Shown here piece by piece: positions 1 to 64,000 of a DNA stretch of 64,000 nucleotides. The notes beneath the pieces were generated by a model that saw only the letters and a list, made by a program, of their open reading frames with translations, made no database searches and was not told where the DNA came from. Positions within the stretch are counted from its first letter, which is position 1. The number at the start of each line of letters is the position of its first letter. The DNA comes from Thermodesulfobacteriota bacterium (GTDB taxonomy: Bacteria > Desulfobacterota > BSN033 > UBA1163), in assembly GCA_026415035.1 (NCBI GenBank), contig JAOAHX010000001.1, forward strand, positions 62,001 through 126,000. The letters run 5' to 3'. Position numbers and translations under genes: made by a program.

Positions 1-653
<653 letters not shown>

Positions 654-672
654 ATTCAGAGAGGAGGAAATT

Positions 673-996
673 ATGTGGATTGAGTTTGCCTACGCCATGG
701 GCCCCCAGCCCGGGGGTGGAAATCAGGGGGCGGCATGGCTGAATTTCATCCCCATCATCCTGATCTTCGTCATCTTCTACTTTCTCCTCATCCGCCCCCA
801 GCAGAAGAGGGCGAAAGAGCACCGCAATCTCCTGGCCAATTTGAAGGAGGGAGATCAGGTATTGACGAGCGGGGGGATCTATGGCAGGATTACCGGGATC
901 AAGGATGACAAAATCACCGTCGAGATCTCCGATCGGGTGAGAGTCAAAGTGAATCGGGGTCATATCGCGGCGGTCATCAAATCGGATTCGGTATAA
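673..996 (+). CDS. yajC: YajC, accessory subunit of the Sec translocase
   Basis: A 107-residue single-pass membrane protein of the SecDF-YajC holotranslocon. One hydrophobic helix lies at about residues 23-42, followed by the hallmark LIRPQQKRAKEH and the conserved soluble part (GDQVLTSGGIYG ... ITGIKDD). The ATG has a good ribosome-binding site (AGAGGAGG 7 nt upstream). yajC is commonly followed by secD-secF, but here the next gene is rpsF, so secDF must be elsewhere. Confidence 0.95.
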   Translation: MWIEFAYAMGPQPGGGNQGAAWLNFIPIILIFVIFYFLLIRPQQKRAKEHRNLLANLKEGDQVLTSGGIYGRITGIKDDKITVEISDRVRVKVNRGHIAAVIKSDSV

Positions 997-1037
997 CCCC
1001 CCGAATCCTTTTCCCAAAGATGGGAGACCCACACCCC

Positions 1038-1067
1038 TTGCTCTAACCGTCGTGTTAGGGCTATAAT
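1038..1067 (+). promoter_or_regulatory. rpsF leader: possible promoter and/or 8-bp hairpin
   Basis: Two readings of the same bases. A sigma70-like pair TTGCTC (1038-1043) and TATAAT (1062-1067) is separated by 18 bp. Bases 1040-1061 also fold into an 8-bp stem (one G-U pair) with loop CGTCGT, 10 nt before the rpsF ribosome-binding site. Ribosomal protein S6:S18 complexes are known to bind rpsF leaders in many bacteria, so the stem could be such a site, but I cannot match it confidently to that motif. Confidence 0.35.
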
Positions 1068-1084
1068 CCACGAGGAGGTGACCC

Positions 1085-1462
1085 ATGTCTCTATCGCTCC
1101 AGCCTCAGAGAAAGTACGAAACCATCTTCATCCTCGACCCTGACATCGAAGAAGAGGTCGCCCAATCCGCCCTTGAGAAGATCAAAGGGGTCATCACCCA
1201 AGGAAGCGGAGAGATCCTGAAGGTGGAGGATTGGGGAAAGCGAAAGCTCGCCTACAAGGTCCGGAAGAAATCGAAAGGCCACTACATCCTCATCCACTTC
1301 TCAGGCACTCCCGAGCTGCTCTCTGAGCTTGAGAGGAATTATCGGGTGATGGACCCGGTGATCAAATTCCAATCGGTCCGTCTCGATGAACGGAAAGCCT
1401 CCCACGCCACCCTTGCCCCTCCCGAGGATCAACCGGAAGAAGAAGGGGAGGGGACGGCATGA
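1085..1462 (+). CDS. rpsF: 30S ribosomal protein S6
   Basis: Small-subunit platform protein that pairs with S18. The 125-residue product has the typical S6 opening RKYETIFILDPDIEEE and the WGKRKLAYKVRKKSKGHYILIHF segment, with an acidic tail common in this family. The ATG is preceded by GAGGAGGTG. Its stop overlaps the start of the next gene (ATGA). It heads the conserved rpsF-ssb-rpsR-rplI-dnaB order. Confidence 0.96.
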   Translation: MSLSLQPQRKYETIFILDPDIEEEVAQSALEKIKGVITQGSGEILKVEDWGKRKLAYKVRKKSKGHYILIHFSGTPELLSELERNYRVMDPVIKFQSVRLDERKASHATLAPPEDQPEEEGEGTA

Positions 1463-1857
1463 CCCTCTCGAGCTCGGGGATGCCTGGGAGAAACCAGGTC
1501 ATGCTCACCGGTTGGGTGGTGAAGTCTCCACAGTTCCACCATCAGCTGAACGGAACCCCTGTGCTCCAGTTCTTTCTAAAAGTGGACGATCCCGAGGAGA
1601 CTACGAGGAGATCGCCGGATCGGGGTTCTAAAGACCGTCCCTGCCAACCGGAGGTCATGCCTCCAAGTTCGATCCAGATCGTGGCCTTCGGGCCCCTCGC
1701 CCAAGAAGGAGCCCTGCTTCGGGACGGCCAGCGCCTCTGCGTCAAAGGTCGCCTGACCGAGAGACGCTGGAAACTGGCCGACGGGAGAATCCGGTCCCGG
1801 GTGGAGGTGATCGCCTCCGAACTCCTGGTGGTCGAGGAACCCCGAACCCCTGTGTAG
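1459..1857 (+). CDS. single-stranded DNA-binding (OB-fold) protein, divergent Ssb/PriB-like
   Basis: A 132-residue protein in the position usually held by ssb or priB between rpsF and rpsR. The start [25 protein letters not shown] and the later [33 protein letters not shown] fit the SSB OB fold (the usual vaFGklAE...kGs.v.veGrl pattern). It lacks the long acidic-tipped C-terminal tail of housekeeping SSB and has a polar insertion between about residues 45 and 70. This makes a PriB-like replication-restart or minor SSB role more likely than bulk SSB. It is translationally coupled to rpsF by an ATGA overlap. Confidence 0.75.
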
Positions 1858-1894
1858 GATTCGAAAACCAATGATGTCGAGAGAGGAGAAACAG

Positions 1895-2158
1895 ATGAAA
1901 AAGCCTGGAGAAAAACCCGCTCCGGAAAAGAGGAAGAAACCCTTCTTAAGGCGAAAGGTCTGTCGGTTCTGCACCGACAAGAAACTGGAGATCGACTATA
2001 AAAATCCAAAAATCCTCCGGTACTTCATCACGGAACGGGGGAAGATCATCCCGAGGAGGATCTCCGGGAACTGCGCCAAACATCAGCGACAGATCACCGT
2101 GGCCATCAAACGGGCAAGGAATATCGCCATCCTCCCCTTCACGACCGCCGTCCAGTAA
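1895..2158 (+). CDS. rpsR: 30S ribosomal protein S18
   Basis: S18 forms the S6:S18 pair in the 30S platform. The product (87 residues from this start) has a basic N-terminus, then [33 protein letters not shown] and [24 protein letters not shown], all diagnostic. I chose the ATG at 1895 because AGAGGAG lies 6 nt upstream; an in-frame ATG at 1871 would add eight residues but lacks a good ribosome-binding site. Confidence 0.96.
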
Positions 2159-2223
2159 TCTCTCCGGCCCCTAAGGGGAACAGGCGCCATGGAGTGGTAT
2201 AAGAGAGATCGAGGAGGTTTCCT

Positions 2224-2666
2224 ATGCAAGTCATCTTATTGGAAGACATCCCTTCCCTGGGAAAGGTGGGAGATCTGGTCAAGGTTTCCGACGGCTACGG
2301 AAGAAACTATTTGATTCCGAAGAAGAAGGCCGTCCTGGCCGACGAAAAGAATCTCAAGGCGCTCCAACATCAGAAGGCCGTGGTTCAACAACGCCAGAAC
2401 AGGATCAAAAAGGACGCCCTGAGGATCGCCCAAGAGATCGAGAACCTCCCCTGCACCTTCAAGAAGCACGTGGGCGAAAGCGGCAAGCTCTTCGGCTCGG
2501 TCACCTCGATGGAGATCGAAGCCTTTCTCCGGGAGAAGGGGTTTGAGGTGGATCGCAAAAAAATCCACCTCGAGGAGCCCATCAAGAGCCTGGGCCTTCA
2601 CACGGTCCCCATTAAACTCCATCCGGAAATCACCGCCCACCTCAAGGTCTGGGTCGAAGAGGAGTG

Positions 2667-2667
<1 letters not shown>
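2224..2667 (+). CDS. rplI: 50S ribosomal protein L9
   Basis: L9 binds 23S rRNA through its N-terminal domain and has a long connecting helix. The 147-residue product begins MQVILLEDIPSLGKVGD, has the conserved GYGRNYLIPKKKAV stretch, a charged helix at about 40-75 and the C-terminal domain with GKLFGSVTS. GAGGAGG precedes the ATG. The stop overlaps the start region of dnaB. Confidence 0.97.
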
Positions 2668-5875
<3,208 letters not shown>

Positions 5876-5893
5876 GGGAGAGGGCATAGGACG

Positions 5894-7648
5894 ATGAAGG
5901 GTTTTTTTAATAAATTTTTGCGACTTGATCTTAAGACCAAGACCTTGAAAGAAGACCATCTTCCAGACCTTGTCTATGAAACCTCCCTGGGTGGGAAAGG
6001 CCTTGGGATTCGTCTCCTGCTGAGGGAAAACCCTGTGGGTATTGATCCCCTCTCTCCCGAAAACCGCCTGATCTTCGCCCTCGGACCCGTGACCGATAGC
6101 CGGATTTACGGCTCCTGCCGGCATGGGTGTTTTACCAAATCCCCTTTGACCGGAATTTTCTCCGAATCCTATTCGGGCGGAAGGCTGGCGGAACCCATGA
6201 GCCGAACGGGTTACGATGCCTTTGTCCTCGAAGGGGCTTCGGCAGAGCCCATCTGGATCGAGATCTCCGATCAGAAGGTGACCTTCCACGAGGCCAAAGA
6301 TCTCTGGGGGAAGGATACCTTTGTAACGGAAGACGAAGTGTTAAAACGGACAGATAAAAAAGGGGCCGGGGCCATGGTCATCGGCCCTGCCGGTGAGAAT
6401 TTGGTCCGTTTCGCTGTGATCGAAAACGACTACTGGCGTTCCCTCGGAAGGACCGGAGTCGGTGCGGTGATGGGGTCCAAAAAGGTGAAGGCGATCGTCT
6501 TTCATGGAAAGAAAAAGCGGGAGATCGCCCACCCCGACCGCATGGAACAGTTCGCCAGGGAAACCTTCGAAAGAGGAAAAGACAACCCCGGAGTCCAGAA
6601 TTATAAAAGACTCGGTACGCCCATGCTCGTGGCGATGAACAACGCCGTTGGGGGGTTTCCCTCGAAATACTGGCATCTGGGGACGTTCGAGGGCTGGGAA
6701 AAAATCAGTGCCGAGGCCCTTCTGGAACGTTGCGAGGTGAAACCCAGCGCCTGCCTCCGGTGCTTCATGGCCTGCGGGAATCTGAGTCTGGTCAAGGAGG
6801 GTCGGCATAAAGGGCTTAAGATCGAAGGCCCGGAGTATGAGACCATCTTCTCCTTCGGGGGACTCTGCATGGTCCACGAGATCGAGGAAATCGCCTACCT
6901 CAACGACATCTGCGATCGGTTAGGATTGGACACCATCTCCGCCGGAAGCCTCTGCGCCTTCGCCATGGAAGCCTCGGAGATGGGGCGGATTTCGGAAAAA
7001 ATCCCCTGGGGCGACGTGGATAAGATTGCCCAGCTTCTTCAGGACATCGCTTTCAAAAAAGGGATCGGTGCCATTTTGGCCGAAGGGATCCGCCATGCCG
7101 CCAAAGCCTGGGACATGGAAGACATCGCCATCCATGTCAAAGGCCTTGACCCGGCAGGATACGAGCCGAGGGTCCTAAAAGGGATGGGGTTGGCTTATGC
7201 CACCTCCGATCGAGGGGCCTGCCATCTCCGATCGACCTTTTACAAGGCCGAGCTCAGCCATATGATCCCGCCCGACCAGATCGAAGGGAAGGCCAAACTA
7301 TTCCTCGAATTCGAAGACCGCTTCAATATCCATGACTCCCTCATTCTCTGCCGGTTTTACCGGGACCTCTACTGGGATTGGAAGTACCTCTCCACCATCG
7401 TGGAAATCACGACCGGCCTCGAGTTGGACGAGAAAGGTTTAAGAAAAATCTCCTCCACCATCCAAAATGAAATCCGGAGATTCAACCTCCGGGAGGGAAT
7501 GTCTCCCAAGGAGGATACCCTTCCTAAGCGGTTCTTTGACGAACCCCTCGGCCAAGATGGAAAGACCATCTCCAGAGAACATTTTCGAAAAATGCTCCAG
7601 GATTATTATAGCCTGAGAGGATGGAACGCCGAAGGGATTCCGGAATGA
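5894..7648 (+). CDS. aldehyde ferredoxin oxidoreductase (AOR) family tungsten/molybdenum enzyme
   Basis: AOR-family enzymes oxidise aldehydes, or carry out related low-potential chemistry, with a bis-pyranopterin W/Mo cofactor and one 4Fe-4S cluster. The 584-residue protein has the N-terminal AOR domain (GGKGLGIRLL, SESYSGGRLAEPMSRTGYD, GAGAMVIGPAGEN, GVGAVMGSKKVKAI). The cluster cysteines are visible as Cys287-x2-Cys290-x3-Cys294 plus Cys486 (LCRF), matching the known CX2CX3C ... C pattern. The exact substrate cannot be read from sequence; AOR, carboxylic-acid reductase and BamB-like benzoyl-CoA reductase subunits share these features. It sits 87 bp upstream of a branched-chain amino-acid-type importer. 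Confidence 0.9.
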   Translation: MKGFFNKFLRLDLKTKTLKEDHLPDLVYETSLGGKGLGIRLLLRENPVGIDPLSPENRLIFALGPVTDSRIYGSCRHGCFTKSPLTGIFSESYSGGRLAEPMSRTGYDAFVLEGASAEPIWIEISDQKVTFHEAKDLWGKDTFVTEDEVLKRTDKKGAGAMVIGPAGENLVRFAVIENDYWRSLGRTGVGAVMGSKKVKAIVFHGKKKREIAHPDRMEQFARETFERGKDNPGVQNYKRLGTPMLVAMNNAVGGFPSKYWHLGTFEGWEKISAEALLERCEVKPSACLRCFMACGNLSLVKEGRHKGLKIEGPEYETIFSFGGLCMVHEIEEIAYLNDICDRLGLDTISAGSLCAFAMEASEMGRISEKIPWGDVDKIAQLLQDIAFKKGIGAILAEGIRHAAKAWDMEDIAIHVKGLDPAGYEPRVLKGMGLAYATSDRGACHLRSTFYKAELSHMIPPDQIEGKAKLFLEFEDRFNIHDSLILCRFYRDLYWDWKYLSTIVEITTGLELDEKGLRKISSTIQNEIRRFNLREGMSPKEDTLPKRFFDEPLGQDGKTISREHFRKMLQDYYSLRGWNAEGIPE

Positions 7649-7658
7649 AAAATATTTA

Positions 7659-7687
7659 TTGACAAGGCCACCCAAATCTGATAGGAA
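7659..7687 (+). promoter_or_regulatory. putative promoter of the liv-type ABC operon
   Basis: TTGACA at 7659-7664 and TAGGAA at 7682-7687, separated by 17 bp, in the AT-rich gap between the oxidoreductase and the binding-protein gene. The -35 is perfect and the -10 weak. Confidence 0.5.
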
Positions 7688-7735
7688 AGGGCGAACCTTA
7701 AAATGCCTGAAGATTGAGGAGAGGAGGAGGAAACG

Positions 7736-9019
7736 ATGAGCAAAAAACTTACGAGGAGGAAGTTTATAAAGGAGGCGCTCATAGGAAGTATCGCCCTTGG
7801 CGCCGGTTTGGGCAACTACCGGGTCACCTACGGCCAGGCCAAGAAGTCGGCAGGCCCGATCAAGATCGGCGGCCAGGGGGCCCTTTCGGGGGCCCATGCC
7901 GATTACGGTTGGCAGATGATGGCAGGGGCCACGCTCGCCATTGAAGAGGTGAACGCCAAGGGCGGAATCCTGGGAAGGAAACTCGAATTGAAGTTCATGG
8001 ACGAGGAGCTTAAACCCGCCACCGCCGTCAAGAACGCCCGATATCTCGTCACGGATTGGGGCGCAGATTTTCTCTTCGGCGTGGACTCCAGCGGAAGCGC
8101 CATGGCGGTCGGCCCGGTCCTGACGGAATTGAACCGCCTCCACTTCTTCTGCCATGCGGCCACCCACCGATTGACCGAGGAACTGGTGGCCCAGAAGGGG
8201 ATCCCCCATATCTTCAGGATGTCGGCTCCGATCTATCAGGACGCCCTCGCCGCATGGGTATTCAAGGACATGCCCGAGGTCAAAAGGATTGCAGGGATCA
8301 ATTGCGACTATGAGTTCGGATACGTGGCTTGGAACCTCTTCAAGGAAAATATAAAAAAGTTCAGGCCCGATGTGGAGTTTGTCGCGGCGGCCTGGGCCCC
8401 CTTCTGGACGATGGACTTCTCCTCCCATATCGCGGCCGTGATGGCAGAAAAACCCGATGCCATCTTTGCCACCCCCTGGGCAGGCGAAGGGGTCATGCTT
8501 TTGAGACAGGCCCTGATGCTCGGGGTCTTCGACAAGATCCATGCCTGGTGGCAGGCCACGGGCGGATCGGTCGATATTCTCGAAGGAATCTCGAGAGAGA
8601 TCGAGGCCGATCGGTTTAAGGGGAAACTTTGGGGAACGGCCCGGTATTTACACAACTACCCCGATTCTCCTGAAAACAAAGCCTTTGTCCAAGCCTTCCG
8701 AAAGAGATGGGGCAAATTCCCGAACTACTCGGCAGAGGCCAGTTATGCGACCATCTATGCGATCAAAGCGGGGGTGGAAAAGGCCAAATCTTTAGACCGA
8801 GAAAAAGTCGGGGCTGCCTTGGAAGGCATGGAATTGAAGACTCCCGCGGGCATCCGCCTCATCCGAAAGGAAGACCATCAGGCGGTCTATACCGTCCCTG
8901 CAGGACGAGCGGTCAAAAGCCCGGATTATCCGATCCCCGTATTAGGAGACCTCAAGGTGATCCCGGCGAAAGACTATTTCCGCCATCCCCCATTCACACC
9001 CATTGCAACGACAAAATAG
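7736..9019 (+). CDS. Liv-type ABC transporter substrate-binding protein with Tat-like signal
   Basis: Periplasmic binding protein of type I fold (LivJ/LivK, urea/amide or aromatic-acid class), 427 residues. The N-terminus carries a twin-arginine-like signal, TRRKFIK at about residues 5-11, then a hydrophobic stretch, so export may be by Tat. The mature part has GPIKIGGQGALSGAHADYG, IEEVNAKGGILGRKLEL and DFLFGVDSSGSAMAV, typical of the family. A very strong ribosome-binding site (GGAGAGGAGGAGG) precedes the ATG. It is first in a five-gene importer operon. The ligand is unknown. Confidence 0.9.
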   Translation: MSKKLTRRKFIKEALIGSIALGAGLGNYRVTYGQAKKSAGPIKIGGQGALSGAHADYGWQMMAGATLAIEEVNAKGGILGRKLELKFMDEELKPATAVKNARYLVTDWGADFLFGVDSSGSAMAVGPVLTELNRLHFFCHAATHRLTEELVAQKGIPHIFRMSAPIYQDALAAWVFKDMPEVKRIAGINCDYEFGYVAWNLFKENIKKFRPDVEFVAAAWAPFWTMDFSSHIAAVMAEKPDAIFATPWAGEGVMLLRQALMLGVFDKIHAWWQATGGSVDILEGISREIEADRFKGKLWGTARYLHNYPDSPENKAFVQAFRKRWGKFPNYSAEASYATIYAIKAGVEKAKSLDREKVGAALEGMELKTPAGIRLIRKEDHQAVYTVPAGRAVKSPDYPIPVLGDLKVIPAKDYFRHPPFTPIATTK

Positions 9020-9047
9020 AGACGTCCCTTTTTCTCCCTATGGATGG

Positions 9048-9075
9048 CCACCCCTCCCCCGAGGGGGAGGGGTGG
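9048..9075 (+). repeat. 12-bp perfect GC-rich hairpin between binding-protein and permease genes
   Basis: Bases 9048-9059 and 9064-9075 are perfectly complementary, with loop CGAG. No T-run follows on either strand, so it does not look like an intrinsic terminator. Its position right after the binding-protein stop suits an mRNA-stabilising or translation-limiting stem that sets binding-protein levels above permease levels. It resembles the G/C-tract palindromes at 26517-26552 and 49810-49860. Confidence 0.7.
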
Positions 9076-9094
9076 AAAAGGTGCGCCATTCGTT

Positions 9095-9955
9095 ATGCTG
9101 GAAAAGCTAATTTTTCAAGGCCTCATCGGTCTCAGTTTTTCGATGTACCTTTGGTTACTGGCGGCCGGCCTGACCCTCGTCTTCGGGGTTTTGGGCGTTT
9201 TGAACTTCGCCCATGGCAGCCTGTTTATGCTGGGGGCTTACGCGACCTTTACCCTCTATGGGAAGATGGGCCTCAATTTCTGGCTCTCCATCTTGCTCAG
9301 TTTAATCGGCGTAGGGATCATCGGGGCCATCCTCGAACGCTTCTTCTTCCGCCGGATCTACGAGATCGATCTCCCCTATCAATTAATTCTGACCTTCGGC
9401 TTCATCCTCGTATTCGACGATTTGGTCAAGATGATCTGGGGAGGGGTGGCGATGATCCCTCCGATGCCCTCCTTCTTCGAGGGGAACCTCTCGATCCTCG
9501 GACGCCCCTATCCCATCTATAATGTTTTTATCATCGTTGCCGGATTGGCCGTAGCCCTCATCCTCTGGCTCATCCTCGAAAAGACTTGGTGGGGGAAAAT
9601 GATTCGGGCAGCCGCTTCTGACCGGGAAATGGCAGGAGCGATCGGTGTCCATATCCCCTTTCTCTTTACCACGGTCTTCGTCTTTGCGGCCATGCTGGCG
9701 GCACTCGGAGGGGCCTTGGGAACGCCGGTTCGGGTGGTCGCCCCTGGAATCGGGACCTCCATGATCATCCAGGCCTTTGTGATCACGGTGATCGGCGGAC
9801 TGGGCAATCTGAAGGGGGCTTTTGTAGGAGCCTTGATCGTGGGTGTCCTCACCTCCTTTGGCGTGTTGCTCTTTCCCATCTTCGAACTCTTCATCATCTT
9901 CGTCGTGATGGCGGTGGTATTGTTGGTTAAACCCGAAGGACTGTTTGGAAAATAA
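9095..9955 (+). CDS. livH: Liv-type ABC transporter permease, LivH-like
   Basis: Inner-membrane permease subunit of a branched-chain amino-acid-type importer; about eight hydrophobic helices over 286 residues. Typical LivH segments are LTLVFGVLGVLNFAHGSLFMLGAY and the conserved GAIGVHIPFLFTTVFVFAAMLAALGGALG region. I prefer the ATG at 9095 (MLEKLIFQ); an in-frame ATG at 9044 would translate through the 9048-9075 hairpin and add an atypical Pro/Gly/Arg-rich leader. Confidence 0.93.
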   Translation: MLEKLIFQGLIGLSFSMYLWLLAAGLTLVFGVLGVLNFAHGSLFMLGAYATFTLYGKMGLNFWLSILLSLIGVGIIGAILERFFFRRIYEIDLPYQLILTFGFILVFDDLVKMIWGGVAMIPPMPSFFEGNLSILGRPYPIYNVFIIVAGLAVALILWLILEKTWWGKMIRAAASDREMAGAIGVHIPFLFTTVFVFAAMLAALGGALGTPVRVVAPGIGTSMIIQAFVITVIGGLGNLKGAFVGALIVGVLTSFGVLLFPIFELFIIFVVMAVVLLVKPEGLFGK

Positions 9956-9974
9956 TCTGCTTGGACGGAGAAAA

Positions 9975-10961
9975 ATGGACACGAAACTCCGAAGCCTCCT
10001 CCTCGGGGCCTTCCTTCTTTTCCTCTTGATCCTCCCGGCCTTCGGAGGACAATATCTCCTCTACATGTTGATCCACATGCTCATCCTTTCGGTCTTCGCC
10101 CTTGGGTTCAATCTCCTCCTGGGATATACGGGCCTCCTCTCTTTTGGCCAGGCCGGATTTTTCGCCATCGGGAGTTACACCTGTGCTAAAATCCTCCTCT
10201 TGACCCCTTCCCTTCTTTTGGGTATCCTCGCGGGAACCCTCGCGGGGGGACTCTCCGCCCTCCTCTTAGGCTACCTCTGCGTCAGACACACCCGAATCTA
10301 TTTCTCCATGCTGACCCTCTCCTTCGGCATGATGATCTACTCTCTGGCCTGGAAATGGCGAGAGGTGACGGGAGGCGACGATGGGTTGGTGGGGATCCCA
10401 AGGGCCCCCTTGACCCTTCCTGGATTGTTCAGCCTGGATATGAATCCCCTGAGCCATTACTATTATTTCGTCCTGGCCCTCTCCCTCATAGCGATTTTCA
10501 TCCTTTACCGAATGGTCCATTCCCCCTTTGGCCTGACCCTGAAGGGGATCCGGGATAGCGAAAACCGGGTAGCCTATGCAGGGATTTCGGTGAGGGCGTA
10601 TCGCCTGTTGGCCTTCACGATTGCCGGCCTGTATGCCGGACTTGCAGGGGCTTTCCTCCCCCCACTCGAGAACACCGTCACTCCTCCGATTGCCCACTGG
10701 ACCCACTCTGCTGAACCCGTCATGGTGACCCTCCTGGGCGGGATCCATACCTTCTTTGGTCCCATCGTAGGCTCGGTCATTTTTTATCTCCTGAAAGACC
10801 TCATCGTCCGGGTCACCCAGTATTGGTTGATTCTCTTTGGGGCGATCGTCATCTTCCTGGTCTTGGTCTTCCGAGGGGGGGTGGTGATCTTCCTTTCGGA
10901 AAAAATTTTGCCACGGTTACAGGGGAAAACACGGAAGGTTCTCGATGGAGGAACTTCTTAG
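9975..10961 (+). CDS. livM: Liv-type ABC transporter permease, LivM-like
   Basis: Second permease subunit, 328 residues with eight to ten hydrophobic helices. It shows the LivM signature FNLLLGYTGLLSFGQAGFFAIG and GIRDSENRVAYAGISV followed by the Gly/Ala-rich LYAGLAGAF segment. The start at ATG 9975 is chosen because GGACGGAG lies just upstream; the longer frame begins at 9945 inside livH. The 3' end overlaps the ATPase gene. Confidence 0.93.
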   Translation: MDTKLRSLLLGAFLLFLLILPAFGGQYLLYMLIHMLILSVFALGFNLLLGYTGLLSFGQAGFFAIGSYTCAKILLLTPSLLLGILAGTLAGGLSALLLGYLCVRHTRIYFSMLTLSFGMMIYSLAWKWREVTGGDDGLVGIPRAPLTLPGLFSLDMNPLSHYYYFVLALSLIAIFILYRMVHSPFGLTLKGIRDSENRVAYAGISVRAYRLLAFTIAGLYAGLAGAFLPPLENTVTPPIAHWTHSAEPVMVTLLGGIHTFFGPIVGSVIFYLLKDLIVRVTQYWLILFGAIVIFLVLVFRGGVVIFLSEKILPRLQGKTRKVLDGGTS

Positions 10962-11712
10962 AACAGAAAAATTGAGAAAGTATTTTGGGATGGTGCCGGC
11001 CACCGATGAGGTCGATCTCACCCTTCGGAAGGGGGTGCTCACTTCCATCATCGGCCCCAATGGCGCGGGGAAAACGACCCTTATCAACCTCCTCACCGGC
11101 AATATCCTGCCGGACTCAGGAAGGGTTTTTTTTAACGGTGAGGAGATCACCCGGCTTCCCATCCATAAAAGAGTCAAAAAGGGGATCTGCCGTTCCTTCC
11201 AGATCATGAATATTTTCCCCAAGCTGACCGTCTTTGAAAACCTCCTCATCCCGGTCCTTTCCCATCTCAATCGAAGCATGAGGTTCTACACCCCCGCCCA
11301 TCGCCAGGCCGATGCCAATGAAAGGGTGGAGCAGTTGTTGAAGGAAATCGGCCTGTCGGATAAAAAACACCTTTTGGCAGGAACCCTATCCCACGGAGAC
11401 CAGAGGCTCCTCGAAATCGGGCTGGCCTTGGCCCCCGAGCCGAGGCTCCTCTTCCTCGATGAGCCCACGGCCGGGATGAATCCGGTGGAAAGGGTGAAGG
11501 TCCTCGAGAACATCCGGAGGCTATCGAAAGAGAAGGAGTCCACCTTTGTGATCGTTGAACACGATATGGACATCGTCTTCTCCCTCTCGGATCGGATCGT
11601 CGTCCTCCACCGGGGACAGATCCTCGCCGACGGCCCCCCCGAGGAGATCCGGCAGAATGAAGAGGTCCGGAAGGTCTATCTGGGCGAGGAAATCTACTGG
11701 GAAAAGAGATGA
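10945..11712 (+). CDS. livG: Liv-type ABC transporter ATPase, LivG-like
   Basis: Cytoplasmic ATP-binding subunit, 255 residues. Walker A is GPNGAGKTT at about residues 37-45, the signature motif is LSHGDQR (the usual LivG variant of LSGGQ), Walker B is LLFLDEPTAGM and the switch His is in IVEHDMD. It starts inside the 3' end of livM and ends with an ATGA overlap with livF, so the subunits are coupled in translation. Confidence 0.95.
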   Translation: MEELLRTEKLRKYFGMVPATDEVDLTLRKGVLTSIIGPNGAGKTTLINLLTGNILPDSGRVFFNGEEITRLPIHKRVKKGICRSFQIMNIFPKLTVFENLLIPVLSHLNRSMRFYTPAHRQADANERVEQLLKEIGLSDKKHLLAGTLSHGDQRLLEIGLALAPEPRLLFLDEPTAGMNPVERVKVLENIRRLSKEKESTFVIVEHDMDIVFSLSDRIVVLHRGQILADGPPEEIRQNEEVRKVYLGEEIYWEKR

Positions 11713-12434
11713 CCGAAAAAACCCAACCTCCCATCCTCATCGTGGACCGAATGGATACGTTTTATGGCCAAAGCCATGTCCTCCAAGAAATCTCCCTCTC
11801 CATTCGGGAGGGCGAGGTGGTCTGCCTTCTCGGAAGAAATGGGGTGGGAAAGACCACGACCCTTCGATCCATCATGGGTCTGACCCCCCCACGATCGGGG
11901 GAGATTCTTTTCAAGGGAATTCCGATTGCCCGAAAACCCCCCTATGAAATTGCCAAGATCGGTATCGGCTATGCACCGGATGACCGCCGGATCTTCCCGG
12001 ATCTGACCCTTGTTGAAAATCTCGAAATGGCCCGGCGCTTATCGAGCAAAGGCAAGATCCAATGGAGTTACGATAAAATTTACGACCTCTTCCCCGTTTT
12101 CGTCTCGCTGAAGACGAGGAAAGGGACCCAGCTGAGCGGCGGGGAACAGAAAATGCTCGCGATCGGTCGGGCCTTGATGAAGAATCCCGAACTTCTCCTC
12201 CTGGACGAACCCTCTGAAGGGCTCGCCCCGCTGATCGTCCAAAATCTCGCCTCGGTGATCGAACGGATTCGAAACGAAGGGGTAACCATTCTCTTGGCCG
12301 ACCAGAACCTAAAATTCTGCCGAAGGACCTCCGATCGAGGGTATATCCTCGAAAAGGGAAGGGTCCAATACCAGGGCCTGATGGAAGAGATCTGGCAGGA
12401 CGAGGAGATCGTCAAAAAGTATCTTGTCCTATAA
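11709..12434 (+). CDS. livF: Liv-type ABC transporter ATPase, LivF-like
   Basis: Second ATP-binding subunit, 241 residues, with Walker A GRNGVGKTT (typical of LivF), GIGYAPDDRRIFPDLTLVENL, signature LSGGEQKMLAIGRALM, Walker B LLLLDEPSEGLAP and LADQNLKF in place of the usual EQN switch. Last gene of the importer operon. A 12-bp palindrome ACCTTCGAAGGT (12434-12445) covers the end of the gene. Confidence 0.95.
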   Translation: MTEKTQPPILIVDRMDTFYGQSHVLQEISLSIREGEVVCLLGRNGVGKTTTLRSIMGLTPPRSGEILFKGIPIARKPPYEIAKIGIGYAPDDRRIFPDLTLVENLEMARRLSSKGKIQWSYDKIYDLFPVFVSLKTRKGTQLSGGEQKMLAIGRALMKNPELLLLDEPSEGLAPLIVQNLASVIERIRNEGVTILLADQNLKFCRRTSDRGYILEKGRVQYQGLMEEIWQDEEIVKKYLVL

Positions 12435-12504
12435 CCTTCGAAGGTCCCCCCTATCGCCTGATCGAAACCGTCCCCTTTACAAAGAACGCACATCCTGATA
12501 TGGA

Positions 12505-14826
12505 ATGAAGAGGATGGCCATGTTTCCTCTCCACCTCTCCCTTCTCATCATGGGCGCAAGCGGCATCGTCGCCCAGATCCTTCTCCTCAGGGAACTCCTC
12601 GTCTCTTTCATGGGCAACGAGCTCACCCTGGGCATCATCCTGGCGAACTGGCTCCTTCTGGAGGCCCTGGGGTCATTCCTGCTCGGAAAGACGGCGGAGT
12701 GGACGGGAAAGAAGCTGGAGGTCTATGTCTTCCTCCAGATCTTCTTTTCGGTCGCCCTCCCCTTCTCCATCTACCTCTGTCGGACCTTCAAAAATATGGT
12801 CGGCCTCACCCCAGGCGAGGGCCTCGGGATCCTCCCGATCTTATACGCTTCGTTTCTCATCCTCCTGCCGGTCTCGATGTCCCACGGCGCCCTCTTCACC
12901 TACGGAAGCAAACTCCATTCGCAGGCCGAGGGAGGCCAGGCGCCCTCGATCGGCAGGGTTTACCTTCTTGAGACCATAGGCTCTATCCTGGGGGGGTTGC
13001 TCATCACCTTCTGGCTCCTTCGCCATTTCCAATCCTTTGAGATCGCTTTCATGGTCTCTTTAACGAACGCCTTCATCTCAGCCTACCTCCTCTGGCCCTT
13101 GGGGCGACCCTGGTGCCGAACGAGGAACCTTTCCTTTCTCCTCTGCCTGGTCTACACCCTCCTGTTCCTCGTCCTGATCCTCAGCCCCCTGTCGGACCGG
13201 ATCCACCGCTTCTCCCTCCAGCAACAGTGGAAAGGATTGACCGTCCTTCACAATGAAAACTCCATCTATGGAAACCTCACCGTCACCCGGAGAGGAGAGC
13301 AATATACCTTCTTTACCGACGGCGTCCCCTCGATTACGACGCCGGTGCCGGATCTCGCCTCGATAGAAGATCTGGTTCACTTTTCAATGCTCTTCCACGA
13401 AAGGCCGAGCTCCATTCTCGTCCTGAGCGGAGGGGCGGGCGGGGTGATTCACGAAATTTTAAAATATGCCGTTTCGAAGGTGGACTATGTCGAGCTCGAC
13501 CCCCTCCTGCTCACCCTCATCAAAAAATATCCGACCCCCCTCACCCAATCCGAGCTTTCCGATCCGAGAGTGAAGATCCATCATACCGACGGCCGTCTCT
13601 TCCTCCAACGGACTTCGGAGCGCTACGACCTCATCCTCATCGGGATCCCCTCCCCACAGGAATTGCAGACCAACAGGCTTTTTTCAGAAGAATTTTTCGA
13701 CATGGCCAGAAAGAGGATGTATCCCGGGGGGCTCCTGGTCTTCACCCTTCCCGGCTCATTGACTTATATCAGCCCTGAGTTGAAGAGGTTCAATGGTTGC
13801 CTCCTCGATACCCTGAAGAGGGTCTTTCGTCACGTGAGGGTCATCCCAGGCGAGACCAACCTCTACTTCGGTTCGGACGCCGAAACCTTGCCCAGGCTCA
13901 CCCCCCAGGACCTGATGAAGAGGTTGGAAGAGAGAAAGGTGCGGACCCACCTCTTCACCCGAAACTATGTGGAATACCGGCTCCATGAGAGGTGGCAACG
14001 CTGGTATGAGGAGTCGATGAAACGGGAAGGGGTCCACATCAACTCCGATTTTAAACCCCTGGCCGTCTTTTTCAGCCTCTCTTATTGGACCGCCCTCTTC
14101 TCTCCCCCTCTCTCTCCGTGGTTCGCCTGGTTTTCCGGTTTGAATCTAACCTGGTTTCTATGGCTCTTGGTCCCGCTGACCTCGATTCTTGTACTCCTCT
14201 TCTTCAAAAAGCCGGCGCTCTCGGGCTATGCCGTTCCCTATGCGATCCTGACCTCCGGCGTCACAGATATGATCCTCGATCTGGCCCTCCTGTTCACCTT
14301 CCAGACCCTCTTCGGATACCTCTATCATCAGATCGGGCTTCTCATCACCGTCTTCATGGTCGGCGTTGCCTTGGGCAGTTTCGGGGTCACCCGGTCCCTC
14401 GATCGAATCAGGAACGCCGTGGGCCTCTTTCTGGCCTCCGAGCTGGCCTTGATCCTCTTTTCAGCCCTTCTCCCCACGATCCTCACATTTCCAGCGCGCC
14501 ATCTTGAAAAGCCCGCTATATCCGTTACGCTCTTCGGAATGTTTCTGCTGATGTCCCTCTTTTGTGGGACCTTGGTGGGGTTCCAGTTTCCTTTATCGGC
14601 CAAACTCTACCTGGGCACCCGATCTGGGAAAGGAAAAGTGGCACACACGGCCGGGTTGCTCTATGGAGCGGATCTTGTGGGGGGATTCTTCGGAGGGCTT
14701 TTGGGAGGGGTCCTTCTGCTCCCTGTCCTCGGCCTCCATCGGACCTGTCTGGCCCTTGCCCTCCTCAAGGCGAGCAGTCTCCTCCTTCTTCTCATGTTTA
14801 GGAGGATTCAAAAGAGCCCTCCTTGA
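12505..14826 (+). CDS. membrane-bound spermidine-synthase-like protein
   Basis: A 773-residue protein with an N-terminal block of about six or seven hydrophobic helices, a soluble Rossmann methyltransferase-like domain at about residues 240-480 and a second block of about seven helices. The soluble part resembles polyamine aminopropyltransferases: ILVLSGGAGGVIHEILKY, VDYVELDPLLL, DPRVKIHHTDGRLFL and YDLILIGIPSPQELQTNRLFSEEFF. Proteins of this layout are annotated as fused spermidine synthases but mostly lack biochemical proof. The last membrane block shows MFS-like Gly-rich helices. The start is uncertain among ATGs at 12505, 12514 and 12520. It ends 8 bp from a convergent gene. Confidence 0.75.
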   Translation: MKRMAMFPLHLSLLIMGASGIVAQILLLRELLVSFMGNELTLGIILANWLLLEALGSFLLGKTAEWTGKKLEVYVFLQIFFSVALPFSIYLCRTFKNMVGLTPGEGLGILPILYASFLILLPVSMSHGALFTYGSKLHSQAEGGQAPSIGRVYLLETIGSILGGLLITFWLLRHFQSFEIAFMVSLTNAFISAYLLWPLGRPWCRTRNLSFLLCLVYTLLFLVLILSPLSDRIHRFSLQQQWKGLTVLHNENSIYGNLTVTRRGEQYTFFTDGVPSITTPVPDLASIEDLVHFSMLFHERPSSILVLSGGAGGVIHEILKYAVSKVDYVELDPLLLTLIKKYPTPLTQSELSDPRVKIHHTDGRLFLQRTSERYDLILIGIPSPQELQTNRLFSEEFFDMARKRMYPGGLLVFTLPGSLTYISPELKRFNGCLLDTLKRVFRHVRVIPGETNLYFGSDAETLPRLTPQDLMKRLEERKVRTHLFTRNYVEYRLHERWQRWYEESMKREGVHINSDFKPLAVFFSLSYWTALFSPPLSPWFAWFSGLNLTWFLWLLVPLTSILVLLFFKKPALSGYAVPYAILTSGVTDMILDLALLFTFQTLFGYLYHQIGLLITVFMVGVALGSFGVTRSLDRIRNAVGLFLASELALILFSALLPTILTFPARHLEKPAISVTLFGMFLLMSLFCGTLVGFQFPLSAKLYLGTRSGKGKVAHTAGLLYGADLVGGFFGGLLGGVLLLPVLGLHRTCLALALLKASSLLLLLMFRRIQKSPP

Positions 14827-14834
14827 CCGAAAAG

Positions 14835-15194
14835 TCAATTCGACAGCCATCTCAAGACGCGAAAGTGGAAGGCCGAAGGGTTCAACCCTTCCATCTCGCA
14901 GAACCCCTGGATGAAATCGGAGCCCCTGATAAAGTAAACGTAATCTTTAAAGAAGAGGGAGATGACAAACCCTTCGCCCGAGGCCGGGTCGATGCCTTTC
15001 TCTTTTAAATACTTTGCGAGATTGGGATAAATTCGATCCCTCAAATAGTCCCAGGGGTCGCCCTCCTTGAGCACCACTTCATAAAGGAGGAAACCTGCCT
15101 CCTCTTGCCTCATCTCGTAGGAAACCCTGTTATAATCGATTCCAGGGATCACCCTGAAGGCCTTCGATAATAGAATCTCTTTATAGTCAGCCAT
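14835..15194 (-). CDS. conserved-looking hypothetical protein, 119 residues
   Basis: I do not recognise this protein. From the ATG at 15194 it is about 119 residues, soluble, with a mixed charge pattern and aromatic-rich segments (FKDYVYFIRGSDFIQGF; FHFRVLRWL). An upstream TTG at 15215 could add seven residues, but the ATG has AAAGGGA just upstream. It is a single gene convergent with the spermidine-synthase-like gene, and codon use matches the neighbours. Confidence 0.6.
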   Translation of the reverse strand: MADYKEILLSKAFRVIPGIDYNRVSYEMRQEEAGFLLYEVVLKEGDPWDYLRDRIYPNLAKYLKEKGIDPASGEGFVISLFFKDYVYFIRGSDFIQGFCEMEGLNPSAFHFRVLRWLSN

Positions 15195-15262
15195 AGATCG
15201 ACCAATCCCTTTCAAGGGAGCCTCACCGCCCCCGTCCTCCCCCTGCAGTGGGTAAATCTTTT

Positions 15263-15857
15263 TTAACCCCTCCTACGAAAGGTCAAAATGTCGAGGGGGT
15301 CCCTCATTCCTATCAACGTACCTATCTCTAAGGCTTTCAAATTCCATTTCAGGCGGTTTTTGAGGTCGTGTGAATCATCACTCCTTCTGCCCTCTCTAAA
15401 GCCCCATCCGGTCTCTTTGGCGAAAATACCCTCCCAAAACCAAGCTTCGGTGTCGATCCTCCCCCAATTGGCGAATGTCTTTCTCTTCCAACACCCAGAA
15501 GGTCTTGCCATGGCAATCAAACCTAATTTCTCACAAAAATAGATCCATCTCCTTCTCCGTGGCATGGTTTTTTGCCTCCTCCGGCTGAGTCCTCGGGATC
15601 GCCTCAAATAGGAAACGAAATAAGTCAAGGTTTTTCCCGATCCGGTGCCACTTGGGACAACGAAATGCCTTCCTTTCCGTGGAATCCTGGTGGCTTCTTT
15701 TTGAGGGCGATAGAGGTGAAGGGGCGTCTTCATTTGGCCGAAAAGATTTCAGCCCCTTAAGGATGGAGCGCTCCTTTTTGGACAGGTCCTTCGAGGAAGG
15801 TAATGAAGTCAATGACAAGCTCTGGCGCCCCTGGCCCGACTCGAACGGGCGGCACAC
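15263..15857 (-). pseudogene. frameshifted remnant of a DEAD/DEAH-type helicase N-terminus
   Basis: Two overlapping minus-strand frames each hold part of a helicase-like start. One reads SILKGLKSFRPNEDA, then the other continues LHLYRPQKEATR ... RHFVVPSGTGSGKTL, which is a motif Q/Walker A region like that of YprA/Lhr-type helicases. After the Walker A the homology returns to the first frame (FRFLFEAIPRTQPEEAKN). No later helicase motifs follow, so this is a truncated fragment with at least two frameshifts. The last 60 residues of the longer frame (IDTEAWFWEGIF and beyond) are unrecognised. Confidence 0.5.
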
Positions 15858-15899
15858 GGATTAGGAATCCGTTGCTCTATCCACCTGAGCTACAGGGGC
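15823..15899 (-). tRNA. tRNA-Arg (anticodon CCT)
   Basis: Full cloverleaf on the minus strand: acceptor GCCCCTG/CAGGGGC, anticodon stem ACGGA/TCCGT with loop TTCCTAA giving anticodon CCT, T arm GCCCG-TTCGAGT-CGGGC, discriminator G and an encoded CCA. It reads AGG codons. Confidence 0.95.
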
Positions 15900-15907
15900 A
15901 TGGCATT

Positions 15908-15936
15908 AAAATATAATGTTCTGTCTCATCCGTCAA
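15908..15936 (-). promoter_or_regulatory. promoter of tRNA-Arg
   Basis: Read on the minus strand: TTGACG (15936-15931), 17-bp spacer, TATTTT (15913-15908), ending 8 nt before the mature tRNA 5' end. The tRNA-Pro promoter at 34840 has the same -10 sequence. Confidence 0.65.
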
Positions 15937-16006
15937 GATGGGAGGGAATTTTTTTCGTCCCCTCAGAAGGCCCGTAAAGTCCCCGGGGCGATCTCACCGG
16001 TTAGGC

Positions 16007-16035
16007 TTGACAAGAAGAGAAGAAGGGGATTATAG
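16007..16035 (+). promoter_or_regulatory. putative promoter of the uracil-DNA glycosylase gene
   Basis: TTGACA at 16007-16012 and TTATAG at 16030-16035 with a 17-bp spacer (or TATAGG one base further). The start codon is at 16048, giving a very short leader. Confidence 0.5.
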
Positions 16036-16047
16036 GGAGTGTAAGGC

Positions 16048-16788
16048 ATGAACCCTCTTTTTTACGAAACCATCTCCGACTTGAAAGCCTATTTCCAATA
16101 CCTGAAAGGGCTGGGGGTCAACGAGCTCGTCCTCCCCGGAACCATCGACCCGCTTCGCCCCTCATGCGAAGCCCCCCGGGACACGGGTCGCAAAGACCTC
16201 CCTCCTCCCTCCCGGTCTTCAACCGCTAAGCGGATCGGGCTTTCCGAGATTCGAAGCGAGCTCGGCGACTGCAGGCGGTGTCCCCTGCACCGGACCCGCA
16301 AGACGATCGTCTTTGGCGAAGGAAACGAGCAGGCCAGGCTGATGCTGATCGGAGAAGGTCCGGGTTATGAAGAAGATGTCCAAGGAAGACCCTTCGTGGG
16401 AAAGGCCGGGCAGCTTTTGACGAGGATCCTCCAGGCCATTCAGCTCCAAAGGGAGGAAGTCTACATCACCAACATCGTGAAGTGCCGTCCTCCCCAGAAC
16501 CGAAATCCCGAGCCCGAGGAGGTCGAGGCCTGTTCTCCTTTCCTGTGGAAGCAGATCCAGGCCATCCGGCCCAAGGTCATCTGTGCCTTGGGGACGGTCT
16601 CGGCACAAACGCTTCTCCGGACCGATGCGAAGATCACGGCCTTGCGAGGACGATCTTTCGAGGTTTCGGGCATCCCCGTCTTCCCCACCTATCACCCCGC
16701 CTATCTCCTGAGGAATCCGGATAAGAAGCGCGAGGTCTGGGAGGATATGAAACGGATTGCCCAGGCCCTTGCCGGTGCAGAACGGTGA
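16048..16788 (+). CDS. uracil-DNA glycosylase, family 4 (4Fe-4S)
   Basis: Removes uracil from DNA in base-excision repair. The 246-residue protein has a roughly 65-residue N-terminal extension, then the family-4 core: CRRCPLHRTRKTIVFGEG, GEGPGYEEDVQGRPFVG, ITNIVKCRPPQNRNPEPEEVEAC and FPTYHPAYLLRN. Four cysteines (the CxxC pair, the Cys of KCRPP and the Cys of EAC) match the cluster ligands of this family. The extension contains a proline-rich linker. Confidence 0.93.
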   Translation: MNPLFYETISDLKAYFQYLKGLGVNELVLPGTIDPLRPSCEAPRDTGRKDLPPPSRSSTAKRIGLSEIRSELGDCRRCPLHRTRKTIVFGEGNEQARLMLIGEGPGYEEDVQGRPFVGKAGQLLTRILQAIQLQREEVYITNIVKCRPPQNRNPEPEEVEACSPFLWKQIQAIRPKVICALGTVSAQTLLRTDAKITALRGRSFEVSGIPVFPTYHPAYLLRNPDKKREVWEDMKRIAQALAGAER

Positions 16789-16846
16789 CCCAGAGAGATT
16801 TGAAAGGCCCTCCTCTTGCGATCGGGAGGCAATCTCCCCCGAAGGC

Positions 16847-17737
16847 CTATAGGTGAAGCCGATAATTCAGTTCTACCCCCTTCTCCCTCAGGCCTTTCAG
16901 AAGGGCATCCGTGACCCCCTCGATCAGCAGTTCAAGAAGAGAAAACTTTCTTTTGGGGTAGACGATTTGGGGCTCTCCTTCGATGCCCACCATCTTGGCC
17001 GCGGCATCGATGGCGTCCTGAAGGTTGCCCAGCTGATCCACGAGGCCAAGGGCCTTGGCCTGTTCGCCCGTGAGGATGCGACCATCGGCCACCTGGGCCA
17101 CTTTGGCGCGATCCATCTTCCTCCCCTCGGCCACCGCCTGGATGAATTGCTCGTGGACGTTGTCGATGACCCCTTGGAGGAGCCTCCTCTCTTCGGGGGT
17201 CATCTCCCGGAACGGAGAACCGAGATCTTTGTGCTCGCCGCTCTTGATGACGACCCCTTTGATGCCGATCTTTTTGAACAGCTCTTCGATGTTGGTGAAT
17301 TCCATGAGGACGCCGATCGAACCGGTGATCGTCCCGGGGTTGGCCACGATCAGGTCGGAGGCGCTGGCGATGTAGTAGCCACCGGAGGCGGCCACCGATC
17401 CCATGGAGGTGACCACCTTCTTATGGTGCTCCGTCTTGACCTTCATGACCTCCCGGTAGATCTCCTGGGAAGGCCCCACCCCGCCCCCTGGAGAGTCGAT
17501 CCTCAACACGATGGCCTTGACCCCCGCATCATCCCGATGCTGATGGAGCTCGTCGATGATGGCCTGGGACTGGGTGATCAACCCCCGGATTTCGATGATG
17601 GCGATCTTGTCACCAAAGGCGAAGGTGGAAGCCGTGGACCTCAAGGCGTGCTGACCGATGAAAAAGAGGAGGAGGAAAAAGAAGGTCAGCAACCCTGCGA
17701 TCACCATCAACCCCACCAAGATTCGCTTTCGCTTCAT
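16847..17737 (-). CDS. sppA: signal peptide peptidase SppA, short form
   Basis: Membrane-anchored serine protease that degrades cleaved signal peptides. It has 296 residues with one N-terminal transmembrane helix (about 6-28), then the S49 domain: IDSPGGGVGPSQEIY, GSVAASGGYYIASA with the nucleophile Ser, and SGEHKDLGSPFREMTPEE with the general-base Lys. Length fits the short 36K-type SppA. It is the last gene of the minus-strand block, 29 bp downstream of scpA. Confidence 0.94.
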   Translation of the reverse strand: MKRKRILVGLMVIAGLLTFFFLLLFFIGQHALRSTASTFAFGDKIAIIEIRGLITQSQAIIDELHQHRDDAGVKAIVLRIDSPGGGVGPSQEIYREVMKVKTEHHKKVVTSMGSVAASGGYYIASASDLIVANPGTITGSIGVLMEFTNIEELFKKIGIKGVVIKSGEHKDLGSPFREMTPEERRLLQGVIDNVHEQFIQAVAEGRKMDRAKVAQVADGRILTGEQAKALGLVDQLGNLQDAIDAAAKMVGIEGEPQIVYPKRKFSLLELLIEGVTDALLKGLREKGVELNYRLHL

Positions 17738-17766
17738 AAAACCCTCCTTGACGGTAACCCCTTGAG

Positions 17767-18498
17767 TTAGAGGGGAGAGATCCGGATCGTTTCAAAGGGC
17801 GCGGCCTGAAACACCCTGATCCATTTCGCTTTGACCAGCTCGAGGACGGCCAGAAAGGTGATGATGATCACCCGGCGGGAGGCCTGATCGGGAAAGAGGA
17901 GGTGGAAGGGCAGGCTTCGCCTCTCCCTCTGAAGAAGTAGGAGGATCTCCTGCGCCTTCTCTTCCACGGTCAGCCGTTCCAGCACCACCTCGTGCACCGG
18001 TTCCTCTTTGGCCCGCTCCAACACCTTGCGAAAGGCATCGATGAGTTCGAAGAGGTTGACTTCGAGGTATTCCTCCTCCCGCCCCTCGGGGACCTCCGAG
18101 ACCAGACGGACGAAGACGTCCCGCTCAAGCTGGGGCCTCTCGTTCAACTCCGTGGCGGCCTTCTTATATTTCTGGTAGTCGATCAGCCGCCGGACCAGCT
18201 CGGTCCTGGGGTCTTCGGGCTCCTCCTCTTCGGGCGAGGGTTGGGGCAGGAGCATCTTCGATTTGATGTGGAGCAGGGTCGAAGCCATCAGCAAATATTC
18301 GCCCGCGACATCGAGGTTGAGGATCTTCATCCACTTGAGGTATTCGAGATACTGTTCGGTGATCTGGGCGATGGGGATGTCGAAGATGTCCATCTCGTTC
18401 TTCTGAATGAGATGGAGCAGGAGGTCCAAGGGACCCTCGAAGGTCTGTAGGCGCACCGTGTAGGGAGGAATGTCCCGAGCGGAAAGGTCTTTTTCCAT
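17767..18498 (-). CDS. scpA: segregation and condensation protein A
   Basis: Kleisin subunit of the SMC-ScpAB condensin. About 243 residues, with the ScpA opening YTVRLQTFEGPLDLLLHLIQKNEMDIFDIPIAQIT, then EYLLMASTLLHIKSKMLLP, and a C-terminal winged-helix part (FLAVLELVKAKWIRVFQ). The ATG at 18498 overlaps the stop of the upstream gene (TGATG). scpB is not in the window. Confidence 0.93.
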   Translation of the reverse strand: MEKDLSARDIPPYTVRLQTFEGPLDLLLHLIQKNEMDIFDIPIAQITEQYLEYLKWMKILNLDVAGEYLLMASTLLHIKSKMLLPQPSPEEEEPEDPRTELVRRLIDYQKYKKAATELNERPQLERDVFVRLVSEVPEGREEEYLEVNLFELIDAFRKVLERAKEEPVHEVVLERLTVEEKAQEILLLLQRERRSLPFHLLFPDQASRRVIIITFLAVLELVKAKWIRVFQAAPFETIRISPL

Positions 18499-21125
18499 CA
18501 CCCCATCCCCGTCAATCGATTCACAAATTGGACCTCATCCTGCCGGGTGACGACCAATTCGTCTAAACGGGCCTTGAGAAGGTCTTCCAATCGTTTCCGG
18601 ATGATCGGGCCGGGTTTCAACCCCATCTGAACGAGGTCGGCCCCTTTCAAAAGGGGTCTGGTATCCTTCAACTGGGTGAAATAGAGAGAGAGGTATCGCC
18701 GGGTGGCGACCTGACTCGTCTTGGCCATCATGAAGAGTTTGACCTCGGTGGGCAGGGGATGGAGGAGGGTGTAGATCTCCGACCGTTTGGGCTCCTTCCC
18801 AGCGTTGATCCAGGAATAGAAGGTCGACAGGGTGAGGTGGGCCTGGCGCTTGCCTTCCATCACCCGGTCCTTGAGCCGTGCGTTCATCCCTAACCGTTCG
18901 CAGAGTTCGGAAGCCTCGGCCTCCGTCAGACCGTCCACCAGGCCATAGAGGTAGATGAGCCACCGTTCATACTTCTCATCGAGGAAGAGGAGGTCAAACC
19001 AGGAGAGGACATGGTGGATCTGGTCGAACAAGACGAAGGTCTCCTCCCCCACCTGGAGCTTCGGATGGAAGACCGGGAAGAGGTTGAAGTCCTTCATCCT
19101 CCGGAAGGCGGGGAGGGGATTCTCCTCTTGGCAGAGGAGGAGAAATTCGGAAAGGATCCTCCCTCCGGAAAGTCGATCGAAGATCCTCATCTTCACCGCA
19201 TTCCTCATCAGCTGCTGGGTATGCTTGGAGATCTGGAATTTGAAGCGTTGTTCGAAGCGGATGGCCCGGAAGGCGCGGGTGGGATCCTCGATAAAGGAGA
19301 GGTTGTGGAGGACCCGAATGATCCGCTCTTTGATATCCTTCACCCCGCCGAAGAAGTCGATCAGCTCTCCGAAGGAGCGGGGGTTGAGATGCACGGCCAA
19401 GGCATTGATCGTGAAATCCCTTCGATAGAGGTCCGCTTTGATCGACCCCCGCTCCACCGTAGGAAGGGCGGCCGGGGACTCATAGACCTCCAGACGGGCG
19501 GTCGCCACATCTACCTTCAACCCGTCTGGAAAGAGGACCAGGGCGGTCCCGAACTTTTTATGGGTGCGAATCCGGCAGGGGAATCGCTTCCCGAACTCCT
19601 CGGCCAGACGGATCCCGTCCCCTTCGACGACGATGTCGATGTCAAAATTCTCCACCCGCATCAGGAGGTCCCTGACAAACCCCCCGACCCCGAAGACCGA
19701 ATATCCCAGCTCCTCCCCTACCCTTCCGAATTCGACGAGGAGATTTCGGATCCTCTCGGGGAATCGTTCCTCGATCAATTTCGGGATCATCCTCTTCCGG
19801 GCATAGAGGGGTTGATGATCCCTCCCGGATCGGGCCATCCCCTCTTGAAGGGTTCGCATCACCTCGGCCAGGGAGATGACGCCTACCAACCGATCCTCTT
19901 GCACGATGGGGATGAGATTCTGGTTCTGCGCGAAGGCCAGCTCCTGGATCTTTGAAAAAGGCTCCTCAGGGGTCAGCGTAGAAAATTCGGTCACCATATA
20001 GTCCCGGACGAGACCCTCCTTCAGCCCATGCCGGATGGCCCTTTCGACGACGTCCTTCGTGATCAAGCCCAATACCTTTCCCTCCCTATAGACGGGCAGG
20101 GCGTCCAGGAGGTAACGGGAGAGGACCTCTGCCGCCTCCTCGAGGGTCTGTTCCGGATCGACGGTCTTGACGGGATAGACCATGAGGTCCCTGGCCAACT
20201 TCCTCGGCCTGACCGCCTCCCTCAAGATCGTCAGAAGTCGGCTTTGGGCTTCGATCAAGGACATCCCCTTGATCGTGGCCGAGGCAGCGGAGGGATGGCC
20301 CCCGCCTCCGAATTCCGAGGCGATTTCTGAAACATTGACCTCCTCGATCCGGCTCCTCCCGATCAGGTAGATCCGACCCTCCATCTGGACGAGGGCGAAC
20401 AGGACGTTGAGGTTCTCCATGTCCATCAGTTTGTGGACGAGGACCGCGATGTCTCCCACGTAACGTTCGACCGAGGCCTGGCTGATGACGACATCGATCC
20501 CGTGGATATCGTAACGCGTGGCTGCCTCCATCAAATCGTTCAGGAGAAAGACCTGCTCTGCTGTCAGCTCCTTGGTGATGACGTTGGAAAGGATATTGAG
20601 GTCGGCCCCTTGTCGCACGAGGTACCCTGCGGCGATGAAATCCTCCTCCTTCGTGGAGGGAAAGGTGAGGTTTCCCGTGTCCTCATAGATGCCGAGGAGC
20701 ATGAGGGTCGCTTCTTCGGAGGTGATGGGGATCCCCTTGGCCCTCAAAAGCTTGAGGAGGAGGGTGACGTTGGCCCCGACCTCTTCGATCACCTCGAGAG
20801 ATCCCCGGATATCCTCGGCGGAGGGAGGGTGGTGGTCGTAAATATGGATCTCCAGGCCCGGCTTCGACAGGATCTCGGAGAATTTTCCGATGCGGCTCAC
20901 CTGCCGGGTGTCCACCAGGATCAGCCGATGGACCTGTTCCAGATCGATTTGTTTGATGCGCTCCACCTCGAGGGCATAGAAGGTGGAATGGATGAAGAAA
21001 TCCCGAAGGTTCTTCTCCTGGGAGCCGGGGAAGACCAGCACCGCCTCTGGGTAGAGCTTCTTGGCGGCCAGCATCGAGCCCAATGAGTCAAAATCGGCAT
21101 TGAGATGGGTGGTGATGACCTCCAT
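18498..21125 (-). CDS. DHH-CBS-tRNA nucleotidyltransferase/poly(A) polymerase fusion
   Basis: An 875-residue multidomain protein. Residues 1-300 are a DHH/DHHA1 phosphoesterase (NADFDSLGS, VDTRQ, YDHHPP, GGGGHPSAASA). About 305-425 are two CBS domains. From about 460 there is a class II nucleotidyltransferase with VGGFVRDLLM and the metal-binding DIDIV, followed by RNA-binding helical domains. In related deltaproteobacteria such fusions act in tRNA 3'-end maturation (A-adding or CCA-adding). Whether this one adds A only or the whole CCA cannot be told from sequence. It lies directly downstream of xer and upstream of scpA. Confidence 0.9.
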   Translation of the reverse strand: MEVITTHLNADFDSLGSMLAAKKLYPEAVLVFPGSQEKNLRDFFIHSTFYALEVERIKQIDLEQVHRLILVDTRQVSRIGKFSEILSKPGLEIHIYDHHPPSAEDIRGSLEVIEEVGANVTLLLKLLRAKGIPITSEEATLMLLGIYEDTGNLTFPSTKEEDFIAAGYLVRQGADLNILSNVITKELTAEQVFLLNDLMEAATRYDIHGIDVVISQASVERYVGDIAVLVHKLMDMENLNVLFALVQMEGRIYLIGRSRIEEVNVSEIASEFGGGGHPSAASATIKGMSLIEAQSRLLTILREAVRPRKLARDLMVYPVKTVDPEQTLEEAAEVLSRYLLDALPVYREGKVLGLITKDVVERAIRHGLKEGLVRDYMVTEFSTLTPEEPFSKIQELAFAQNQNLIPIVQEDRLVGVISLAEVMRTLQEGMARSGRDHQPLYARKRMIPKLIEERFPERIRNLLVEFGRVGEELGYSVFGVGGFVRDLLMRVENFDIDIVVEGDGIRLAEEFGKRFPCRIRTHKKFGTALVLFPDGLKVDVATARLEVYESPAALPTVERGSIKADLYRRDFTINALAVHLNPRSFGELIDFFGGVKDIKERIIRVLHNLSFIEDPTRAFRAIRFEQRFKFQISKHTQQLMRNAVKMRIFDRLSGGRILSEFLLLCQEENPLPAFRRMKDFNLFPVFHPKLQVGEETFVLFDQIHHVLSWFDLLFLDEKYERWLIYLYGLVDGLTEAEASELCERLGMNARLKDRVMEGKRQAHLTLSTFYSWINAGKEPKRSEIYTLLHPLPTEVKLFMMAKTSQVATRRYLSLYFTQLKDTRPLLKGADLVQMGLKPGPIIRKRLEDLLKARLDELVVTRQDEVQFVNRLTGMG

Positions 21126-21140
21126 GTCTCTTGCATCCGA

Positions 21141-21168
21141 TCACGCGTGAGGAGGCCCGAAAGGGCCT
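21141..21168 (-). other. palindrome and GNRA-tetraloop hairpin upstream of the DHH-CBS gene
   Basis: Between xer and the DHH-CBS gene lie a perfect 10-bp palindrome TCACGCGTGA (21141-21150) and, next to it, a 6-bp stem closed by the loop GAAA on the plus strand or TTTC on the minus strand (21153-21168). No U-tract follows on the minus strand, so it is not an intrinsic terminator. Function unknown. Confidence 0.4.
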
Positions 21169-21186
21169 GGGACCTCCTTCGGGGGT

Positions 21187-22074
21187 TTAGCCACGAGGAT
21201 GATACTGTCGGTGGATCTTCTTCAGGCGTTCACCTCTCACGTGGGTGTAGATCTGGGTGGTGGCGATGTCGACATGGCCGAGCATCAGCTGGACCGATCG
21301 GAGATCCGCACCCCTTTCCAAAAGATGACTGGCGAAGGAGTGTCGCAACAGGTGCGGTGTGATCCTCTTTCGGATCCCGGCCGCACGGCCGTGCCTCTTG
21401 ATGATCTTCCAGAAGTGCTGTCGGCTGATGGGCCTCCCCAGGCGATTGACGAAGAGGTAAACGCTCTCTCGGCCTTTGAGGAGTTTCTTTCTGGCCTCGC
21501 TCAGATAGGTCCGGACCCATCGAATGGCCTCCTGACCGATCGGGACGATCCTCTCTTTCGAGCCTTTGCCATAGAGAAGGACATAGCCCGGCTCCAGGTG
21601 GAGATGGTCGAGCCGAAGCCGAACCAACTCGGAGACCCTCATCCCTGTGGCATAGAGCAGCTCCAACATGGCGCGGTCTCTCAACCCCTGGGGGACCTCC
21701 ACCGGAGGTTGCTCGATGAGGCGCTCCACCTCCTCCAGGGAGAGGACGTCCGGGAGGGTCTTGGCCAGTTTCGGGGCATCGATCTCCTCAGCGGGGTTGG
21801 ATCCGAGGAGGGACTCCTCCACAAGAAATCTGAAGAAAACCCGAAGGGAGACGAGGGTCCTGGCCACCGTCCTGCTCGAAAGCCCCTCTCTCTTCAAGGA
21901 GAGGAGGAAGGCCCTGATATCCAGCTTGGAGATCTCCTCGATCCCTCCCTTCCCTTGCCTTTGAAGATGGTCGAGAAACCTCTGAAGGTCATGGCTGTAG
22001 GCTTCGAGGGTGTTCTTGGAAAGGCCCTTTTCGACGAGAAGGTAATGAAGAAATCGATCCAGCCATGGATGCAT
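21187..22074 (-). CDS. xerD: tyrosine recombinase XerC/XerD
   Basis: Site-specific recombinase of the chromosome-dimer resolution type. From the ATG at 22074 it is 295 residues, the standard Xer length, with an N-terminal SAM-like domain and a complete catalytic set: Arg in ATGMRVSEL, Lys in GKGSKERIVP, HLLRHSFASHL, the second His in LMLGH and the Tyr nucleophile in TTQIYTHV. I prefer 22074 because AGGAG lies 9 nt upstream; a GTG at 22104 is also in frame. Whether it is XerC or XerD is not certain. Confidence 0.9.
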   Translation of the reverse strand: MHPWLDRFLHYLLVEKGLSKNTLEAYSHDLQRFLDHLQRQGKGGIEEISKLDIRAFLLSLKREGLSSRTVARTLVSLRVFFRFLVEESLLGSNPAEEIDAPKLAKTLPDVLSLEEVERLIEQPPVEVPQGLRDRAMLELLYATGMRVSELVRLRLDHLHLEPGYVLLYGKGSKERIVPIGQEAIRWVRTYLSEARKKLLKGRESVYLFVNRLGRPISRQHFWKIIKRHGRAAGIRKRITPHLLRHSFASHLLERGADLRSVQLMLGHVDIATTQIYTHVRGERLKKIHRQYHPRG

Positions 22075-22107
22075 CGATGGCGCTCCTGGTTGGGCCAACC
22101 TCACTCC

Positions 22108-22575
22108 CTATGGGCCTCCTCCCGGTCCCCTCCCCGTATGACCAAACCCCCCCTCCTGCCTCGGGCTGGCCGGCAGCTCTTCCACCTCGATGAGGGTTGA
22201 TCGGAAGACCTTGGTGATCACCAACTGGGCGATCCGATCGCCGTGTCGGATGGTGACCGGCTCCTGGCCCATATTGATGAGGAGGACGGCCACCTCCCCC
22301 CGATAATCCGAATCGATCGTTCCGATGCCGTTGACCAGACCGATCCCCTTTTGAAGGGCCCAACCGCTTCGAGCACGGATCTGCCCTTCAAATCCCTCGG
22401 GAATCGCCAAGGCGATCCCGGTTGGGATGAGCCTCCGTTCTCCCGGATGAAGCGTCACCTCTTCGGGCAGAAAGGCGCAGAGATCCATTCCGGAGGAGCC
22501 CTGGGTCATGTATCGAGGTAGGGGAAGGGAGGGGTCTTCTCGGACTCGCTTGAGATGGATCTTTATCTCTTCCAT
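22108..22575 (-). CDS. dut: dUTP diphosphatase
   Basis: Hydrolyses dUTP to dUMP, keeping uracil out of DNA. The trimeric dUTPase motifs are all visible: GSSGMDLCAFLPEEVTL, ARSGWALQKGI, GIGTIDSDYRGEVAVLLIN, RIAQLVI and a C-terminal GGFGHTGRG arm. About 155 residues from the ATG at 22575, slightly overlapping the end of the upstream M16 peptidase gene; a start at 22596 would lie deeper in that gene. Confidence 0.95.
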   Translation of the reverse strand: MEEIKIHLKRVREDPSLPLPRYMTQGSSGMDLCAFLPEEVTLHPGERRLIPTGIALAIPEGFEGQIRARSGWALQKGIGLVNGIGTIDSDYRGEVAVLLINMGQEPVTIRHGDRIAQLVITKVFRSTLIEVEELPASPRQEGGFGHTGRGPGGGP

Positions 22576-23900
22576 GAGTTTAAAGGAGGCAGGCAACCCC
22601 GCAGCTGGCGTTCCTCCATGGGACCCAGCACGGTCAGACAGAAATATTTTTCGTCGAAGAACTGGTCGGCCAGCCCCCGGACCATCTCCTCGTCGACCTC
22701 GTCGATGCCCTTCAGGATCGACCCGATGGTCTGATACGATTCGAAATAGATCTCGTTCTTGGCCAAACGGGTCATCAGGTTGTCGGAGCTCTCCAGGCTG
22801 AGCAGGAGGTTTCCCTTCAACTGTTCCTTGGCGATCTCCAGCTCCCCGTTCTTGAAGGGCTCCGATTTGAGCCGGTTAAACTCTTCGAGGATGAGGCGAT
22901 AGACCTCCTCGAAAGACTGCTGGTCCGTCCCGGCGTAGACCACGACCAGGCCGGTGTCGATATAGGTGGGCAGGTAGGAATAGACCGAATAGGCCAATCC
23001 CCGGTTCTCCCTGATCTCCTGGAAGAGCCTCGAACTCATCCCGCCCCCTAAGATCGTGTTCAGGACATAGGAGGCGAACCTCAGGGAGTGATTGTAATGA
23101 AGACCATGGGTCCCCAGGCAGAAATGGACCTGTTCAAGATCCCTCCTCAGGAGGTGTGTGGTGGAGATGGACAGGGGTTTCTCTCGCTGCCTCGTCTGGC
23201 CCGTCTTCGAGATCTGGCCGAAGGTGCTCTCCGCCAGATCGACCACCCGCTCGTGCTGGAGATTGCCTGCGGCACAGAGGATGATCCGGTCAGGCTGGTA
23301 ATGGGTGTGGAAAAAGTCCAGGATCTGGCGGCGGCTGAAGGACTGAACCCGTTCGACCGTCCCGCAGATGGGAAATCCGAGGGGGTGGTCTCCCCAGCAG
23401 GTCCGGTTGAAGAGGTCGTGGACATAATCGTCGGGCGTGTCCTCCACCATCTTGATCTCCTGGAGGATGACCATCCGCTCCTTTTCGATCTCTTTTTCGT
23501 CCATGAGGGAATGGAGGAAGATGTCCGAAAGAAGGTCCATCGCCAAGGGAAGATTTTTGTCGAGCACTTTGGCATAGTAGCAGGTATATTCCCTGCCGGT
23601 GAAGGCGTTCAAGGTGCCCCCGACCGAATCGATCGCCCGGGCAATGTCCTGCGCCGTCCTCCGCTCCGTCCCCTTGAAGAGAAGATGTTCGATGAAATGG
23701 GAGATCCCGTTCTCATGGGGTTCTTCGTCCCTTGACCCTGTGGTGACCCACAGTCCGATGGAAACCGACTGGAGATAAGGGATCTCTTCGGTGATGACCC
23801 TCACCCCATTGCCCAGGACCGTTTTTCGGTATCCCGATCCATCCAACATCGTCGCCAGTTGAGAACCCCTGTTCGATTCCATCATCCCTTCCCGTCTCAT
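22563..23900 (-). CDS. M16 family zinc metallopeptidase (processing-peptidase-like)
   Basis: Homologous to the mitochondrial processing peptidase beta subunit and bacterial PqqL/YmxG proteins. The 445-residue protein has the inverted zinc motif HFIEHLLFKGT (HxxEH) near residue 68, a downstream Glu in the expected helix and the C-terminal SSRLFQEIRENRGLAYSVYSY signature. The Pro-rich part of pitrilysin is absent. The start overlaps the pnp stop (ATGA). The order rpsO-pnp-M16 is common in several phyla. Confidence 0.93.
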   Translation of the reverse strand: MRREGMMESNRGSQLATMLDGSGYRKTVLGNGVRVITEEIPYLQSVSIGLWVTTGSRDEEPHENGISHFIEHLLFKGTERRTAQDIARAIDSVGGTLNAFTGREYTCYYAKVLDKNLPLAMDLLSDIFLHSLMDEKEIEKERMVILQEIKMVEDTPDDYVHDLFNRTCWGDHPLGFPICGTVERVQSFSRRQILDFFHTHYQPDRIILCAAGNLQHERVVDLAESTFGQISKTGQTRQREKPLSISTTHLLRRDLEQVHFCLGTHGLHYNHSLRFASYVLNTILGGGMSSRLFQEIRENRGLAYSVYSYLPTYIDTGLVVVYAGTDQQSFEEVYRLILEEFNRLKSEPFKNGELEIAKEQLKGNLLLSLESSDNLMTRLAKNEIYFESYQTIGSILKGIDEVDEEMVRGLADQFFDEKYFCLTVLGPMEERQLRGCLPPLNSWKR

Positions 23901-26008
23901 CCTCTCTCGGATCTTTTCCCCTCTTTCAGGGCAGCCTTGCGACTCAGCCGGATCCGGCCCTGGGGATCGATATCGATGACCTTGACGGTGATCTCATCGC
24001 CCTCTTTGACCACGTCTTTGACCTCTTTCACCCGGTAGTCCGCCAGCTGGGAGATGTGGACGAGCCCATCGGTGCCCGGAAAGATCTGGACGATCGCACC
24101 GAAACTCAAAATCCTGACGACCTTTCCCGTGTAGATGCCCCCCACCTCCACCTCTTGGGTGAGCCTCTTGATCATTTGAATCGCCTTTTCAATCGACTCA
24201 TAATTGGGCGAAGCCAATTTGACAAGGCCGGAGTCCTCCACATCGATCTTGACCCCTGTCTGGTCGATGATGGATCGGATCGTCTTCCCCCCCGGTCCGA
24301 TGATCTCCCGAATCTTCTCCTGCTTCACCTGGAGGGTCACGATCCTGGGGGCATGGCGGGAGAGGTCTTTTCGGGGTTCTGCGATGGTCTCCCTCATCCG
24401 ATCCAAGATGAAGAGCCTTCCCGCCCGGGATTGTTGAAGGACCCGGCTCAGGATCTCCTTGGAGATCCCTTTGATCTTGATATCCATTTGAATGGCCGTA
24501 ACCCCTTCGGCCGTTCCGGCCATTTTGAAATCCATGTCGCCGATGTGATCTTCGTCGCCCAAGATGTCGGTGAGGATCGCCTCCTGGCCATCTTCGAGGA
24601 TGAGCCCCATGGCGACCCCGGCCACCGGCGCCTTGATGGGAACGCCCGCGTCCATCAGCGAGAGGGAGGCGCCGCAGACAGTGGCCATGGACGAGGAGCC
24701 GTTCGATTCCAAGACCTCCGAGACGATTCGAATCGTGTAAGGGAACTTCTCGCTCGAGGGCAGGACAGGGGCGATCGCCCGCTCGGCCAAGGCCCCATGG
24801 CCGATCTCCCTTCGGGAGGGCGCCCGCAAGGGCGAAACCTCTCCGGTGCTGAAGGGAGGAAAGTTGTAATGGAGCATGAAGGACTTGTAGGTCTCCCCGA
24901 GCAGGGAGTCGATCTTCTGCTCATCCTCGGAGGTTCCAAAGGTGACCACGGCCAGGACCTGGGTCTCTCCCCTCGTGAACAAGGCAGACCCATGGGTCCT
25001 CGGAAGGATGCCCACCTCGCAGGAGATCGGCCGGATATCGGAAAGCCCCCTGCCATCGATCCGCACCCCCTTTTCAAGGATCGCCCGGCGGAGCCACCGA
25101 CGGTCAGCCTCCTCGAAGGCCTTTCGGACCATCCTCTGGGTGGCCTCATCCTCGGCCTGACATTCGGTCAGGATTGCCTCATAGAGTTTCTCAAGGGACT
25201 CGCGCCGCTTCACCTTCTCCCGGATCCGGTAGACCTCTTCCAGCCGCCCTTGGACAAGGGCCATCACCTTTTCGAGGAGGGCCGGGTCAGGTTTTTGAAG
25301 CTCGACCTCCCACTTCGGTTTTCCACACCCTTGCCTCAACTCCCTCTGAAGGTCGATGACCGGTTTGAGCGATCGATGACCGAAGAGAATGGCCTCAAGG
25401 ATCTCCTCCTCTTTGACCTCCTTGGCACTTCCCTCCACCATGATGATGGCCTCCTCGCTTCCGGCAACGAAGAGGTCGATGTCGCTCAACTCCAATTCGT
25501 CCGGGGCAGGGTTGAGGACATATTCGCCATCGATCCTTCCCACCTTGGCGCCTCCGATAGGGGTATCGAAGGGGATATCGGAGAGGTAGAGGGCGGCCGA
25601 GGCCCCCACCATCCCGAGGATGGAGGGGTCGTTGTCCGAATCGGCCGAAAGGACCGTGGCGATGATCTGGGTATCGTTCATGAACCCTTTGGGAAAGAGG
25701 GGCCGCAGGGGACGATCGATGAAACGGGAGATGAGGATTTCCCGGTCTGTGGGCCTTCCTTCTCGTTTAAAGAATCCTCCAGGGATCTTCCCCGCCGCAT
25801 AGGTCATCTCCTGGTAATTGACGGTCAAGGGAAGGAAATCGATCCCCTCCCTCGTCTCATCCGAAGAGACGGCAGTGACCAGTACGACGGTCTCCCCATA
25901 ACGGACCACTACCGCGCCGTTGGCCTGCCGGGCCACCTTCCCGGTCTCGATGGAAAAGGGCCTGCCTGCCAGATCGATCTCTAATTTCTGAATCATAGGT
26001 TTGATCAC
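23897..26008 (-). CDS. pnp: polyribonucleotide nucleotidyltransferase (PNPase)
   Basis: Phosphorolytic 3'-5' exoribonuclease of the RNA degradosome. It has 703 residues with two RNase PH-like domains (the second starting IRPISCEVGILPRTHGSALFTRGETQ), GDEDHIGDMDFKMAGT with the metal-binding Asp residues, a KH domain (IREIIGPGGKTIRSIIDQTG) and an S1 domain (GGIYTGKVVRILSFGAIVQI). The GTG at 26008 or the ATG at 25996 is the start. It lies downstream of rpsO in the same direction. Confidence 0.97.
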   Translation of the reverse strand: MIKPMIQKLEIDLAGRPFSIETGKVARQANGAVVVRYGETVVLVTAVSSDETREGIDFLPLTVNYQEMTYAAGKIPGGFFKREGRPTDREILISRFIDRPLRPLFPKGFMNDTQIIATVLSADSDNDPSILGMVGASAALYLSDIPFDTPIGGAKVGRIDGEYVLNPAPDELELSDIDLFVAGSEEAIIMVEGSAKEVKEEEILEAILFGHRSLKPVIDLQRELRQGCGKPKWEVELQKPDPALLEKVMALVQGRLEEVYRIREKVKRRESLEKLYEAILTECQAEDEATQRMVRKAFEEADRRWLRRAILEKGVRIDGRGLSDIRPISCEVGILPRTHGSALFTRGETQVLAVVTFGTSEDEQKIDSLLGETYKSFMLHYNFPPFSTGEVSPLRAPSRREIGHGALAERAIAPVLPSSEKFPYTIRIVSEVLESNGSSSMATVCGASLSLMDAGVPIKAPVAGVAMGLILEDGQEAILTDILGDEDHIGDMDFKMAGTAEGVTAIQMDIKIKGISKEILSRVLQQSRAGRLFILDRMRETIAEPRKDLSRHAPRIVTLQVKQEKIREIIGPGGKTIRSIIDQTGVKIDVEDSGLVKLASPNYESIEKAIQMIKRLTQEVEVGGIYTGKVVRILSFGAIVQIFPGTDGLVHISQLADYRVKEVKDVVKEGDEITVKVIDIDPQGRIRLSRKAALKEGKRSERG

Positions 26009-26048
26009 GCTCCTGTAAAGATTCTTGTTCGTTGGTCCCAGTTCGGCT

Positions 26049-26318
26049 CTATTTGCGTAGCCCGAGCTGATCGAGGATCGTCCGGTACCGATCCACCCGG
26101 TGCTCCTTGAGGTAGTTCAGCAGCCTCCGCCTCTGGCCGACCAGCTTCAACAGTCCCCTCCGGGAATGGTGGTCCTTCCGGTGAACCTTGAAATGGTCCG
26201 TCAGATATCGGATCCGTTCGCTGAGGAGGGCAATCTGCACCTCCGGGGATCCCGTGTCTTTCTCGTGGACTCGAAACTTCTCGATGATCTCTCTCTTTTT
26301 CTCCTGAGCCAATGTCAT
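26049..26318 (-). CDS. rpsO: 30S ribosomal protein S15
   Basis: Primary 16S rRNA-binding protein of the 30S subunit. The 89-residue product shows the S15 pattern [45 protein letters not shown] and [18 protein letters not shown] precedes the ATG. Confidence 0.97.
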
Positions 26319-26360
26319 GAATGGCCTCCTTGAATGGAAATTGGACCTCTTGGGTTTTCC

Positions 26361-27332
26361 TCACCCTCCCTGGGCCTGGGATCGGCCGGTCGAATGGAAG
26401 ATTCTCAAAGGTCGTAAAACCGACTGGCCGGGGTCAGCGGGATCGATCCCATCGGCCCTCAAGGCCGTCTCCAAAATCGCCACCAATCCCAGGTGGGGGG
26501 ATGTCATGCGGATCTTCTGCCCTTTTTCAAAAGGGGGGAGAAGGGGTTGGGGAAGCAAATCCCCGACGCGTAGCTCCTGTCCCTGCCGTACCTTTCGAAT
26601 CAGCCGCTCATCCCCGACCATCTCGGGAAGATCCTCCAGGGCCTCCCTCAGAGGGATCAGATGCGGAAGAAGCTCCCTTGCCTGACCCATGGCCCTCAAT
26701 CGCTCGATCGAAAGGGCCTTTTCGAGGGTAAACGGTCCGCTCCGGGTCCGTCTCAGCGAGACGAGGTGAGCCCCACATCCCAAATGCTGTCCGATGTCCC
26801 TTGCCAGGGCCCGGATGTAGGTCCCCTTGGAACAGGAGACCCTAAAAAGGACGATCGGAAGCGCGACGTGATCGACCTCCAGTTCATGGATCACCACCAC
26901 CCTCGGCCGCCTTTCGATCTCCAACCCCTTTCGGGCGATCTTGTAGAGCGGCCTTCCTCCTACCTTCACTGCAGAAAACATGGGAGGGACCTGTTCAATC
27001 TCTCCACGAAAGGAGCGAAAGACGGCCTCGATCCGCTCCGGGGTGAGGTCCTCCCACGGTTTTCGCCGGACGATGTCTCCCGTGAGGTCATCGGTCCGGG
27101 TCTCCTCACCGACCTTGAGCGCTCCCTCGTAGGCCTTGGGCTCCTCCGGCAGAAAGGGGATCAGCTTGGTGCCCTCGTTCAAGGCCACAGGGAGAAGGCC
27201 CGTAGCAAAGGGATCGAGGGTCCCTACATGGCCGGCCTTTCGGATCGAGAACCTGGACTTGATCTCCCGGACCACATCGAGAGAGGTGAGGCCCTCGGGT
27301 TTATCCACGAGGAGGAGACCGTCAATCCTCAT
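26361..27332 (-). CDS. truB: tRNA pseudouridine-55 synthase TruB
   Basis: Makes pseudouridine at position 55 in the T loop of tRNAs. The 323-residue protein has LLVDKPEGLTSLDVV, the catalytic motif GTLDPFATG (Asp40), YEGALKVGEETRTDDLTG, and GTYIRALARDIG, followed by a C-terminal PUA-like domain. Residues 261-272 (PQPLLPPFEKGQ) are encoded by a palindromic G/C-tract element and look like an in-frame insertion in the PUA region. It overlaps rbfA by 11 bp. Confidence 0.95.
   Translation of the reverse strand: MRIDGLLLVDKPEGLTSLDVVREIKSRFSIRKAGHVGTLDPFATGLLPVALNEGTKLIPFLPEEPKAYEGALKVGEETRTDDLTGDIVRRKPWEDLTPERIEAVFRSFRGEIEQVPPMFSAVKVGGRPLYKIARKGLEIERRPRVVVIHELEVDHVALPIVLFRVSCSKGTYIRALARDIGQHLGCGAHLVSLRRTRSGPFTLEKALSIERLRAMGQARELLPHLIPLREALEDLPEMVGDERLIRKVRQGQELRVGDLLPQPLLPPFEKGQKIRMTSPHLGLVAILETALRADGIDPADPGQSVLRPLRIFHSTGRSQAQGG
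26517..26552. repeat. palindromic G/C-tract element inserted in frame within truB
   Basis: The stretch contains CCCTTTTTCAAAAGGGG plus flanking G-runs and encodes PQPLLPPFEKGQ of TruB on the minus strand. The pattern (C-run, TTTTTCAAAA, G-run) resembles the intergenic hairpin at 49810-49829. It suggests a mobile palindromic repeat tolerated inside a gene. Confidence 0.5.
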
Positions 27333-27690
27333 CCTTCCCCTCCCCCTCTTGCCGATGTAAGGCGTGGAAGACCTGACCGATCCGGACCGAATATTCGATG
27401 GAAGGATCGAACTCGAAGCGTAATTCGGGCGTGTGGCGAAGGTTGACCCGCCTGGCCAGCTCCCGCCGGATGTACCCCTTGGCGCTGTTCAAACCCTCCA
27501 ACGCCCTTTCCCTCTCTTCGATGGTCCCGGGGACGCTGAAGCGGATCCTCGCCAAGCGGAAGTCTCCGGTGAGTTTCACCCGCGTGATGGTCACCTGTTC
27601 TACCCGGGGGTCCTTGACCGTCCTGAGAAACAGCTCGGCCACTTCCTTCCGGATCAAATCCGCCACCCTGTCGATGCGTTTCCCTTCCAT
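27322..27690 (-). CDS. rbfA: ribosome-binding factor A
   Basis: Cold-shock-type factor in 30S maturation. The 122-residue product starts GKRIDRVADLIRKEVAELFLRTVKDPR and has the KH-like core with LNSAKGYIRRELARRVNLRHTPELRF. It lies downstream of infB and a DUF503 gene and upstream of truB, the usual order. Confidence 0.95.
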   Translation of the reverse strand: MEGKRIDRVADLIRKEVAELFLRTVKDPRVEQVTITRVKLTGDFRLARIRFSVPGTIEERERALEGLNSAKGYIRRELARRVNLRHTPELRFEFDPSIEYSVRIGQVFHALHRQEGEGKDED

Positions 27691-27766
27691 GCCTTTCTTC
27701 GGGAGGTGAGAACGACCCCCTCCCCCTCATTTTAAACCCTTGATCATCTCCTCGGGTCCCAAAGGC

Positions 27767-28054
27767 TTACACGGAGAGAATTTCCATCTCCGTGTGGATG
27801 AGCTCTCCGAGGCTCATCCGCTCGATATAATCGATCACCTTGTCCAGACTGGAGTTGATATGCCTTCGATCGTTCCCCACCGTGCATATCCCGATCTGAG
27901 CCCTTTGCCAGAGATCGTGATCCCCGACCTCCGAGATGGACACGTTGAACCGGTGCCTCACCCTGTCGATGATCTTCCTGAGGACGTGGCGCTTTCCCTT
28001 CAGGGAGTGATTCTCGGGGATACGAAGATCGACTTGGCAGATTCCAATCACCAT
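27767..28054 (-). CDS. DUF503 (YlxP-like) family protein
   Basis: A 95-residue protein matching the DUF503 pattern: VIGICQVDLRIPENHSLKGKRHVLRKI, FNVSISEVGDHDLWQRAQIG and a C-terminal helix before the EMEIL end. The family is almost always found between infB and rbfA, and a link to ribosome assembly is suspected but its biochemistry is not settled. GGAGGG precedes the ATG. Confidence 0.88.
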   Translation of the reverse strand: MVIGICQVDLRIPENHSLKGKRHVLRKIIDRVRHRFNVSISEVGDHDLWQRAQIGICTVGNDRRHINSSLDKVIDYIERMSLGELIHTEMEILSV

Positions 28055-28081
28055 CGCTTCCCTCCCGCAGGACCCTTCCCG

Positions 28082-30736
28082 TTAGGTTAAACGGGGACGG
28101 ACCTCCTCCATCTCGTAAGACTCGATGATATCTCCGGGTTTGATGTCGTTAAAATTCTCCATCCAGATCCCGCATTCCAGACCCTGGGTACACTCCTTCA
28201 TGTCGTCTTTGAATCTCCGGAGGGAGGAGATCTTCCCGTTGTAGATCACGACATTGTCTCGGAGCAGTCTGGCGTGGGAACCCCGGACGACCTTTCCATC
28301 GGTGATGATGCTGCCGGCCACCACGCCCACCTTCCGGATGTTGAAGAGCTGGAGGACCTGGGCCCTCCCCAAGATATGCTCCCGATAGGTGGGCTCCAAG
28401 AGCCCTTCCATGGCCTTCTTGATGTCCGAAATGGCATCGTAGATGACAGAATAGGTCCGGAGGTCGACCTTCTCTTGCTCGGCGAGGGCCTGGGCCTTCG
28501 GCACCGGTCGAACGTTGAACCCGATGATGACGGCGTTTGAGGCAGAGGCCAGGTTGACGTCGGTCTCCGTGATGCCGCCCACGCCGTCGTGGATGATGTT
28601 CACCTTGACTTCGTCCGTGGAGAGTTTTTTCAGGGCCTCTTTCATCGCCTCGATCGACCCCTGAACATCCGCTTTGAGGACCACGTTCAGTTCCTTGATC
28701 TCCCCCTTCTTGATCTTTTCGTAGAGCTCTTCGAGGGAGACCTTGCTCAGCTTGGCCAGCTCTTTAGACCGGATCTTCTCCTGACGGTAGAGGCTAATTT
28801 GTCTTGCGATTCTCTCGTCCGGGACGACGATAAAGGCCTCCCCGGCCTCCGGGACGTCGCTAAACCCCAGCACCTCCACCGGCGTGGAGGGTCCGGCCTC
28901 GTCCATCTTCTGCCCCTTGTCGTTGAGCATGGCCCTCACTTTGCCGTAGTGGGCCCCTGCAAGGAAGACATCGCCTGGCCTGAGGGTCCCTTCCTGAATT
29001 AGCACCGTCGCCACAGGACCTCGGCCTTTATCCAGTTTGGATTCGATCACCACGCCCCGGGCAGGCTTGTTCGGGTTGGCTTTCAGTTCCAGGATTTCGG
29101 CCTGGAGTAGGATCAACTCCAGAAGCTCTTTGATCCCGATCTTCTGCTTGGCCGAGATCTCGGCAAAAAGGGTCGTCCCGCCCCACTGCTCAGGGACCAA
29201 TCCCAGTTCCGACAGCTCCTTTTTCACCTTTTCCGGATTGGCATTGGGTTTGTCAATCTTGTTGATGGCCACGACGATCGGAACCTTCGCGGCCCTGGCG
29301 TGGTCGATGGCCTCTTTCGTCTGGGGCATCACACCATCGTCGGCCGCCACCACCAGGACCACGACATCGGTCACCTGAGCCCCTCGGGCCCGCATGGCCG
29401 TGAAGGCCTCGTGACCAGGGGTATCGATGAAGACGACCCTCCCGTGGTCGAGATGGACATCATATGCCCCGATATGTTGGGTGATGCCACCGGCCTCTCC
29501 CTCGACGACGTTCGTTTTGCGGATCGCATCGAGGAGCATGGTCTTTCCGTGGTCCACATGTCCCATGATGGTAACGACAGGGGGACGGGGTCTCAAATCC
29601 TCGGGCCGGTCTTCCTTTCTTTCGAGGATCTCCTGCTGTTCGATGGAGACCCGCTCGACCTCATACCCGAATTCGCTGGCCGCTAAGGAGGCGACATCGG
29701 GATCGATCATCTGATTGATCGTCGCCATCACCCCGATGTCCATCAACTTTTTGATCACATCGGATCCCTTCACCCCCATTCGTTTGGCGAGATCGCCCAC
29801 CGAGATGGCCTCGGATATCCGGATGATCCTCTTGATCGGCTTGGGGACGGTGATCTCCGGCTTCTGGGAGGTTTGGACCACCAGCTTCTTCTTCACGGGC
29901 TTGAAGGGCCTCGGGGTTGGTATCTCGGGTTCGACCTCGGGGGGTTTCTTATCTTCCGTCTCATCCAGGAAGAAGTCCTCTTCCTGGATCCTCCTCTCCT
30001 CGATCTGTTTTCTCTTCTTCAAGACCCCGATCTTCTTGGATTGGAGGAGCTCCTCTTTGGTGAGGAATTTGGCACCCAATTTTTTGAGGGTCTCGGCGCT
30101 TCCCTTCTCCTCGACCAGGGTCTTCTTCGCCTTTTTGACTTCCTTCTCGGCTTCGACCTCCGCCGGCGCCTTCTCTTCGGCCGAGGCCTTCTCCTGGGAG
30201 AGGTCTCGAATCTCGACCTTCATCCCCGTTACCTCTCCTTCCACTTTGACCACTTTTTCTACCGGTGGCTCTGTCCTCTCCGGCTTCGCCACCGCCCCCT
30301 CCGGTTTCTCCTCCTTTTTGACCTCTTTCTTGACCTCCTTCTTGGCCTCTTTCTTGGTCGCCTCCGGCGCTTTTTCTTCGCCAAGGGAAGGTTTGGCTTT
30401 CGGTCTGGCGGGCTCTTTGGGAGGTGCGGAAGGAGGTTCGGCATGAGGTTCGGCAGGCGGTGCCGGGGCCTCCAGGGTCGGTGGAGGGGAAGGTTGGGGT
30501 TGGACTTCAAGGCTTCTCGTTCTCCGCCGGATGACGGTGGGCTTAATCCGTTTCTCCACCACCTCTTTCTGATCGTCCTTTTCGATAATCCTCTCATCCG
30601 AGGGGAGAGAAGGGCTTTCCGAAGCCTCCGCCTTCTTCTCCTTGACCTTGACACCCATCTGTTTCAACTTCTTCAGGAGCTTATCATCCCCTACGCCGAC
30701 TTCGCTGGCCAGGTCGAGGACTTTTACCTTCCCCAT
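28082..30736 (-). CDS. infB: translation initiation factor IF-2
   Basis: GTPase that brings fMet-tRNA to the 30S subunit. It has 884 residues. An IF2-N domain ([26 protein letters not shown]) is followed by about 200 residues rich in Lys, Glu, Ala and Pro with repeated KKEVKKE-type stretches, and a second IF2-N motif. The G domain has [19 protein letters not shown] and [10 protein letters not shown], and domains II-IV follow. GGAGGAAAATGGG precedes the ATG. The charged repeat region is the part most likely to vary in length. Confidence 0.97.
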
Positions 30737-30845
30737 CCCATTTTCCTCCTTATCCGCCTTGCGATCGATGGATTCCTCAAATCTTCACACGATTCAGGAT
30801 CACCATGCTCGAGGAGCGTCAACCCTCTGTCGATTGTCTTCCACC

Positions 30846-31094
30846 TCAAACCGTGGGGTTTGAAAGGGTTTGGATCTGCTCCTGGCCCTCGATCCTCTTT
30901 AAGGCCAGCCTCTTTTGGGCCGCCTTTAAACAGGAGATCTCGGGACACAGATAGACCCCCTTTCCCCCCTGTCCCCGGACCAACTTGGTCTGTCCGCCCT
31001 CGAGAACGCGGACGAAACGGATCATCTCCGACTTCTTCCTTCTGGCCCGACAACCGATACACATCCGAACCGGGAGATGGCCTCTTCGACTCAT
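30846..31094 (-). CDS. ylxR: YlxR family (DUF448) RNA-binding protein
   Basis: A small basic protein usually encoded between nusA and infB. The 82 residues contain the family signature PVRMCIGCRARRKKSEMIRFVR and GGKGVYLCPEISCLKAA. The ATG overlaps the nusA stop (ATGA). YlxR-type proteins have been linked to transcription regulation and to RNase P binding. Confidence 0.92.
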   Translation of the reverse strand: MSRRGHLPVRMCIGCRARRKKSEMIRFVRVLEGGQTKLVRGQGGKGVYLCPEISCLKAAQKRLALKRIEGQEQIQTLSNPTV

Positions 31095-32560
31095 GGGGTT
31101 TTACGATCGAGGTATTCCTTGGCCGCCTGGATCAACTTTTCGGCCTTCTTTTCACCGATCCCCGGAAGCAGGGCGAGCTGTTCGACGTCGGTGCGGAGGA
31201 GATCCTGGATATGGTGGAACCCGTGGTTTTTCAGCAGATCGGAAAGTTTCTCACCCACCCCTTCCAGCATCTCGATGGGATCGTCTCCCAAGGCCTCGCC
31301 CTCCGCAGGAGCACCTCCCTCCTCCCCTTTCGAGTGGGCCAATTGGCCGGCCGTCTGGACGATCTCCGCGGCCTTTTCCCGATCGATCCCCAGAAGTCTC
31401 GCCAAGTCGTCTGGATCGGCCTCCCCTATCTCCCGGAGGGATCGGAACCCTTCTTGATGAAGGAGGCGACTTCCGACCTCTCCGATGTGAGGAAGTCTTT
31501 TGAAGCTCTCGATAATCTCGGCCGAAAGCTTCTCCATCTTCGACTCGCTCTTGATATCGATCTTCCAACCGGTCAACTTGGAGGTCAGACGTACATTCTG
31601 GCCTTTCTTGCCGATGGCCAACGAAAGCTGGTCATCCGGCACGACCACATCCATATGTCGCTCCTCCTCGTCGATATAGACCCTGGAGACCTTGGCAGGG
31701 GCCAGGGCATTGCACACATATTTGGCGGGGTCCTGGGACCAGGGGATGATATCGATCCGCTCCCCCCGGAGTTCCTGGACGACATTCTGGACCCTCGAGC
31801 CCTTCATCCCCACGCAGGCCCCTACCGGATCGACATCCCGGGCTGAACTATAGACCGAGATCTTAGCCCGCTCTCCGGGCTCCCGGGCCGCGCTGATGAT
31901 TTTGATGATCCCCTCCGCGATCTCGGGGACCTCCAATTCGAACAGCTTGATGAGAAACCCTGGATGGGTTCGGGAGAGGAAGATCTGAGGGCCCTTGGTA
32001 TTCTTCTGGACGTCGAGGATGAACGCCCGGATTCGGTCTCCTTGCCGGTACACTTCTCCGGGAATCTGCTCTTTGGCCATCAAGATGGCCTCGGCCCTTC
32101 CGATGGAGATGTAGAGGTGGCCCTTCTCCATCCGCTGAACCGTTCCGCTCACGAGGGTTCCCTTTCGATCCTTAAATTCATTGTAGACGTTCTCTCGCTC
32201 CGCATCCCGGACTTTCTGAATGATCACCTGTTTGGCCGTCTGGGCCCCGATCCGACCGAAGTCGGTGTTGAGCTTTACCCCTAAGCTGTCCCCCACCTGG
32301 GCCTCGCTGTCCAGTTCTCTGGCCTCTTCAAGCTGGATCTCCGTGGCCGGGTCGGTCACCTCCTCGACGACCTGTTTAAATTGGAACAGCTCGACCTCGC
32401 CGATCTCTTCGTTGTACCGAACTTCGATCTCCCCATGATGGCCGTACTTCTTCCGGGAGGCCGTGAGAACGGCTTGCTCGAGGGCCGCGATGATCACCTT
32501 TCGATCGATGCCTTTGTCCTTTCCGACCTGCTCGATCACATAATTCAGATTGCTTGGCAT
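31091..32560 (-). CDS. nusA: transcription termination/antitermination protein NusA
   Basis: RNA polymerase-associated factor for pausing, termination and rRNA antitermination. It has 489 residues: N-terminal domain (about 1-130), S1 domain ([25 protein letters not shown] region), KH1/KH2 ([36 protein letters not shown]) and two C-terminal helix-hairpin-helix repeats ([26 protein letters not shown]). GGAGGAGAGAGGAA precedes the ATG. The second C-terminal repeat follows a short acidic linker. Confidence 0.97.
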
Positions 32561-32576
32561 AGTTCCTCTCTCCTCC

Positions 32577-33035
32577 TTACTCCAATTCTAATCTGGCTTT
32601 GGCGATGGATTGGAGCGGAATATGAACCATGGTATCGTTGACGTTGAGTTCGATGCCCTGATCGACCACCCTCATGAGCCTGCCTTTAAAATGGCGCTGG
32701 TTGCCGATGGGCTCGTTCGTGCTCACCTGGATCAGCCGGTTTTGGTACCTCAGAAAATCCTTCCTGGACTTGAGGGGCCGGGTCAACCCTGGGGAAGAGA
32801 CCTCCAAGCGATAAGGATTGGCGATGAGATCCTCCACATCCAGGATCCTGCTCAGGGTTTGACTGACTCGGCTACAATCGTCCAATGTCACCCCGCCTTC
32901 CTTGTCGAGGTAGAGGCGAAGGACCCACCCCATCGCCTCCCTTCGATATTCGATCTCCACGCACTCCATCCGCTCCTCTTCAAGGATGGGGGTGAGAAGC
33001 TCGGATACCCGCTGGATGATGGACTCGCGGGACAT
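32577..33035 (-). CDS. rimP: ribosome maturation factor RimP
   Basis: Needed for 30S maturation. The 152-residue protein has the RimP pattern: LTPILEEERMECVEIEY, LRLYLDKEGGVTLDDCSRVSQTLSRILDVED, and YRLEVSSPGLTRPLKSRKDF. It is the first gene of the rimP-nusA-ylxR-infB operon. A terminator-like hairpin lies 27 bp upstream of its ATG. Confidence 0.95.
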   Translation of the reverse strand: MSRESIIQRVSELLTPILEEERMECVEIEYRREAMGWVLRLYLDKEGGVTLDDCSRVSQTLSRILDVEDLIANPYRLEVSSPGLTRPLKSRKDFLRYQNRLIQVSTNEPIGNQRHFKGRLMRVVDQGIELNVNDTMVHIPLQSIAKARLELE

Positions 33036-33061
33036 GGACTCCCCTTTCCCTCAAGGGCTAT

Positions 33062-33092
33062 AAAAAAAGCGGGCAACCCAAGCCCGCTTTTT
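33062..33092 (-). terminator. intrinsic terminator (attenuator) in the rimP-nusA-infB leader
   Basis: An 11-bp stem (33064-33074 with 33082-33092, GC core GCGGGC/GCCCGC) with a 7-nt loop is followed on the minus strand by seven T residues. No gene upstream on that strand needs this terminator, and it sits between a good promoter and rimP, so it is best read as a leader attenuator. Confidence 0.75.
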
Positions 33093-33114
33093 CAGCAGAC
33101 CCTCATTATCAACT

Positions 33115-33145
33115 ATTATATACTACACTTTTTTTACAAATGCAA
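33115..33145 (-). promoter_or_regulatory. promoter of the rimP-nusA-infB operon
   Basis: Read on the minus strand: TTGCAT (33145-33140) and TATAAT (33120-33115), with a 19-bp spacer, or TATATA with a 17-bp spacer. The region is strongly AT-rich compared with its surroundings. Transcription would begin near 33108, giving a leader of about 70 nt that contains the 33062-33092 hairpin. Confidence 0.6.
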
Positions 33146-33234
33146 GCCGTTTCGAGAAGATTTCCTCCCGGGAGGTTCGGGCTTCCTCGGCGATCCCGAA
33201 GAGGAAAGGCGAGGGGGCCCCCTTCATCGACCCA

Positions 33235-33567
33235 TTAATCCAACTGGTCCAGGGAGGGAGGTGGGGTGGACCCGGGCCCACGGAGGATCTCAATTTCGCG
33301 GCTCAGTCTGCGGATCATCCGCTCGTTCTGCCGAAGGGATCGTTTGAGCTGATATCTCTGGTAAAAATCTCCAATCCCCCCGATTAAGATCCCGAGAAAC
33401 ACGGAGAGGAGAATGATGAGAAAGAGGGGAAGGTGAGGGGCCTCCCAGCTTCGATCGTACAGGGGATAAAGGCCAAACCGGAGAGAGACCTCCGCCCGGT
33501 TCTGGAGGGAAAAAAGGATGACAAAGACGAAGACGATCATCATCAGAATGGTTTTGACCCAGCTCAT
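33235..33567 (-). CDS. lapA: LapA-like (DUF1049) membrane protein
   Basis: A 110-residue protein with two transmembrane helices (about 5-22 and 47-66), the family segment FSLQNRAEVSLRFG and a basic, coiled-coil-like C-terminus. In E. coli LapA works with LapB in lipopolysaccharide assembly. The start at 33567 has AAGGAG 7 nt upstream; the longer open frame reading upstream to 34263 is an out-of-frame overlap with the HIT gene. Confidence 0.8.
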   Translation of the reverse strand: MSWVKTILMMIVFVFVILFSLQNRAEVSLRFGLYPLYDRSWEAPHLPLFLIILLSVFLGILIGGIGDFYQRYQLKRSLRQNERMIRRLSREIEILRGPGSTPPPSLDQLD

Positions 33568-34082
33568 GTCGTTCTCCTTCCACCCCTCCCTTTCCGTTTT
33601 GGGGCCTGGTTCACAAAGGCCTGACGAAGTTTTTGGAAGGTCTTCGAAAGGTGTTCGGGCATGATTTTCGTCTCCCCGATGATGGGCATAAAATTGGTAT
33701 CTCCAGACCAACGGGGGACGATATGGAAATGGAGGTGATTCTCGCCCGCCCCGCTCACTTTCCCGATGTTGACCCCGATGTTGAATCCCTCGGGTCGAAG
33801 GGAGGCCTTTAAGACCCGGAGAGAAATCTTTAACAGATCCATGAGTTCTTTCGACTCCGAAGGGGTCAGCGCCTCCAGATCGGTTAGGTGGCGGCTGGGC
33901 ATCACCATGAGGTGGCCATTGTTGTACGGATAGCGATTCATCATGACGAAGCCATGCGTCCCACGAAAGAGGACGAGTCGCTCTCGGTCCGTTTTCGGAT
34001 CCGGTGGAAAACAGAAAATACAACCATTCCCCTTTTTCTCGAGGATGTAGTCCATTCTCCATGGGGCCCAGAGATGTTTCAT
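33564..34082 (-). CDS. HIT family nucleotide-binding protein
   Basis: Histidine-triad hydrolase of the type that acts on dinucleotide polyphosphates or nucleotidyl-phosphoramidates. About 172 residues, with LWAPWRMDYI and CIFC near the N-terminus, NNGHLMVMPSRH and the triad NHLHFHIVPRW (HxHxHxx). The start at 34082 has AAGGAG upstream. The 3' end overlaps the lapA-like start by 4 bp. Confidence 0.92.
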   Translation of the reverse strand: MKHLWAPWRMDYILEKKGNGCIFCFPPDPKTDRERLVLFRGTHGFVMMNRYPYNNGHLMVMPSRHLTDLEALTPSESKELMDLLKISLRVLKASLRPEGFNIGVNIGKVSGAGENHLHFHIVPRWSGDTNFMPIIGETKIMPEHLSKTFQKLRQAFVNQAPKRKGRGGRRTT

Positions 34083-34190
34083 CGCCTCTCCTTCCAAAAA
34101 GTGGGAACATCCGTTGCGTAACGGCCTGCTGGCCTAGGCTTTCCGGGGTGGGAAACAGAAGGGGGATGGGGCTGAGAGTCCATGGGGGGC

Positions 34191-34715
34191 TCAGACAAAA
34201 CGACCCTGATCGAGGTAGAGATAGTGCCTCCAGGACGGAGGAGGATCTTCTATCCCCAGACACTGGGTCAATAAGGGAATCCAGATCGGGGCCTTAGGTT
34301 TCTTCATCAAACGCATGCCGGCCTCTTCGGGCGTCCTCCCCCCTTTTTTGAGATTGCAACTCAAACAGCACGTGACCACATTGGTCCATTCCGTTTGACC
34401 CCCTCTGGAACGGGGCAGGACATGGTCATAGGTCAGCTCCTTCGGGTCGAAGGGGTGTCCGCAATACTGGCACACCCCCTTATCCCGGACATAGAGGTTC
34501 TGTCTCGAGAATTTGACGGTGGGCGTCCTCCTCCGGACCAAACGGTACAGGCGAATCACTGCGGGAAGCTGGATGGAAATGTGGACGCCCCGGACCACCC
34601 TCTCGTAGACTTCGATCACTTCGACCTTCCCGAGCATGACCATCACCACGGCCTTTTTCCAGGTCACCACTCTCAAGGGTTCGTAGGTCGAATTGAGAAG
34701 TAATGTCCACTCCAC
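34191..34715 (-). CDS. HNH endonuclease domain protein
   Basis: A 174-residue protein of a widespread family of single-gene HNH nucleases: N-terminal domain LNSTYEPLRVVTWKKAVVMVMLGKVEV, then the zinc/HNH core CQYCGHPF, LTYDHVLPRSRGGQTEWTNVVTCC and CNLKKGGRTPEEAGM. It starts at GTG with a weak ribosome-binding site. No intein, intron or mobile-element context is visible, so it is probably a resident nuclease of unknown role. Confidence 0.88.
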   Translation of the reverse strand: MEWTLLLNSTYEPLRVVTWKKAVVMVMLGKVEVIEVYERVVRGVHISIQLPAVIRLYRLVRRRTPTVKFSRQNLYVRDKGVCQYCGHPFDPKELTYDHVLPRSRGGQTEWTNVVTCCLSCNLKKGGRTPEEAGMRLMKKPKAPIWIPLLTQCLGIEDPPPSWRHYLYLDQGRFV

Positions 34716-34839
34716 GGCGGGCCGGGTAACTTTCTGAGATTAAACACGTCTTATGGTTTCTTAACGAGTTTCTCGTGGGTTGTCAAGTTCTCCGATCATG
34801 ACCTCCCTCTGGCCTGGCCCATTTTTTCGGCCCGGAGGC

Positions 34840-34868
34840 TGGACATTTTAGACGAAATCGTTTATTTT
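34840..34868 (+). promoter_or_regulatory. promoter of tRNA-Pro
   Basis: TGGACA at 34840-34845 and TATTTT at 34863-34868 with a 17-bp spacer, ending 12 nt before the mature tRNA start. The rest of the roughly 165-bp gap back to the HNH gene is AT-rich, with no further feature I can name. Confidence 0.6.
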
Positions 34869-34880
34869 AAACTTCACTCG

Positions 34881-34957
34881 CGGGGAGTAGCGCAGCCTGG
34901 TAGCGCGCTTGGTTCGGGACCAAGAGGCCGGCGGTTCAAATCCGCTCTCCCCGACCA
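34881..34957 (+). tRNA. tRNA-Pro (anticodon CGG)
   Basis: Full cloverleaf: acceptor CGGGGAG/CTCCCCG, D arm GCGCAGCCTGGTAGCGC, anticodon stem CTTGG/CCAAG with loop TTCGGGA (anticodon CGG), T arm GCGG-TTCAAAT-CCGC, discriminator A and encoded CCA. It reads CCG codons, common in this GC-rich genome. Confidence 0.95.
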
Positions 34958-34990
34958 CTCTATTCCATCCCTCGCTGAGACGGTCCCGGG

Positions 34991-35602
34991 ATGCCGCCCG
35001 CAATCTTCATCGCCCTTTTCGGCTATCTTTTGGGTTCGGTCCCAACCGGACTTCTCTTGACCCGATGGTTTTCCGCGCCCGATCCCCGGACGTCGGGGAG
35101 CAAGAACATCGGGGCCACCAATGTCTACCGCACCTCTGGGAAGACCTTGGGCCTCCTCACCCTCCTCGGCGACATCCTCAAAGGGATCCTTCCTGTCTGG
35201 ATAGGACTTCGATGGGGGATTGAGGATCAGTGGGGAGTGAGCGCGGATCAGTGGATCGCCTTCATCGGATTGAGCCCGTTTCTCGGCCATGTCTTCTCGA
35301 TCTTCCTCGGGTTCAAGGGTGGAAAAGGCGTGGCCACCGCCTTGGGGATCTATCTCTCCCTCTCTCCCATGGCGGTCCTCATCGAAGCGATCCTCTTCGC
35401 CGTGGTCCTCTGGAAATGGAGGTATGTCTCCCTCGGATCGATCCTCTGTGCCGGAACGATTCCCATCCTGATTGCCTATTTTCGAAGCGATTCTCAGGCC
35501 TATTTCGTCATGAGCGTCATCATGGCAGGCCTGATCCTCTTCCGACACCAGGCCAATATCGGGAGGTTACTCCAAGGAACGGAACATAAATGGAGGGGAT
35601 GA
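34991..35602 (+). CDS. plsY: acyl-phosphate:glycerol-3-phosphate acyltransferase PlsY
   Basis: Membrane enzyme that uses acyl-phosphate, the product of PlsX, to acylate glycerol-3-phosphate. The 203-residue protein has about five transmembrane helices and the three PlsY motifs GSKNIGATNVYRTSG, GDILKG and GFKGGKGVATALG. plsX is in the same window at 47907-48971. A short stem GGCCT-TCAA-AGGCC follows the stop codon. Confidence 0.95.
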   Translation: MPPAIFIALFGYLLGSVPTGLLLTRWFSAPDPRTSGSKNIGATNVYRTSGKTLGLLTLLGDILKGILPVWIGLRWGIEDQWGVSADQWIAFIGLSPFLGHVFSIFLGFKGGKGVATALGIYLSLSPMAVLIEAILFAVVLWKWRYVSLGSILCAGTIPILIAYFRSDSQAYFVMSVIMAGLILFRHQANIGRLLQGTEHKWRG

Positions 35603-35621
35603 TTGGCCTTCAAAGGCCGAC

Positions 35622-36116
35622 CTAAAGCCTTTTCAAGGCCATTCGGGTTCGCCTCTCCCTTTTTGAAAGCCTCCTCCCCGGCCTTTCCCTTTCCTCTGTC
35701 TCTTCCGCCAGCCTCTCCTCCCCACCGGAATCGATCGCCGACAATCTTTCTCGAAACGCCTCCGAAGAGACGACAGCAACCGATCTTCGGTTGGCAAAAG
35801 AACCGATCTCCCGGTCTGAGGAGACGACCACCACTCCGGATCCCTTCTCCTGGATGATCCTTTTGATCACCTCGTCCGCCCTCTCCCCTGCCTTCGAAAA
35901 GAGGACCTCGACCCCTTTCCTCCGCTCCTTCCTCTCGGTGGGCCAACCCCCCTGCCATCCATCGAAGACGACGAGGATATCCAGAGACCGGATTTGCCGA
36001 TACCGGGAAAGGGTTTCGAGGAGGCGATCCCTCTCCATCTGAAGCCTGGAGGAGCTGAAAGGGGTGGAGGGGCGACCGGAATGGAGGAGGTTATATCCAT
36101 CGATGAGCAGAAGCAT
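35622..36116 (-). CDS. NYN-domain (YacP-like) endoribonuclease
   Basis: PIN-like NYN nuclease family. The 164-residue protein begins LLLIDGYNLLHS with the first catalytic Asp, then LDILVVFDGWQGG, RADEVIKRIIQEKG and VVVSSDREIGSFA, with a basic C-terminal tail. B. subtilis YacP/Rae1 of this family cuts mRNA in the ribosome; whether this protein does so is unknown. The ATG at 36116 has AAGGTGG upstream. It ends 19 bp from plsY, convergently. Confidence 0.85.
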   Translation of the reverse strand: MLLLIDGYNLLHSGRPSTPFSSSRLQMERDRLLETLSRYRQIRSLDILVVFDGWQGGWPTERKERRKGVEVLFSKAGERADEVIKRIIQEKGSGVVVVSSDREIGSFANRRSVAVVSSEAFRERLSAIDSGGEERLAEETEERERPGRRLSKRERRTRMALKRL

Positions 36117-36179
36117 ACCCACCTTTCGAGGCCAGCTCGCCTCTATTCCTTCTCCCTTCCGAAGGCCGGGAAGGGCCGC

Positions 36180-37097
36180 TCAAAGATATTCCAACCACTC
36201 TCTGAACTCCGGATCCTTCCCCTTGACGATGTTAAAGAAAGCGGCCTGGAGTTCCCGTGTGATGGGGCCCGGCCTTCCCTCCCCGATCTGGCGGCCGTCG
36301 ACTTCGCGGATAGGGGTGATTTCCGCGGCCGTTCCCGTAAAAAAGGCCTCGTGGGCGGTGTAGAGTTCGTCCCGGGTGAACTTGTCCTCCACTACGGGGA
36401 TCTTCCTCGCCTTGGCGATCTGGATCACCGAATCCCTGGTGATCCCAGGGAGCACGGAGGTAAGGGGGGTCGTCTTCAACATCCCGTGTTTCACGATAAA
36501 GATGTTCTCCCCGCTCCCTTCGGCGACGTAGCCTTCGGTATCGAGCATCAACGCCTCGTCAAATCCCAGCTCGATCGCCTCCTTCTTGGCAAGGACGGAG
36601 TTGACATAATTCCCCGCGATCTTGGCCTTCGTCATCATCACGTTGACATGATGGCGAGTGTAGGAGGAGGTTTTGATCCGGATGCCCTTCTCCAGGGCCT
36701 CGTCACCGAGGTAGGCCCCCCATGACCAGACGATAATGGCCACCCGAACCGGGTTCTCTCCGGGGTAGACGCCCATGGCCCCTTCTCCGATGAAGGCAAG
36801 AGGACGGATATAGCCGGCCTTGAGCCGATTGGCCCGAAGGGTCTCCTTACAGGCCTCCGCCAATTCCTTTTTCGTATAGGGCAATCGCAGCGTGCCGATA
36901 TGGGCGGAGTCGAAAAACCGGTCGATGTGCTCCCTGAGCCTGAAGATCGCAGACCTCCCATCCTCGCATTCGTAGCAACGAATGCCCTCGAAGATGCCCA
37001 GACCATAATGCAACGTGTGGGTCAAGACGTGGACCTTTGCCTCGTCCCAAGGGATCAACCTTCCGTCCATCCAGATGGTCTCAAGTTTTTGAACCAT
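36180..37097 (-). CDS. ilvE: branched-chain amino acid aminotransferase
   Basis: Class IV PLP aminotransferase for Val/Leu/Ile. About 305 residues: [36 protein letters not shown] opens the protein; the PLP-binding Lys is in [21 protein letters not shown], followed by [25 protein letters not shown], typical of IlvE. The start at 37097 has GGAGGGGAG upstream; the frame extends to 37160 without support. Confidence 0.95.
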
Positions 37098-37138
37098 ACC
37101 CGCTCCCCTCCCTCTCGGTCTCGACTGTGTGAAACCCC

Positions 37139-37167
37139 TTTTTACACCATTTTGGTCCAATTGTCAA
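37139..37167 (-). promoter_or_regulatory. promoter of ilvE
   Basis: Read on the minus strand: TTGACA (37167-37162), 17-bp spacer, TAAAAA (37144-37139), about 42 bp before the ATG. It lies in the 96-bp gap between ilvE and the M17-like gene. Confidence 0.65.
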
Positions 37168-37193
37168 AACATTCTTCGGTCTGTTTGAAGGAC

Positions 37194-37772
37194 CTAAAGA
37201 GATGGTTCGGAGGGGGTGAGGAGGCGAATGGGGAGCCGGTGGGAAAGGATCGATTTCGCTGTCTGAACCCCGAACAGGAGCTCGGAGAAGCGATCTTCCC
37301 CCTCCCCAAAAGAGAGGCTCAGCTGGTCCATCCATGGCCGATCCTCCGGGAATCGGTCCAGGTGATCGACGAACCCCTCGAGGAGGACCTCTGCCAGCTT
37401 CCCGCAATCGACCTCGTAAGCCTCTCCATAAGGAAGAGAGAGGCAGATATGGGAAGCCTTCAGGTTTCCGATGGTCTGGATGAGGGTTGGGGCAAGCCGC
37501 CTCACGGTGAAATAGCTATAAGCCCGGACGCTGCCCAGCCCGAAGAGGAGGATCCATTGGGGAAGGATCCGCCCCTGCGAAGGGATGAGGGTCCGTTCGA
37601 TCCACTCCCCCGTAAGCCGCCCCTCCCTAAGGAGTCGGGAAAGCCTTCCGTTGAGCCTCCAATCCAGCAAGCCAGCAGTGCCCTTCAGGGGCCTTTCGTC
37701 CCCGAAGAAACCCGAGATCAACAGATCCCCTTCCTGTTCGACCGGCCTTTCTTTGGTGACGATCACATCCAT
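37194..37772 (-). CDS. stand-alone M17 leucyl-aminopeptidase N-terminal domain protein
   Basis: The 192-residue product aligns in pattern with only the N-terminal (macro-like) domain of M17 aminopeptidases: an opening beta strand, GDERPLKGTAGLLDWRLNGRLSRLL, and WILLFGLGSVRAYSYFTVRRLAPTL. The metal-binding catalytic domain is absent, and the gene ends in a normal stop without downstream remnants. Related stand-alone proteins exist, but their role is not known to me. It lies 12 bp downstream of nusB in the same direction. Confidence 0.75.
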   Translation of the reverse strand: MDVIVTKERPVEQEGDLLISGFFGDERPLKGTAGLLDWRLNGRLSRLLREGRLTGEWIERTLIPSQGRILPQWILLFGLGSVRAYSYFTVRRLAPTLIQTIGNLKASHICLSLPYGEAYEVDCGKLAEVLLEGFVDHLDRFPEDRPWMDQLSLSFGEGEDRFSELLFGVQTAKSILSHRLPIRLLTPSEPSL

Positions 37773-37784
37773 CGATCCGTTCTC

Positions 37785-38201
37785 TCAGAGGGGCTTCCGG
37801 ATCACCTCGTTCTGGATGCGGTCCAAGAGGCCGTTGATGAAATTTCCCGACTCTTCCGTCCCGAACCGCTTCCCGAGATCGATGGCCTCGTTGAGGGTGA
37901 CTTTGGGAGGGATGTCCTTGCAGTAGAGCAGTTCGTAGATGGCCATCCTCAAAATATTCCGGTCGATGATCGTCATTCGGTCCAGGCGCCAGTGCTCGGA
38001 ATGTCCTTCGATGATCGGGTCGATCTCCTTTTGGTGCTCGACGACCCCGAGGACGAGCCGTTGGGTCAATTCTTCATCCCCTCCGGCAGAGGGGAAGTGC
38101 CCCTTCATCTCCTCCAGGGCCAGGAGGGCATTCTTCTTCGTGATTTCGATCTGATAAAGAACCTGGAGGGCGATCTCCCTCGCTCTTCTTCGCCGACCCA
38201 A
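37785..38201 (-). CDS. nusB: transcription antitermination factor NusB
   Basis: Binds boxA RNA with NusE to form rRNA antitermination complexes. The 138-residue all-helical product starts GRRRRAREIALQVLYQIEI and has the conserved C-terminal DRNILRMAIYELLYCKDIPPKVTLNEAIDLGKRFGTEESGNFINGLLD-type region (several short matches in order). It appears to start at TTG with GAGGG a few bases upstream. Downstream of ribH, a very common arrangement. Confidence 0.95.
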   Translation of the reverse strand: MGRRRRAREIALQVLYQIEITKKNALLALEEMKGHFPSAGGDEELTQRLVLGVVEHQKEIDPIIEGHSEHWRLDRMTIIDRNILRMAIYELLYCKDIPPKVTLNEAIDLGKRFGTEESGNFINGLLDRIQNEVIRKPL

Positions 38202-38209
38202 CGACCCTC

Positions 38210-38683
38210 TTATTCCTTCCCGATCTCCCTCATGAGATTGGCCATCTCGATGGCGGTCATGGCTGCATCAAATCCCTTGTTGCCCACCTTCGTCCCAGCC
38301 CGTTCGATCGCCTGTTCGATGTTGTCGGTCACCAGCACACCGAAGGAGACGGGCACCTCGTGCTCGAGGACGACGCTGGCGATCCCCTTGGTCACTTCTG
38401 TCGCGATATAGTCGAAGTGCGGCGTAGCCCCTCGAATCACGCACCCGAGGCAGACGATGGCATCGTAGTGTCCGCTTTTGGCCATTTTTTTGGCCGCCAG
38501 AGGAATTTCAAAGGACCCGGGGACCCTCACCACGGTGAGGTCCTCCTCCACGGCTCCGCTCCGCCGCAGGGCATCGAGGGCGCCTTCCAATAGACGATCG
38601 CTGATGAAATGATTGAACCGGCTCACGACGATCCCGAATTTGAGCCCCTTTGCTGTCAGCTTGCCTTCGATCACTCTGATCAT
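38210..38683 (-). CDS. ribH: 6,7-dimethyl-8-ribityllumazine synthase
   Basis: Condenses the ribityl-aminouracil intermediate with dihydroxybutanone phosphate in riboflavin synthesis. The 157-residue protein has [56 protein letters not shown] and [28 protein letters not shown] precedes the ATG. Confidence 0.97.
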
Positions 38684-38746
38684 CTCCCGCTCCTTTCCCA
38701 GATCCCACCCCCCGGCCGTCTCCCCCGTCGTCCCCTCGGTCCTCCT

Positions 38747-39958
38747 CTACTCGACCGTTTTGATGGAGAGGATGTGCCCCATCTTCTTGGCCTTGGTCTT
38801 CAAATATTCGATGTTCTCCTGATGCGGCTTGGTCTCGATCGGAACCCTTTCCACCACCTCGATCCCGTATCCTTCGAGGCCCTTGATCTTTTTGGGGTTG
38901 TTGGTCATCAACCGGATCTTGCGGAGGCCGAGGTCGACCAGGATCTGAGCCCCGATCCCATAATCCCTCATGTCGGCCTGAAACCCGAGGGCCTCGTTGG
39001 CCTCCACCGTATCCTTCCCCATATCCTGGAGGCAGTAGGCCTTCAACTTGTTGACCAGGCCGATGCCCCGTCCCTCCTGTCTCATGTAGAGGATCACCCC
39101 TTTGCCCTCCTTTTCGACCATCGCCATGGCCTGATGGAGCTGCTCCTGGCAATCACACCGTTTCGATCCGAAGACGTCCCCTGTCAGGCACTGGGAATGG
39201 ACCCGGACCAGGACCCTGTCCTCCGGATGGATGTCTCCCTTGACCAGGGCGAGATGGTGGAAGGGATCGACATCGTTTTCATAGGCGATGGCCTTAAAAA
39301 GACCTCCGTACTTTGTCGGAATGTTGGCCTCTGCAATTCGCCGGACGAGCCTCTCCTTCCGAAGTCGGTACTTGATCAGGTCGGCGATGGTGACGATCTT
39401 CAGGCCGTGTTGTTCTGCAAATCGCTTTAGGTCCGGCATCCTGGCCATCGTGCCGTCCTCGTTCATGATCTCGCAAATGACGCCTGCCGGTTTGAGGCCA
39501 GCGAGCCGGGCCAGATCGACCGAGCCCTCGGTCTGTCCTGTGCGGACCAGGACACCTCCGGGCCTCGCCCTCAGGGGAAAGACATGGCCGGGCGAGACCA
39601 GGTCTTCGGGTTTGGCGTTGTCGTCGACCGCCGTTAGGATGGTCGTGGCCCGGTCTGCCGCGGAGATGCCGGTGGTCACCCCCTTTCTCGCATCGATCGA
39701 AACGGTGAAGGCCGTCTGGAACCGAGAGGTATTGTCCGAGACCATCATCGGAAGTTTCAACTGGTTCAACCGCTCCTCGGTCAAGGAGAGGCAAATCAAT
39801 CCCCTGCCGTATTTCGCCATGAAATTGATGGCCTCGGGCGTGACCTTCTCCGCCGCCATGGTGAGGTCGCCCTCGTTTTCCCGGTCTTCATCGTCGACCA
39901 GGATCACCATCTTTCCTTGCCGGATATCCTCCAGCGCCTCTTCAATGGTGCTGATCAT
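38747..39958 (-). CDS. ribBA: bifunctional DHBP synthase / GTP cyclohydrolase II
   Basis: Makes 3,4-dihydroxy-2-butanone 4-phosphate and opens the GTP ring, the two entry reactions of riboflavin synthesis. RibB domain: [32 protein letters not shown], and the '[10 protein letters not shown]' acid-base segment. RibA domain: [21 protein letters not shown] (zinc Cys), [17 protein letters not shown] and LMTNNPKKI. Of several in-frame starts between 39988 and 39958, I prefer 39958, which has GGAGG 5 nt upstream and matches the usual STIEEA start. Confidence 0.96.
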
Positions 39959-40619
39959 CTGAGCCTCCATCGTCTTCGACATACCCATGCTCTTTTAAGA
40001 AGGAAAGGGTCAAACCCTCGGCCCCCCGGGGTGGATGCCCGAGGAGGCGTTCTACATACTTCCCCAAGAGGTCGGCTTCGAGGTTGACCGCATCGCCGAC
40101 CCTTTTATCGATCAAGGTGGTCTTCTCAAGGGTGTGGGGGATCAACAAGAGGGAGATCACGTTTCCCCGGATCTCATTGACCGTCAAACTGACCCCATCC
40201 ACCGCGATGGAACCCTTGGGCACGAAATAGCGTAAGAGATGATTTGGGACCTCGATCTCGAGGCGAATGAATTCTCTTCCGACCTTCTTTTCAACGATCG
40301 TGCCGGTGCCGTCGATATGCCCGGTGACGAAGTGACCTCCCAGGCGGCTGCCAATCCGAAGCGCCCTTTCGAGATTGACCCTCTCTCCCACCTTCAACTG
40401 CCCCAGGGTACTCTTTTTGACCGTCTCTTCGGAGAGATCGAATGCGAAGGCCATTCCCTTTTGCTCCGTGACGGTCAGGCAAACCCCATTTATACTAATA
40501 CTATCACCGAGTTGCACCTCTGTCAATCGATCGGGGAAAAGAACCGTAAGCCTTTTCCCTTCTCCTCTTTGATCGATTCTCAATACCCTCCCCGTTCCTT
40601 CTACGATTCCGGTGAACAT
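39942..40619 (-). CDS. ribE: riboflavin synthase, alpha subunit
   Basis: Dismutates two lumazines to riboflavin. The 225-residue protein shows the internal duplication of the lumazine-binding domain: [25 protein letters not shown], then [15 protein letters not shown] and [14 protein letters not shown]. The C-terminal tail beyond about residue 200 is longer than usual. It overlaps ribD by about 19 bp and ribBA by about 17 bp, so the three are tightly coupled. Confidence 0.95.
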
Positions 40620-41725
40620 CGCCGTCTCGGATATCCCACGACCAGAAGGTCTTCTCCCAGCCTCCTGACCTGCATTCGCTCAACCCGGATGGCCTCTTCC
40701 AGCTTATCAACTCCCCTGCCGCTAAAAATCCCCGGGGCTTGGTCACCTCCGATCAACTTAGGGGCAAGAAAGAGGAAGATCTTGTCGACCAGCCCCACGC
40801 TGAGGAAGGCGTTGTTGATCTGTCCTCCTCCCTCGACCATGAGGCTCACCATCTCCATCTGTCCCAGTCTTCGAAGAAGGGCGTTGAGGTCGACCCTTCC
40901 TTCTATGGGATCGACGATCAGGAGGTTCACCCCCCTTTTCGCAAAGCATTCGATCCTCTCTGCGGGGGCAAGCGAGGTGGTGGCGATGATCGTCTTCTCA
41001 GGCCGCTCTTCGATCACCTTCGCTCCCTCAGGGGTTCTGAGACGACTGTCGAGCACCACCCGAAACGGATCCCGCCCGCCCCTGATCCGCGCCGTCAGCA
41101 GAGGGTCGTCTCTCAGAACCGTATCGACCCCTACGACCACGGCGTCTACCTCGTTCCTCAACCGATGGACGAAGCGTCTCGATTCCTCCCCGGTGATCCA
41201 CTTCGACTCTCCAGAGGGGGTGGCGATCTTTCCGTCGAGAGTCGAGGCGACCTTTAAAGAAACAAAGGGCAGTCCGCTCTGAATATACTTTGAGAAGGCC
41301 TCGTTCAACGCCCGGGAGGCCTCTTCGCAGACGCCCACGTCCACCTGAAGGCCCGCTTCCCGAAGCAAGCCAATCCCCCGTCCCTGGACCAGGGGGTTGG
41401 GATCGACCATCCCCACGACCACTCGCTTCACCCCGGCCTGGATCAGCGCGGGCGCGCAGGGCGGGGTTCGACCCTGATGGACACAGGGCTCGAGGTTGAC
41501 ATAAAGGGTGGCCCCTTTGGCTTCAGGCCCCGCCTTTTTTAAGGCGACGACTTCTGCGTGATCCTCACCCGCCCGAACATGGTAGCCTTGGCCGACCACC
41601 CTCCCCTCTTTCACCAGGACCGCCCCGACCATCGGATTGGGCGAGGTCCGACCTCTGCCCTTTTCGGCAAGCCTCAGGGCCCGCTTCATCCAATAGGCGT
41701 CTTCCGTTGGGAACGGGTGGGGCAT
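40601..41725 (-). CDS. ribD: bifunctional pyrimidine deaminase/reductase RibD
   Basis: Deaminase and reductase steps of riboflavin synthesis. The 374-residue protein has an N-terminal zinc deaminase (MKRALRLAEKGRGRTSPNPMVGAVLV, HAEV, EPCVHQGRTPPCAPALI) and a C-terminal reductase (GESKWITGEESRRFVHRLRNEVDAVVVGVDTVLRDDPLLT, LMVEGGGQINNAFL). No FMN-riboswitch-sized leader precedes it; nrdR is immediately upstream. Confidence 0.96.
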   Translation of the reverse strand: MPHPFPTEDAYWMKRALRLAEKGRGRTSPNPMVGAVLVKEGRVVGQGYHVRAGEDHAEVVALKKAGPEAKGATLYVNLEPCVHQGRTPPCAPALIQAGVKRVVVGMVDPNPLVQGRGIGLLREAGLQVDVGVCEEASRALNEAFSKYIQSGLPFVSLKVASTLDGKIATPSGESKWITGEESRRFVHRLRNEVDAVVVGVDTVLRDDPLLTARIRGGRDPFRVVLDSRLRTPEGAKVIEERPEKTIIATTSLAPAERIECFAKRGVNLLIVDPIEGRVDLNALLRRLGQMEMVSLMVEGGGQINNAFLSVGLVDKIFLFLAPKLIGGDQAPGIFSGRGVDKLEEAIRVERMQVRRLGEDLLVVGYPRRRCSPES

Positions 41726-41729
41726 CCCT

Positions 41730-42206
41730 CTACTTTCGAGGCTTCGCCTCTTCCCTGTTTCCGAGAAGCTCTTTCAACTCATCCATAAATTCCTGGATGT
41801 CTTTGAACTGCCGGTAAACCGAGGCAAAACGGACATAGGCCACGCCGTCGAGACGGTGCAGTTCCTCCATCACCTTCTCTCCGATCTCCGCGCTCCGAAC
41901 CTCCCTCTCCCCTCTCTCCTGAAAATAGGATTCGATTCGATTGGCGATCTTCTCCAGGACGTTGATGCTGATGGGCCTCTTCTCGCAGGCCTTCCTCAAC
42001 CCGTTTAAAATCTTGCCCCGGTTGAAAGGCTCTCGCCTCCCGTCCTTCTTGATCACCATGGGGAGCGATTCCTCGGCCCGCTCGCTCGTGGTGAACCGTT
42101 TCTGACACCTCAGGCATTCCCTTCTCCGCCGGATCGTCTCTTTGTCCTTGGCCAACCGGGAATCGACCACCTTGCTCTCGGAATGCCCACAGAAAGGACA
42201 CTTCAT
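41730..42206 (-). CDS. nrdR: ribonucleotide reductase regulator NrdR
   Basis: Zinc-ribbon, ATP-cone repressor of ribonucleotide reductase genes. The 158-residue product begins [17 protein letters not shown], then [18 protein letters not shown] and the ATP-cone ([20 protein letters not shown]). Directly upstream of ribD, a common pairing. Confidence 0.96.
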
Positions 42207-42207
42207 C

Positions 42208-42726
42208 TCAGTGATGCGATGGCCCTTTGGAGGCGGTCCCCCTTTTCGGTCTCCGACTGAACTGTTCGATCTTCACCTTCGAGGCCCTGAGCATCTCCTT
42301 GGCCAGGGGATCCGCATACCCCTCTTCATAGACGACCCGGACGATGCCGGAATTGATGATCATCTTGGAACAGATGATGCATGGATGATTGGTGCAATAG
42401 AGGGTGGCCCCGCAGATTTCGACCCCGTGATAGGCGGCCTGGATGATGGCATTCTGCTCGGCGTGAAGCCCCCGGCAGAGTTCATGCCGTTCTCCAGAGG
42501 GGATGCCGAGGGTCTCCCTGAGGCAACCGATGTCGAGGCAATGGGGGAGCTGAGAGGGGGCCCCGTTATATCCCGTCGTCAATATCTTCTTGTCTTTGAC
42601 GAGAATGGCCCCCACCTGTCTCCGAAGACAGGTCGACCGCTTCGCCACCAGATGGGTGATGTCCATGAAGTACTCATCCCAGGTCGGTCGACGGGGATCG
42701 TCTCTTCGCTTTTTGCCTGAACTCAC
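42208..42726 (-). CDS. dCMP deaminase family protein (ComEB-like)
   Basis: Zinc cytidine/deoxycytidylate deaminase. The 172-residue protein has [21 protein letters not shown], the catalytic [13 protein letters not shown] and the zinc Cys pair in [11 protein letters not shown]. It makes dUMP for thymidylate synthesis; dut in the same window also yields dUMP. GTG start with AAGG upstream. The 128-bp gap after rpiB holds nothing I can name. Confidence 0.93.
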
Positions 42727-42854
42727 GGCGAACCTTGAGAGGATTGCCTGAAGAAGGCCCCCTACCCTCTTCCCGTTCCTAAATAGAACATGGTCAGGGT
42801 GGCCAGGGGAGGGGTTCGATCGCGATGCGGGGGTCGGGGTTTGGCCCCTCCGCT

Positions 42855-43370
42855 TCAGCCCGTTTTGTCCTGGGTGACGCCGGAAGGATCCCCTGGGAGA
42901 TCTCCTTCGGCCGAGATGGGGGGCCTGAAATTCTTTTCCTCGAGCCTTTCAATCTGTTCGAGCCGACGCTTGTGTCTCCCTCCGCTGAAGGGGGTCTCCA
43001 ACCACACCTTGACGATCTCCTTGGCCAGTTCTCGGGCGACGATTCTCCCGCCGATGACCAGGATGTTGGCATCGGTATGTTCGCGGCTCAACCGTGCGGA
43101 GAAGAGGTCTTGGACCAGAGCCGCTCTCACCCCCCGAAATTTATTGGCGACGATCGACATCCCGATCCCCGTCCCGCAGATCAGAATGGCCCTTTCCAAT
43201 TCCCCTCTGGAGACCTTTTCGGCGGCCCGGATCCCGTAGTCGGGGTAATCCACGGCCTCTCCGCTGAAGGTCCCAAAATCGAGGGGCTCATGGTTCAGCT
43301 CCCGGAGAAAGGATTTAAGGGCCTCCTTGAGCTCATATCCCCCGTGGTCGCAGGCCAAGCCGATCTGCAT
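42855..43370 (-). CDS. rpiB: ribose 5-phosphate isomerase B
   Basis: Interconverts ribose 5-phosphate and ribulose 5-phosphate. The start [34 protein letters not shown] and [21 protein letters not shown] and [15 protein letters not shown] are diagnostic. About 171 residues, some 20 longer than usual because of an unrelated-looking C-terminal tail (after [14 protein letters not shown]). The ATG at 43370 overlaps the fabF stop (TGATG). Confidence 0.94.
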
Positions 43371-44617
43371 CAATCCATGCCCGTGAATTTTTTAAAGATG
43401 AGGGTGCAATTGGTTCCCCCGAAGCCAAACGAATTGGACATGCCCACCTTCACTTCCTGCCGCCTGGCCACGTTGGGCACATAGTCGAGATCGCATTCGG
43501 GGTCGGGCTCCTCGTAGTTGAGAGTGGGCGGGAGGATCCCATCTCGGATCGACAGGACGGTGAAGATGGCCTCCGTGCTCCCTGCGGCGCCCAAGAGGTG
43601 ACCCGTCATCGATTTGGTGGCGCTGATGGGGATCTCTTTGGCCCGTTTCCCGAAGACCGCCTTGATCGCCAAGGTCTCGGTGAGGTCGTTAAGGGGGGTG
43701 GAGGTCCCATGGGCATTGATATAATCGACCTCCTCCGGCTCCAATCGCGCATCTTGGATGGCCATCCTCATGCACCGGATCGCCCCGTCCCCATCCGGTG
43801 AAGGAGCGGTGATGTGGTAGGCATCGCCGGTGTAGCCATAGCCAACCAATTCCGCATAGATCTTTGCGTTTCTCCTCAGGGCGAACTCCATCTCCTCGAG
43901 GATCATGATCCCCGCGCCCTCGGCGATCACGAACCCATCCCGGTTCTTTTCGAAGGGCCTGCAGGCCTTCTCCGGCTCGTCGTTCCGCGTGGAGAGGGCC
44001 TTCATGGCATTAAACCCGCCGACGGTAAGGGGCGTGATGTTGGCCTCCGTCCCTCCTGCGATGATCACATCGGCGTCCCCATAGACGATCGCCCGGAAGG
44101 CATCTCCGATGCAGTGCGCTCCGGTGGCGCAGGCCGTCACGAGGCATGTGTTCGGTCCCTTGGCCCCGTAATGGATGGCGATCTGACCCGAGGCCAGATT
44201 GGCAATGAGCATGGGGATGAAAAAGGGGCTAATCCTCCCTGGCCCCTTTTCCAGGAGGATTTGGTGGTATCTTTCGATCGTGGGAAGGCCTCCCAACCCC
44301 GTCCCGACGATGACGCCGACCCGCTCACAGTTTTCCGGCGTGATGGTCAATCGGGCGTCTTCAATGGCCTCCTTCGTCGCCGCGAGGGCATACTGGATGA
44401 AGAGGTCCATCTTCTTGATCTCTTTCTTCTCGATATAGAGCTCGGGGTTGAAACCCTTCACCTCGGCGGCAATCTGGGTTTCAAACTTCTCCGGGTTGAA
44501 TCGGGTAATCCGGCCGATGCCCGTCTTGCCCTCACAGATATTCCTCCAGGCCGTCTCGACCCCGATGCCCGTCGGGATGACCAACCCCAATCCGGTGACG
44601 ACGACTCTCCTTCTCAA
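43370..44617 (-). CDS. fabF: 3-oxoacyl-ACP synthase II
   Basis: Elongating condensing enzyme of fatty-acid synthesis, 415 residues. Catalytic triad visible: nucleophile Cys in [12 protein letters not shown], His in [11 protein letters not shown] and His in [16 protein letters not shown]. It seems to start at TTG (44617) behind GGGGGAAGGAG; an ATG start is not available nearby. It lies downstream of acpP in the fab cluster. Confidence 0.96.
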
Positions 44618-44740
44618 TCTCCTTCCCCCTTTGGGGATCGATCCTTACAGGGTTGAGCGGGGGAAAGGGGTGTCCCTTCCCCCGACCTCCTCGATCCCCT
44701 TCCGAAGCGCAAAAAGGTCCGAAGAAGCGAGGACCTGCCT

Positions 44741-44977
44741 CTACTGGGCGATATGGGACTTGATATATTCGATCGCATCGCCCACGGTCTGGATCTTCTC
44801 TGCATCCTCGTCGGAGATTTCCATGTTATACTCCTCTTCCAGCGCCATGACCAGTTCCACCAGGTCGAGGGAGTCGGCCCCCAAATCATCGACAAACTTG
44901 GCTTCGGGCGTCACCTCGCTCTCGTTCACCCCCAACTGTTCTACGATGATCTCTTTGACCCTTTTCTCAATGTCCAT
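44741..44977 (-). CDS. acpP: acyl carrier protein
   Basis: Carries growing acyl chains on a phosphopantetheine arm. The 78-residue acidic protein begins [17 protein letters not shown] and has the modification site [12 protein letters not shown]. The start at 44977 is the usual one; the frame extends upstream to 45007 without support. Confidence 0.97.
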
Positions 44978-44990
44978 CGGATCTACCTCC

Positions 44991-45731
44991 TCACATGTAG
45001 ATGCCACCGTTCACATTCAATACCTGTCCGGTGATATAACGGGATCGCTCGGAAACGAGGAAGAGCACGGCCTGGGCCACATCCTCCGGCTGCCCCAGTC
45101 GTTCCATCGGGATCATCCGAATCAAGGTCTCCCTTACCTTTTCGGGGATGGCATCGGTCATGGCCGTCTGGATGAACCCCGGGGCGATCGCGTTGACGTT
45201 GATCCCCCTGGAGGCAAATTCCCTCGCGATCGTTTTGGTGAAGCCGATCACCCCCGCCTTGGAGGCGGCATAGTTGGCCTGACCCGGGTTTCCCATCTCG
45301 CCGGAGACAGAGGCGATGTTGACGATCTTCCCGCTCTTCTGTTTGGCCATGTGGCGAAGGGCAGCTTTGGTGCAGTGGAAGGTCCCTTTGAGGTTGACAT
45401 CGAGGACCGAGTCCCAATCCTCTTCGGTCATCCTCAAGATCAGACGGTCGCGGGTGATGCCAGCATTGTTGACCAGGATATCGATCCGGCCAAATCGTCC
45501 GACGATGGTCTCGACCATCTGTTCGACTTCGTTCCAGAGGGCCACATTGGCCTGGAGGGCCAAGGCCTGTCTTCCGAGGGCCTCGACTTCCATAGCTGTT
45601 TCCTTGGCTTTTTCGATGTTAATGTCCGAGATCGCCACATCCGCCCCGTTTTCGGCGAGAAGCAGGGCGATGGCCCTTCCGATCCCCTGGGCCGCCCCGG
45701 TCACCAAGGCGACTTTCCCTGAGAGTTCCAC
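44991..45731 (-). CDS. fabG: 3-oxoacyl-ACP reductase
   Basis: NADPH-dependent short-chain dehydrogenase, 246 residues: nucleotide-binding [28 protein letters not shown], catalytic Ser in [10 protein letters not shown], the [13 protein letters not shown] active site and [17 protein letters not shown]. Starts at GTG with AAGGAG upstream. Between fabD and acpP. Confidence 0.96.
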
Positions 45732-45744
45732 CTCGATCTCCTTT

Positions 45745-46671
45745 TCATGAAAGCTGTTGAAGCGATGGAATATCCTCGACGTTGGCCGTTTCGACCTTCG
45801 GATCGATCCGCTTCATCAAACCCGTAAGGACCTTTCCCGGCCCGATCTCAATGACCCTCTCCACCCCCTCCTCGATCATCAGGCGCATCGACTCCTCCCA
45901 TCGGACCGGGCTCGACACCTGTTCCACTAGAAGGGGTTTGACCCTCTCCGGTTCCGAATTGGTTTTGGCCTCTACGTTGGTGACGACCGGCACCTGGAGC
46001 GAGAAGACCGGTGTCTCTTGTAACACCTCTTTCAACCGGAGTCCAGCGGATTTCATCAATGGGGAATGGAAGGGGGCGCTTACCTGAAGAGGGATCGCCT
46101 TCTTCCCTTTCTGCTTGACCAGATGGATGGCCCGTGACACGGCCTTGGCATGGCCAGCGATTACGATCTGGCCGGGACAGTTGAAATTGGCAGGGGTGAG
46201 GACCTCACCGTCCGAGGCCTCCTGGCAGATCCTTTCCACGTCCTCTCTCTCCATGCCGAGGACGGCGGCCATGGCCCCCTCGCCCACCGGAACGGCCTCC
46301 TGCATGAACCTGCCCCGCAGACGAACCACCCGAACGGCATCGGCAAAGGAAAAAGCCCCCGAGGCGACCAGGGCGCTGTATTCTCCAAGGCTATGTCCCG
46401 CCATCAGCGCGGGCTTGACCTCTCTCTCGCTCTGGAGCACCCGAAGGGCGGCGATGCTGACCGTCAGAATGGCGGGCTGGGTGTTCTCCGTCAATTTCAG
46501 GGCCTCCTCCGGACCTTCAAAGCAGAGCTTTGAGATGTGAAACTTGAGGGCCTCGTCGGCCTCTTCGAACACCTCACGGGCCACCTTAAAATGGTCGTAA
46601 AGGTCCTTGCCCATTCCGACCGATTGGGAACCTTGGCCCGGAAAGATGAAAGCGGTCTTCTTCGGCTCCAT
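45745..46671 (-). CDS. fabD: malonyl-CoA:ACP transacylase
   Basis: Loads malonyl groups onto ACP. The 308-residue protein has FIFPGQGSQSVGMGKDLY, the nucleophile Ser in AGHSLGEYSALVASGA and APFHSPLM with the catalytic His. GAGGAGGACC precedes the ATG. Confidence 0.96.
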   Translation of the reverse strand: MEPKKTAFIFPGQGSQSVGMGKDLYDHFKVAREVFEEADEALKFHISKLCFEGPEEALKLTENTQPAILTVSIAALRVLQSEREVKPALMAGHSLGEYSALVASGAFSFADAVRVVRLRGRFMQEAVPVGEGAMAAVLGMEREDVERICQEASDGEVLTPANFNCPGQIVIAGHAKAVSRAIHLVKQKGKKAIPLQVSAPFHSPLMKSAGLRLKEVLQETPVFSLQVPVVTNVEAKTNSEPERVKPLLVEQVSSPVRWEESMRLMIEEGVERVIEIGPGKVLTGLMKRIDPKVETANVEDIPSLQQLS

Positions 46672-46730
46672 GGTCCTCCTCTTCCCCTGAACCCCTTCCG
46701 TCCCCCTTTAAGGCTCGACGGAAGGTCAGA

Positions 46731-47894
46731 TCATCGCTTTCCCGCATACTCCTTGCTCAGCTCGAGGCCGATGACGTTTCGCTGGATTTGATTGGTCCCT
46801 TCGTAGATCTGGAGGATCTTGGCATCCCGCATCATCTTCTCGACAGGATATTCCTTCATATAGCCATACCCCCCGAAGATCTGGACGGCATCCGTCGTCA
46901 CTTTCATGGCCGTATCGCTGGCGAAGACCTTGGCCATCCCTGAGACTTTGGAGATCTCCTTGGGGTCTTTTGAGAGGTCTATGTATCGGGCCACAGAGTA
47001 GACTAGGGCCCGGGCCGCTTCGACCAAGGTGGCCATATCGGCCAGCATATGCTGGATCGCCTGAAACGAGATGATCTTCTTTCCGAACTGCTCCCTCTCC
47101 CTGGCGTAGCGGACCGCCTCATCCAACGCCCCCTGGGCCAGGCCAACGCCCTGGGCGCCCACCCCCGGCCGGGTGCGATCGAAGGTCTTCATGGTGATGA
47201 TGAACCCCATGCCCTCCTTGGCGATGAGATTCTCCTTCGGCACGAAGCAGTCCTGAAAGACCAACTCCCGGGTCGCCGAGGCCCGGATCCCCATCTTGTT
47301 CTCTTTCTTTCCGAAGCTGAAACCTGGCATCCCTTTTTCGAGGATGAAGGCGCTCGCCCCCCTTGGCCCTTTGGAGCGGTCCGTCATGGCGATGACGGTA
47401 TAGATCTCGGCCTCTCCTCCGTTGGTGATCCACTGCTTCGTCCCGTTGAGAAGATATCCACCCTCCGTCCGCGTGGCGGTGGTCCGGATCGAACCGGCAT
47501 CGCTTCCCGCATCGGCCTCGGTCAACCCGAAGGCCGCCAGTTTCTTTCCGCTGGCGATGTCCGGTAGATATTTTCGCTTCTGCTCGGGACTCCCGAAGAG
47601 CATGATGGGATGGGCTCCCAATCCGCTGGCCGCATAACTGGTCGCCACGCCCAGACAGACGCGGCTCAGCTCTTCGACGGCCAGACAATTCTCGAGCACC
47701 CCCCCGCCGAATCCGCCGTACTCCTCTTCGATGGAGACCCCGAAAAGCCCCGCATCTGCACAGACCTTCAGGATCTCCCAGGGGAATTCTCCGGTCTCGT
47801 CCAATTCTGCCCGAACGGGCAGGATCTTCTCGAGGGCGATCTTTCGAGCCAGGTCCTTGATCGATTGCTGATCAGGGGTCAGAAAATAGTCCAC
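46731..47894 (-). CDS. acyl-CoA dehydrogenase in the fabH position of the fatty-acid cluster
   Basis: FAD-dependent acyl-CoA dehydrogenase, 387 residues: EEYGGFGGG, FGLTEADAGSDAGSIRTTA, WITNGGEAEIYTVIAMTD, FGKKIISFQAIQHMLADMAT, and the C-terminal QIFGGYGYMKEYPVEKMMRDAKILQIYEGTNQIQR in pieces, containing the catalytic Glu of YEGT. It is between plsX and fabD, where fabH usually lies. It starts at GTG with a strong AGGAGG upstream. It is more like the beta-oxidation short/medium-chain group than any known fatty-acid synthesis enzyme; its role here is unclear. Confidence 0.92.
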   Translation of the reverse strand: MDYFLTPDQQSIKDLARKIALEKILPVRAELDETGEFPWEILKVCADAGLFGVSIEEEYGGFGGGVLENCLAVEELSRVCLGVATSYAASGLGAHPIMLFGSPEQKRKYLPDIASGKKLAAFGLTEADAGSDAGSIRTTATRTEGGYLLNGTKQWITNGGEAEIYTVIAMTDRSKGPRGASAFILEKGMPGFSFGKKENKMGIRASATRELVFQDCFVPKENLIAKEGMGFIITMKTFDRTRPGVGAQGVGLAQGALDEAVRYAREREQFGKKIISFQAIQHMLADMATLVEAARALVYSVARYIDLSKDPKEISKVSGMAKVFASDTAMKVTTDAVQIFGGYGYMKEYPVEKMMRDAKILQIYEGTNQIQRNVIGLELSKEYAGKR

Positions 47895-47906
47895 GCTCTC
47901 TTCCTC

Positions 47907-48971
47907 CTATCGATTGATCGGTGTCGTATTCCCGGGTCTCCTGAAACCGTTCTTCAATCTCTGCCCCAATTGGAGGAGGTCCTGTTTCTCCTTCAATTCC
48001 TGGGTGAGATGTTCGTTCAATTTGTTCTTCGCCAAATTGGCGGCCAACACAATGGCATTCATGATCGCCTTGGCGTTGGAGGCGCCGTGGCAAATGACGC
48101 AATTCCCATTCACCCCGAGCAAGGGGGCTCCCCCGTATTCTGAGTAGTCGAAACGTTTTTCCAGGCGTCGGATGGCCCGTTTCATAAAGAAGTAGGCGAT
48201 CCTCGCCCTGAGATTGTCCTTGGCCTCCCATTTCAGAAGGCCGTGGATGGTCTCCCACAACCCCTCGCTGATCTTCAGGGCGACGTTGCCGACAAACCCG
48301 TCGCAGACGATCACATCGACCTTTCCGCTATTGAGGTCTCTTCCTTCGACATATCCCACATAATTGAGGTCCATCTGGGAGAGGATCTCATGGACCTCGC
48401 GGGTCAAGTCGTTGCCCTTCCCCTCCTCCTCGCCATTGCTCAGCAGTCCGATCCGGGGCTCCTTTTCGCCCAGAATATATTTGGCATAGGCATCGCCCAT
48501 CAGGGCGAATTGAACCAAATGCCAGGGCTTGCAATCGACATTGCCCCCCGAGTCGATGAGCACCGTATGCCCCTTAAAGGCCGGATGGATCGTGGCGATG
48601 GCCGGCCGGTCCACCCCCTCGAGCTTCTTAAAAATGAACATGGCCAAGGCCATGGCGGCGCCGGAGTTGCCTGCGGTCACCACGCCGTTGACCTGCCCCT
48701 CTTTTTCGAGATCGATGGCCACCTTGATCGAGCTCTCCTTCATCCGTCTGAGGACGGTGGAGGGGGAGTCGTGCATGGCCACGACATGAGAGGTATGGTG
48801 GACGTAGATCGGGAGTTTGGAGGTGGGATATTTGGAGAGTTCCCGGCTGATCTGATCTTCGTCTCCCACCAGCACCACCTTCACCCCATGCTCTTTGGCC
48901 GCCCGAACCGCACCTTCAACCGTTGTCTGCGGGGCATAATCGCCGCCCATGGCATCGACAGCAATTTTCAT
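47907..48971 (-). CDS. plsX: phosphate acyltransferase PlsX
   Basis: Converts acyl-ACP to acyl-phosphate for PlsY. About 354 residues, starting MKIAVDAMGGDYAPQTTVEGAV, with GAAMALAMFIFKKLEGVDRPAI, GLLSNGEEEGKGNDL and VDVIVCDGFVGNVALKISEG. The ATG at 48971 gives the standard N-terminus; the frame upstream to 49076 overlaps rpmF. Confidence 0.96.
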   Translation of the reverse strand: MKIAVDAMGGDYAPQTTVEGAVRAAKEHGVKVVLVGDEDQISRELSKYPTSKLPIYVHHTSHVVAMHDSPSTVLRRMKESSIKVAIDLEKEGQVNGVVTAGNSGAAMALAMFIFKKLEGVDRPAIATIHPAFKGHTVLIDSGGNVDCKPWHLVQFALMGDAYAKYILGEKEPRIGLLSNGEEEGKGNDLTREVHEILSQMDLNYVGYVEGRDLNSGKVDVIVCDGFVGNVALKISEGLWETIHGLLKWEAKDNLRARIAYFFMKRAIRRLEKRFDYSEYGGAPLLGVNGNCVICHGASNAKAIMNAIVLAANLAKNKLNEHLTQELKEKQDLLQLGQRLKNGFRRPGNTTPINR

Positions 48972-48985
48972 TGCTCGCTCATTTC

Positions 48986-49171
48986 CTATTTTTCTTCGGT
49001 AACCTGGATGATCTCCCTTCCTCTGTAGGTCCCGCAATGGGGGCAGACATGGTGTGGCAATAGCGGTTCGTGACATTGGGGACAGTGGGTATAAGTCGGA
49101 CCGCGTAACCGATCGTGGGCCCTTCGCTTATCCCTTCTTGAAGGAGAATGCCGCCTCTTCGGAACTCCCAT
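48986..49171 (-). CDS. rpmF: 50S ribosomal protein L32
   Basis: The 61-residue basic protein starts MGVPKRRHSPSRRDKRRAHDR and has a four-cysteine zinc-ribbon pattern (CPQCHEPLLPHHVCPHCG). The yceD-rpmF-plsX order is common. GGAAAG precedes the ATG. Confidence 0.96.
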   Translation of the reverse strand: MGVPKRRHSPSRRDKRRAHDRLRGPTYTHCPQCHEPLLPHHVCPHCGTYRGREIIQVTEEK

Positions 49172-49225
49172 CTTTCCTTTCCTTTCTCCATCTCCCCTGG
49201 ACGCATTTGCGATAGGGGGGAGGGG

Positions 49226-49762
49226 TTAGGGTAATTTGAAAGCCTTCAGAACCTGAAATGCCGAATCCAGCCCCTTATGAACGCATTGACACGTCGAAAC
49301 GTTGAGATCCGTTCCGCATTGGGAGCAGAGCCCTCGACATCCCTCCTGACAGAGGGGCTGAATGGGGATTTCCAGGAAGATCTGTTCGCAAGCGATCTCG
49401 GAAAGTTGGATCTCTCCTCCTTCGTAGAAACCCATATCGAGTTCATCGTGGGAGAGGTCCATCTCTTCCTTGAACGTCGCCCCCTTTAACGGGTGGAGGT
49501 GGAGATCGTAAGAGGTGGCGATCGGATGAGGAAATTCTTTGAGACACCTACCACACCGTAACAGGACCACCGCTTCCACCTCTCCTCGGATCAGGACCGA
49601 TCGTCCCACCTTCTTGATGCTCACCTCGGACTTTAAGGGGCCCTCAAAAGAAAAATCGATCTCAGAGAGTTGATCCAGATAACCCGCAAGCTCCAGGGGA
49701 TCCTCTTGCCATTTGAGCTCCAATCCTTCCTCTGGGATGTCTTCCAATTTTAGGGTCAGCAT
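49226..49762 (-). CDS. yceD: YceD/DUF177 family protein
   Basis: Member of the family encoded just upstream of rpmF in most bacteria and required for 23S rRNA accumulation in some. From ATG 49762 it is about 178 residues with VVLLRCGRCLKEFPHPI, a long acidic segment and a C-terminal cysteine cluster CQEGCRGLCSQCGTDLN, usual for DUF177. An alternative TTG start lies at 49780. Confidence 0.9.
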   Translation of the reverse strand: MLTLKLEDIPEEGLELKWQEDPLELAGYLDQLSEIDFSFEGPLKSEVSIKKVGRSVLIRGEVEAVVLLRCGRCLKEFPHPIATSYDLHLHPLKGATFKEEMDLSHDELDMGFYEGGEIQLSEIACEQIFLEIPIQPLCQEGCRGLCSQCGTDLNVSTCQCVHKGLDSAFQVLKAFKLP

Positions 49763-49809
49763 TTTTAGCCCGTCGAGCAAGAAATTAGACTGTTAAATAT
49801 AAAAGAAAT

Positions 49810-49862
49810 TCCCCCTTTGTCAAGGGGGACTGGCGATCCCTCTCTCGATGGGGAGGGGAGGG
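49810..49862. repeat. pair of palindromic C/G-tract elements
   Basis: TCCCCCTT-TGTC-AAGGGGGA (49810-49829) is a perfect 8-bp stem; just after it, CCCTCTC ... GGGAGGG (about 49838-49857) forms a second, imperfect one. Together with 26517-26552 and 9048-9075 they look like members of one family of intergenic palindromes. Confidence 0.5.
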
Positions 49863-49902
49863 TGTTTCAGAGGCGAGGGTCGATCGACGAACGATCGATG
49901 GA

Positions 49903-50271
49903 TCAAGGGGCCCTGGGAAATAACTTGAGTAGGTGGTCCAGGGATTCTTCAGGCCTTCGCAGGCGGAGGAAGGATTCGAGTTCCAAGAGGTCAAAACCGG
50001 AATAGGCCTCCGAAGGAATTTCCACCCCGAAAAGCTTTCGCAGGCGCTCCTTCTGCCGGTTTTTCAAAATGATCTCGTACGCTTTATAATCCGGGTCCTC
50101 GGGACCCGTAAACAGCCTTCCTTCATAAGAAGGATACGGTGAAGCCACCTCCCTTTTCTCCCCCGGGTCAGCCCATGCCGCCATGGCGAAGGTAAATACG
50201 AAAAATAGCCAAAGCCTCGCAAAACTTTTCACGAAATTATCATAGGGTATCTTCGGCCAAAAGTCAAGCAA
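49903..50271 (-). CDS. small putative secreted protein, unknown function
   Basis: Not recognised. The open frame gives 122 residues with a hydrophobic stretch near residues 18-34 (ARLWLFFVFTFAMAAWA), which reads as a signal peptide cleaved after AWA, followed by an 85-residue charged mature part (LKNRQKERLRKLFG; DLLELESFLRLRRPEESL). The true start is uncertain: the first codon is TTG and a GTG lies at 50232. Codon use fits a real gene. Confidence 0.5.
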   Translation of the reverse strand: MLDFWPKIPYDNFVKSFARLWLFFVFTFAMAAWADPGEKREVASPYPSYEGRLFTGPEDPDYKAYEIILKNRQKERLRKLFGVEIPSEAYSGFDLLELESFLRLRRPEESLDHLLKLFPRAP

Positions 50272-50336
50272 CCCTCTCCCCTGCGGCCACGTCTCTTGTA
50301 AGAAGCCGAACTCTATGTTAATTTTAAACCGAACGC

Positions 50337-51476
50337 ATGATCCCTCCTTCGGTCCTCCACCAGATTTTCGCGGCCATGGAGCAAGGGGTCGTCTTTATCG
50401 ACGACCGAAACCGGATCGCCTACTTCAATCCCGCCGCCGAACGACACCGGGATACCTCCCTGAAGGAGATGGTGGGCCGTTCCATCCTGGACTGCCATCC
50501 CGAAAAGGTCCATGCGAAACTATTAAAAATTATCGAAGAGCTGAAATCGGGGAAAATCGAAGGCCACCACCTGATGAACGTCCAGCTGGTTAAGGGAAAG
50601 TTTTATGACAACACCTACACGGCTGTCTATGGGCCGGACCATCGATATTTGGGCACCCTCGTGGTCTCTCAGGAGGTGACAGAGCGCAAGAAGGGGGAGG
50701 AGAGATTGAGGGAAGCCCTCAAAAAGCTTGAGGCGGCCAACGAAGAGTTGGTCCGCTTAAACCGCCTGAAGGATGATTTCCTCTCCAACGTTAGCCATGA
50801 ATTGAAAACCCCGATGATCTCCGTCATGGGCTATATCGGGATGATCCTCGCGGAGAAGGTCGGCCCCCTCACGGAACAACAGAAGAGGTTTTTGGAGATT
50901 TCCTATAAAAACCTCCACAAGTTGGGAAAGAACATCGACAACCTTCTGGAGCTGGCGGAGATCGGGATCCGAAAAGAGGGCTATGTCTTCGAGCCGGTCG
51001 ATCTGGTGAAGACGATCCAATTCGCCTGTGCGACGATCGAACCCCTGGCCAAGGAATATCAAATCCACGTGGAGAGGCAAATCCCAGAGGGCCCCCTGAT
51101 CATTGAGGGCGTGCCGGACAAGCTCGACCAGCTCTTCAACAACCTGCTCTCGAACGCCATCAAATATAACCGTCCTGGCGGGAAGATCGTCGTCACCCTG
51201 ACGGAAGATGATCGGTCCGCGGTGGCGCGCATCCAGGACACCGGCATCGGGATCTCTCACCAATCCCATCAAGAGGTCTTCACCCGATTTTTCCAAGGAG
51301 AGAAAAAGCCCCTTGGAGATTTGAGAGGCCTCGGGATCGGACTTTCCCTGGTTCAGGAGATCGTCCACCTCCACCAGGGCGAGATCAGGCTCCAGAGCGA
51401 ACCAGGCCAAGGGACGATCTTCTCGGTCATCCTCCCCAAAAGGACCTCCGCGCCTCCCCAGGCCCCTCCCTCGTAA
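50337..51476 (+). CDS. PAS-domain sensor histidine kinase (soluble)
   Basis: Soluble sensor kinase, 379 residues. A PAS domain (about 5-115) carries the unusual ILDCHPEK segment seen in a subset of PAS domains; then a coiled linker, a HisKA domain with His154 in FLSNVSHELKTPM and a catalytic domain with N box NNLLSNAIKYN, DTGIGIS and GLGIGLSLVQEI. No membrane segment. No response regulator is adjacent, so its partner is elsewhere. Confidence 0.9.
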   Translation: MIPPSVLHQIFAAMEQGVVFIDDRNRIAYFNPAAERHRDTSLKEMVGRSILDCHPEKVHAKLLKIIEELKSGKIEGHHLMNVQLVKGKFYDNTYTAVYGPDHRYLGTLVVSQEVTERKKGEERLREALKKLEAANEELVRLNRLKDDFLSNVSHELKTPMISVMGYIGMILAEKVGPLTEQQKRFLEISYKNLHKLGKNIDNLLELAEIGIRKEGYVFEPVDLVKTIQFACATIEPLAKEYQIHVERQIPEGPLIIEGVPDKLDQLFNNLLSNAIKYNRPGGKIVVTLTEDDRSAVARIQDTGIGISHQSHQEVFTRFFQGEKKPLGDLRGLGIGLSLVQEIVHLHQGEIRLQSEPGQGTIFSVILPKRTSAPPQAPPS

Positions 51477-51488
51477 CGAATCGACCTC

Positions 51489-52283
51489 TCAAGGCCTTAG
51501 GGTCCAACCCAAGGGCCTGGCGCAGAACTCTCTGGCGGCCTCTGTCCGATAGGGGGTCCGTTCGACATCGACGAGGACGGTGAAGCAGTGATCGAACCTC
51601 TGAAAGGTATATCGGGTGTAGGGAAAGTAATATTCGGCATATCCGTTCGGAAGGTGGACGTCGTTCAAAACCGCGAGGGTCTGATCTCGATCCTGGAGGC
51701 GGAGATCGGCCCGAAGGGGGGGGCCGTCGTTTCTCAATCTGACCCGAAACCGGATCTCCTGGCCAGGGCGGGCAGGGTCGGGGAACATCTCGAGATCTTC
51801 CACGAAGAGGGGTCCGATCTTCGCCTCCTTCAGGGTCCAGCCCGCATAGGTTCTGCGGGCACAGAACTCCCTCAGGAGATCGACCGGCCTCCTCGTCCGC
51901 TCGATATCGACCTCGACCGTGAAGCAGTGCTCGAAACGGGAAAACCGGTAACCGGTCGAAGGGAAGACGATCCGGTTGTGTCCCGGTTTGACCCAGATAT
52001 CCTGGGCCGAGGTCACCACCTCATCCCGGTCTTTCACAAAGAAACTCAGCCTGGCCGAATACTGTGAAAAATTGGAGAGAATCGCCTCGAAACGAATCCT
52101 CTGCCCCTCCCAGACCGGATCAGGGATCATCTCGAGCTGGAGGATCTGAAGATCGCTCCGATGGATCTTCGGTTCCCACATCTCCCTCAATCTTTCCAAA
52201 GGGGGGATGGGCTGGGAATGGACGAAATGAGGGCCTATGCCCATGAAGGATAGCCCGGCGAGGATGAATAAGAGCTTTCTCAT
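51489..52283 (-). CDS. secreted protein with two tandem, cysteine-paired domains
   Basis: Not a family I recognise. It has 264 residues with an N-terminal signal peptide (about 1-23). The mature part is a tandem duplication: residues about 43-152 and 156-264 share the pattern EMIPDPVWEGQRIRF / EMFPDPARPGQEIRF, then RFEHCFTVEVDIERT / RFDHCFTVLVDVERT and REFCAR. Each copy has two cysteines 21 residues apart (Cys120/141 and Cys233/254), likely disulfides. The pattern suggests an Ig-like (CARDB-type) beta fold. Ends 12 bp from the convergent kinase gene. Confidence 0.6.
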   Translation of the reverse strand: MRKLLFILAGLSFMGIGPHFVHSQPIPPLERLREMWEPKIHRSDLQILQLEMIPDPVWEGQRIRFEAILSNFSQYSARLSFFVKDRDEVVTSAQDIWVKPGHNRIVFPSTGYRFSRFEHCFTVEVDIERTRRPVDLLREFCARRTYAGWTLKEAKIGPLFVEDLEMFPDPARPGQEIRFRVRLRNDGPPLRADLRLQDRDQTLAVLNDVHLPNGYAEYYFPYTRYTFQRFDHCFTVLVDVERTPYRTEAAREFCARPLGWTLRP

Positions 52284-52316
52284 GTCTTCTCCCCTCCCTT
52301 CTTCAGGGTGAAACGG

Positions 52317-52676
52317 CTAAATCAGCCGCTTCTCGATCAAATGGTTCATGGCGCTCTGGCAGGAGGTGGTGGCCAGCGAGAGGGCCTCGGAGAAGGATCT
52401 CAGAACGTCTTCGAAGAGGGAGAGTTGAATCCTTCCGATGATCTCCATCAATTTTCTCTCCAGCTCGACGTAATGATCGAGGCCCATCACATTCTGGGCG
52501 ACCCGGAGTTCTCTCAGAAGGCCTTCAAGATACCAGACCAGGACCTTTCTGCCCCCGGATGCTTCGGCCTCGTCCTTCACCGTGGCCAGGAGTTCGAGGA
52601 GGTTGATCCCGATGATCAACCCCGATTTCATCTTCTCGGAATACTGCAGATCGAGGATGGCTTCTCTCGTCTCCAT
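52317..52676 (-). CDS. small helical hypothetical protein
   Basis: Not recognised. The 119-residue protein is predominantly amphipathic helix (KSGLIIGINLLELLATVKDEAEAS; YVELERKLMEIIGRIQLSLFEDVL), with no signal peptide or metal motif. It lies 11 bp downstream of the TPR protein gene and upstream of the secreted duplicated-domain gene, all in one direction, so they may be an operon. Confidence 0.5.
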   Translation of the reverse strand: METREAILDLQYSEKMKSGLIIGINLLELLATVKDEAEASGGRKVLVWYLEGLLRELRVAQNVMGLDHYVELERKLMEIIGRIQLSLFEDVLRSFSEALSLATTSCQSAMNHLIEKRLI

Positions 52677-52687
52677 GGTGGGGTCCT

Positions 52688-53443
52688 TTAGCGGTAGGGT
52701 TTGAGCCGCTCCAGAAGGGCGGGGTCGACCACGATCCCCAGCTTTCCCGCGAGGTCGGCATGTTCGATGGCCTGTTTAAACTCCCCCCTTTCGAAATAGA
52801 GGACAGCCAAATGGTAGTGGGGGAGGGCATATTTCGGATCGATCGCCAGGGCCTTCTGATAAGAGGCGATGGCCTCTTCCCATCTTCCCTGTTGGCGGTA
52901 GAGGCTTCCGAGGTTGAAGTGGCCCCGGGCATAGTCCGGCCTAAGTTCGATCGTCCGGAGGTAGGCGGAAAGGGCCTCGGACAGGTTTCCCTTGCGAAAG
53001 TAAATCGTCCCAAGGTTGGTCAAGGCTTCCACATAATGGGGGTTGATCTGCAAGGCCTTCTGATATTGGGCGATCGCCTCGTTGAGCTTTCCCTTCTCCC
53101 CATAGGCAACCCCCAGATTGAAATAGGCCTCGGCCAAATCGGGGTCGATACGGATCGCCTTTTGATACTGAGCGATCTCTTTGTCCCACTTGCCCTGCCT
53201 CCCATAGAGGAGGCCGAGGTTGAGGTGGGCCCTCGCATCGTTGGGATTCAATTTCAGGACGTGCTGGTACTGCTCGACGGCTTCATTCAAATTCCCCCGC
53301 TCGGCCGCCTTGTAGGCCAGATGGAAATGCTCCTCGGCATTGAGGGCTCGATCATGCCGCGTGGCCTGGCGGGAGGGCCCGCAGGAAAAGCCCAGGCAAA
53401 CGATGGCGAAAATGATCAACCCCCTCCCCTTCCGTTTCGACAT
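52688..53443 (-). CDS. TPR-repeat protein, probable lipoprotein
   Basis: The 251-residue protein has an N-terminal hydrophobic signal ending in a Cys (VCLGFSC, a non-ideal lipobox), then about six TPR units of 34 residues (NLGLLYGRQGKWDKEIAQYQKAI and similar), nearly back to back. The TPRs would form a protein-binding superhelix in the periplasm or at the outer membrane. It is first in a possible three-gene operon with the two hypothetical genes downstream. Confidence 0.75.
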   Translation of the reverse strand: MSKRKGRGLIIFAIVCLGFSCGPSRQATRHDRALNAEEHFHLAYKAAERGNLNEAVEQYQHVLKLNPNDARAHLNLGLLYGRQGKWDKEIAQYQKAIRIDPDLAEAYFNLGVAYGEKGKLNEAIAQYQKALQINPHYVEALTNLGTIYFRKGNLSEALSAYLRTIELRPDYARGHFNLGSLYRQQGRWEEAIASYQKALAIDPKYALPHYHLAVLYFERGEFKQAIEHADLAGKLGIVVDPALLERLKPYR

Positions 53444-53549
53444 CCTTTCCCTCCACCTTTTCCTTAACCAATCCTTCCGAATAAAATCAAGGGAGTTTTT
53501 TTCGGTTCTTGCAATGGGAGTCGAAATCTCTTAAGGTGGGGGCAGGCTC

Positions 53550-54833
53550 ATGGGAGTTTGGGTCGATCTCTACCAGAGACGCTTCTATTATGGATGGGTC
53601 ATCGTCGCCCTGGCCTCGATCTCCATGGCCTTCTGGTATGCTTTTCGGACCTCCTTCTCTCTCTTCTTCGTGGCCTTGATCGACCACTTTCAATGGAGTC
53701 GTGCCGAGACCGCCGGGGTCCAATCCCTCGGGATGCTGGTTTACATGGTGATGGCTCCTCTGGTGGGCTACCTGGTCGACCGGATCGGACCTCGAAGGGT
53801 CCTCCTTCCCGGCGTCCTGCTGATGGGATTGGGCCTCCTCCTCTGCACCCAGATCGACTCCCTCTTCGATTTCTATTTCTATTTCGGAATCATCGCAGGG
53901 GTCGGGGTCACCTGTCTCAGCATCTCTCCCTTTACAGCCCTCCTTTCCCACTGGTTCGAAAAAAAACGGGGAACGGCCAATGGCCTTGCCAGCCTGGGCA
54001 TCGGGTTGGGCCCTCTCGTCTTTGCCCCCCTCCTTCAATATCTGATCCAAGCCAGGGGGTGGGCGTTTGCTTTTTCGATCTTTGGCCTGCTCGTCTTTGC
54101 CATTCCCCTTCCCTTGATCGCCCTTTTCTTGAGGCATAGACCTGAAGACCTCGGACTTCATGTCGACGGGGTGTCCTCCCCTCCCTGCCCGACGCCCCGA
54201 AGAGAACGGTGGCCCGAAGGCCAGCCAGGGCTCAAGGAGCTGATACCGTCCTTGAGATTTTGGTCCTTCTTGCTCTTCCCCTCCTTGGCGATCTTTAGCG
54301 TATACATCGTCATGGTTCACCATGTGCGTTACTTGATCGACCTTGGGATAGACCGGATCGAGGCCGCCTCCCTTTTGGCCTCCATAGGAGCCCTCTCGGC
54401 TGGATTTCGATTCTTCTGGGGGTGGATTTCCGACCGGTGGGGCCGAGAGAGGACCTACACCTCTGGGGTGATCTGCCTGGCTTTGGGCATCCTTTTTCTG
54501 ATTCTTTTTCAGCCCCTCTCCCTTCCCTTCCTCCTCTATCTTTTTGCCCTCCTCTTCGCGGCGGGTTGGGGGTCCATGGCCCCGATGTTCATGTCCATTG
54601 CGGGCGATCTCTATAAGGGAAGACGTTTCGGGTTGATCTACGGGATGCTCGAGGGCATGATCGGGATCGGTGCGGCGGCCGGGGCCTGGGTGGCGGGACT
54701 CCTTTTCGACCGAACCCAAACCTATCTCTATTCTTTTCTCCTGGCGATCCTCGCCTCCCTCGCCTCCCTCCTCTTGGTCTGGCACGTGGCCCCCCGAAAG
54801 TATCGAAGAGATCCCACCGCTCTCCCCTGCTGA
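53550..54833 (+). CDS. MFS transporter, monocarboxylate (MCT/OFA)-like
   Basis: A 427-residue permease with about 12 hydrophobic helices. It opens YYGWVIVALASISMAFWYAFRTSFSLFFVALID, has VGYLVDRIGPRRVLLPGV between helices 2 and 3, and GWISDRWGRERTYTSGVICL at the matching second-half position. The N-terminal pattern and Gly-rich helix 5 (NGLASLGIGLGPLVF) resemble the oxalate/formate and monocarboxylate group. An acyl-CoA dehydrogenase follows after 62 bp, which suggests carboxylate uptake and activation, but the substrate is unknown. AAGGTGGGG precedes the ATG. Confidence 0.85.
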   Translation: MGVWVDLYQRRFYYGWVIVALASISMAFWYAFRTSFSLFFVALIDHFQWSRAETAGVQSLGMLVYMVMAPLVGYLVDRIGPRRVLLPGVLLMGLGLLLCTQIDSLFDFYFYFGIIAGVGVTCLSISPFTALLSHWFEKKRGTANGLASLGIGLGPLVFAPLLQYLIQARGWAFAFSIFGLLVFAIPLPLIALFLRHRPEDLGLHVDGVSSPPCPTPRRERWPEGQPGLKELIPSLRFWSFLLFPSLAIFSVYIVMVHHVRYLIDLGIDRIEAASLLASIGALSAGFRFFWGWISDRWGRERTYTSGVICLALGILFLILFQPLSLPFLLYLFALLFAAGWGSMAPMFMSIAGDLYKGRRFGLIYGMLEGMIGIGAAAGAWVAGLLFDRTQTYLYSFLLAILASLASLLLVWHVAPRKYRRDPTALPC

Positions 54834-54895
54834 TCCTCTCTTTGCCAACCTCGCCCCTTATGTGATAAGATTCAAACGTTAAAGAAGGAGGAGCG

Positions 54896-56077
54896 ATGGA
54901 AACACAGGACCGATATACATCCCTCCGGCAGGACGTGAGGAGGATCGTGGCGGAGGAGGTCAAACATAGGGCGAGAGAGATCGAGGAGAGCGACCAGTTT
55001 CCCTTCGATATGGCAAATCGATTTTTTGAGGAAGGATATCTTCAACTCCTGATTCCGAAGGAGATGGGGGGCCAACAGGGGGATATCACCTCCTTCTGCA
55101 TCCTCGCCGAAGAGGTGGCCAAGGTTTCGGCCTCGCTCTCCCTTCTGATCATCGTCCAGAGCGTCGGGACCCTACCGGTCCTGATCGCCTCCGATGACAG
55201 GCAGCGGCGCCTTCTCTGTTCTCAGATCGTTAAGGACCGCCTCATCATGGCCTTCTGCCTCACCGAACCCCACGCGGGATCTGATGTGGCCTCCCTCCAG
55301 ATGAAGGCGACCCGGCAGGGCGAGGGTTATCTCCTCAACGGAAAAAAGAGCTTTGTCACCAACGGAGGGATAGCCGATCGGTATGTGGTCTTCGCCAAAA
55401 CCGACCCCAGCCGGGGGAGGCGAGGGATCTCGGCCTTTTACATCGAGAAAGATCGAAAGGGATTGTCCTTCAGCCCCAAGGATGACAAGATCGGGATGAG
55501 GGGCATCCCCTCCTGCACGATCACCTTCCGGGACGTCTCCATCCCGTCTGAGCATCGGATCGGCCAAGAGGGGGAAGGGTTTAAGATCGCGATGGAGACG
55601 CTCAACCGTTCTCGACCGGCCATCGGGGCCCAGGCCCTGGGGATCGCGGAAAGTGCCATGGAGGTGGCCGTCGTCTTCGCCATGAGACGGAGGCAATTTG
55701 GGAAACCCATCGCTAAACTCGAAGGCATGCAGTTCATGCTGGCCGAAATGGCCACCCTCATCGAATCGGCCAAAGCCCTCGTCTACAAGGCGGCTCATCA
55801 CCTTGACCACGGGCTACCCCATGCGACCAAGTATTCGGCCATGTGCAAATACTTCGCCTCGGACGTGGCCATGAAGATCGCCACCGATGCCGTTCAGATC
55901 CTCGGGGGATATGGCTGCTTGAGAAACAGCAACCTCGAGAGGACGATGCGGGATGCCAAGATCACCCAAATCTATGAAGGAACCAACCAAGTCCAGCGCT
56001 TTGTCGTCGCCGAACAGCTCATCAAGGAGTATCTCGAAACCTACGGAACCCAGAGGGACTGGGTAGAATTTTTTTGA
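54896..56077 (+). CDS. acyl-CoA dehydrogenase
   Basis: FAD-dependent dehydrogenase, 393 residues, with FCLTEPHAGSDVASLQMKA, SFVTNGGIADRYVVFAKTD, NRSRPAIGAQALG, FGKPIAKLEGMQFMLAEMAT and the YEGTNQVQR segment carrying the catalytic Glu. It is clearly related to the copy at 46731-47894 but not a recent duplicate. AAGGAGGAG precedes the ATG. A possible promoter (TTGCCA at 54852-54857, -10 about 18 bp later) lies in the gap before it. Confidence 0.93.
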   Translation: METQDRYTSLRQDVRRIVAEEVKHRAREIEESDQFPFDMANRFFEEGYLQLLIPKEMGGQQGDITSFCILAEEVAKVSASLSLLIIVQSVGTLPVLIASDDRQRRLLCSQIVKDRLIMAFCLTEPHAGSDVASLQMKATRQGEGYLLNGKKSFVTNGGIADRYVVFAKTDPSRGRRGISAFYIEKDRKGLSFSPKDDKIGMRGIPSCTITFRDVSIPSEHRIGQEGEGFKIAMETLNRSRPAIGAQALGIAESAMEVAVVFAMRRRQFGKPIAKLEGMQFMLAEMATLIESAKALVYKAAHHLDHGLPHATKYSAMCKYFASDVAMKIATDAVQILGGYGCLRNSNLERTMRDAKITQIYEGTNQVQRFVVAEQLIKEYLETYGTQRDWVEFF

Positions 56078-56102
56078 GCTTGGAGAAAAAGGGGGGAGAG
56101 AT

Positions 56103-56792
56103 CTGACCAAGCCTATTCTCATCATCGAGGATGAAAAGGACATCGCCGATCTGATCGAATACCATCTGACCCAATCGGGGTTCCAGGTCCTCCAGACCCA
56201 GAGCGGTCCCTCCGGACTGGAGCAGGCCAGAAGGCTTCGCCCTGCCCTCATCGTCCTTGACCTGATGCTTCCGGGCATGGATGGGAGAGATCTCTGCCGT
56301 GCTTTGAAATCGGATCCCGCCACCCGGTCGATTCCCATCGTCATGCTCACCGCCAAGGCGGAGGAGGTGGATCGCATCGTGGGCTTCGAAATCGGGGCGG
56401 ATGATTACGTCACCAAACCTTTCAGCCCGAGGGAGTTGGTCCTCCGGATCAAAGCGATCCTGAGAAGGAAGACCGAACCCGGGGAAGCCGAAAAGGTCAT
56501 CCAGGTGGAAGACCTGCTGATCGATGTGGAACGCCATGTCGTTTCCCTCAAGGGGAAGCCGATCCCTTTGACCTCTACCGAGTTCAAACTCCTTCTCGAA
56601 TTGGCCTCCCATCGCGGTCGGGTCAAAACCCGCCAATATCTCCTCGATCGGGTATGGGGGTACACCTACGAAGGCTACGCACGCACCGTCGACACCCACA
56701 TTCGGCGATTGAGGGAGAAGCTCGGACCGGCAGGCGACTGGATTGAAACCATTCGGGGCGTGGGTTACCGGTTTCGGGAAGAGGAAGAATGA
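56103..56792 (+). CDS. PhoB-type DNA-binding response regulator, apparent CTG start
   Basis: OmpR/PhoB-family regulator, 229 residues if translated from CTG 56103. Receiver: PILIIEDEKDIADLIEY, phosphoacceptor Asp53 in VLDLMLPGMDG, MLTAKAEE, GADDYVTKPFSPRELVLRI. C-terminal winged helix: LTSTEFKLLLELASHRGRV, DRVWGYTYEGYARTVDTHIRRLREKLG and VGYRFRE. The frame is open back to 56067 but holds no ATG, GTG or TTG before the receiver's first strand; GGGGGGAGAG lies a few bases before CTG. An ATG start at 56265 would delete half the receiver, including Asp53. It overlaps phoR by ATGA. Confidence 0.85.
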   Translation: MTKPILIIEDEKDIADLIEYHLTQSGFQVLQTQSGPSGLEQARRLRPALIVLDLMLPGMDGRDLCRALKSDPATRSIPIVMLTAKAEEVDRIVGFEIGADDYVTKPFSPRELVLRIKAILRRKTEPGEAEKVIQVEDLLIDVERHVVSLKGKPIPLTSTEFKLLLELASHRGRVKTRQYLLDRVWGYTYEGYARTVDTHIRRLREKLGPAGDWIETIRGVGYRFREEEE

Positions 56793-58096
56793 GGATCCAG
56801 ATCAAGGGACGCGGGCTGGCCCGGGTGGGCATGACCTTTTTCCTCTTCCTCCTCCTCCAATGGGGGATGATCACGTTCCTCCGAATGTCCTTCCCTCTGT
56901 CTTCTTTGGTCAGCTTGATCGTGCTCACCCCCCTGGCCTACCTCTTCCTGATGCCTTCCCAAAAAAATCGCCCCCCCTCTTCGGGACCGAGCGATCCATC
57001 CGAAAAAACCGGACCGGACCTCCTTCAAGAAATCTTCAGGGAGAAGGAGTATCTCCAAATCATCTTGAAAGGCATGACCGAAGGGGTCTTGGTGGTCGAT
57101 GGGGAGGGCCGCATCCAGATGGTGAACGAAGCCTTGCAAAGGTTCTTTCCGCTTCCCCCGGAGGTGGTCGATAAAACCCCCTTGGAGGTGATCCGAAACG
57201 TCGAGTTGGCGGAGGCCTTCCGACAGGCCCTCACCGAAGGAAAGACGACCTCCTTCGAATTGGCCCTCCCTTCCTTCCCCGAGAAATGGTTCGAGGTCAC
57301 CGTCGTTCCCATCCCTTCGACGCCCTCTCCCTCTAAAACCGGCCGAAAACGCGGTGGGGCGATCGGCGTCTTTCACGATATCAGCCGGCTCAAGAAGCTG
57401 GAGCGAATTCGGCAGGACTTCGTGGCCAATGTCTCCCATGAGTTGCGCACCCCTTTGACGACCATCAAAGGTTATGCCGAAACGCTCCTCGAGGGGGCCT
57501 TGAAGGAGGAGGTGGCCTACTCCTTTGTCGAGGTCATCAAAAAACATACCGACCGGTTGACCCAGATCGTGGAGGACCTCCTCACCCTTTCGAAGATCGA
57601 GTCCAAAGAGTTCCACCTCGCCCCCGAACCCCTTTCGCTCTCAGAGGCCCTGGAGGAGGCTTGGGAGTCGATCGAGGTCTCGGCCCGTAAAAAGAAGATC
57701 TCTCTCGTCAAACCCGAGGGGTTAGGGGAGGTCGTGGTCCAGGCGGACCGGAAGTATCTGACCCAGATTTTGATCAACCTCCTCGATAATGCCATCAAAT
57801 ATAATCGGGAGGGGGGGGAAGTCAGAATCGAGGTGGCCCGGAGGGGAGGCAAGGAATTCCAGATCTCCATCCATGACAACGGGATCGGCATTCCCAAGGA
57901 GGACCTTCCGAGGATCTTCGAACGCTTCTACCGAGTCGATAAAGGGAGGTCGAAGGAGTTAGGGGGAACAGGATTGGGCCTGTCCATCGTCAAACATCTG
58001 GTCCAGGCCCACGGGGGCACCGTCTGGGCGGAGAGTCAGCTGGAGAAAGGATCGACCTTCCACTTCACCCTTCCCTGCGACCCTCAGAGATTTTGA
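56789..58096 (+). CDS. phoR: PhoR-type sensor histidine kinase
   Basis: Membrane kinase, 435 residues, with two N-terminal helices (about 13-32 and 37-56), a PAS domain (about 83-200, GMTEGVLVVDGEGRIQMVNEAL), HisKA with His217 in FVANVSHELRTPLTTIKGYAETLLEGAL-type context and a catalytic domain with LLDNAIKYNREGG, DNGIGIPKEDLPRIFERFYRVDKGRS and GGTGLGLSIVKHLVQAHGG. The short periplasm-free sensor with PAS matches PhoR. It is the likely partner of the regulator just upstream. It overlaps the convergent ACT gene by 13 bp. Confidence 0.9.
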   Translation: MRIQIKGRGLARVGMTFFLFLLLQWGMITFLRMSFPLSSLVSLIVLTPLAYLFLMPSQKNRPPSSGPSDPSEKTGPDLLQEIFREKEYLQIILKGMTEGVLVVDGEGRIQMVNEALQRFFPLPPEVVDKTPLEVIRNVELAEAFRQALTEGKTTSFELALPSFPEKWFEVTVVPIPSTPSPSKTGRKRGGAIGVFHDISRLKKLERIRQDFVANVSHELRTPLTTIKGYAETLLEGALKEEVAYSFVEVIKKHTDRLTQIVEDLLTLSKIESKEFHLAPEPLSLSEALEEAWESIEVSARKKKISLVKPEGLGEVVVQADRKYLTQILINLLDNAIKYNREGGEVRIEVARRGGKEFQISIHDNGIGIPKEDLPRIFERFYRVDKGRSKELGGTGLGLSIVKHLVQAHGGTVWAESQLEKGSTFHFTLPCDPQRF

Positions 58097-58578
58097 AAGA
58101 GATCCTTTACCCGTTCGAAATCCGATTCGGCGATGTGGACGACGAACAGGGCCTCGGGCTGTTCTTCCATGGCCGACCCGTAAATATAGTCTATGTTGAC
58201 CTTGGCCTCTCCAAAGCGACTGGCGACCCGGCCGAGCATTCCCGGACGGTTGAGCAGCCGGAAAACCAGAACCTCATCCAGATGGACGAGGTGATTGGCC
58301 TCGAGGAGCACCTTCTCGGCCACTTCGGGTTTATCCACCAAGATTCGAATCAACGAGTAATCCGCAGAGTCTTTCAAGATGCCCCGATAGCTCTCGGCCA
58401 GGGCAATGCGTCGCCCCGTCTTCTCCCTCATATTAAAAAGCTCTTTGACCGAATCCTTCGCATTCTGGATGCTCATCGCCAAGATGTTGATATGGGCCTC
58501 CTTCAAGATCTGGCACATCTTGGCCAGTTCTCCGGGAGCATTGTTCAGTATGACCGAAAGTTGGGTCCTCCTCTCCAT
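58084..58578 (-). CDS. ACT-domain protein with tandem ACT domains
   Basis: A 164-residue soluble protein with two ACT domains (SVILNNAPGELAKMCQILKEAHINILAMS and FRLLNRPGMLGRVASRFGEAKVNIDYIYGS). Stand-alone double-ACT proteins usually bind amino acids or other small ligands as regulatory sensors. Its target is not indicated by the neighbours. Its stop codon lies inside the 3' end of phoR. Confidence 0.8.
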   Translation of the reverse strand: MERRTQLSVILNNAPGELAKMCQILKEAHINILAMSIQNAKDSVKELFNMREKTGRRIALAESYRGILKDSADYSLIRILVDKPEVAEKVLLEANHLVHLDEVLVFRLLNRPGMLGRVASRFGEAKVNIDYIYGSAMEEQPEALFVVHIAESDFERVKDLFQNL

Positions 58579-58682
58579 CTCCCCTCACCTCGTTTCTTCC
58601 CCCCGATGCGGTGGAACATAACCGATTTCGCCCCCCGAGGTCAAGAAAGGCGAAGGCCCCCCTTCAGGAGAATTTCACGTCC

Positions 58683-58700
58683 CCGTCACTCCTTTGTAAC
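58683..58700 (+). promoter_or_regulatory. possible Pho-box-like repeat upstream of the PHP-kinase gene
   Basis: CCGTCAC (58683-58689), a 4-bp spacer and TTGTAAC (58694-58700) are 7-mers phased by 11 bp, 23 bp before the ATG, similar in layout to PhoB sites. Similarity to the repeats at 61730-61758 is only partial. Confidence 0.3.
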
Positions 58701-58723
58701 AATCAAGAGGTAAGCTGACCCTA

Positions 58724-60679
58724 ATGAACAGATGGCTTCGATGCGATCTCCACATCCACACCACCTGGAGCGACGGCGAGTTGCCTCTGGACCGGGTCAT
58801 TCGACTTTACGGGGAAGCGGGGTTCGACGCCATCGCCATCACCGATCACCTCTTCGACACCCAGTCCCCCAGGAGCCTCGAAATCTACGAGGAGGGCAAA
58901 TCGGTTCAGGACCTCAATCGCTATTTTAAATCGATCGACGAGATGGCCAAGAAAGCGAGGGAGGCCTATGACCTCCTGATCCTCCCGGGCTTAGAAATCT
59001 GCAACTTAGTCGAAGATTATCACATCCTCGGGATCGACTTAAGAGAGGGGGTCAATCCGAATCAGTCCGCAGAAGAGGTCATCCGTCAAATCCACGAGCA
59101 GGGTGGCCTGGCCATCGCCTCCCATCCCCCTCTGAAGCTCTCTTATTTTCTCAACGGAGATCTCGAATCCCTTCATCGCCATCCCCTTCGCCTCTGGACG
59201 CATCGAGACCGCTATGCCGGTCAGATCGACGCCTGGGAGATCGGAAACGGCGAAGACCTGTTTGGAGATGTGGGATTGGAACGATTCCCCTATCTGGCCA
59301 ACTCCGATTTTCACAAACCCCATCACCTCTACTCCTGGAAATCGCTCATTTTCGCAGAAAAAGAGAAGGAGAGTCTCAAGAAGGCCATCGGGGCGAAGCA
59401 GGTGGCGATCTTCTTCTTTGAAAATCCACAACGGCAAGGGAGGGCCTTCCTGGGGAAGAGGCCCACTCCTTCCAAAACCAGGGGAGGCCAAATGGCGCAA
59501 ACCAATCGCGGGAAAATCTTGATCGCGGACGACGAGAAGGATCTGGTCGAAATGCTGGCCTATCATTTCGAGCGGAGGGGGTATCAGGTCCTCAAAGCCT
59601 TCGATGGGTATGAGGCCTGGGAAAAGATCACCTCCGAGCCTCCCGATCTTCTGATCCTCGATCTGATGATGCCCCATCTGGATGGGTGGGAACTCTGCCG
59701 GCTAATCCGCCAGAGCGAGCACGGGCCCACCCGGAGCATCGGGATCCTGATGCTGACCGCGCGGGCGATGGAGGAGGACAAGATCCAAGGGCTCGAAATG
59801 GGAGCCGATGACTACCTCTCCAAACCCTTCTCCCTAAATGAGCTGATGTTACGCGCGGAAAAGCTGGTAGGGAAGAAGCGATCCTTTGATCAATTGCAGG
59901 AGGAGAGAAAGAACCTTCAGACGGCTCTGGAGGTGAAGGAGGCCCAGGTGAAACAGGTGGTCCACGATTTGAAGTCCCCTCTCCTGTCGATCGGATGTTC
60001 TGCTAAACGAATGCTCCGTCGCACGGAGGACCCGGAGACGGCCCAGATCCTTCGGTCCATCCTCGACGGAAGCCTCCACCTGACCCGCTGGATCGACGAG
60101 ATCCTCCTGTCCCAAAATCTGAGGGAATCCAACTGGAAGGACTTCTGCCGGGAGGTCGAGGGAAGGTCACTCGTCCAGGAAGCCATCCGCCTCCTCCACA
60201 TGATGGCTGAAGAAAAAGGGGTGGAGATCGCCTTTTGCGCTCCCCCTCCCTATCTGAAACTCTCCCTCCACGAGCCCCTGATGCTTCGGGCCTTGGTCAA
60301 CCTCCTTGCCAATGCCATAAGATACTCGCACCCGGGAGGGAAGGTGGAAGTGACCCTCCGTCACTATTTGAACCGAAGGGGTTCGGGCGTGATGGAGCTG
60401 ACGATTCAGGACCACGGGGTGGGCATCCCGGAAGAGGACCTGGGAAAGATCTTCGAACCCTACTACCGGGGGAAGAACGTTCGGGACGGAGAGGGAAGGG
60501 GCATCGGACTGACCTTCGCCAAAGAGGTCATCGAGTTACATGGGGGAAAGATCCTGGTTCAGAGCGAACTGGGAAAGGGAAGCACGTTTTATCTCTTGTT
60601 ACCCATCCGGGAGGCGCCACAAGAGGCCCCCGAAAGCATCGGTCCGTCGCCCTCGGACCCTCATCTCACCCCTTCGTGA
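58724..60679 (+). CDS. PHP phosphoesterase - receiver - histidine kinase fusion protein
   Basis: A 651-residue soluble protein with three parts. PHP domain (about 1-235) with complete metal ligands: HIHTTWSDG (His10, His12, Asp17), ITDH (Asp41, His42), GLEI (Glu91), His100, SHPP (His134), NSDFH (Asp195, His197). Receiver (about 265-385): IADDEKD, phosphoacceptor Asp313 in [28 protein letters not shown]. Kinase (about 405-630): His414 in [35 protein letters not shown] and [19 protein letters not shown] Pro/Gly/Arg linker joins the PHP and receiver parts, and a strong ribosome-binding site with an in-frame ATG (residue 257) sits in it. Function is unknown; no close neighbour partner apart from two PhoB-like regulators. 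Confidence 0.9.
59481..59494 (+). promoter_or_regulatory. internal ribosome-binding site and start within the PHP-kinase gene
   Basis: GGGGAGG at 59481-59487 lies 4 nt before an in-frame ATG at 59492 (Met257). It would yield a 395-residue receiver-kinase protein without the PHP domain. The start falls exactly at the domain boundary, before the receiver's first strand. Confidence 0.6.
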
Positions 60680-60704
60680 AGACGAGGAGGGCTCTGAAGA
60701 GATT

Positions 60705-61412
60705 TTAGAACGATTGAGGCTCCTCCTCTGAGTCCCGCTCTCGAAACCGGTATCCGACCCCCCTGACCGTCTCGATACGGTCTCTCTCAGGTCCAAGCTT
60801 GTCTCTCAATCGCCGGACATGGGTATCCACGGTCCTTGCATAACCTTCGTAGGTGTATCCCCAGACCCGATCGAGGAGCACCTCCCTCGTCAGCACCCTT
60901 CCCCTCTTCGAGACCAGCTCAACCAGGAGTTTAAATTCGGTATGGGTCAACGGGACGGGTTTCTTGCCGACCATGACCCGGTGCCTCTCCACGTCAATCA
61001 CCAGATCGCCGATCTCAAAAAGTGTTTCGCCCTCCTCCTGGGTCTGCTTTCGATTCAGGATCGCCTTGACCCTCAGGACCAGTTCTTTGGGACTGAAGGG
61101 TTTGGTGACGTAATCGTCGGCGCCCAATTCGAATCCGACGATGCGATCCACCTCTTCCGCCTTCGCGGTAAGGATCAAGATCGGGATGGAACGGGTGGAG
61201 GGATTGGCCTTCATCGCCCGACAGATCTCTTTCCCATCCATGTCCGGGAGCATCAAGTCTAAGATGATGAGGGGTGGCTTGGACCGTTTGACCTGTTCAA
61301 GGGCGGTCGTCCCGTCGGGGGCCGTGGCGATGGGAAACCCAGCTTGTCTGAACTGATATTCCACCAATCGCGCAATATCCGGGTCATCCTCGACAACCAG
61401 AATGGGATTCAT
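60705..61412 (-). CDS. phoB: PhoB-type DNA-binding response regulator
   Basis: Winged-helix response regulator, 235 residues from the ATG at 61412 (a GTG at 61424 is possible). Receiver: NPILVVEDDPDIARLVEY, Asp in ILDLMLPDMDG, ILTAKAEEVDRIVGFELGADDYVTKPFSPKELVLR. DNA-binding part: LTHTEFKLLVELVSKRGRV, DRVWGYTYEGYARTVDTHVRRLRDKLG, RGVGYRF. It is very similar to the regulator at 56103-56792. It lies convergent to the PHP-kinase gene, 26 bp apart, and divergent from arsC. Confidence 0.9.
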   Translation of the reverse strand: MNPILVVEDDPDIARLVEYQFRQAGFPIATAPDGTTALEQVKRSKPPLIILDLMLPDMDGKEICRAMKANPSTRSIPILILTAKAEEVDRIVGFELGADDYVTKPFSPKELVLRVKAILNRKQTQEEGETLFEIGDLVIDVERHRVMVGKKPVPLTHTEFKLLVELVSKRGRVLTREVLLDRVWGYTYEGYARTVDTHVRRLRDKLGPERDRIETVRGVGYRFRERDSEEEPQSF

Positions 61413-61427
61413 TGCGCCAGGCACTCC

Positions 61428-61616
61428 TCATTCTTGGGAAAAAGGTCGGTTTAGTTTTCCACAGACCCATCCATGGGCAAGGGAAAGGAGGCGTCTTAGC
61501 AAACTGGGAAGGCTGATCCATACCCTCAGCAATCTCAGGCGCCCCAAAAGGGTAAGGAAAAGGGGATGGCGCTCGATAGCCCCTCTCATGCGCCCACCCC
61601 TTTCCGGTTCGTTCAT
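61428..61616 (-). CDS. possible small basic protein upstream of the PhoB-like gene
   Basis: A 62-residue open frame ending 4 bp before the GTG of the regulator. It starts with ATG preceded by AGAGGA at 7 nt and is rich in Arg and Leu (LFLTLLGRLRLLRVW). It may be a leader peptide or a small membrane-associated protein, or merely an open frame. No homology recognised. Confidence 0.3.
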   Translation of the reverse strand: MNEPERGGRMRGAIERHPLFLTLLGRLRLLRVWISLPSLLRRLLSLAHGWVCGKLNRPFSQE

Positions 61617-61729
61617 ACCCGATCCTCTTTACAGAAATGTTTCATTCCGATGAAATTTTGATGGCGTGGGAAGCGCAATTTGAAACCCGATGGGATGGAG
61701 GTCTCCTTGGGAGGTGCTTCGGAACGAAA

Positions 61730-61758
61730 TTGCCATCCAATGGTCACCTGATTGTCAC
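61730..61758 (+). promoter_or_regulatory. Pho-box-like triple direct repeat upstream of arsC
   Basis: TTGCCAT (61730-61736), TGGTCAC (61741-61747) and TTGTCAC (61752-61758) are three 7-mers each separated by 4 bp, an 11-bp phase as in PhoB-binding sites of the CTGTCAT type. They lie 57 bp upstream of arsC, between it and the divergent PhoB-like gene, in a GC-poorer stretch. An inverted repeat TTTCAT-TCCG-ATGAAA lies at 61640-61655. Confidence 0.5.
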
Positions 61759-61814
61759 ATAAGGAGGTTAGGACATTCCTAAAAAGGGTCTTCCCCTCAG
61801 GAAAGGAGCGGGAG

Positions 61815-62252
61815 ATGGAAAAAATTAAGGTTCTTTTTATCTGTGCCCATAACAGCGCCCGCAGCCAGATGGCCGAGGCATGGGCCAATCATCTCTGTGG
61901 CGATTGGATTGAGGCCGACAGCGCCGGCCTCGAACCCGGGACCCTCAACCCATTGGCGATCGAGGTGATGAGAGAGGTCGGGATCGATATCTCCCATAAA
62001 AAGCCCAAGAGCGTCTTCGAGCTGGTCAAGGCAGGAAAACTCTATGCTTATGTCATCACCGTCTGCGATGAGGCCAGTGCTGGCCGTTGCCCGGTCTTTC
62101 CAGGGGTGACCAAGCGCCTGCACTGGAGCTTTCCCGACCCCGCGGAACTGACCGGAACAGAAGAGGAAAGATTGGAGAGGGTGAGGAAGATCCGGGATGA
62201 CATCTGTGGGGCCGTCGAAGAGTTCTGTCAAATGGTGAGGGGCAAGAGGTAA
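61815..62252 (+). CDS. arsC: arsenate reductase, thioredoxin-coupled (LMW-phosphatase type)
   Basis: Reduces arsenate to arsenite via a three-cysteine relay. From ATG 61815 it is 145 residues: phosphatase loop [14 protein letters not shown] (Cys10, Arg16), and Cys84 and Cys92 in [18 protein letters not shown]. This matches the Trx-coupled ArsC class rather than the glutaredoxin class. AAAGGAG precedes the ATG; the frame reaches back to 61752. No arsR, arsB or acr3 gene is next to it. Confidence 0.93.
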
Positions 62253-62296
62253 GCGGTCCGCGTGGGGACGAAATCGGCCGAAGGGGCTTGGATGCC

Positions 62297-63235
62297 TCAG
62301 GCCTCCGATTTCAAGCAGGTCTCGATCACGGCCCTTAAATTTTCTCTTGACTCCCCGAGATGACGGAAGTATCGGTTTCGAAGCTCCATGATGAACATTC
62401 CCTCGTAGGAGGGAAGGTAAACGGACAAGAGGTCGGCGATCGGGATCTCCCCCCACCCCACCGGCATGTGGGCGTCCCCCCGTCCGAAGGGGATTTGATG
62501 GGTTTGGATCTTCTCATGGTAATAGATAGCCCCCCCGTAATTATCGTGGACATGGGTATGGGCGATAAGAGGGGCGGCGGCCCGGACAGCCTCCACCGGG
62601 TCAAAGCGATAAAAGAGGGCGGCCATATAGAGATGGCCTAAATCCAGATTGATCCTGACATTGGGCCTGCCGATCCGGGTGACCTGATCAAGTAGCCACT
62701 CCATCTTCTCGCCATAACAATAGGGACTATGATGGAGGTAGGGCCTGGCGTTTTCGATACAGATCACGATCTGGGGGTATTCCTCCGAAAGCCGTAAGAT
62801 CCGTTCCCTCTCGATCTCCATTAAACGATCGGCCACCTGCTTAGGGAGGGGGGTGCCGTTACGAACGGGGAAGGTCTCTTCGGGAACGAATCGGCCCGCG
62901 TGGTAGACCAGAATACGGGATCCGATGGACAGGGTAAATTCGAGGCTCGCCTTGAAGACCGAATAGTGGATCTCCGGATTCCACTGGTCCATCAAATTTA
63001 ATGGGTTGGGGCTATGGACGCTGTAGGAAAAATCGAAGTCGTTTAGAATCCGTTGGACCTCTCGAAACCTCCGCTCATCCGGAAGGCCTCCTTTGATGGC
63101 ATCGACCCCGTGGACCGGAATCTCCACCGCTTCCATCCCAAGGTCGGCAAAGTGCTGAAGGTCCCTCCGCAGGGCCTCCAGGTCTCCGTCGATCCGAACC
63201 TCATCGATCTTGCAACCGATCTGGAACAAGGCCAC
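62297..63235 (-). CDS. sugar-phosphate isomerase/epimerase-like TIM-barrel protein
   Basis: Xylose-isomerase-like TIM barrel family (AP-endonuclease-2 fold), 312 residues. It starts FQIGCKIDEVRIDGDLEALRRDLQHFADLGMEAVEIP, with HSPNPLN, YHAGRF, ENARPYLHHSP, NLDLGHLYMA and HTHVHDNYGG, whose His, Glu and Asp residues fit the metal site. The substrate is unknown. It lies 19 bp downstream of phnM in the same direction, so it may act on a phosphonate- or sugar-phosphate-derived product. Confidence 0.8.
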   Translation of the reverse strand: MALFQIGCKIDEVRIDGDLEALRRDLQHFADLGMEAVEIPVHGVDAIKGGLPDERRFREVQRILNDFDFSYSVHSPNPLNLMDQWNPEIHYSVFKASLEFTLSIGSRILVYHAGRFVPEETFPVRNGTPLPKQVADRLMEIERERILRLSEEYPQIVICIENARPYLHHSPYCYGEKMEWLLDQVTRIGRPNVRINLDLGHLYMAALFYRFDPVEAVRAAAPLIAHTHVHDNYGGAIYYHEKIQTHQIPFGRGDAHMPVGWGEIPIADLLSVYLPSYEGMFIMELRNRYFRHLGESRENLRAVIETCLKSEA

Positions 63236-63254
63236 CTCCCGTTCAAACCCTTAC

Positions 63255-64000
63255 CTAAAATATTTTCAAACCCCTTTTCCATACGCCCTTGATCACCGGG
63301 ATGGGGGGCTCCCATCTCACCTGGAGGAGATCGGCCCGCTTTCCCTCCTCAATCGCCCCACGGTCCCTGAGGTCCGATACCTGGGCGGGATGGAGCGTCA
63401 CGGTCGCCACAGCCTCGGGCAAGGAGAGGCCCAACTCTTGATAGAGGAGATAGGCGCCGTGAAGGAGACTGGAGGGGACATAATCCGACGAGAGGAGGTC
63501 GAGCAACCCTCTTTTGCCTAACTCCCTCGCAGAGACATTGCCCGAATGGGATCCCCCGAGGATGAGGTTGGGAGCGCCCATCAGAATCCTCAATCCGAAG
63601 GATCGGGCCGCCTTGGCGGCCTCGATCGTCGTGGGAAATTCACAAAGGACGATCCCCTCGGAGGCGGCCTCGGCGACATGCTCGGAGGTGGTATCGTCGT
63701 GGCTTGCGACCGGCAGCTGGCGCTCTTTGCAGAGCCCCAAGATGGCCTTTCTGTGACGGGAGGCATAGAGTCTCTGATTCGACTGCCGGGTCTCGATCAA
63801 CCGCCTCATCTCCTCATCGCTCAGACCATACCTTCCCTGATAATACTGGACCATCTTCGCCAGGCTGGTGAACTGTCGTTGTCCCGGGGTATGATCCATC
63901 AAGGAGACCAGTTTCACCAAGGGATGGGGAACCAGTCTCTCGAAGATCTCGAGGGTATGGGGATAACCGACCTCGCACCGAAGGTGCAACAGGTGATCCG
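63255..64000 (-). CDS. phnM: PhnM-like phosphonate metabolism hydrolase, C-terminal part (5' end outside window)
   Basis: PhnM cleaves pyrophosphate from ribose-1-methylphosphonate 5-triphosphate in the C-P lyase pathway. About 249 residues are present, with the frame open to the window edge. The family motifs LVSLMDHTPGQRQF, PVASHDDTT, GAPNLILGGSHSGNVSA and LLSSDYVPSSLL are clear, including the metal-binding His/Asp residues. The amidohydrolase C-terminal composite domain (LHPAQVSDLRDRGAIEEGKRADLLQV) is complete. Other phn genes, if any, would lie to the right. Confidence 0.9.
   Translation of the reverse strand, partial: DHLLHLRCEVGYPHTLEIFERLVPHPLVKLVSLMDHTPGQRQFTSLAKMVQYYQGRYGLSDEEMRRLIETRQSNQRLYASRHRKAILGLCKERQLPVASHDDTTSEHVAEAASEGIVLCEFPTTIEAAKAARSFGLRILMGAPNLILGGSHSGNVSARELGKRGLLDLLSSDYVPSSLLHGAYLLYQELGLSLPEAVATVTLHPAQVSDLRDRGAIEEGKRADLLQVRWEPPIPVIKGVWKRGLKIF

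Follow-up and report, generated by a model that had tools for sequence, protein, structure and literature searches.

In the window, as the 64,000-nucleotide stretch of DNA analysed here is called, positions 33145 to 33062 of the minus strand can be read with moderate confidence as a promoter and an attenuator of the rimP-leader type that precede rimP-nusA-infB, with a three-segment switch in which the nascent RNA would form either helix A:B or helix B:C, and with NusA as the proposed signal. Judged by its sequence anatomy, the element is of the published rimP-leader attenuator type, and a leader terminator with possible feedback by NusA, an idea already in print, is the best-supported reading. 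What appears to be a new addition to the rimP leader is a conserved box, GUCUGCU, that is able to pair with the 5' arm of the terminator.

Promoter, terminator and operon

The genes served by the leader were identified by their Pfam domains. rimP (32577 to 33035, minus strand; RimP_N and DUF150_C) is followed on the same strand by nusA (31091 to 32560; NusA_N, S1 and KH_5), the candidate feedback regulator, whose product contains all of the N-terminal, S1 and KH domains. Downstream of nusA lie ylxR, infB, a DUF503 gene, rbfA and truB (26361 to 31094, minus strand), and rimP, nusA and the genes behind them presumably form a single transcript. Upstream of the leader, a gene for a small protein that we take to be LapA-like (33235 to 33567, minus strand) ends at position 33235. 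The gene order and the conservation of promoter and hairpin in all 22 leaders of the class bear out the original prediction of a terminator in the rimP-nusA-infB leader.

The promoter is of the sigma-70 type and extends from 33145 to 33117 on the minus strand, as assigned from the sequence and from its conservation in the class. It consists of the -35 element TTGCAT (33145 to 33140), a 17-nt spacer and the -10 element TATATA (33122 to 33117). The original prediction had recognized the promoter and extended it to 33115. The perfect TATAAT at 33120 to 33115 of the minus strand would imply a spacer of 19 nt, whereas the relatives favour 17 nt: all 22 class leaders have a promoter of the form TTG[CA][AG]N-17-TAWWNN, positioned 12-18 nt upstream of the box. 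Transcription would start near 33110. Behind the -10 element the minus strand reads GGGTCTGCTGAAAAAGCGGGCTTGGGTTGCCCGCTTTTTTT, which ends at 33062. Generic consensus scans for promoters and terminators listed neither the leader promoter nor the hairpin, the former because its -35 element matches TTGACA at just three of six positions and the latter because A:U pairs consume the T-run.

The intrinsic terminator of the rimP-leader type occupies 33093 to 33062 of the minus strand and is composed of GAAAAAGCGGGC, the loop TTGGGTT (33081 to 33075) and GCCCGCTTTTTTT, with GCCCGC (33074 to 33069, segment C) followed by seven U (33068 to 33062), in agreement with the strong hairpin and seven Ts noted earlier. 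Its 5' arm, AGCGGGC (33088 to 33082, minus strand), is segment B, which is common to the terminator and the putative antiterminator. The rimP start codon ATG is located at 33035, such that the gap between terminator and gene is 26 nt, one less than the 27 bp given before; it contains a G-rich stretch, GGAAAGGGG (33049 to 33041, minus strand), which from its sequence and its position before rimP is a likely ribosome-binding site. The 48-nt RNA folds with -18.9 kcal/mol (z -2.76) and the 75-nt leader with -30.7 kcal/mol (z -2.88). The hairpin was seen in 22/22 class leaders, in which 98.5% of 263 cells are paired and two pairs show double changes; none of 500 shuffles matched either the paired fraction or the covariation score. 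Two further readings of the leader were rejected. An extended outer stem, GGG with AGCCC, is not conserved by the relatives, and a leader peptide 5' of the hairpin (ATG AGG GTC TGC TGA) was discarded because, by eye, its frame is not kept among them.

The comparison covered the window and 52 further genomes (a rimP match was obtained in 53 of 59) together with 99 more, in total 152 of the genomes drawn by the tool, in 67 families by its numbering. The class set comprises 22 leaders; the 23rd class genome, G012, yielded no rimP match. Within the 330-nt stretch 5' of rimP, 133 of 152 phylum leaders contain a terminator hairpin and 106 of 152 a GGGx/xCCC stem, as against 7-14 hairpins and no GGGx/xCCC stem in five Markov-1 control sets. 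The hairpin pattern GGGCN{3,9}GCCCRCTTTTTT matched 126 times, in 112 of 198 genomes, and its reversed form 23 times (summed by eye). Among the 102 matches that could be placed, 79 lie no more than 500 nt upstream of rimP (76 on the rimP strand and three on the opposite strand) and 23 elsewhere; another 24 in phylum genomes could not be placed. The window's genome has a single match, at rimP. The exact sequence CTGCTGAAAAAGCGGGC occurs once in this 3.06-Mb genome, with 14 other matches at 2-3 mismatches compared with 15 for the reversed control pattern, and with one copy in the genome a dispersed repeat or regulon was rejected. A covariance model built from the class leaders (R1) recovered from the same genome this locus and its own reverse complement at E 1.34, with 150 of 935 first-look candidates scored. 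Across the 99 phylum genomes R1 matched at E 1 or better in 63, many of the matches being weak; inspection by eye assigned 14 of the 20 matches at E 0.01 or better to rimP and six to other places. The promoter-hairpin unit is thus conserved and mostly specific to the rimP leader. On the strand opposite rimP and adjoining it, the hairpin pattern occurs in G040, G077 and G191 (in G191 on the rimP strand as well), as would be expected of a two-way terminator. A 2-mismatch match on contig 35 (L002) has by eye the appearance of coding sequence.

The conserved box and its potential pairing

Immediately 5' of the hairpin is the box GUCUGCU (33100 to 33094, minus strand), segment A, the putative antiterminator strand. 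The original prediction had mentioned neither this box nor the membership of the element in a named published family. All 16 leaders of the window's family have the same box sequence, whereas mean column identity is 0.38 over a 35-nt stretch upstream of the promoter. With two C-to-U changes the box copies the terminator 3' arm, GCCCGCU, imperfectly, and pairing between the box and AGCGGGC, the 5' arm (33088 to 33082), is possible and would exclude the terminator. According to folding, GAAAA (33093 to 33089, minus strand) forms the loop of this A:B hairpin and otherwise belongs to the lower terminator stem. The 19-nt A:B hairpin has an energy of -8.8 kcal/mol, or -10.8 kcal/mol with one extra pair.

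Support for the pairing was obtained within the class. All 153 scorable cells are compatible with A:B, compared with 97.1% in shuffles, of which none of 500 reached the observed value, and 34-57% in versions slid against each other. The box becomes GUCUACU and GUUCACU in families f2 and f3, where the arm is AGUGGGC or GGUGGGC; the changes in the box are matched by changes in the arm and A:B pairing is therefore kept. At one A:B pair a double change from G-C to A-U is found in 6 of 22 class leaders, which may reflect a single ancestral event, the changes having been counted without a tree. The varying column of the 5' arm covaries also with the 3' arm of the terminator, as is expected if one strand serves two mutually exclusive helices. 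The number of A:B double-change pairs is one, reached by 444 of 500 shuffles, and that of further pair types is four, reached by all 500; three of the seven pairs are invariant in the class. The class leaders can thus form two conserved and mutually exclusive helices that have one strand in common, as in a two-state attenuator; outside the class the picture is patchy and modest.

Beyond the class, 24 of 61 families contain the box pattern T(CT|TC)RCW. The mean over 500 shuffles was 5.9 and the maximum 12; the reverse complement gave two, and sequence farther upstream 4 of 60. Since the pattern was picked after the leaders had been viewed, the count is no independent test. The box ends 8-10 nt before GGG in 22 of 38 cases. 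A plain count of 6-mers found TCTGCT in 10 of 61 families (1.4 expected), which does not rise above the most frequent 6-mer in shuffled sequences (mean maximum 10.5). A test for helices between the upstream RNA and the 5' arm was passed at p 0.1 by 14 of 61 families, where about 6 would be expected (binomial 0.002), with 6, 8 and 1 in the controls, and at p 0.05 by 6 of 61, with 3, 5 and 0 in the controls, the 5 being that of the reversed upstream sequence. With a different set of shuffles the number was 17 of 64 families, the class included. In 56 leaders with the box in register, the variable box base and its counterpart in the arm form G-C in 27, A-U in 14, G-U in 14 and A-C in one; when the 22 class leaders are subtracted, the numbers are 11, 8, 14 and 1. 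The A-C mismatch belongs to a single box, that of G120 (family f57). The distribution of the box beyond the class is patchy and the direct evidence for pairing modest. Beyond the phylum the two contigs L009 and L092 were examined. L009, filed under Blastocatellia, has at 2927-2982 a box and hairpin before rimP (GCUUGCU and AGUGGGC) that score 37.6 bits with R1.

Relation to known rimP leaders

The rimP-leader attenuator was described as a GGGc...gCCC stem with a U-stretch 4-130 nt before rimP of rimP-nusA-infB, with NusA as the preferred regulator (Naville and Gautheret 2010, PMC2965389). For the general form, the accessible part of that paper describes neither a larger conserved element nor an antiterminator that could be seen. 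The window contains the general features, namely GCGGGC...GCCCGC with seven U located 26 nt before rimP, the first gene, and the stem signature is mostly specific to this leader. It resembles the form outlined there in stem, U-stretch and position and adds to it a conserved promoter 12-18 nt upstream of a conserved box. The same text assigns to several Gammaproteobacteria a second, upstream leader terminator with its own antiterminator. The Rfam family of the gammaproteobacterial rimP leader, RF01770, has the operon and the downstream terminator motif in common with the window but did not match the window at the gathering score, nor at up to E 10 in 32950 to 33250; as a positive control it detected E. 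coli with 102 bits. Matches of the window to other Rfam families were all below the gathering score.

The E. coli operon, metY-rimP-nusA-infB, has terminators upstream of rimP as has the window, in line with the leader terminators that the original prediction mentioned for it. It differs from the window by a tRNA-fMet gene, several promoters and two leader terminators. A box common to E. coli was rejected; none was seen by eye and R1 gave a weak 19.6 bits. Feedback of NusA on the E. coli operon is cited in the available text of PMC6511841. In Bacillus subtilis, NusA-stimulated intrinsic termination in the nusA leader controls nusA (Mondal et al. 2016, as summarized in the review PMC12288461), and NusA stimulates about 75% of the intrinsic terminators (PMC12288461). 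There the feedback is reported as experimental, and the portion of the review at hand does not mention an antiterminator, whereas in the window NusA feedback is proposed by analogy. The rimP-nusA leader of Streptococcus agalactiae terminates 31 nt after the start and yields short and long RNAs from one start, for which NusA feedback was suggested (PMC4448216, in the part accessible); judged by this description, it is a very short leader like that of the window, although from another phylum. No antiterminator comparable to A:B was found in the accessible portions of the openly licensed literature on the rimP leader and on nusA antitermination.

Proposed switch and competing explanations

According to the proposed model, the nascent RNA would present in turn segment A (GUCUGCU), segment B (AGCGGGC) and segment C (GCCCGCU with the U-tract), and formation of A:B would exclude B:C. 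A:B could form before B:C because C is then still inside the RNA polymerase. With two G.U wobbles A:B is about 10 kcal/mol weaker than B:C, so that B:C would prevail if the polymerase stayed long enough at the U-tract. Folding of the nascent RNA with 8, 10 or 14 nt held by the polymerase, and with the transcription start set by assumption at 33109, made A:B the best structure throughout the U-tract, with B:C winning only later; termination would then require the strands to exchange while the polymerase pauses. NusA, encoded by the second gene, would prolong the pause, favour the terminator hairpin, or both. Abundant NusA would cause termination, whereas with scarce NusA A:B would survive and the operon would be read. 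By tipping the balance between A:B and B:C, NusA would allow the leader to sense its supply. The conserved complementarity suggests that A:B arises in the cell and acts there as an antiterminator, and NusA is proposed as the controlling signal by analogy with the systems described above.

A simpler explanation dispenses with the antiterminator: NusA would influence a weak intrinsic terminator directly, and conservation of the box would have another cause, such as a contact with NusA or RNA polymerase or a pause signal. This accords with the 37 of 61 families outside the class that have the hairpin but no recognizable box, with the general motif of Naville and Gautheret, which in the text available lacks an antiterminator (PMC2965389), with the NusA-stimulated termination reported for B. 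subtilis in the accessible part of PMC12288461, and with the weakness of the pairing test outside the class at p 0.05 (six families versus 3, 5 and 0). It is nevertheless rather unlikely. In the class, box and 5' arm are complementary in every scorable cell and changes in the box preserve pairing, a standard pair occupies the variable position in 55 of 56 boxed leaders, and at p 0.1 the reversed and reverse-complemented controls remain below the observed value.

Alternatively, the hairpin might be an ordinary leaky terminator that shields rimP from upstream transcription, such as that of the lapA-like gene ending at 33235. The lapA-like gene was indeed found upstream by tblastn at 14 of 22 class loci, and a tRNA-Gly(CCC) gene precedes rimP in 58 of 152 phylum leaders. 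However, in all 22 class leaders the hairpin is separated from the upstream region by a conserved promoter, whose transcripts must therefore cross the terminator, and the element is still present at six f2/f3 loci where no lapA-like gene was found; we regard insulation as improbable. Even less credence is given to a free small RNA of about 45 nt acting in trans. Promoter and terminator do bound a short unit, and sRNAs from the rimP leader associated with ProQ are mentioned in the available text of PMC5391140, but in the leaders read the unit stands directly before rimP and fewer than 20 nt remain outside the terminator hairpin.

As a tentative extension of the attenuator with the A:B/B:C switch, the leader of the class, of part of the phylum and of the Blastocatellia-filed contig might carry a wobble-tuned antiterminator, a three-segment kinetic switch in which NusA would choose between A:B and B:C through the time that the polymerase dwells at the U-tract; where a tRNA-Gly(CCC) gene lies upstream, the acceptor 3' strand of the tRNA could serve as segment A. 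If true, a conserved antiterminator in a leader of about 45 nt would offer a minimal system, easy to mutate, in which NusA self-control could be studied in vitro on one template.

The tRNA-Gly(CCC) gene upstream of rimP lies on the same strand and occurs in 34 of 67 families (e.g. L096, L062 and L072); in the slice of about 400-450 nt scanned in the 152 leaders no other tRNA was found. In family f30 (G049, G085 and G196), whose leaders yielded no separate terminator, tRNA-Gly is directly followed by TTATTTTATTTTTAA and then by rimP. The acceptor 3' strand of tRNA-Gly, GCCCGCU, is identical in sequence to the 3' arm of the terminator and, as seen in G059, is able to pair with the 5' arm.

Follow-up and report, generated by a model that had tools for sequence, protein, structure and literature searches.

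The question raised by this locus was whether a PHP-type phosphoesterase, a receiver, and a histidine kinase are encoded there as one protein and, if so, what such a protein might do. In the window, by which we mean the whole 64,000-nucleotide stretch of DNA analyzed, positions 58724-60679 (+) form a single open frame of 651 codons that encodes all three (Table 1).

A single frame for PHP, receiver, and kinase

Pfam placed a PHP domain at residues 8-93 (28.6 bits, cut-off 26.4), Response_reg at 265-377 (98 bits), HisKA at 406-463 (25.4 bits, slightly below the cut-off of 26.9), and HATPase_c at 520-629 (97 bits), and no membrane-span-like stretch was seen in the fusion sequence. An AF2 model made from 55 aligned sequences had a mean pLDDT of 87.8 (a six-sequence input gave 60) and laid out the PHP at 1-232, a disordered linker core at 241-257, the receiver at 264-378, a helix at 371-433, and then the CA domain; its pTM of 0.54 makes the relative placement of these domains unreliable. 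The preliminary description of this DNA had claimed the uninterrupted frame and had named Asp313 of the receiver and His414 of the kinase, and both residue assignments were correct. The stop or frameshift at residues 235-265 that it had listed as evidence against a fusion was absent, and the frame was also open in five other assemblies.

Table 1. Features of the fused gene, its promoter region, and the genes beside it (positions in the window)
Feature	Position	Strand	Basis or remark
PhoB-like regulator 1, start codon uncertain	56103..56792	+	
PhoR/PnpS-like sensor kinase	56789..58096	+	PnpS 388 bits (cut-off 400), PhoR 298 (cut-off 334)
ACT-domain protein, divergent from fusion	58084..58578	-	adjoins fusion in most fusion loci
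Triple Pho box, TTTCAC-N5-CGTCAC-N5-TGTAAC, 11-bp period	58673..58700	+	shuffles, genome-wide pattern
-10-like hexamer TAAGCT, 10 bp past Pho box, 7 nt before ATG	58711..58716	+	TAANNT at the matching place in G015, G013, G008, and G001
PHP domain, TM0559 family, residues 1-232, nine metal ligands intact	58724..59419	+	Pfam, alignment, AF2, Foldseek
Linker, residues 233-263	59420..59512	+	alignment, AF2
Putative internal Shine-Dalgarno AGGGGAGG and in-frame ATG (residue 257; ATG 59492-59494)	59480..59494	+	duplex energy
Receiver, residues 264-380, PhoB-like; D269/D270, D313, K367	59513..59863	+	Pfam, models, alignment
Single predicted helix 371-433, receiver alpha5 into DHp alpha1, alpha-S type	59834..60022	+	AF2; LvrB-like layout
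HisKA/DHp, residues 406-465, phospho-acceptor H414 (codon 59963-59965)	59939..60118	+	Pfam, alignment, AF2
CA (HATPase_c), residues 477-630; N530, D563/G565/G567, F577, G593/G595	60152..60613	+	Pfam, alignment
PhoB-like regulator 2 (PhoB2), without own kinase, convergent with fusion	60705..61424	-	TIGR02154

The PHP-receiver-kinase fusion is real. Among 59 related genomes searched, the five further assemblies carried it at full length without a stop (57-64% identical); they belong to genera g1, g3, and g4 of the same family as the source genome and are labelled Syntrophaceae, Deltaproteobacteria, or uncultured proteobacterium, and all of the fusion genomes are MAGs. The catalytic residues of PHP, receiver, and kinase were invariant across the six fusions, as were the H, N, G1, F, and G2 boxes of the kinase. 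The PHP (66-85% identity between fusions) was conserved at least as well as the histidine kinase (46-74%), and dN/dS was about 0.1 for the G015-G013 pair, an estimate obtainable for some pairs while others were saturated. The source MAG consists of 81 contigs, which might suggest an assembly chimera or a pseudogene, but six separate assemblies, invariant active sites, and purifying selection leave that explanation with practically no probability.

Within the order (17 genomes) the fusion was found in six and a receiver-kinase alone in one, G005, so the fusion is dispensable; across 395 genomes of the phylum the search added no other. When GTDB r220 contigs were scanned with two peptide patterns of the fused PHP, 173 relatives came up, and the best 80 of these comprised five fusions and 75 free PHPs with open frames of 229-340 residues; a fusion with neither pattern would escape such a scan. 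In a tree of 91 proteins the fused PHPs formed one clade (100/99) whose sister was the pair of free PHPs L054 and L055 (100/98), which points to one fusion event. The free PHP of L054 adjoins a PhoB-PhoR-type pair. The free PHP that the genome itself carries (G000:C1:143998-144693) fell inside a Nitrospirota clade, and we therefore rejected it as the source of the fused PHP by recent duplication.

The receiver-kinase of G005, a congener, starts at the matching place and has no intact PHP. The region before this gene (L041:9500-10040) is decayed: a profile match begins at residue 223, and three in-frame stops lie over the PHP 3' end and the linker. This region is likely a remnant of the PHP 3' end, although at the DNA level the remnant scored hardly above shuffles. 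From the three stops, the PHP was probably lost once, in the G005 lineage.

The linker core (241-257) had pLDDT below 50 and is predicted to be disordered, and linker identity between fusions was only 4-25%, yet the reading frame was kept. Within the linker, an AGGAGG-like sequence precedes the pre-receiver ATG in five of the six fusions, with duplex energies of -9.3 to -11.2 kcal/mol (top 2-4% of codon positions; in the window, -11.2 kcal/mol and top 3%), and is weaker in G008 (11%). The residues encoded at this site differ among fusions, the window gene included (RGGQM vs QEDDM). Retention of a Shine-Dalgarno and ATG in an otherwise unconserved, disordered linker suggests that an internal start yields a second, receiver-kinase-only product, and retention at the nucleotide level suggests that the site is in use; it could also be the leftover of a once separate gene. 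A linker this disordered and variable, together with the possible internal start, makes rigid mechanical coupling between PHP and kinase less likely.

A Pho-type promoter and Pho genes around the fusion

The preliminary description had called the setting phosphate-related, and the promoter and neighbors bear this out: a triple Pho box precedes the gene, and its neighbors are phoB, phoR, the ACT-domain gene, a second phoB, an ArsC-like gene, C-P lyase (phn) genes, and pst-phoU. Three TGTCAC-like half-sites with an 11-bp period lie about -50 from the start in all six fusions, i.e., a tandem Pho box of the kind expected for the PhoB regulon, at promoter distance. The score of the window box was reached by none of 1000 dinucleotide shuffles (0-2 of 1000 across the six). 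In the 3.06-Mb genome a degenerate Pho pattern, composed after the fusion site had been seen, had three matches, two of them ahead of pstS and the third ahead of the fusion (reversed control, 0), and a strict pattern matched a single time, before pstS. When 183 upstream regions (those of ORFs of at least 200 aa in the examined loci) were scored, the top values belonged to the fusions, pstS, a DUF1571-PHP operon, and alkaline phosphatase. The triple box in all six fusions and the rare genome-wide pattern shared with pstS together point to PhoB-regulon membership, and we regard the fusion as a predicted member with high confidence. In G005 no Pho box was found ahead of the receiver-kinase gene.

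In five of the six genes (window, G015, G013, G008, and G001) a TAANNT hexamer follows the box by 10 bp and precedes the ATG by 6-8 nt; the G011 row in this comparison was shifted by 15 nt, its start having been placed too far upstream. This position predicts that transcription begins at the ATG or no more than a few bases from it, i.e., that the fusion transcript is leaderless or nearly so.

PhoB2 matched the PhoB model (TIGR02154) best, at 246 bits (cut-off 296). It neighbors the fusion also in G015, G013, and G008. In G005 it lies by the receiver-kinase gene that lacks a PHP, and in G011 it does not adjoin the fusion; we consider it a candidate output partner of the fused kinase. Other features of the neighborhood were recorded as well. 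The ACT-domain gene sits between phoR and the fusion, and the intergenic region with the Pho box is common to both it and the fusion. At the C-P lyase end, a sugar-isomerase-like gene (62297-63235, -) adjoins phnM, a pairing kept in G005 and G008. A pair of genes for a 118-138 aa protein and an MBL-fold hydrolase lies near the fusion of G008 (L040:7301-8411) and near the PHP-less gene of G005 (L041:12663-13803), and adjoins the free PHP in L055 (L055:53-1118).

The PHP domain and its free relatives

Published work gives a nine-position PHP ligand consensus of H-H-D/H-H-E-H-C/H-D/N-H (PMC3666897). The preliminary description had seen all expected metal ligands in the fusion, and all nine positions (H10, H12, D17, H42, E91, H100, H134, D195, and H197) match this consensus; they were invariant in 6/6 fusions and 91/91 aligned family members. 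Assignment to the PHP superfamily fold follows from a PF02811 score above cut-off and from the AF2 model, which had pLDDT > 90 across most of the domain and for which the best Foldseek match in the PDB was 2ANU (target TM-score 0.89-0.90). This entry is TM0559 of Thermotoga maritima, the function of which was given as unknown in 2009 (PMC2709924), and we found no biochemistry in the papers searched for any TM0559-family PHP. The fused PHP is likely to be a catalytic, metal-dependent phosphoesterase.

A clue to its substrate came from the free relatives. In 31 of the 34 free-PHP loci with a glycosyltransferase, a GT21 gene directly follows the PHP, often with a GH1 gene ahead of the PHP. Upstream of these PHPs, the Pho-box scores had a median of 14.0 compared with 10.15 for controls, and 94% exceeded the control 95th percentile (Mann-Whitney p 1e-18, for sequences that are related rather than independent). 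GT21 includes the glycoglycerolipid synthases known as Pgts (PMC8231724). The arrangement resembles the Pho-regulon lipid remodelling operons of the PlcP-Agt/Pgt type (PMC4796936, PMC8231724), in which a phosphoesterase is followed by a glycolipid-type glycosyltransferase behind a Pho box, just as the free PHP is followed by GT21 behind a Pho box; the differences are that PlcP is another metallophosphoesterase, not a PHP, and that the fused PHP has no adjoining glycosyltransferase. Pho-boxed free TM0559-type PHPs followed by GT21 occur in the source genome itself (L043:16758-18693, i.e., C1:142758-144693) and in Nitrospirota (L084-L126). By this operon analogy, the free PHP-GT21 operon is a candidate for PlcP-independent lipid remodelling; the PlcP type itself is characterized by a phospholipase C activity that releases diacylglycerol.

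Upstream of the free PHP in the source genome is a DUF1571 gene with a high Pho-box score (L043:18818-19591, -), with relatives in G005, G001, and G012. In Chlorobi, genes for a phosphoesterase of the calcineurin type, for an acyltransferase, and for a GNAT protein are often beside the PHP, which has no Pho box before it; they follow the PHP at L078, L080, L081, and similar loci, which possibly represent an aminolipid pathway.

Gene context and Pho boxes tie the free members of the TM0559 family to phosphate starvation, and probably to lipids, and they favor a lipid- or organophosphate-derived substrate, which is our best guess for the fused PHP too. The preliminary description had suggested a nucleotide or a phosphometabolite; for a nucleotide we found no support, the PHP falling in the TM0559 family, and we regard it as a less likely substrate. 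A cyclic-phosphate role beside C-P lyase was considered and set aside, since the NCBIfam model match was only 22 bits and phn genes do not adjoin the fusion in every genome.

Proposed working and comparison with known systems

As far as sequence can speak, the fusion itself, its conservation, the full PHP metal site, the single fusion event, and the PhoB-type promoter are strongly supported. On these we built a reading that we hold at roughly even odds: a soluble starvation protein whose TM0559-type PHP, probably catalytic, is tethered flexibly to a receiver-controlled kinase of LvrB-like layout within the PhoR-PhoB network. When phosphate is short, PhoR-PhoB would switch the fusion gene on, and the PHP, acting as a tethered enzyme, would hydrolyze a phosphoester released in starvation, most likely one derived from lipid or organophosphate. 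The PhoB-like receiver would take up phosphate at D313 from within the Pho network, with PhoR the closest candidate donor, and would then switch the attached kinase via the alpha-S helix; the kinase might hand the phosphate on, and the most plausible recipient is the kinase-less PhoB2. We infer the direction of this relay and its partners from gene neighborhood only. If the internal start gives kinase without PHP, the enzyme-to-kinase ratio could be adjusted independently.

The strongest competitor, which we nonetheless think improbable, is that the halves are merely co-expressed as a fused operon, with the PHP a phosphate scavenger and the receiver-kinase a regulator working independently of it. 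The linker does retain a Shine-Dalgarno and start codon, and each half occurs singly elsewhere (the PHP in L054 and L055, the receiver-kinase in G005), but the frame has stayed stop-free in six lineages despite linker drift. Slightly less probable still is that the PHP is mainly a sensor, in which binding of a phosphoester or phosphate at the metal site switches the receiver-kinase and hydrolysis is secondary. An N-terminal place is typical of kinase input domains and a binding-only metal site would look identical; against this, the connection to the PHP is an unconserved, disordered linker and not a helix, the internal start and the G005 gene give kinase without PHP, and the receiver is already an input. 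Quite unlikely, in our view, is a PHP that acts as a phosphoprotein phosphatase on the receiver, the kinase His, or PhoB in a negative feedback loop, such that Pho-box control would delay the feedback. Other PHP enzymes are protein tyrosine phosphatases (PMC10816263), but we found no precedent for a PHP acting on phospho-Asp or phospho-His, and the free relatives are mostly tied to glycosyltransferase and glycoside hydrolase, not specifically to kinases.

Pho signalling usually senses phosphate via PstSCAB-PhoU at the membrane. If the tethered-enzyme reading is true, a Pho-induced cytoplasmic phosphoesterase-kinase would add a second layer that couples internal phosphoester use to the Pho network, and the TM0559 family, with a solved structure and a blank function, would gain a testable role in phosphate starvation, probably with lipids, that would concern Nitrospirota, Syntrophaceae-like bacteria, and perhaps Chlorobi. 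That everything holds jointly, i.e., two products from a near-leaderless transcript and an internal start, phosphoester turnover wired into PhoR-PhoB, and TM0559 proteins as starvation phosphoesterases acting with GT21 in lipid replacement, is improbable, about as likely as the strongest of the rivals.

Compared with TM0559 (2ANU), the fused PHP aligns whole (230 residues, E-value 3e-52) and has the nine ligands and the fold in common, whereas TM0559 is free-standing, 255 residues long, and without receiver or kinase. To PhoR-PhoB the fusion has likenesses in its Pho box, PhoB-like receiver, PnpS/PhoR-like kinase core, and neighbors, with the receiver and kinase scoring to the PhoB and PnpS/PhoR models, respectively, far below the equivalog cut-offs; it differs in having no membrane part, no DNA-binding domain, and a receiver ahead of the kinase in one chain. 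Our search of openly accessible papers found no PHP-receiver-kinase protein. The best multi-domain Foldseek match to the receiver-kinase was LvrB of Leptospira (8VC9, PMC13269768), with ~20% identity over ~390 aligned columns. In LvrB, the prototype of receiver-controlled kinases, a phosphorylated receiver brings the signalling helices together as a coiled coil, and the CA domain is released (PMC13269768). The fusion has the same receiver-DHp-CA order and a receiver alpha5 continuing into the signalling helix, but here a PHP precedes the receiver; LvrB has no PHP, and its input is LvrA and its output LvrC. The interpretation in the preliminary description is supported in part: the receiver-DHp-CA kinase is of a type already described, for example in LvrB, and what is new relative to such kinases is the added PHP and the predicted Pho-regulon control.
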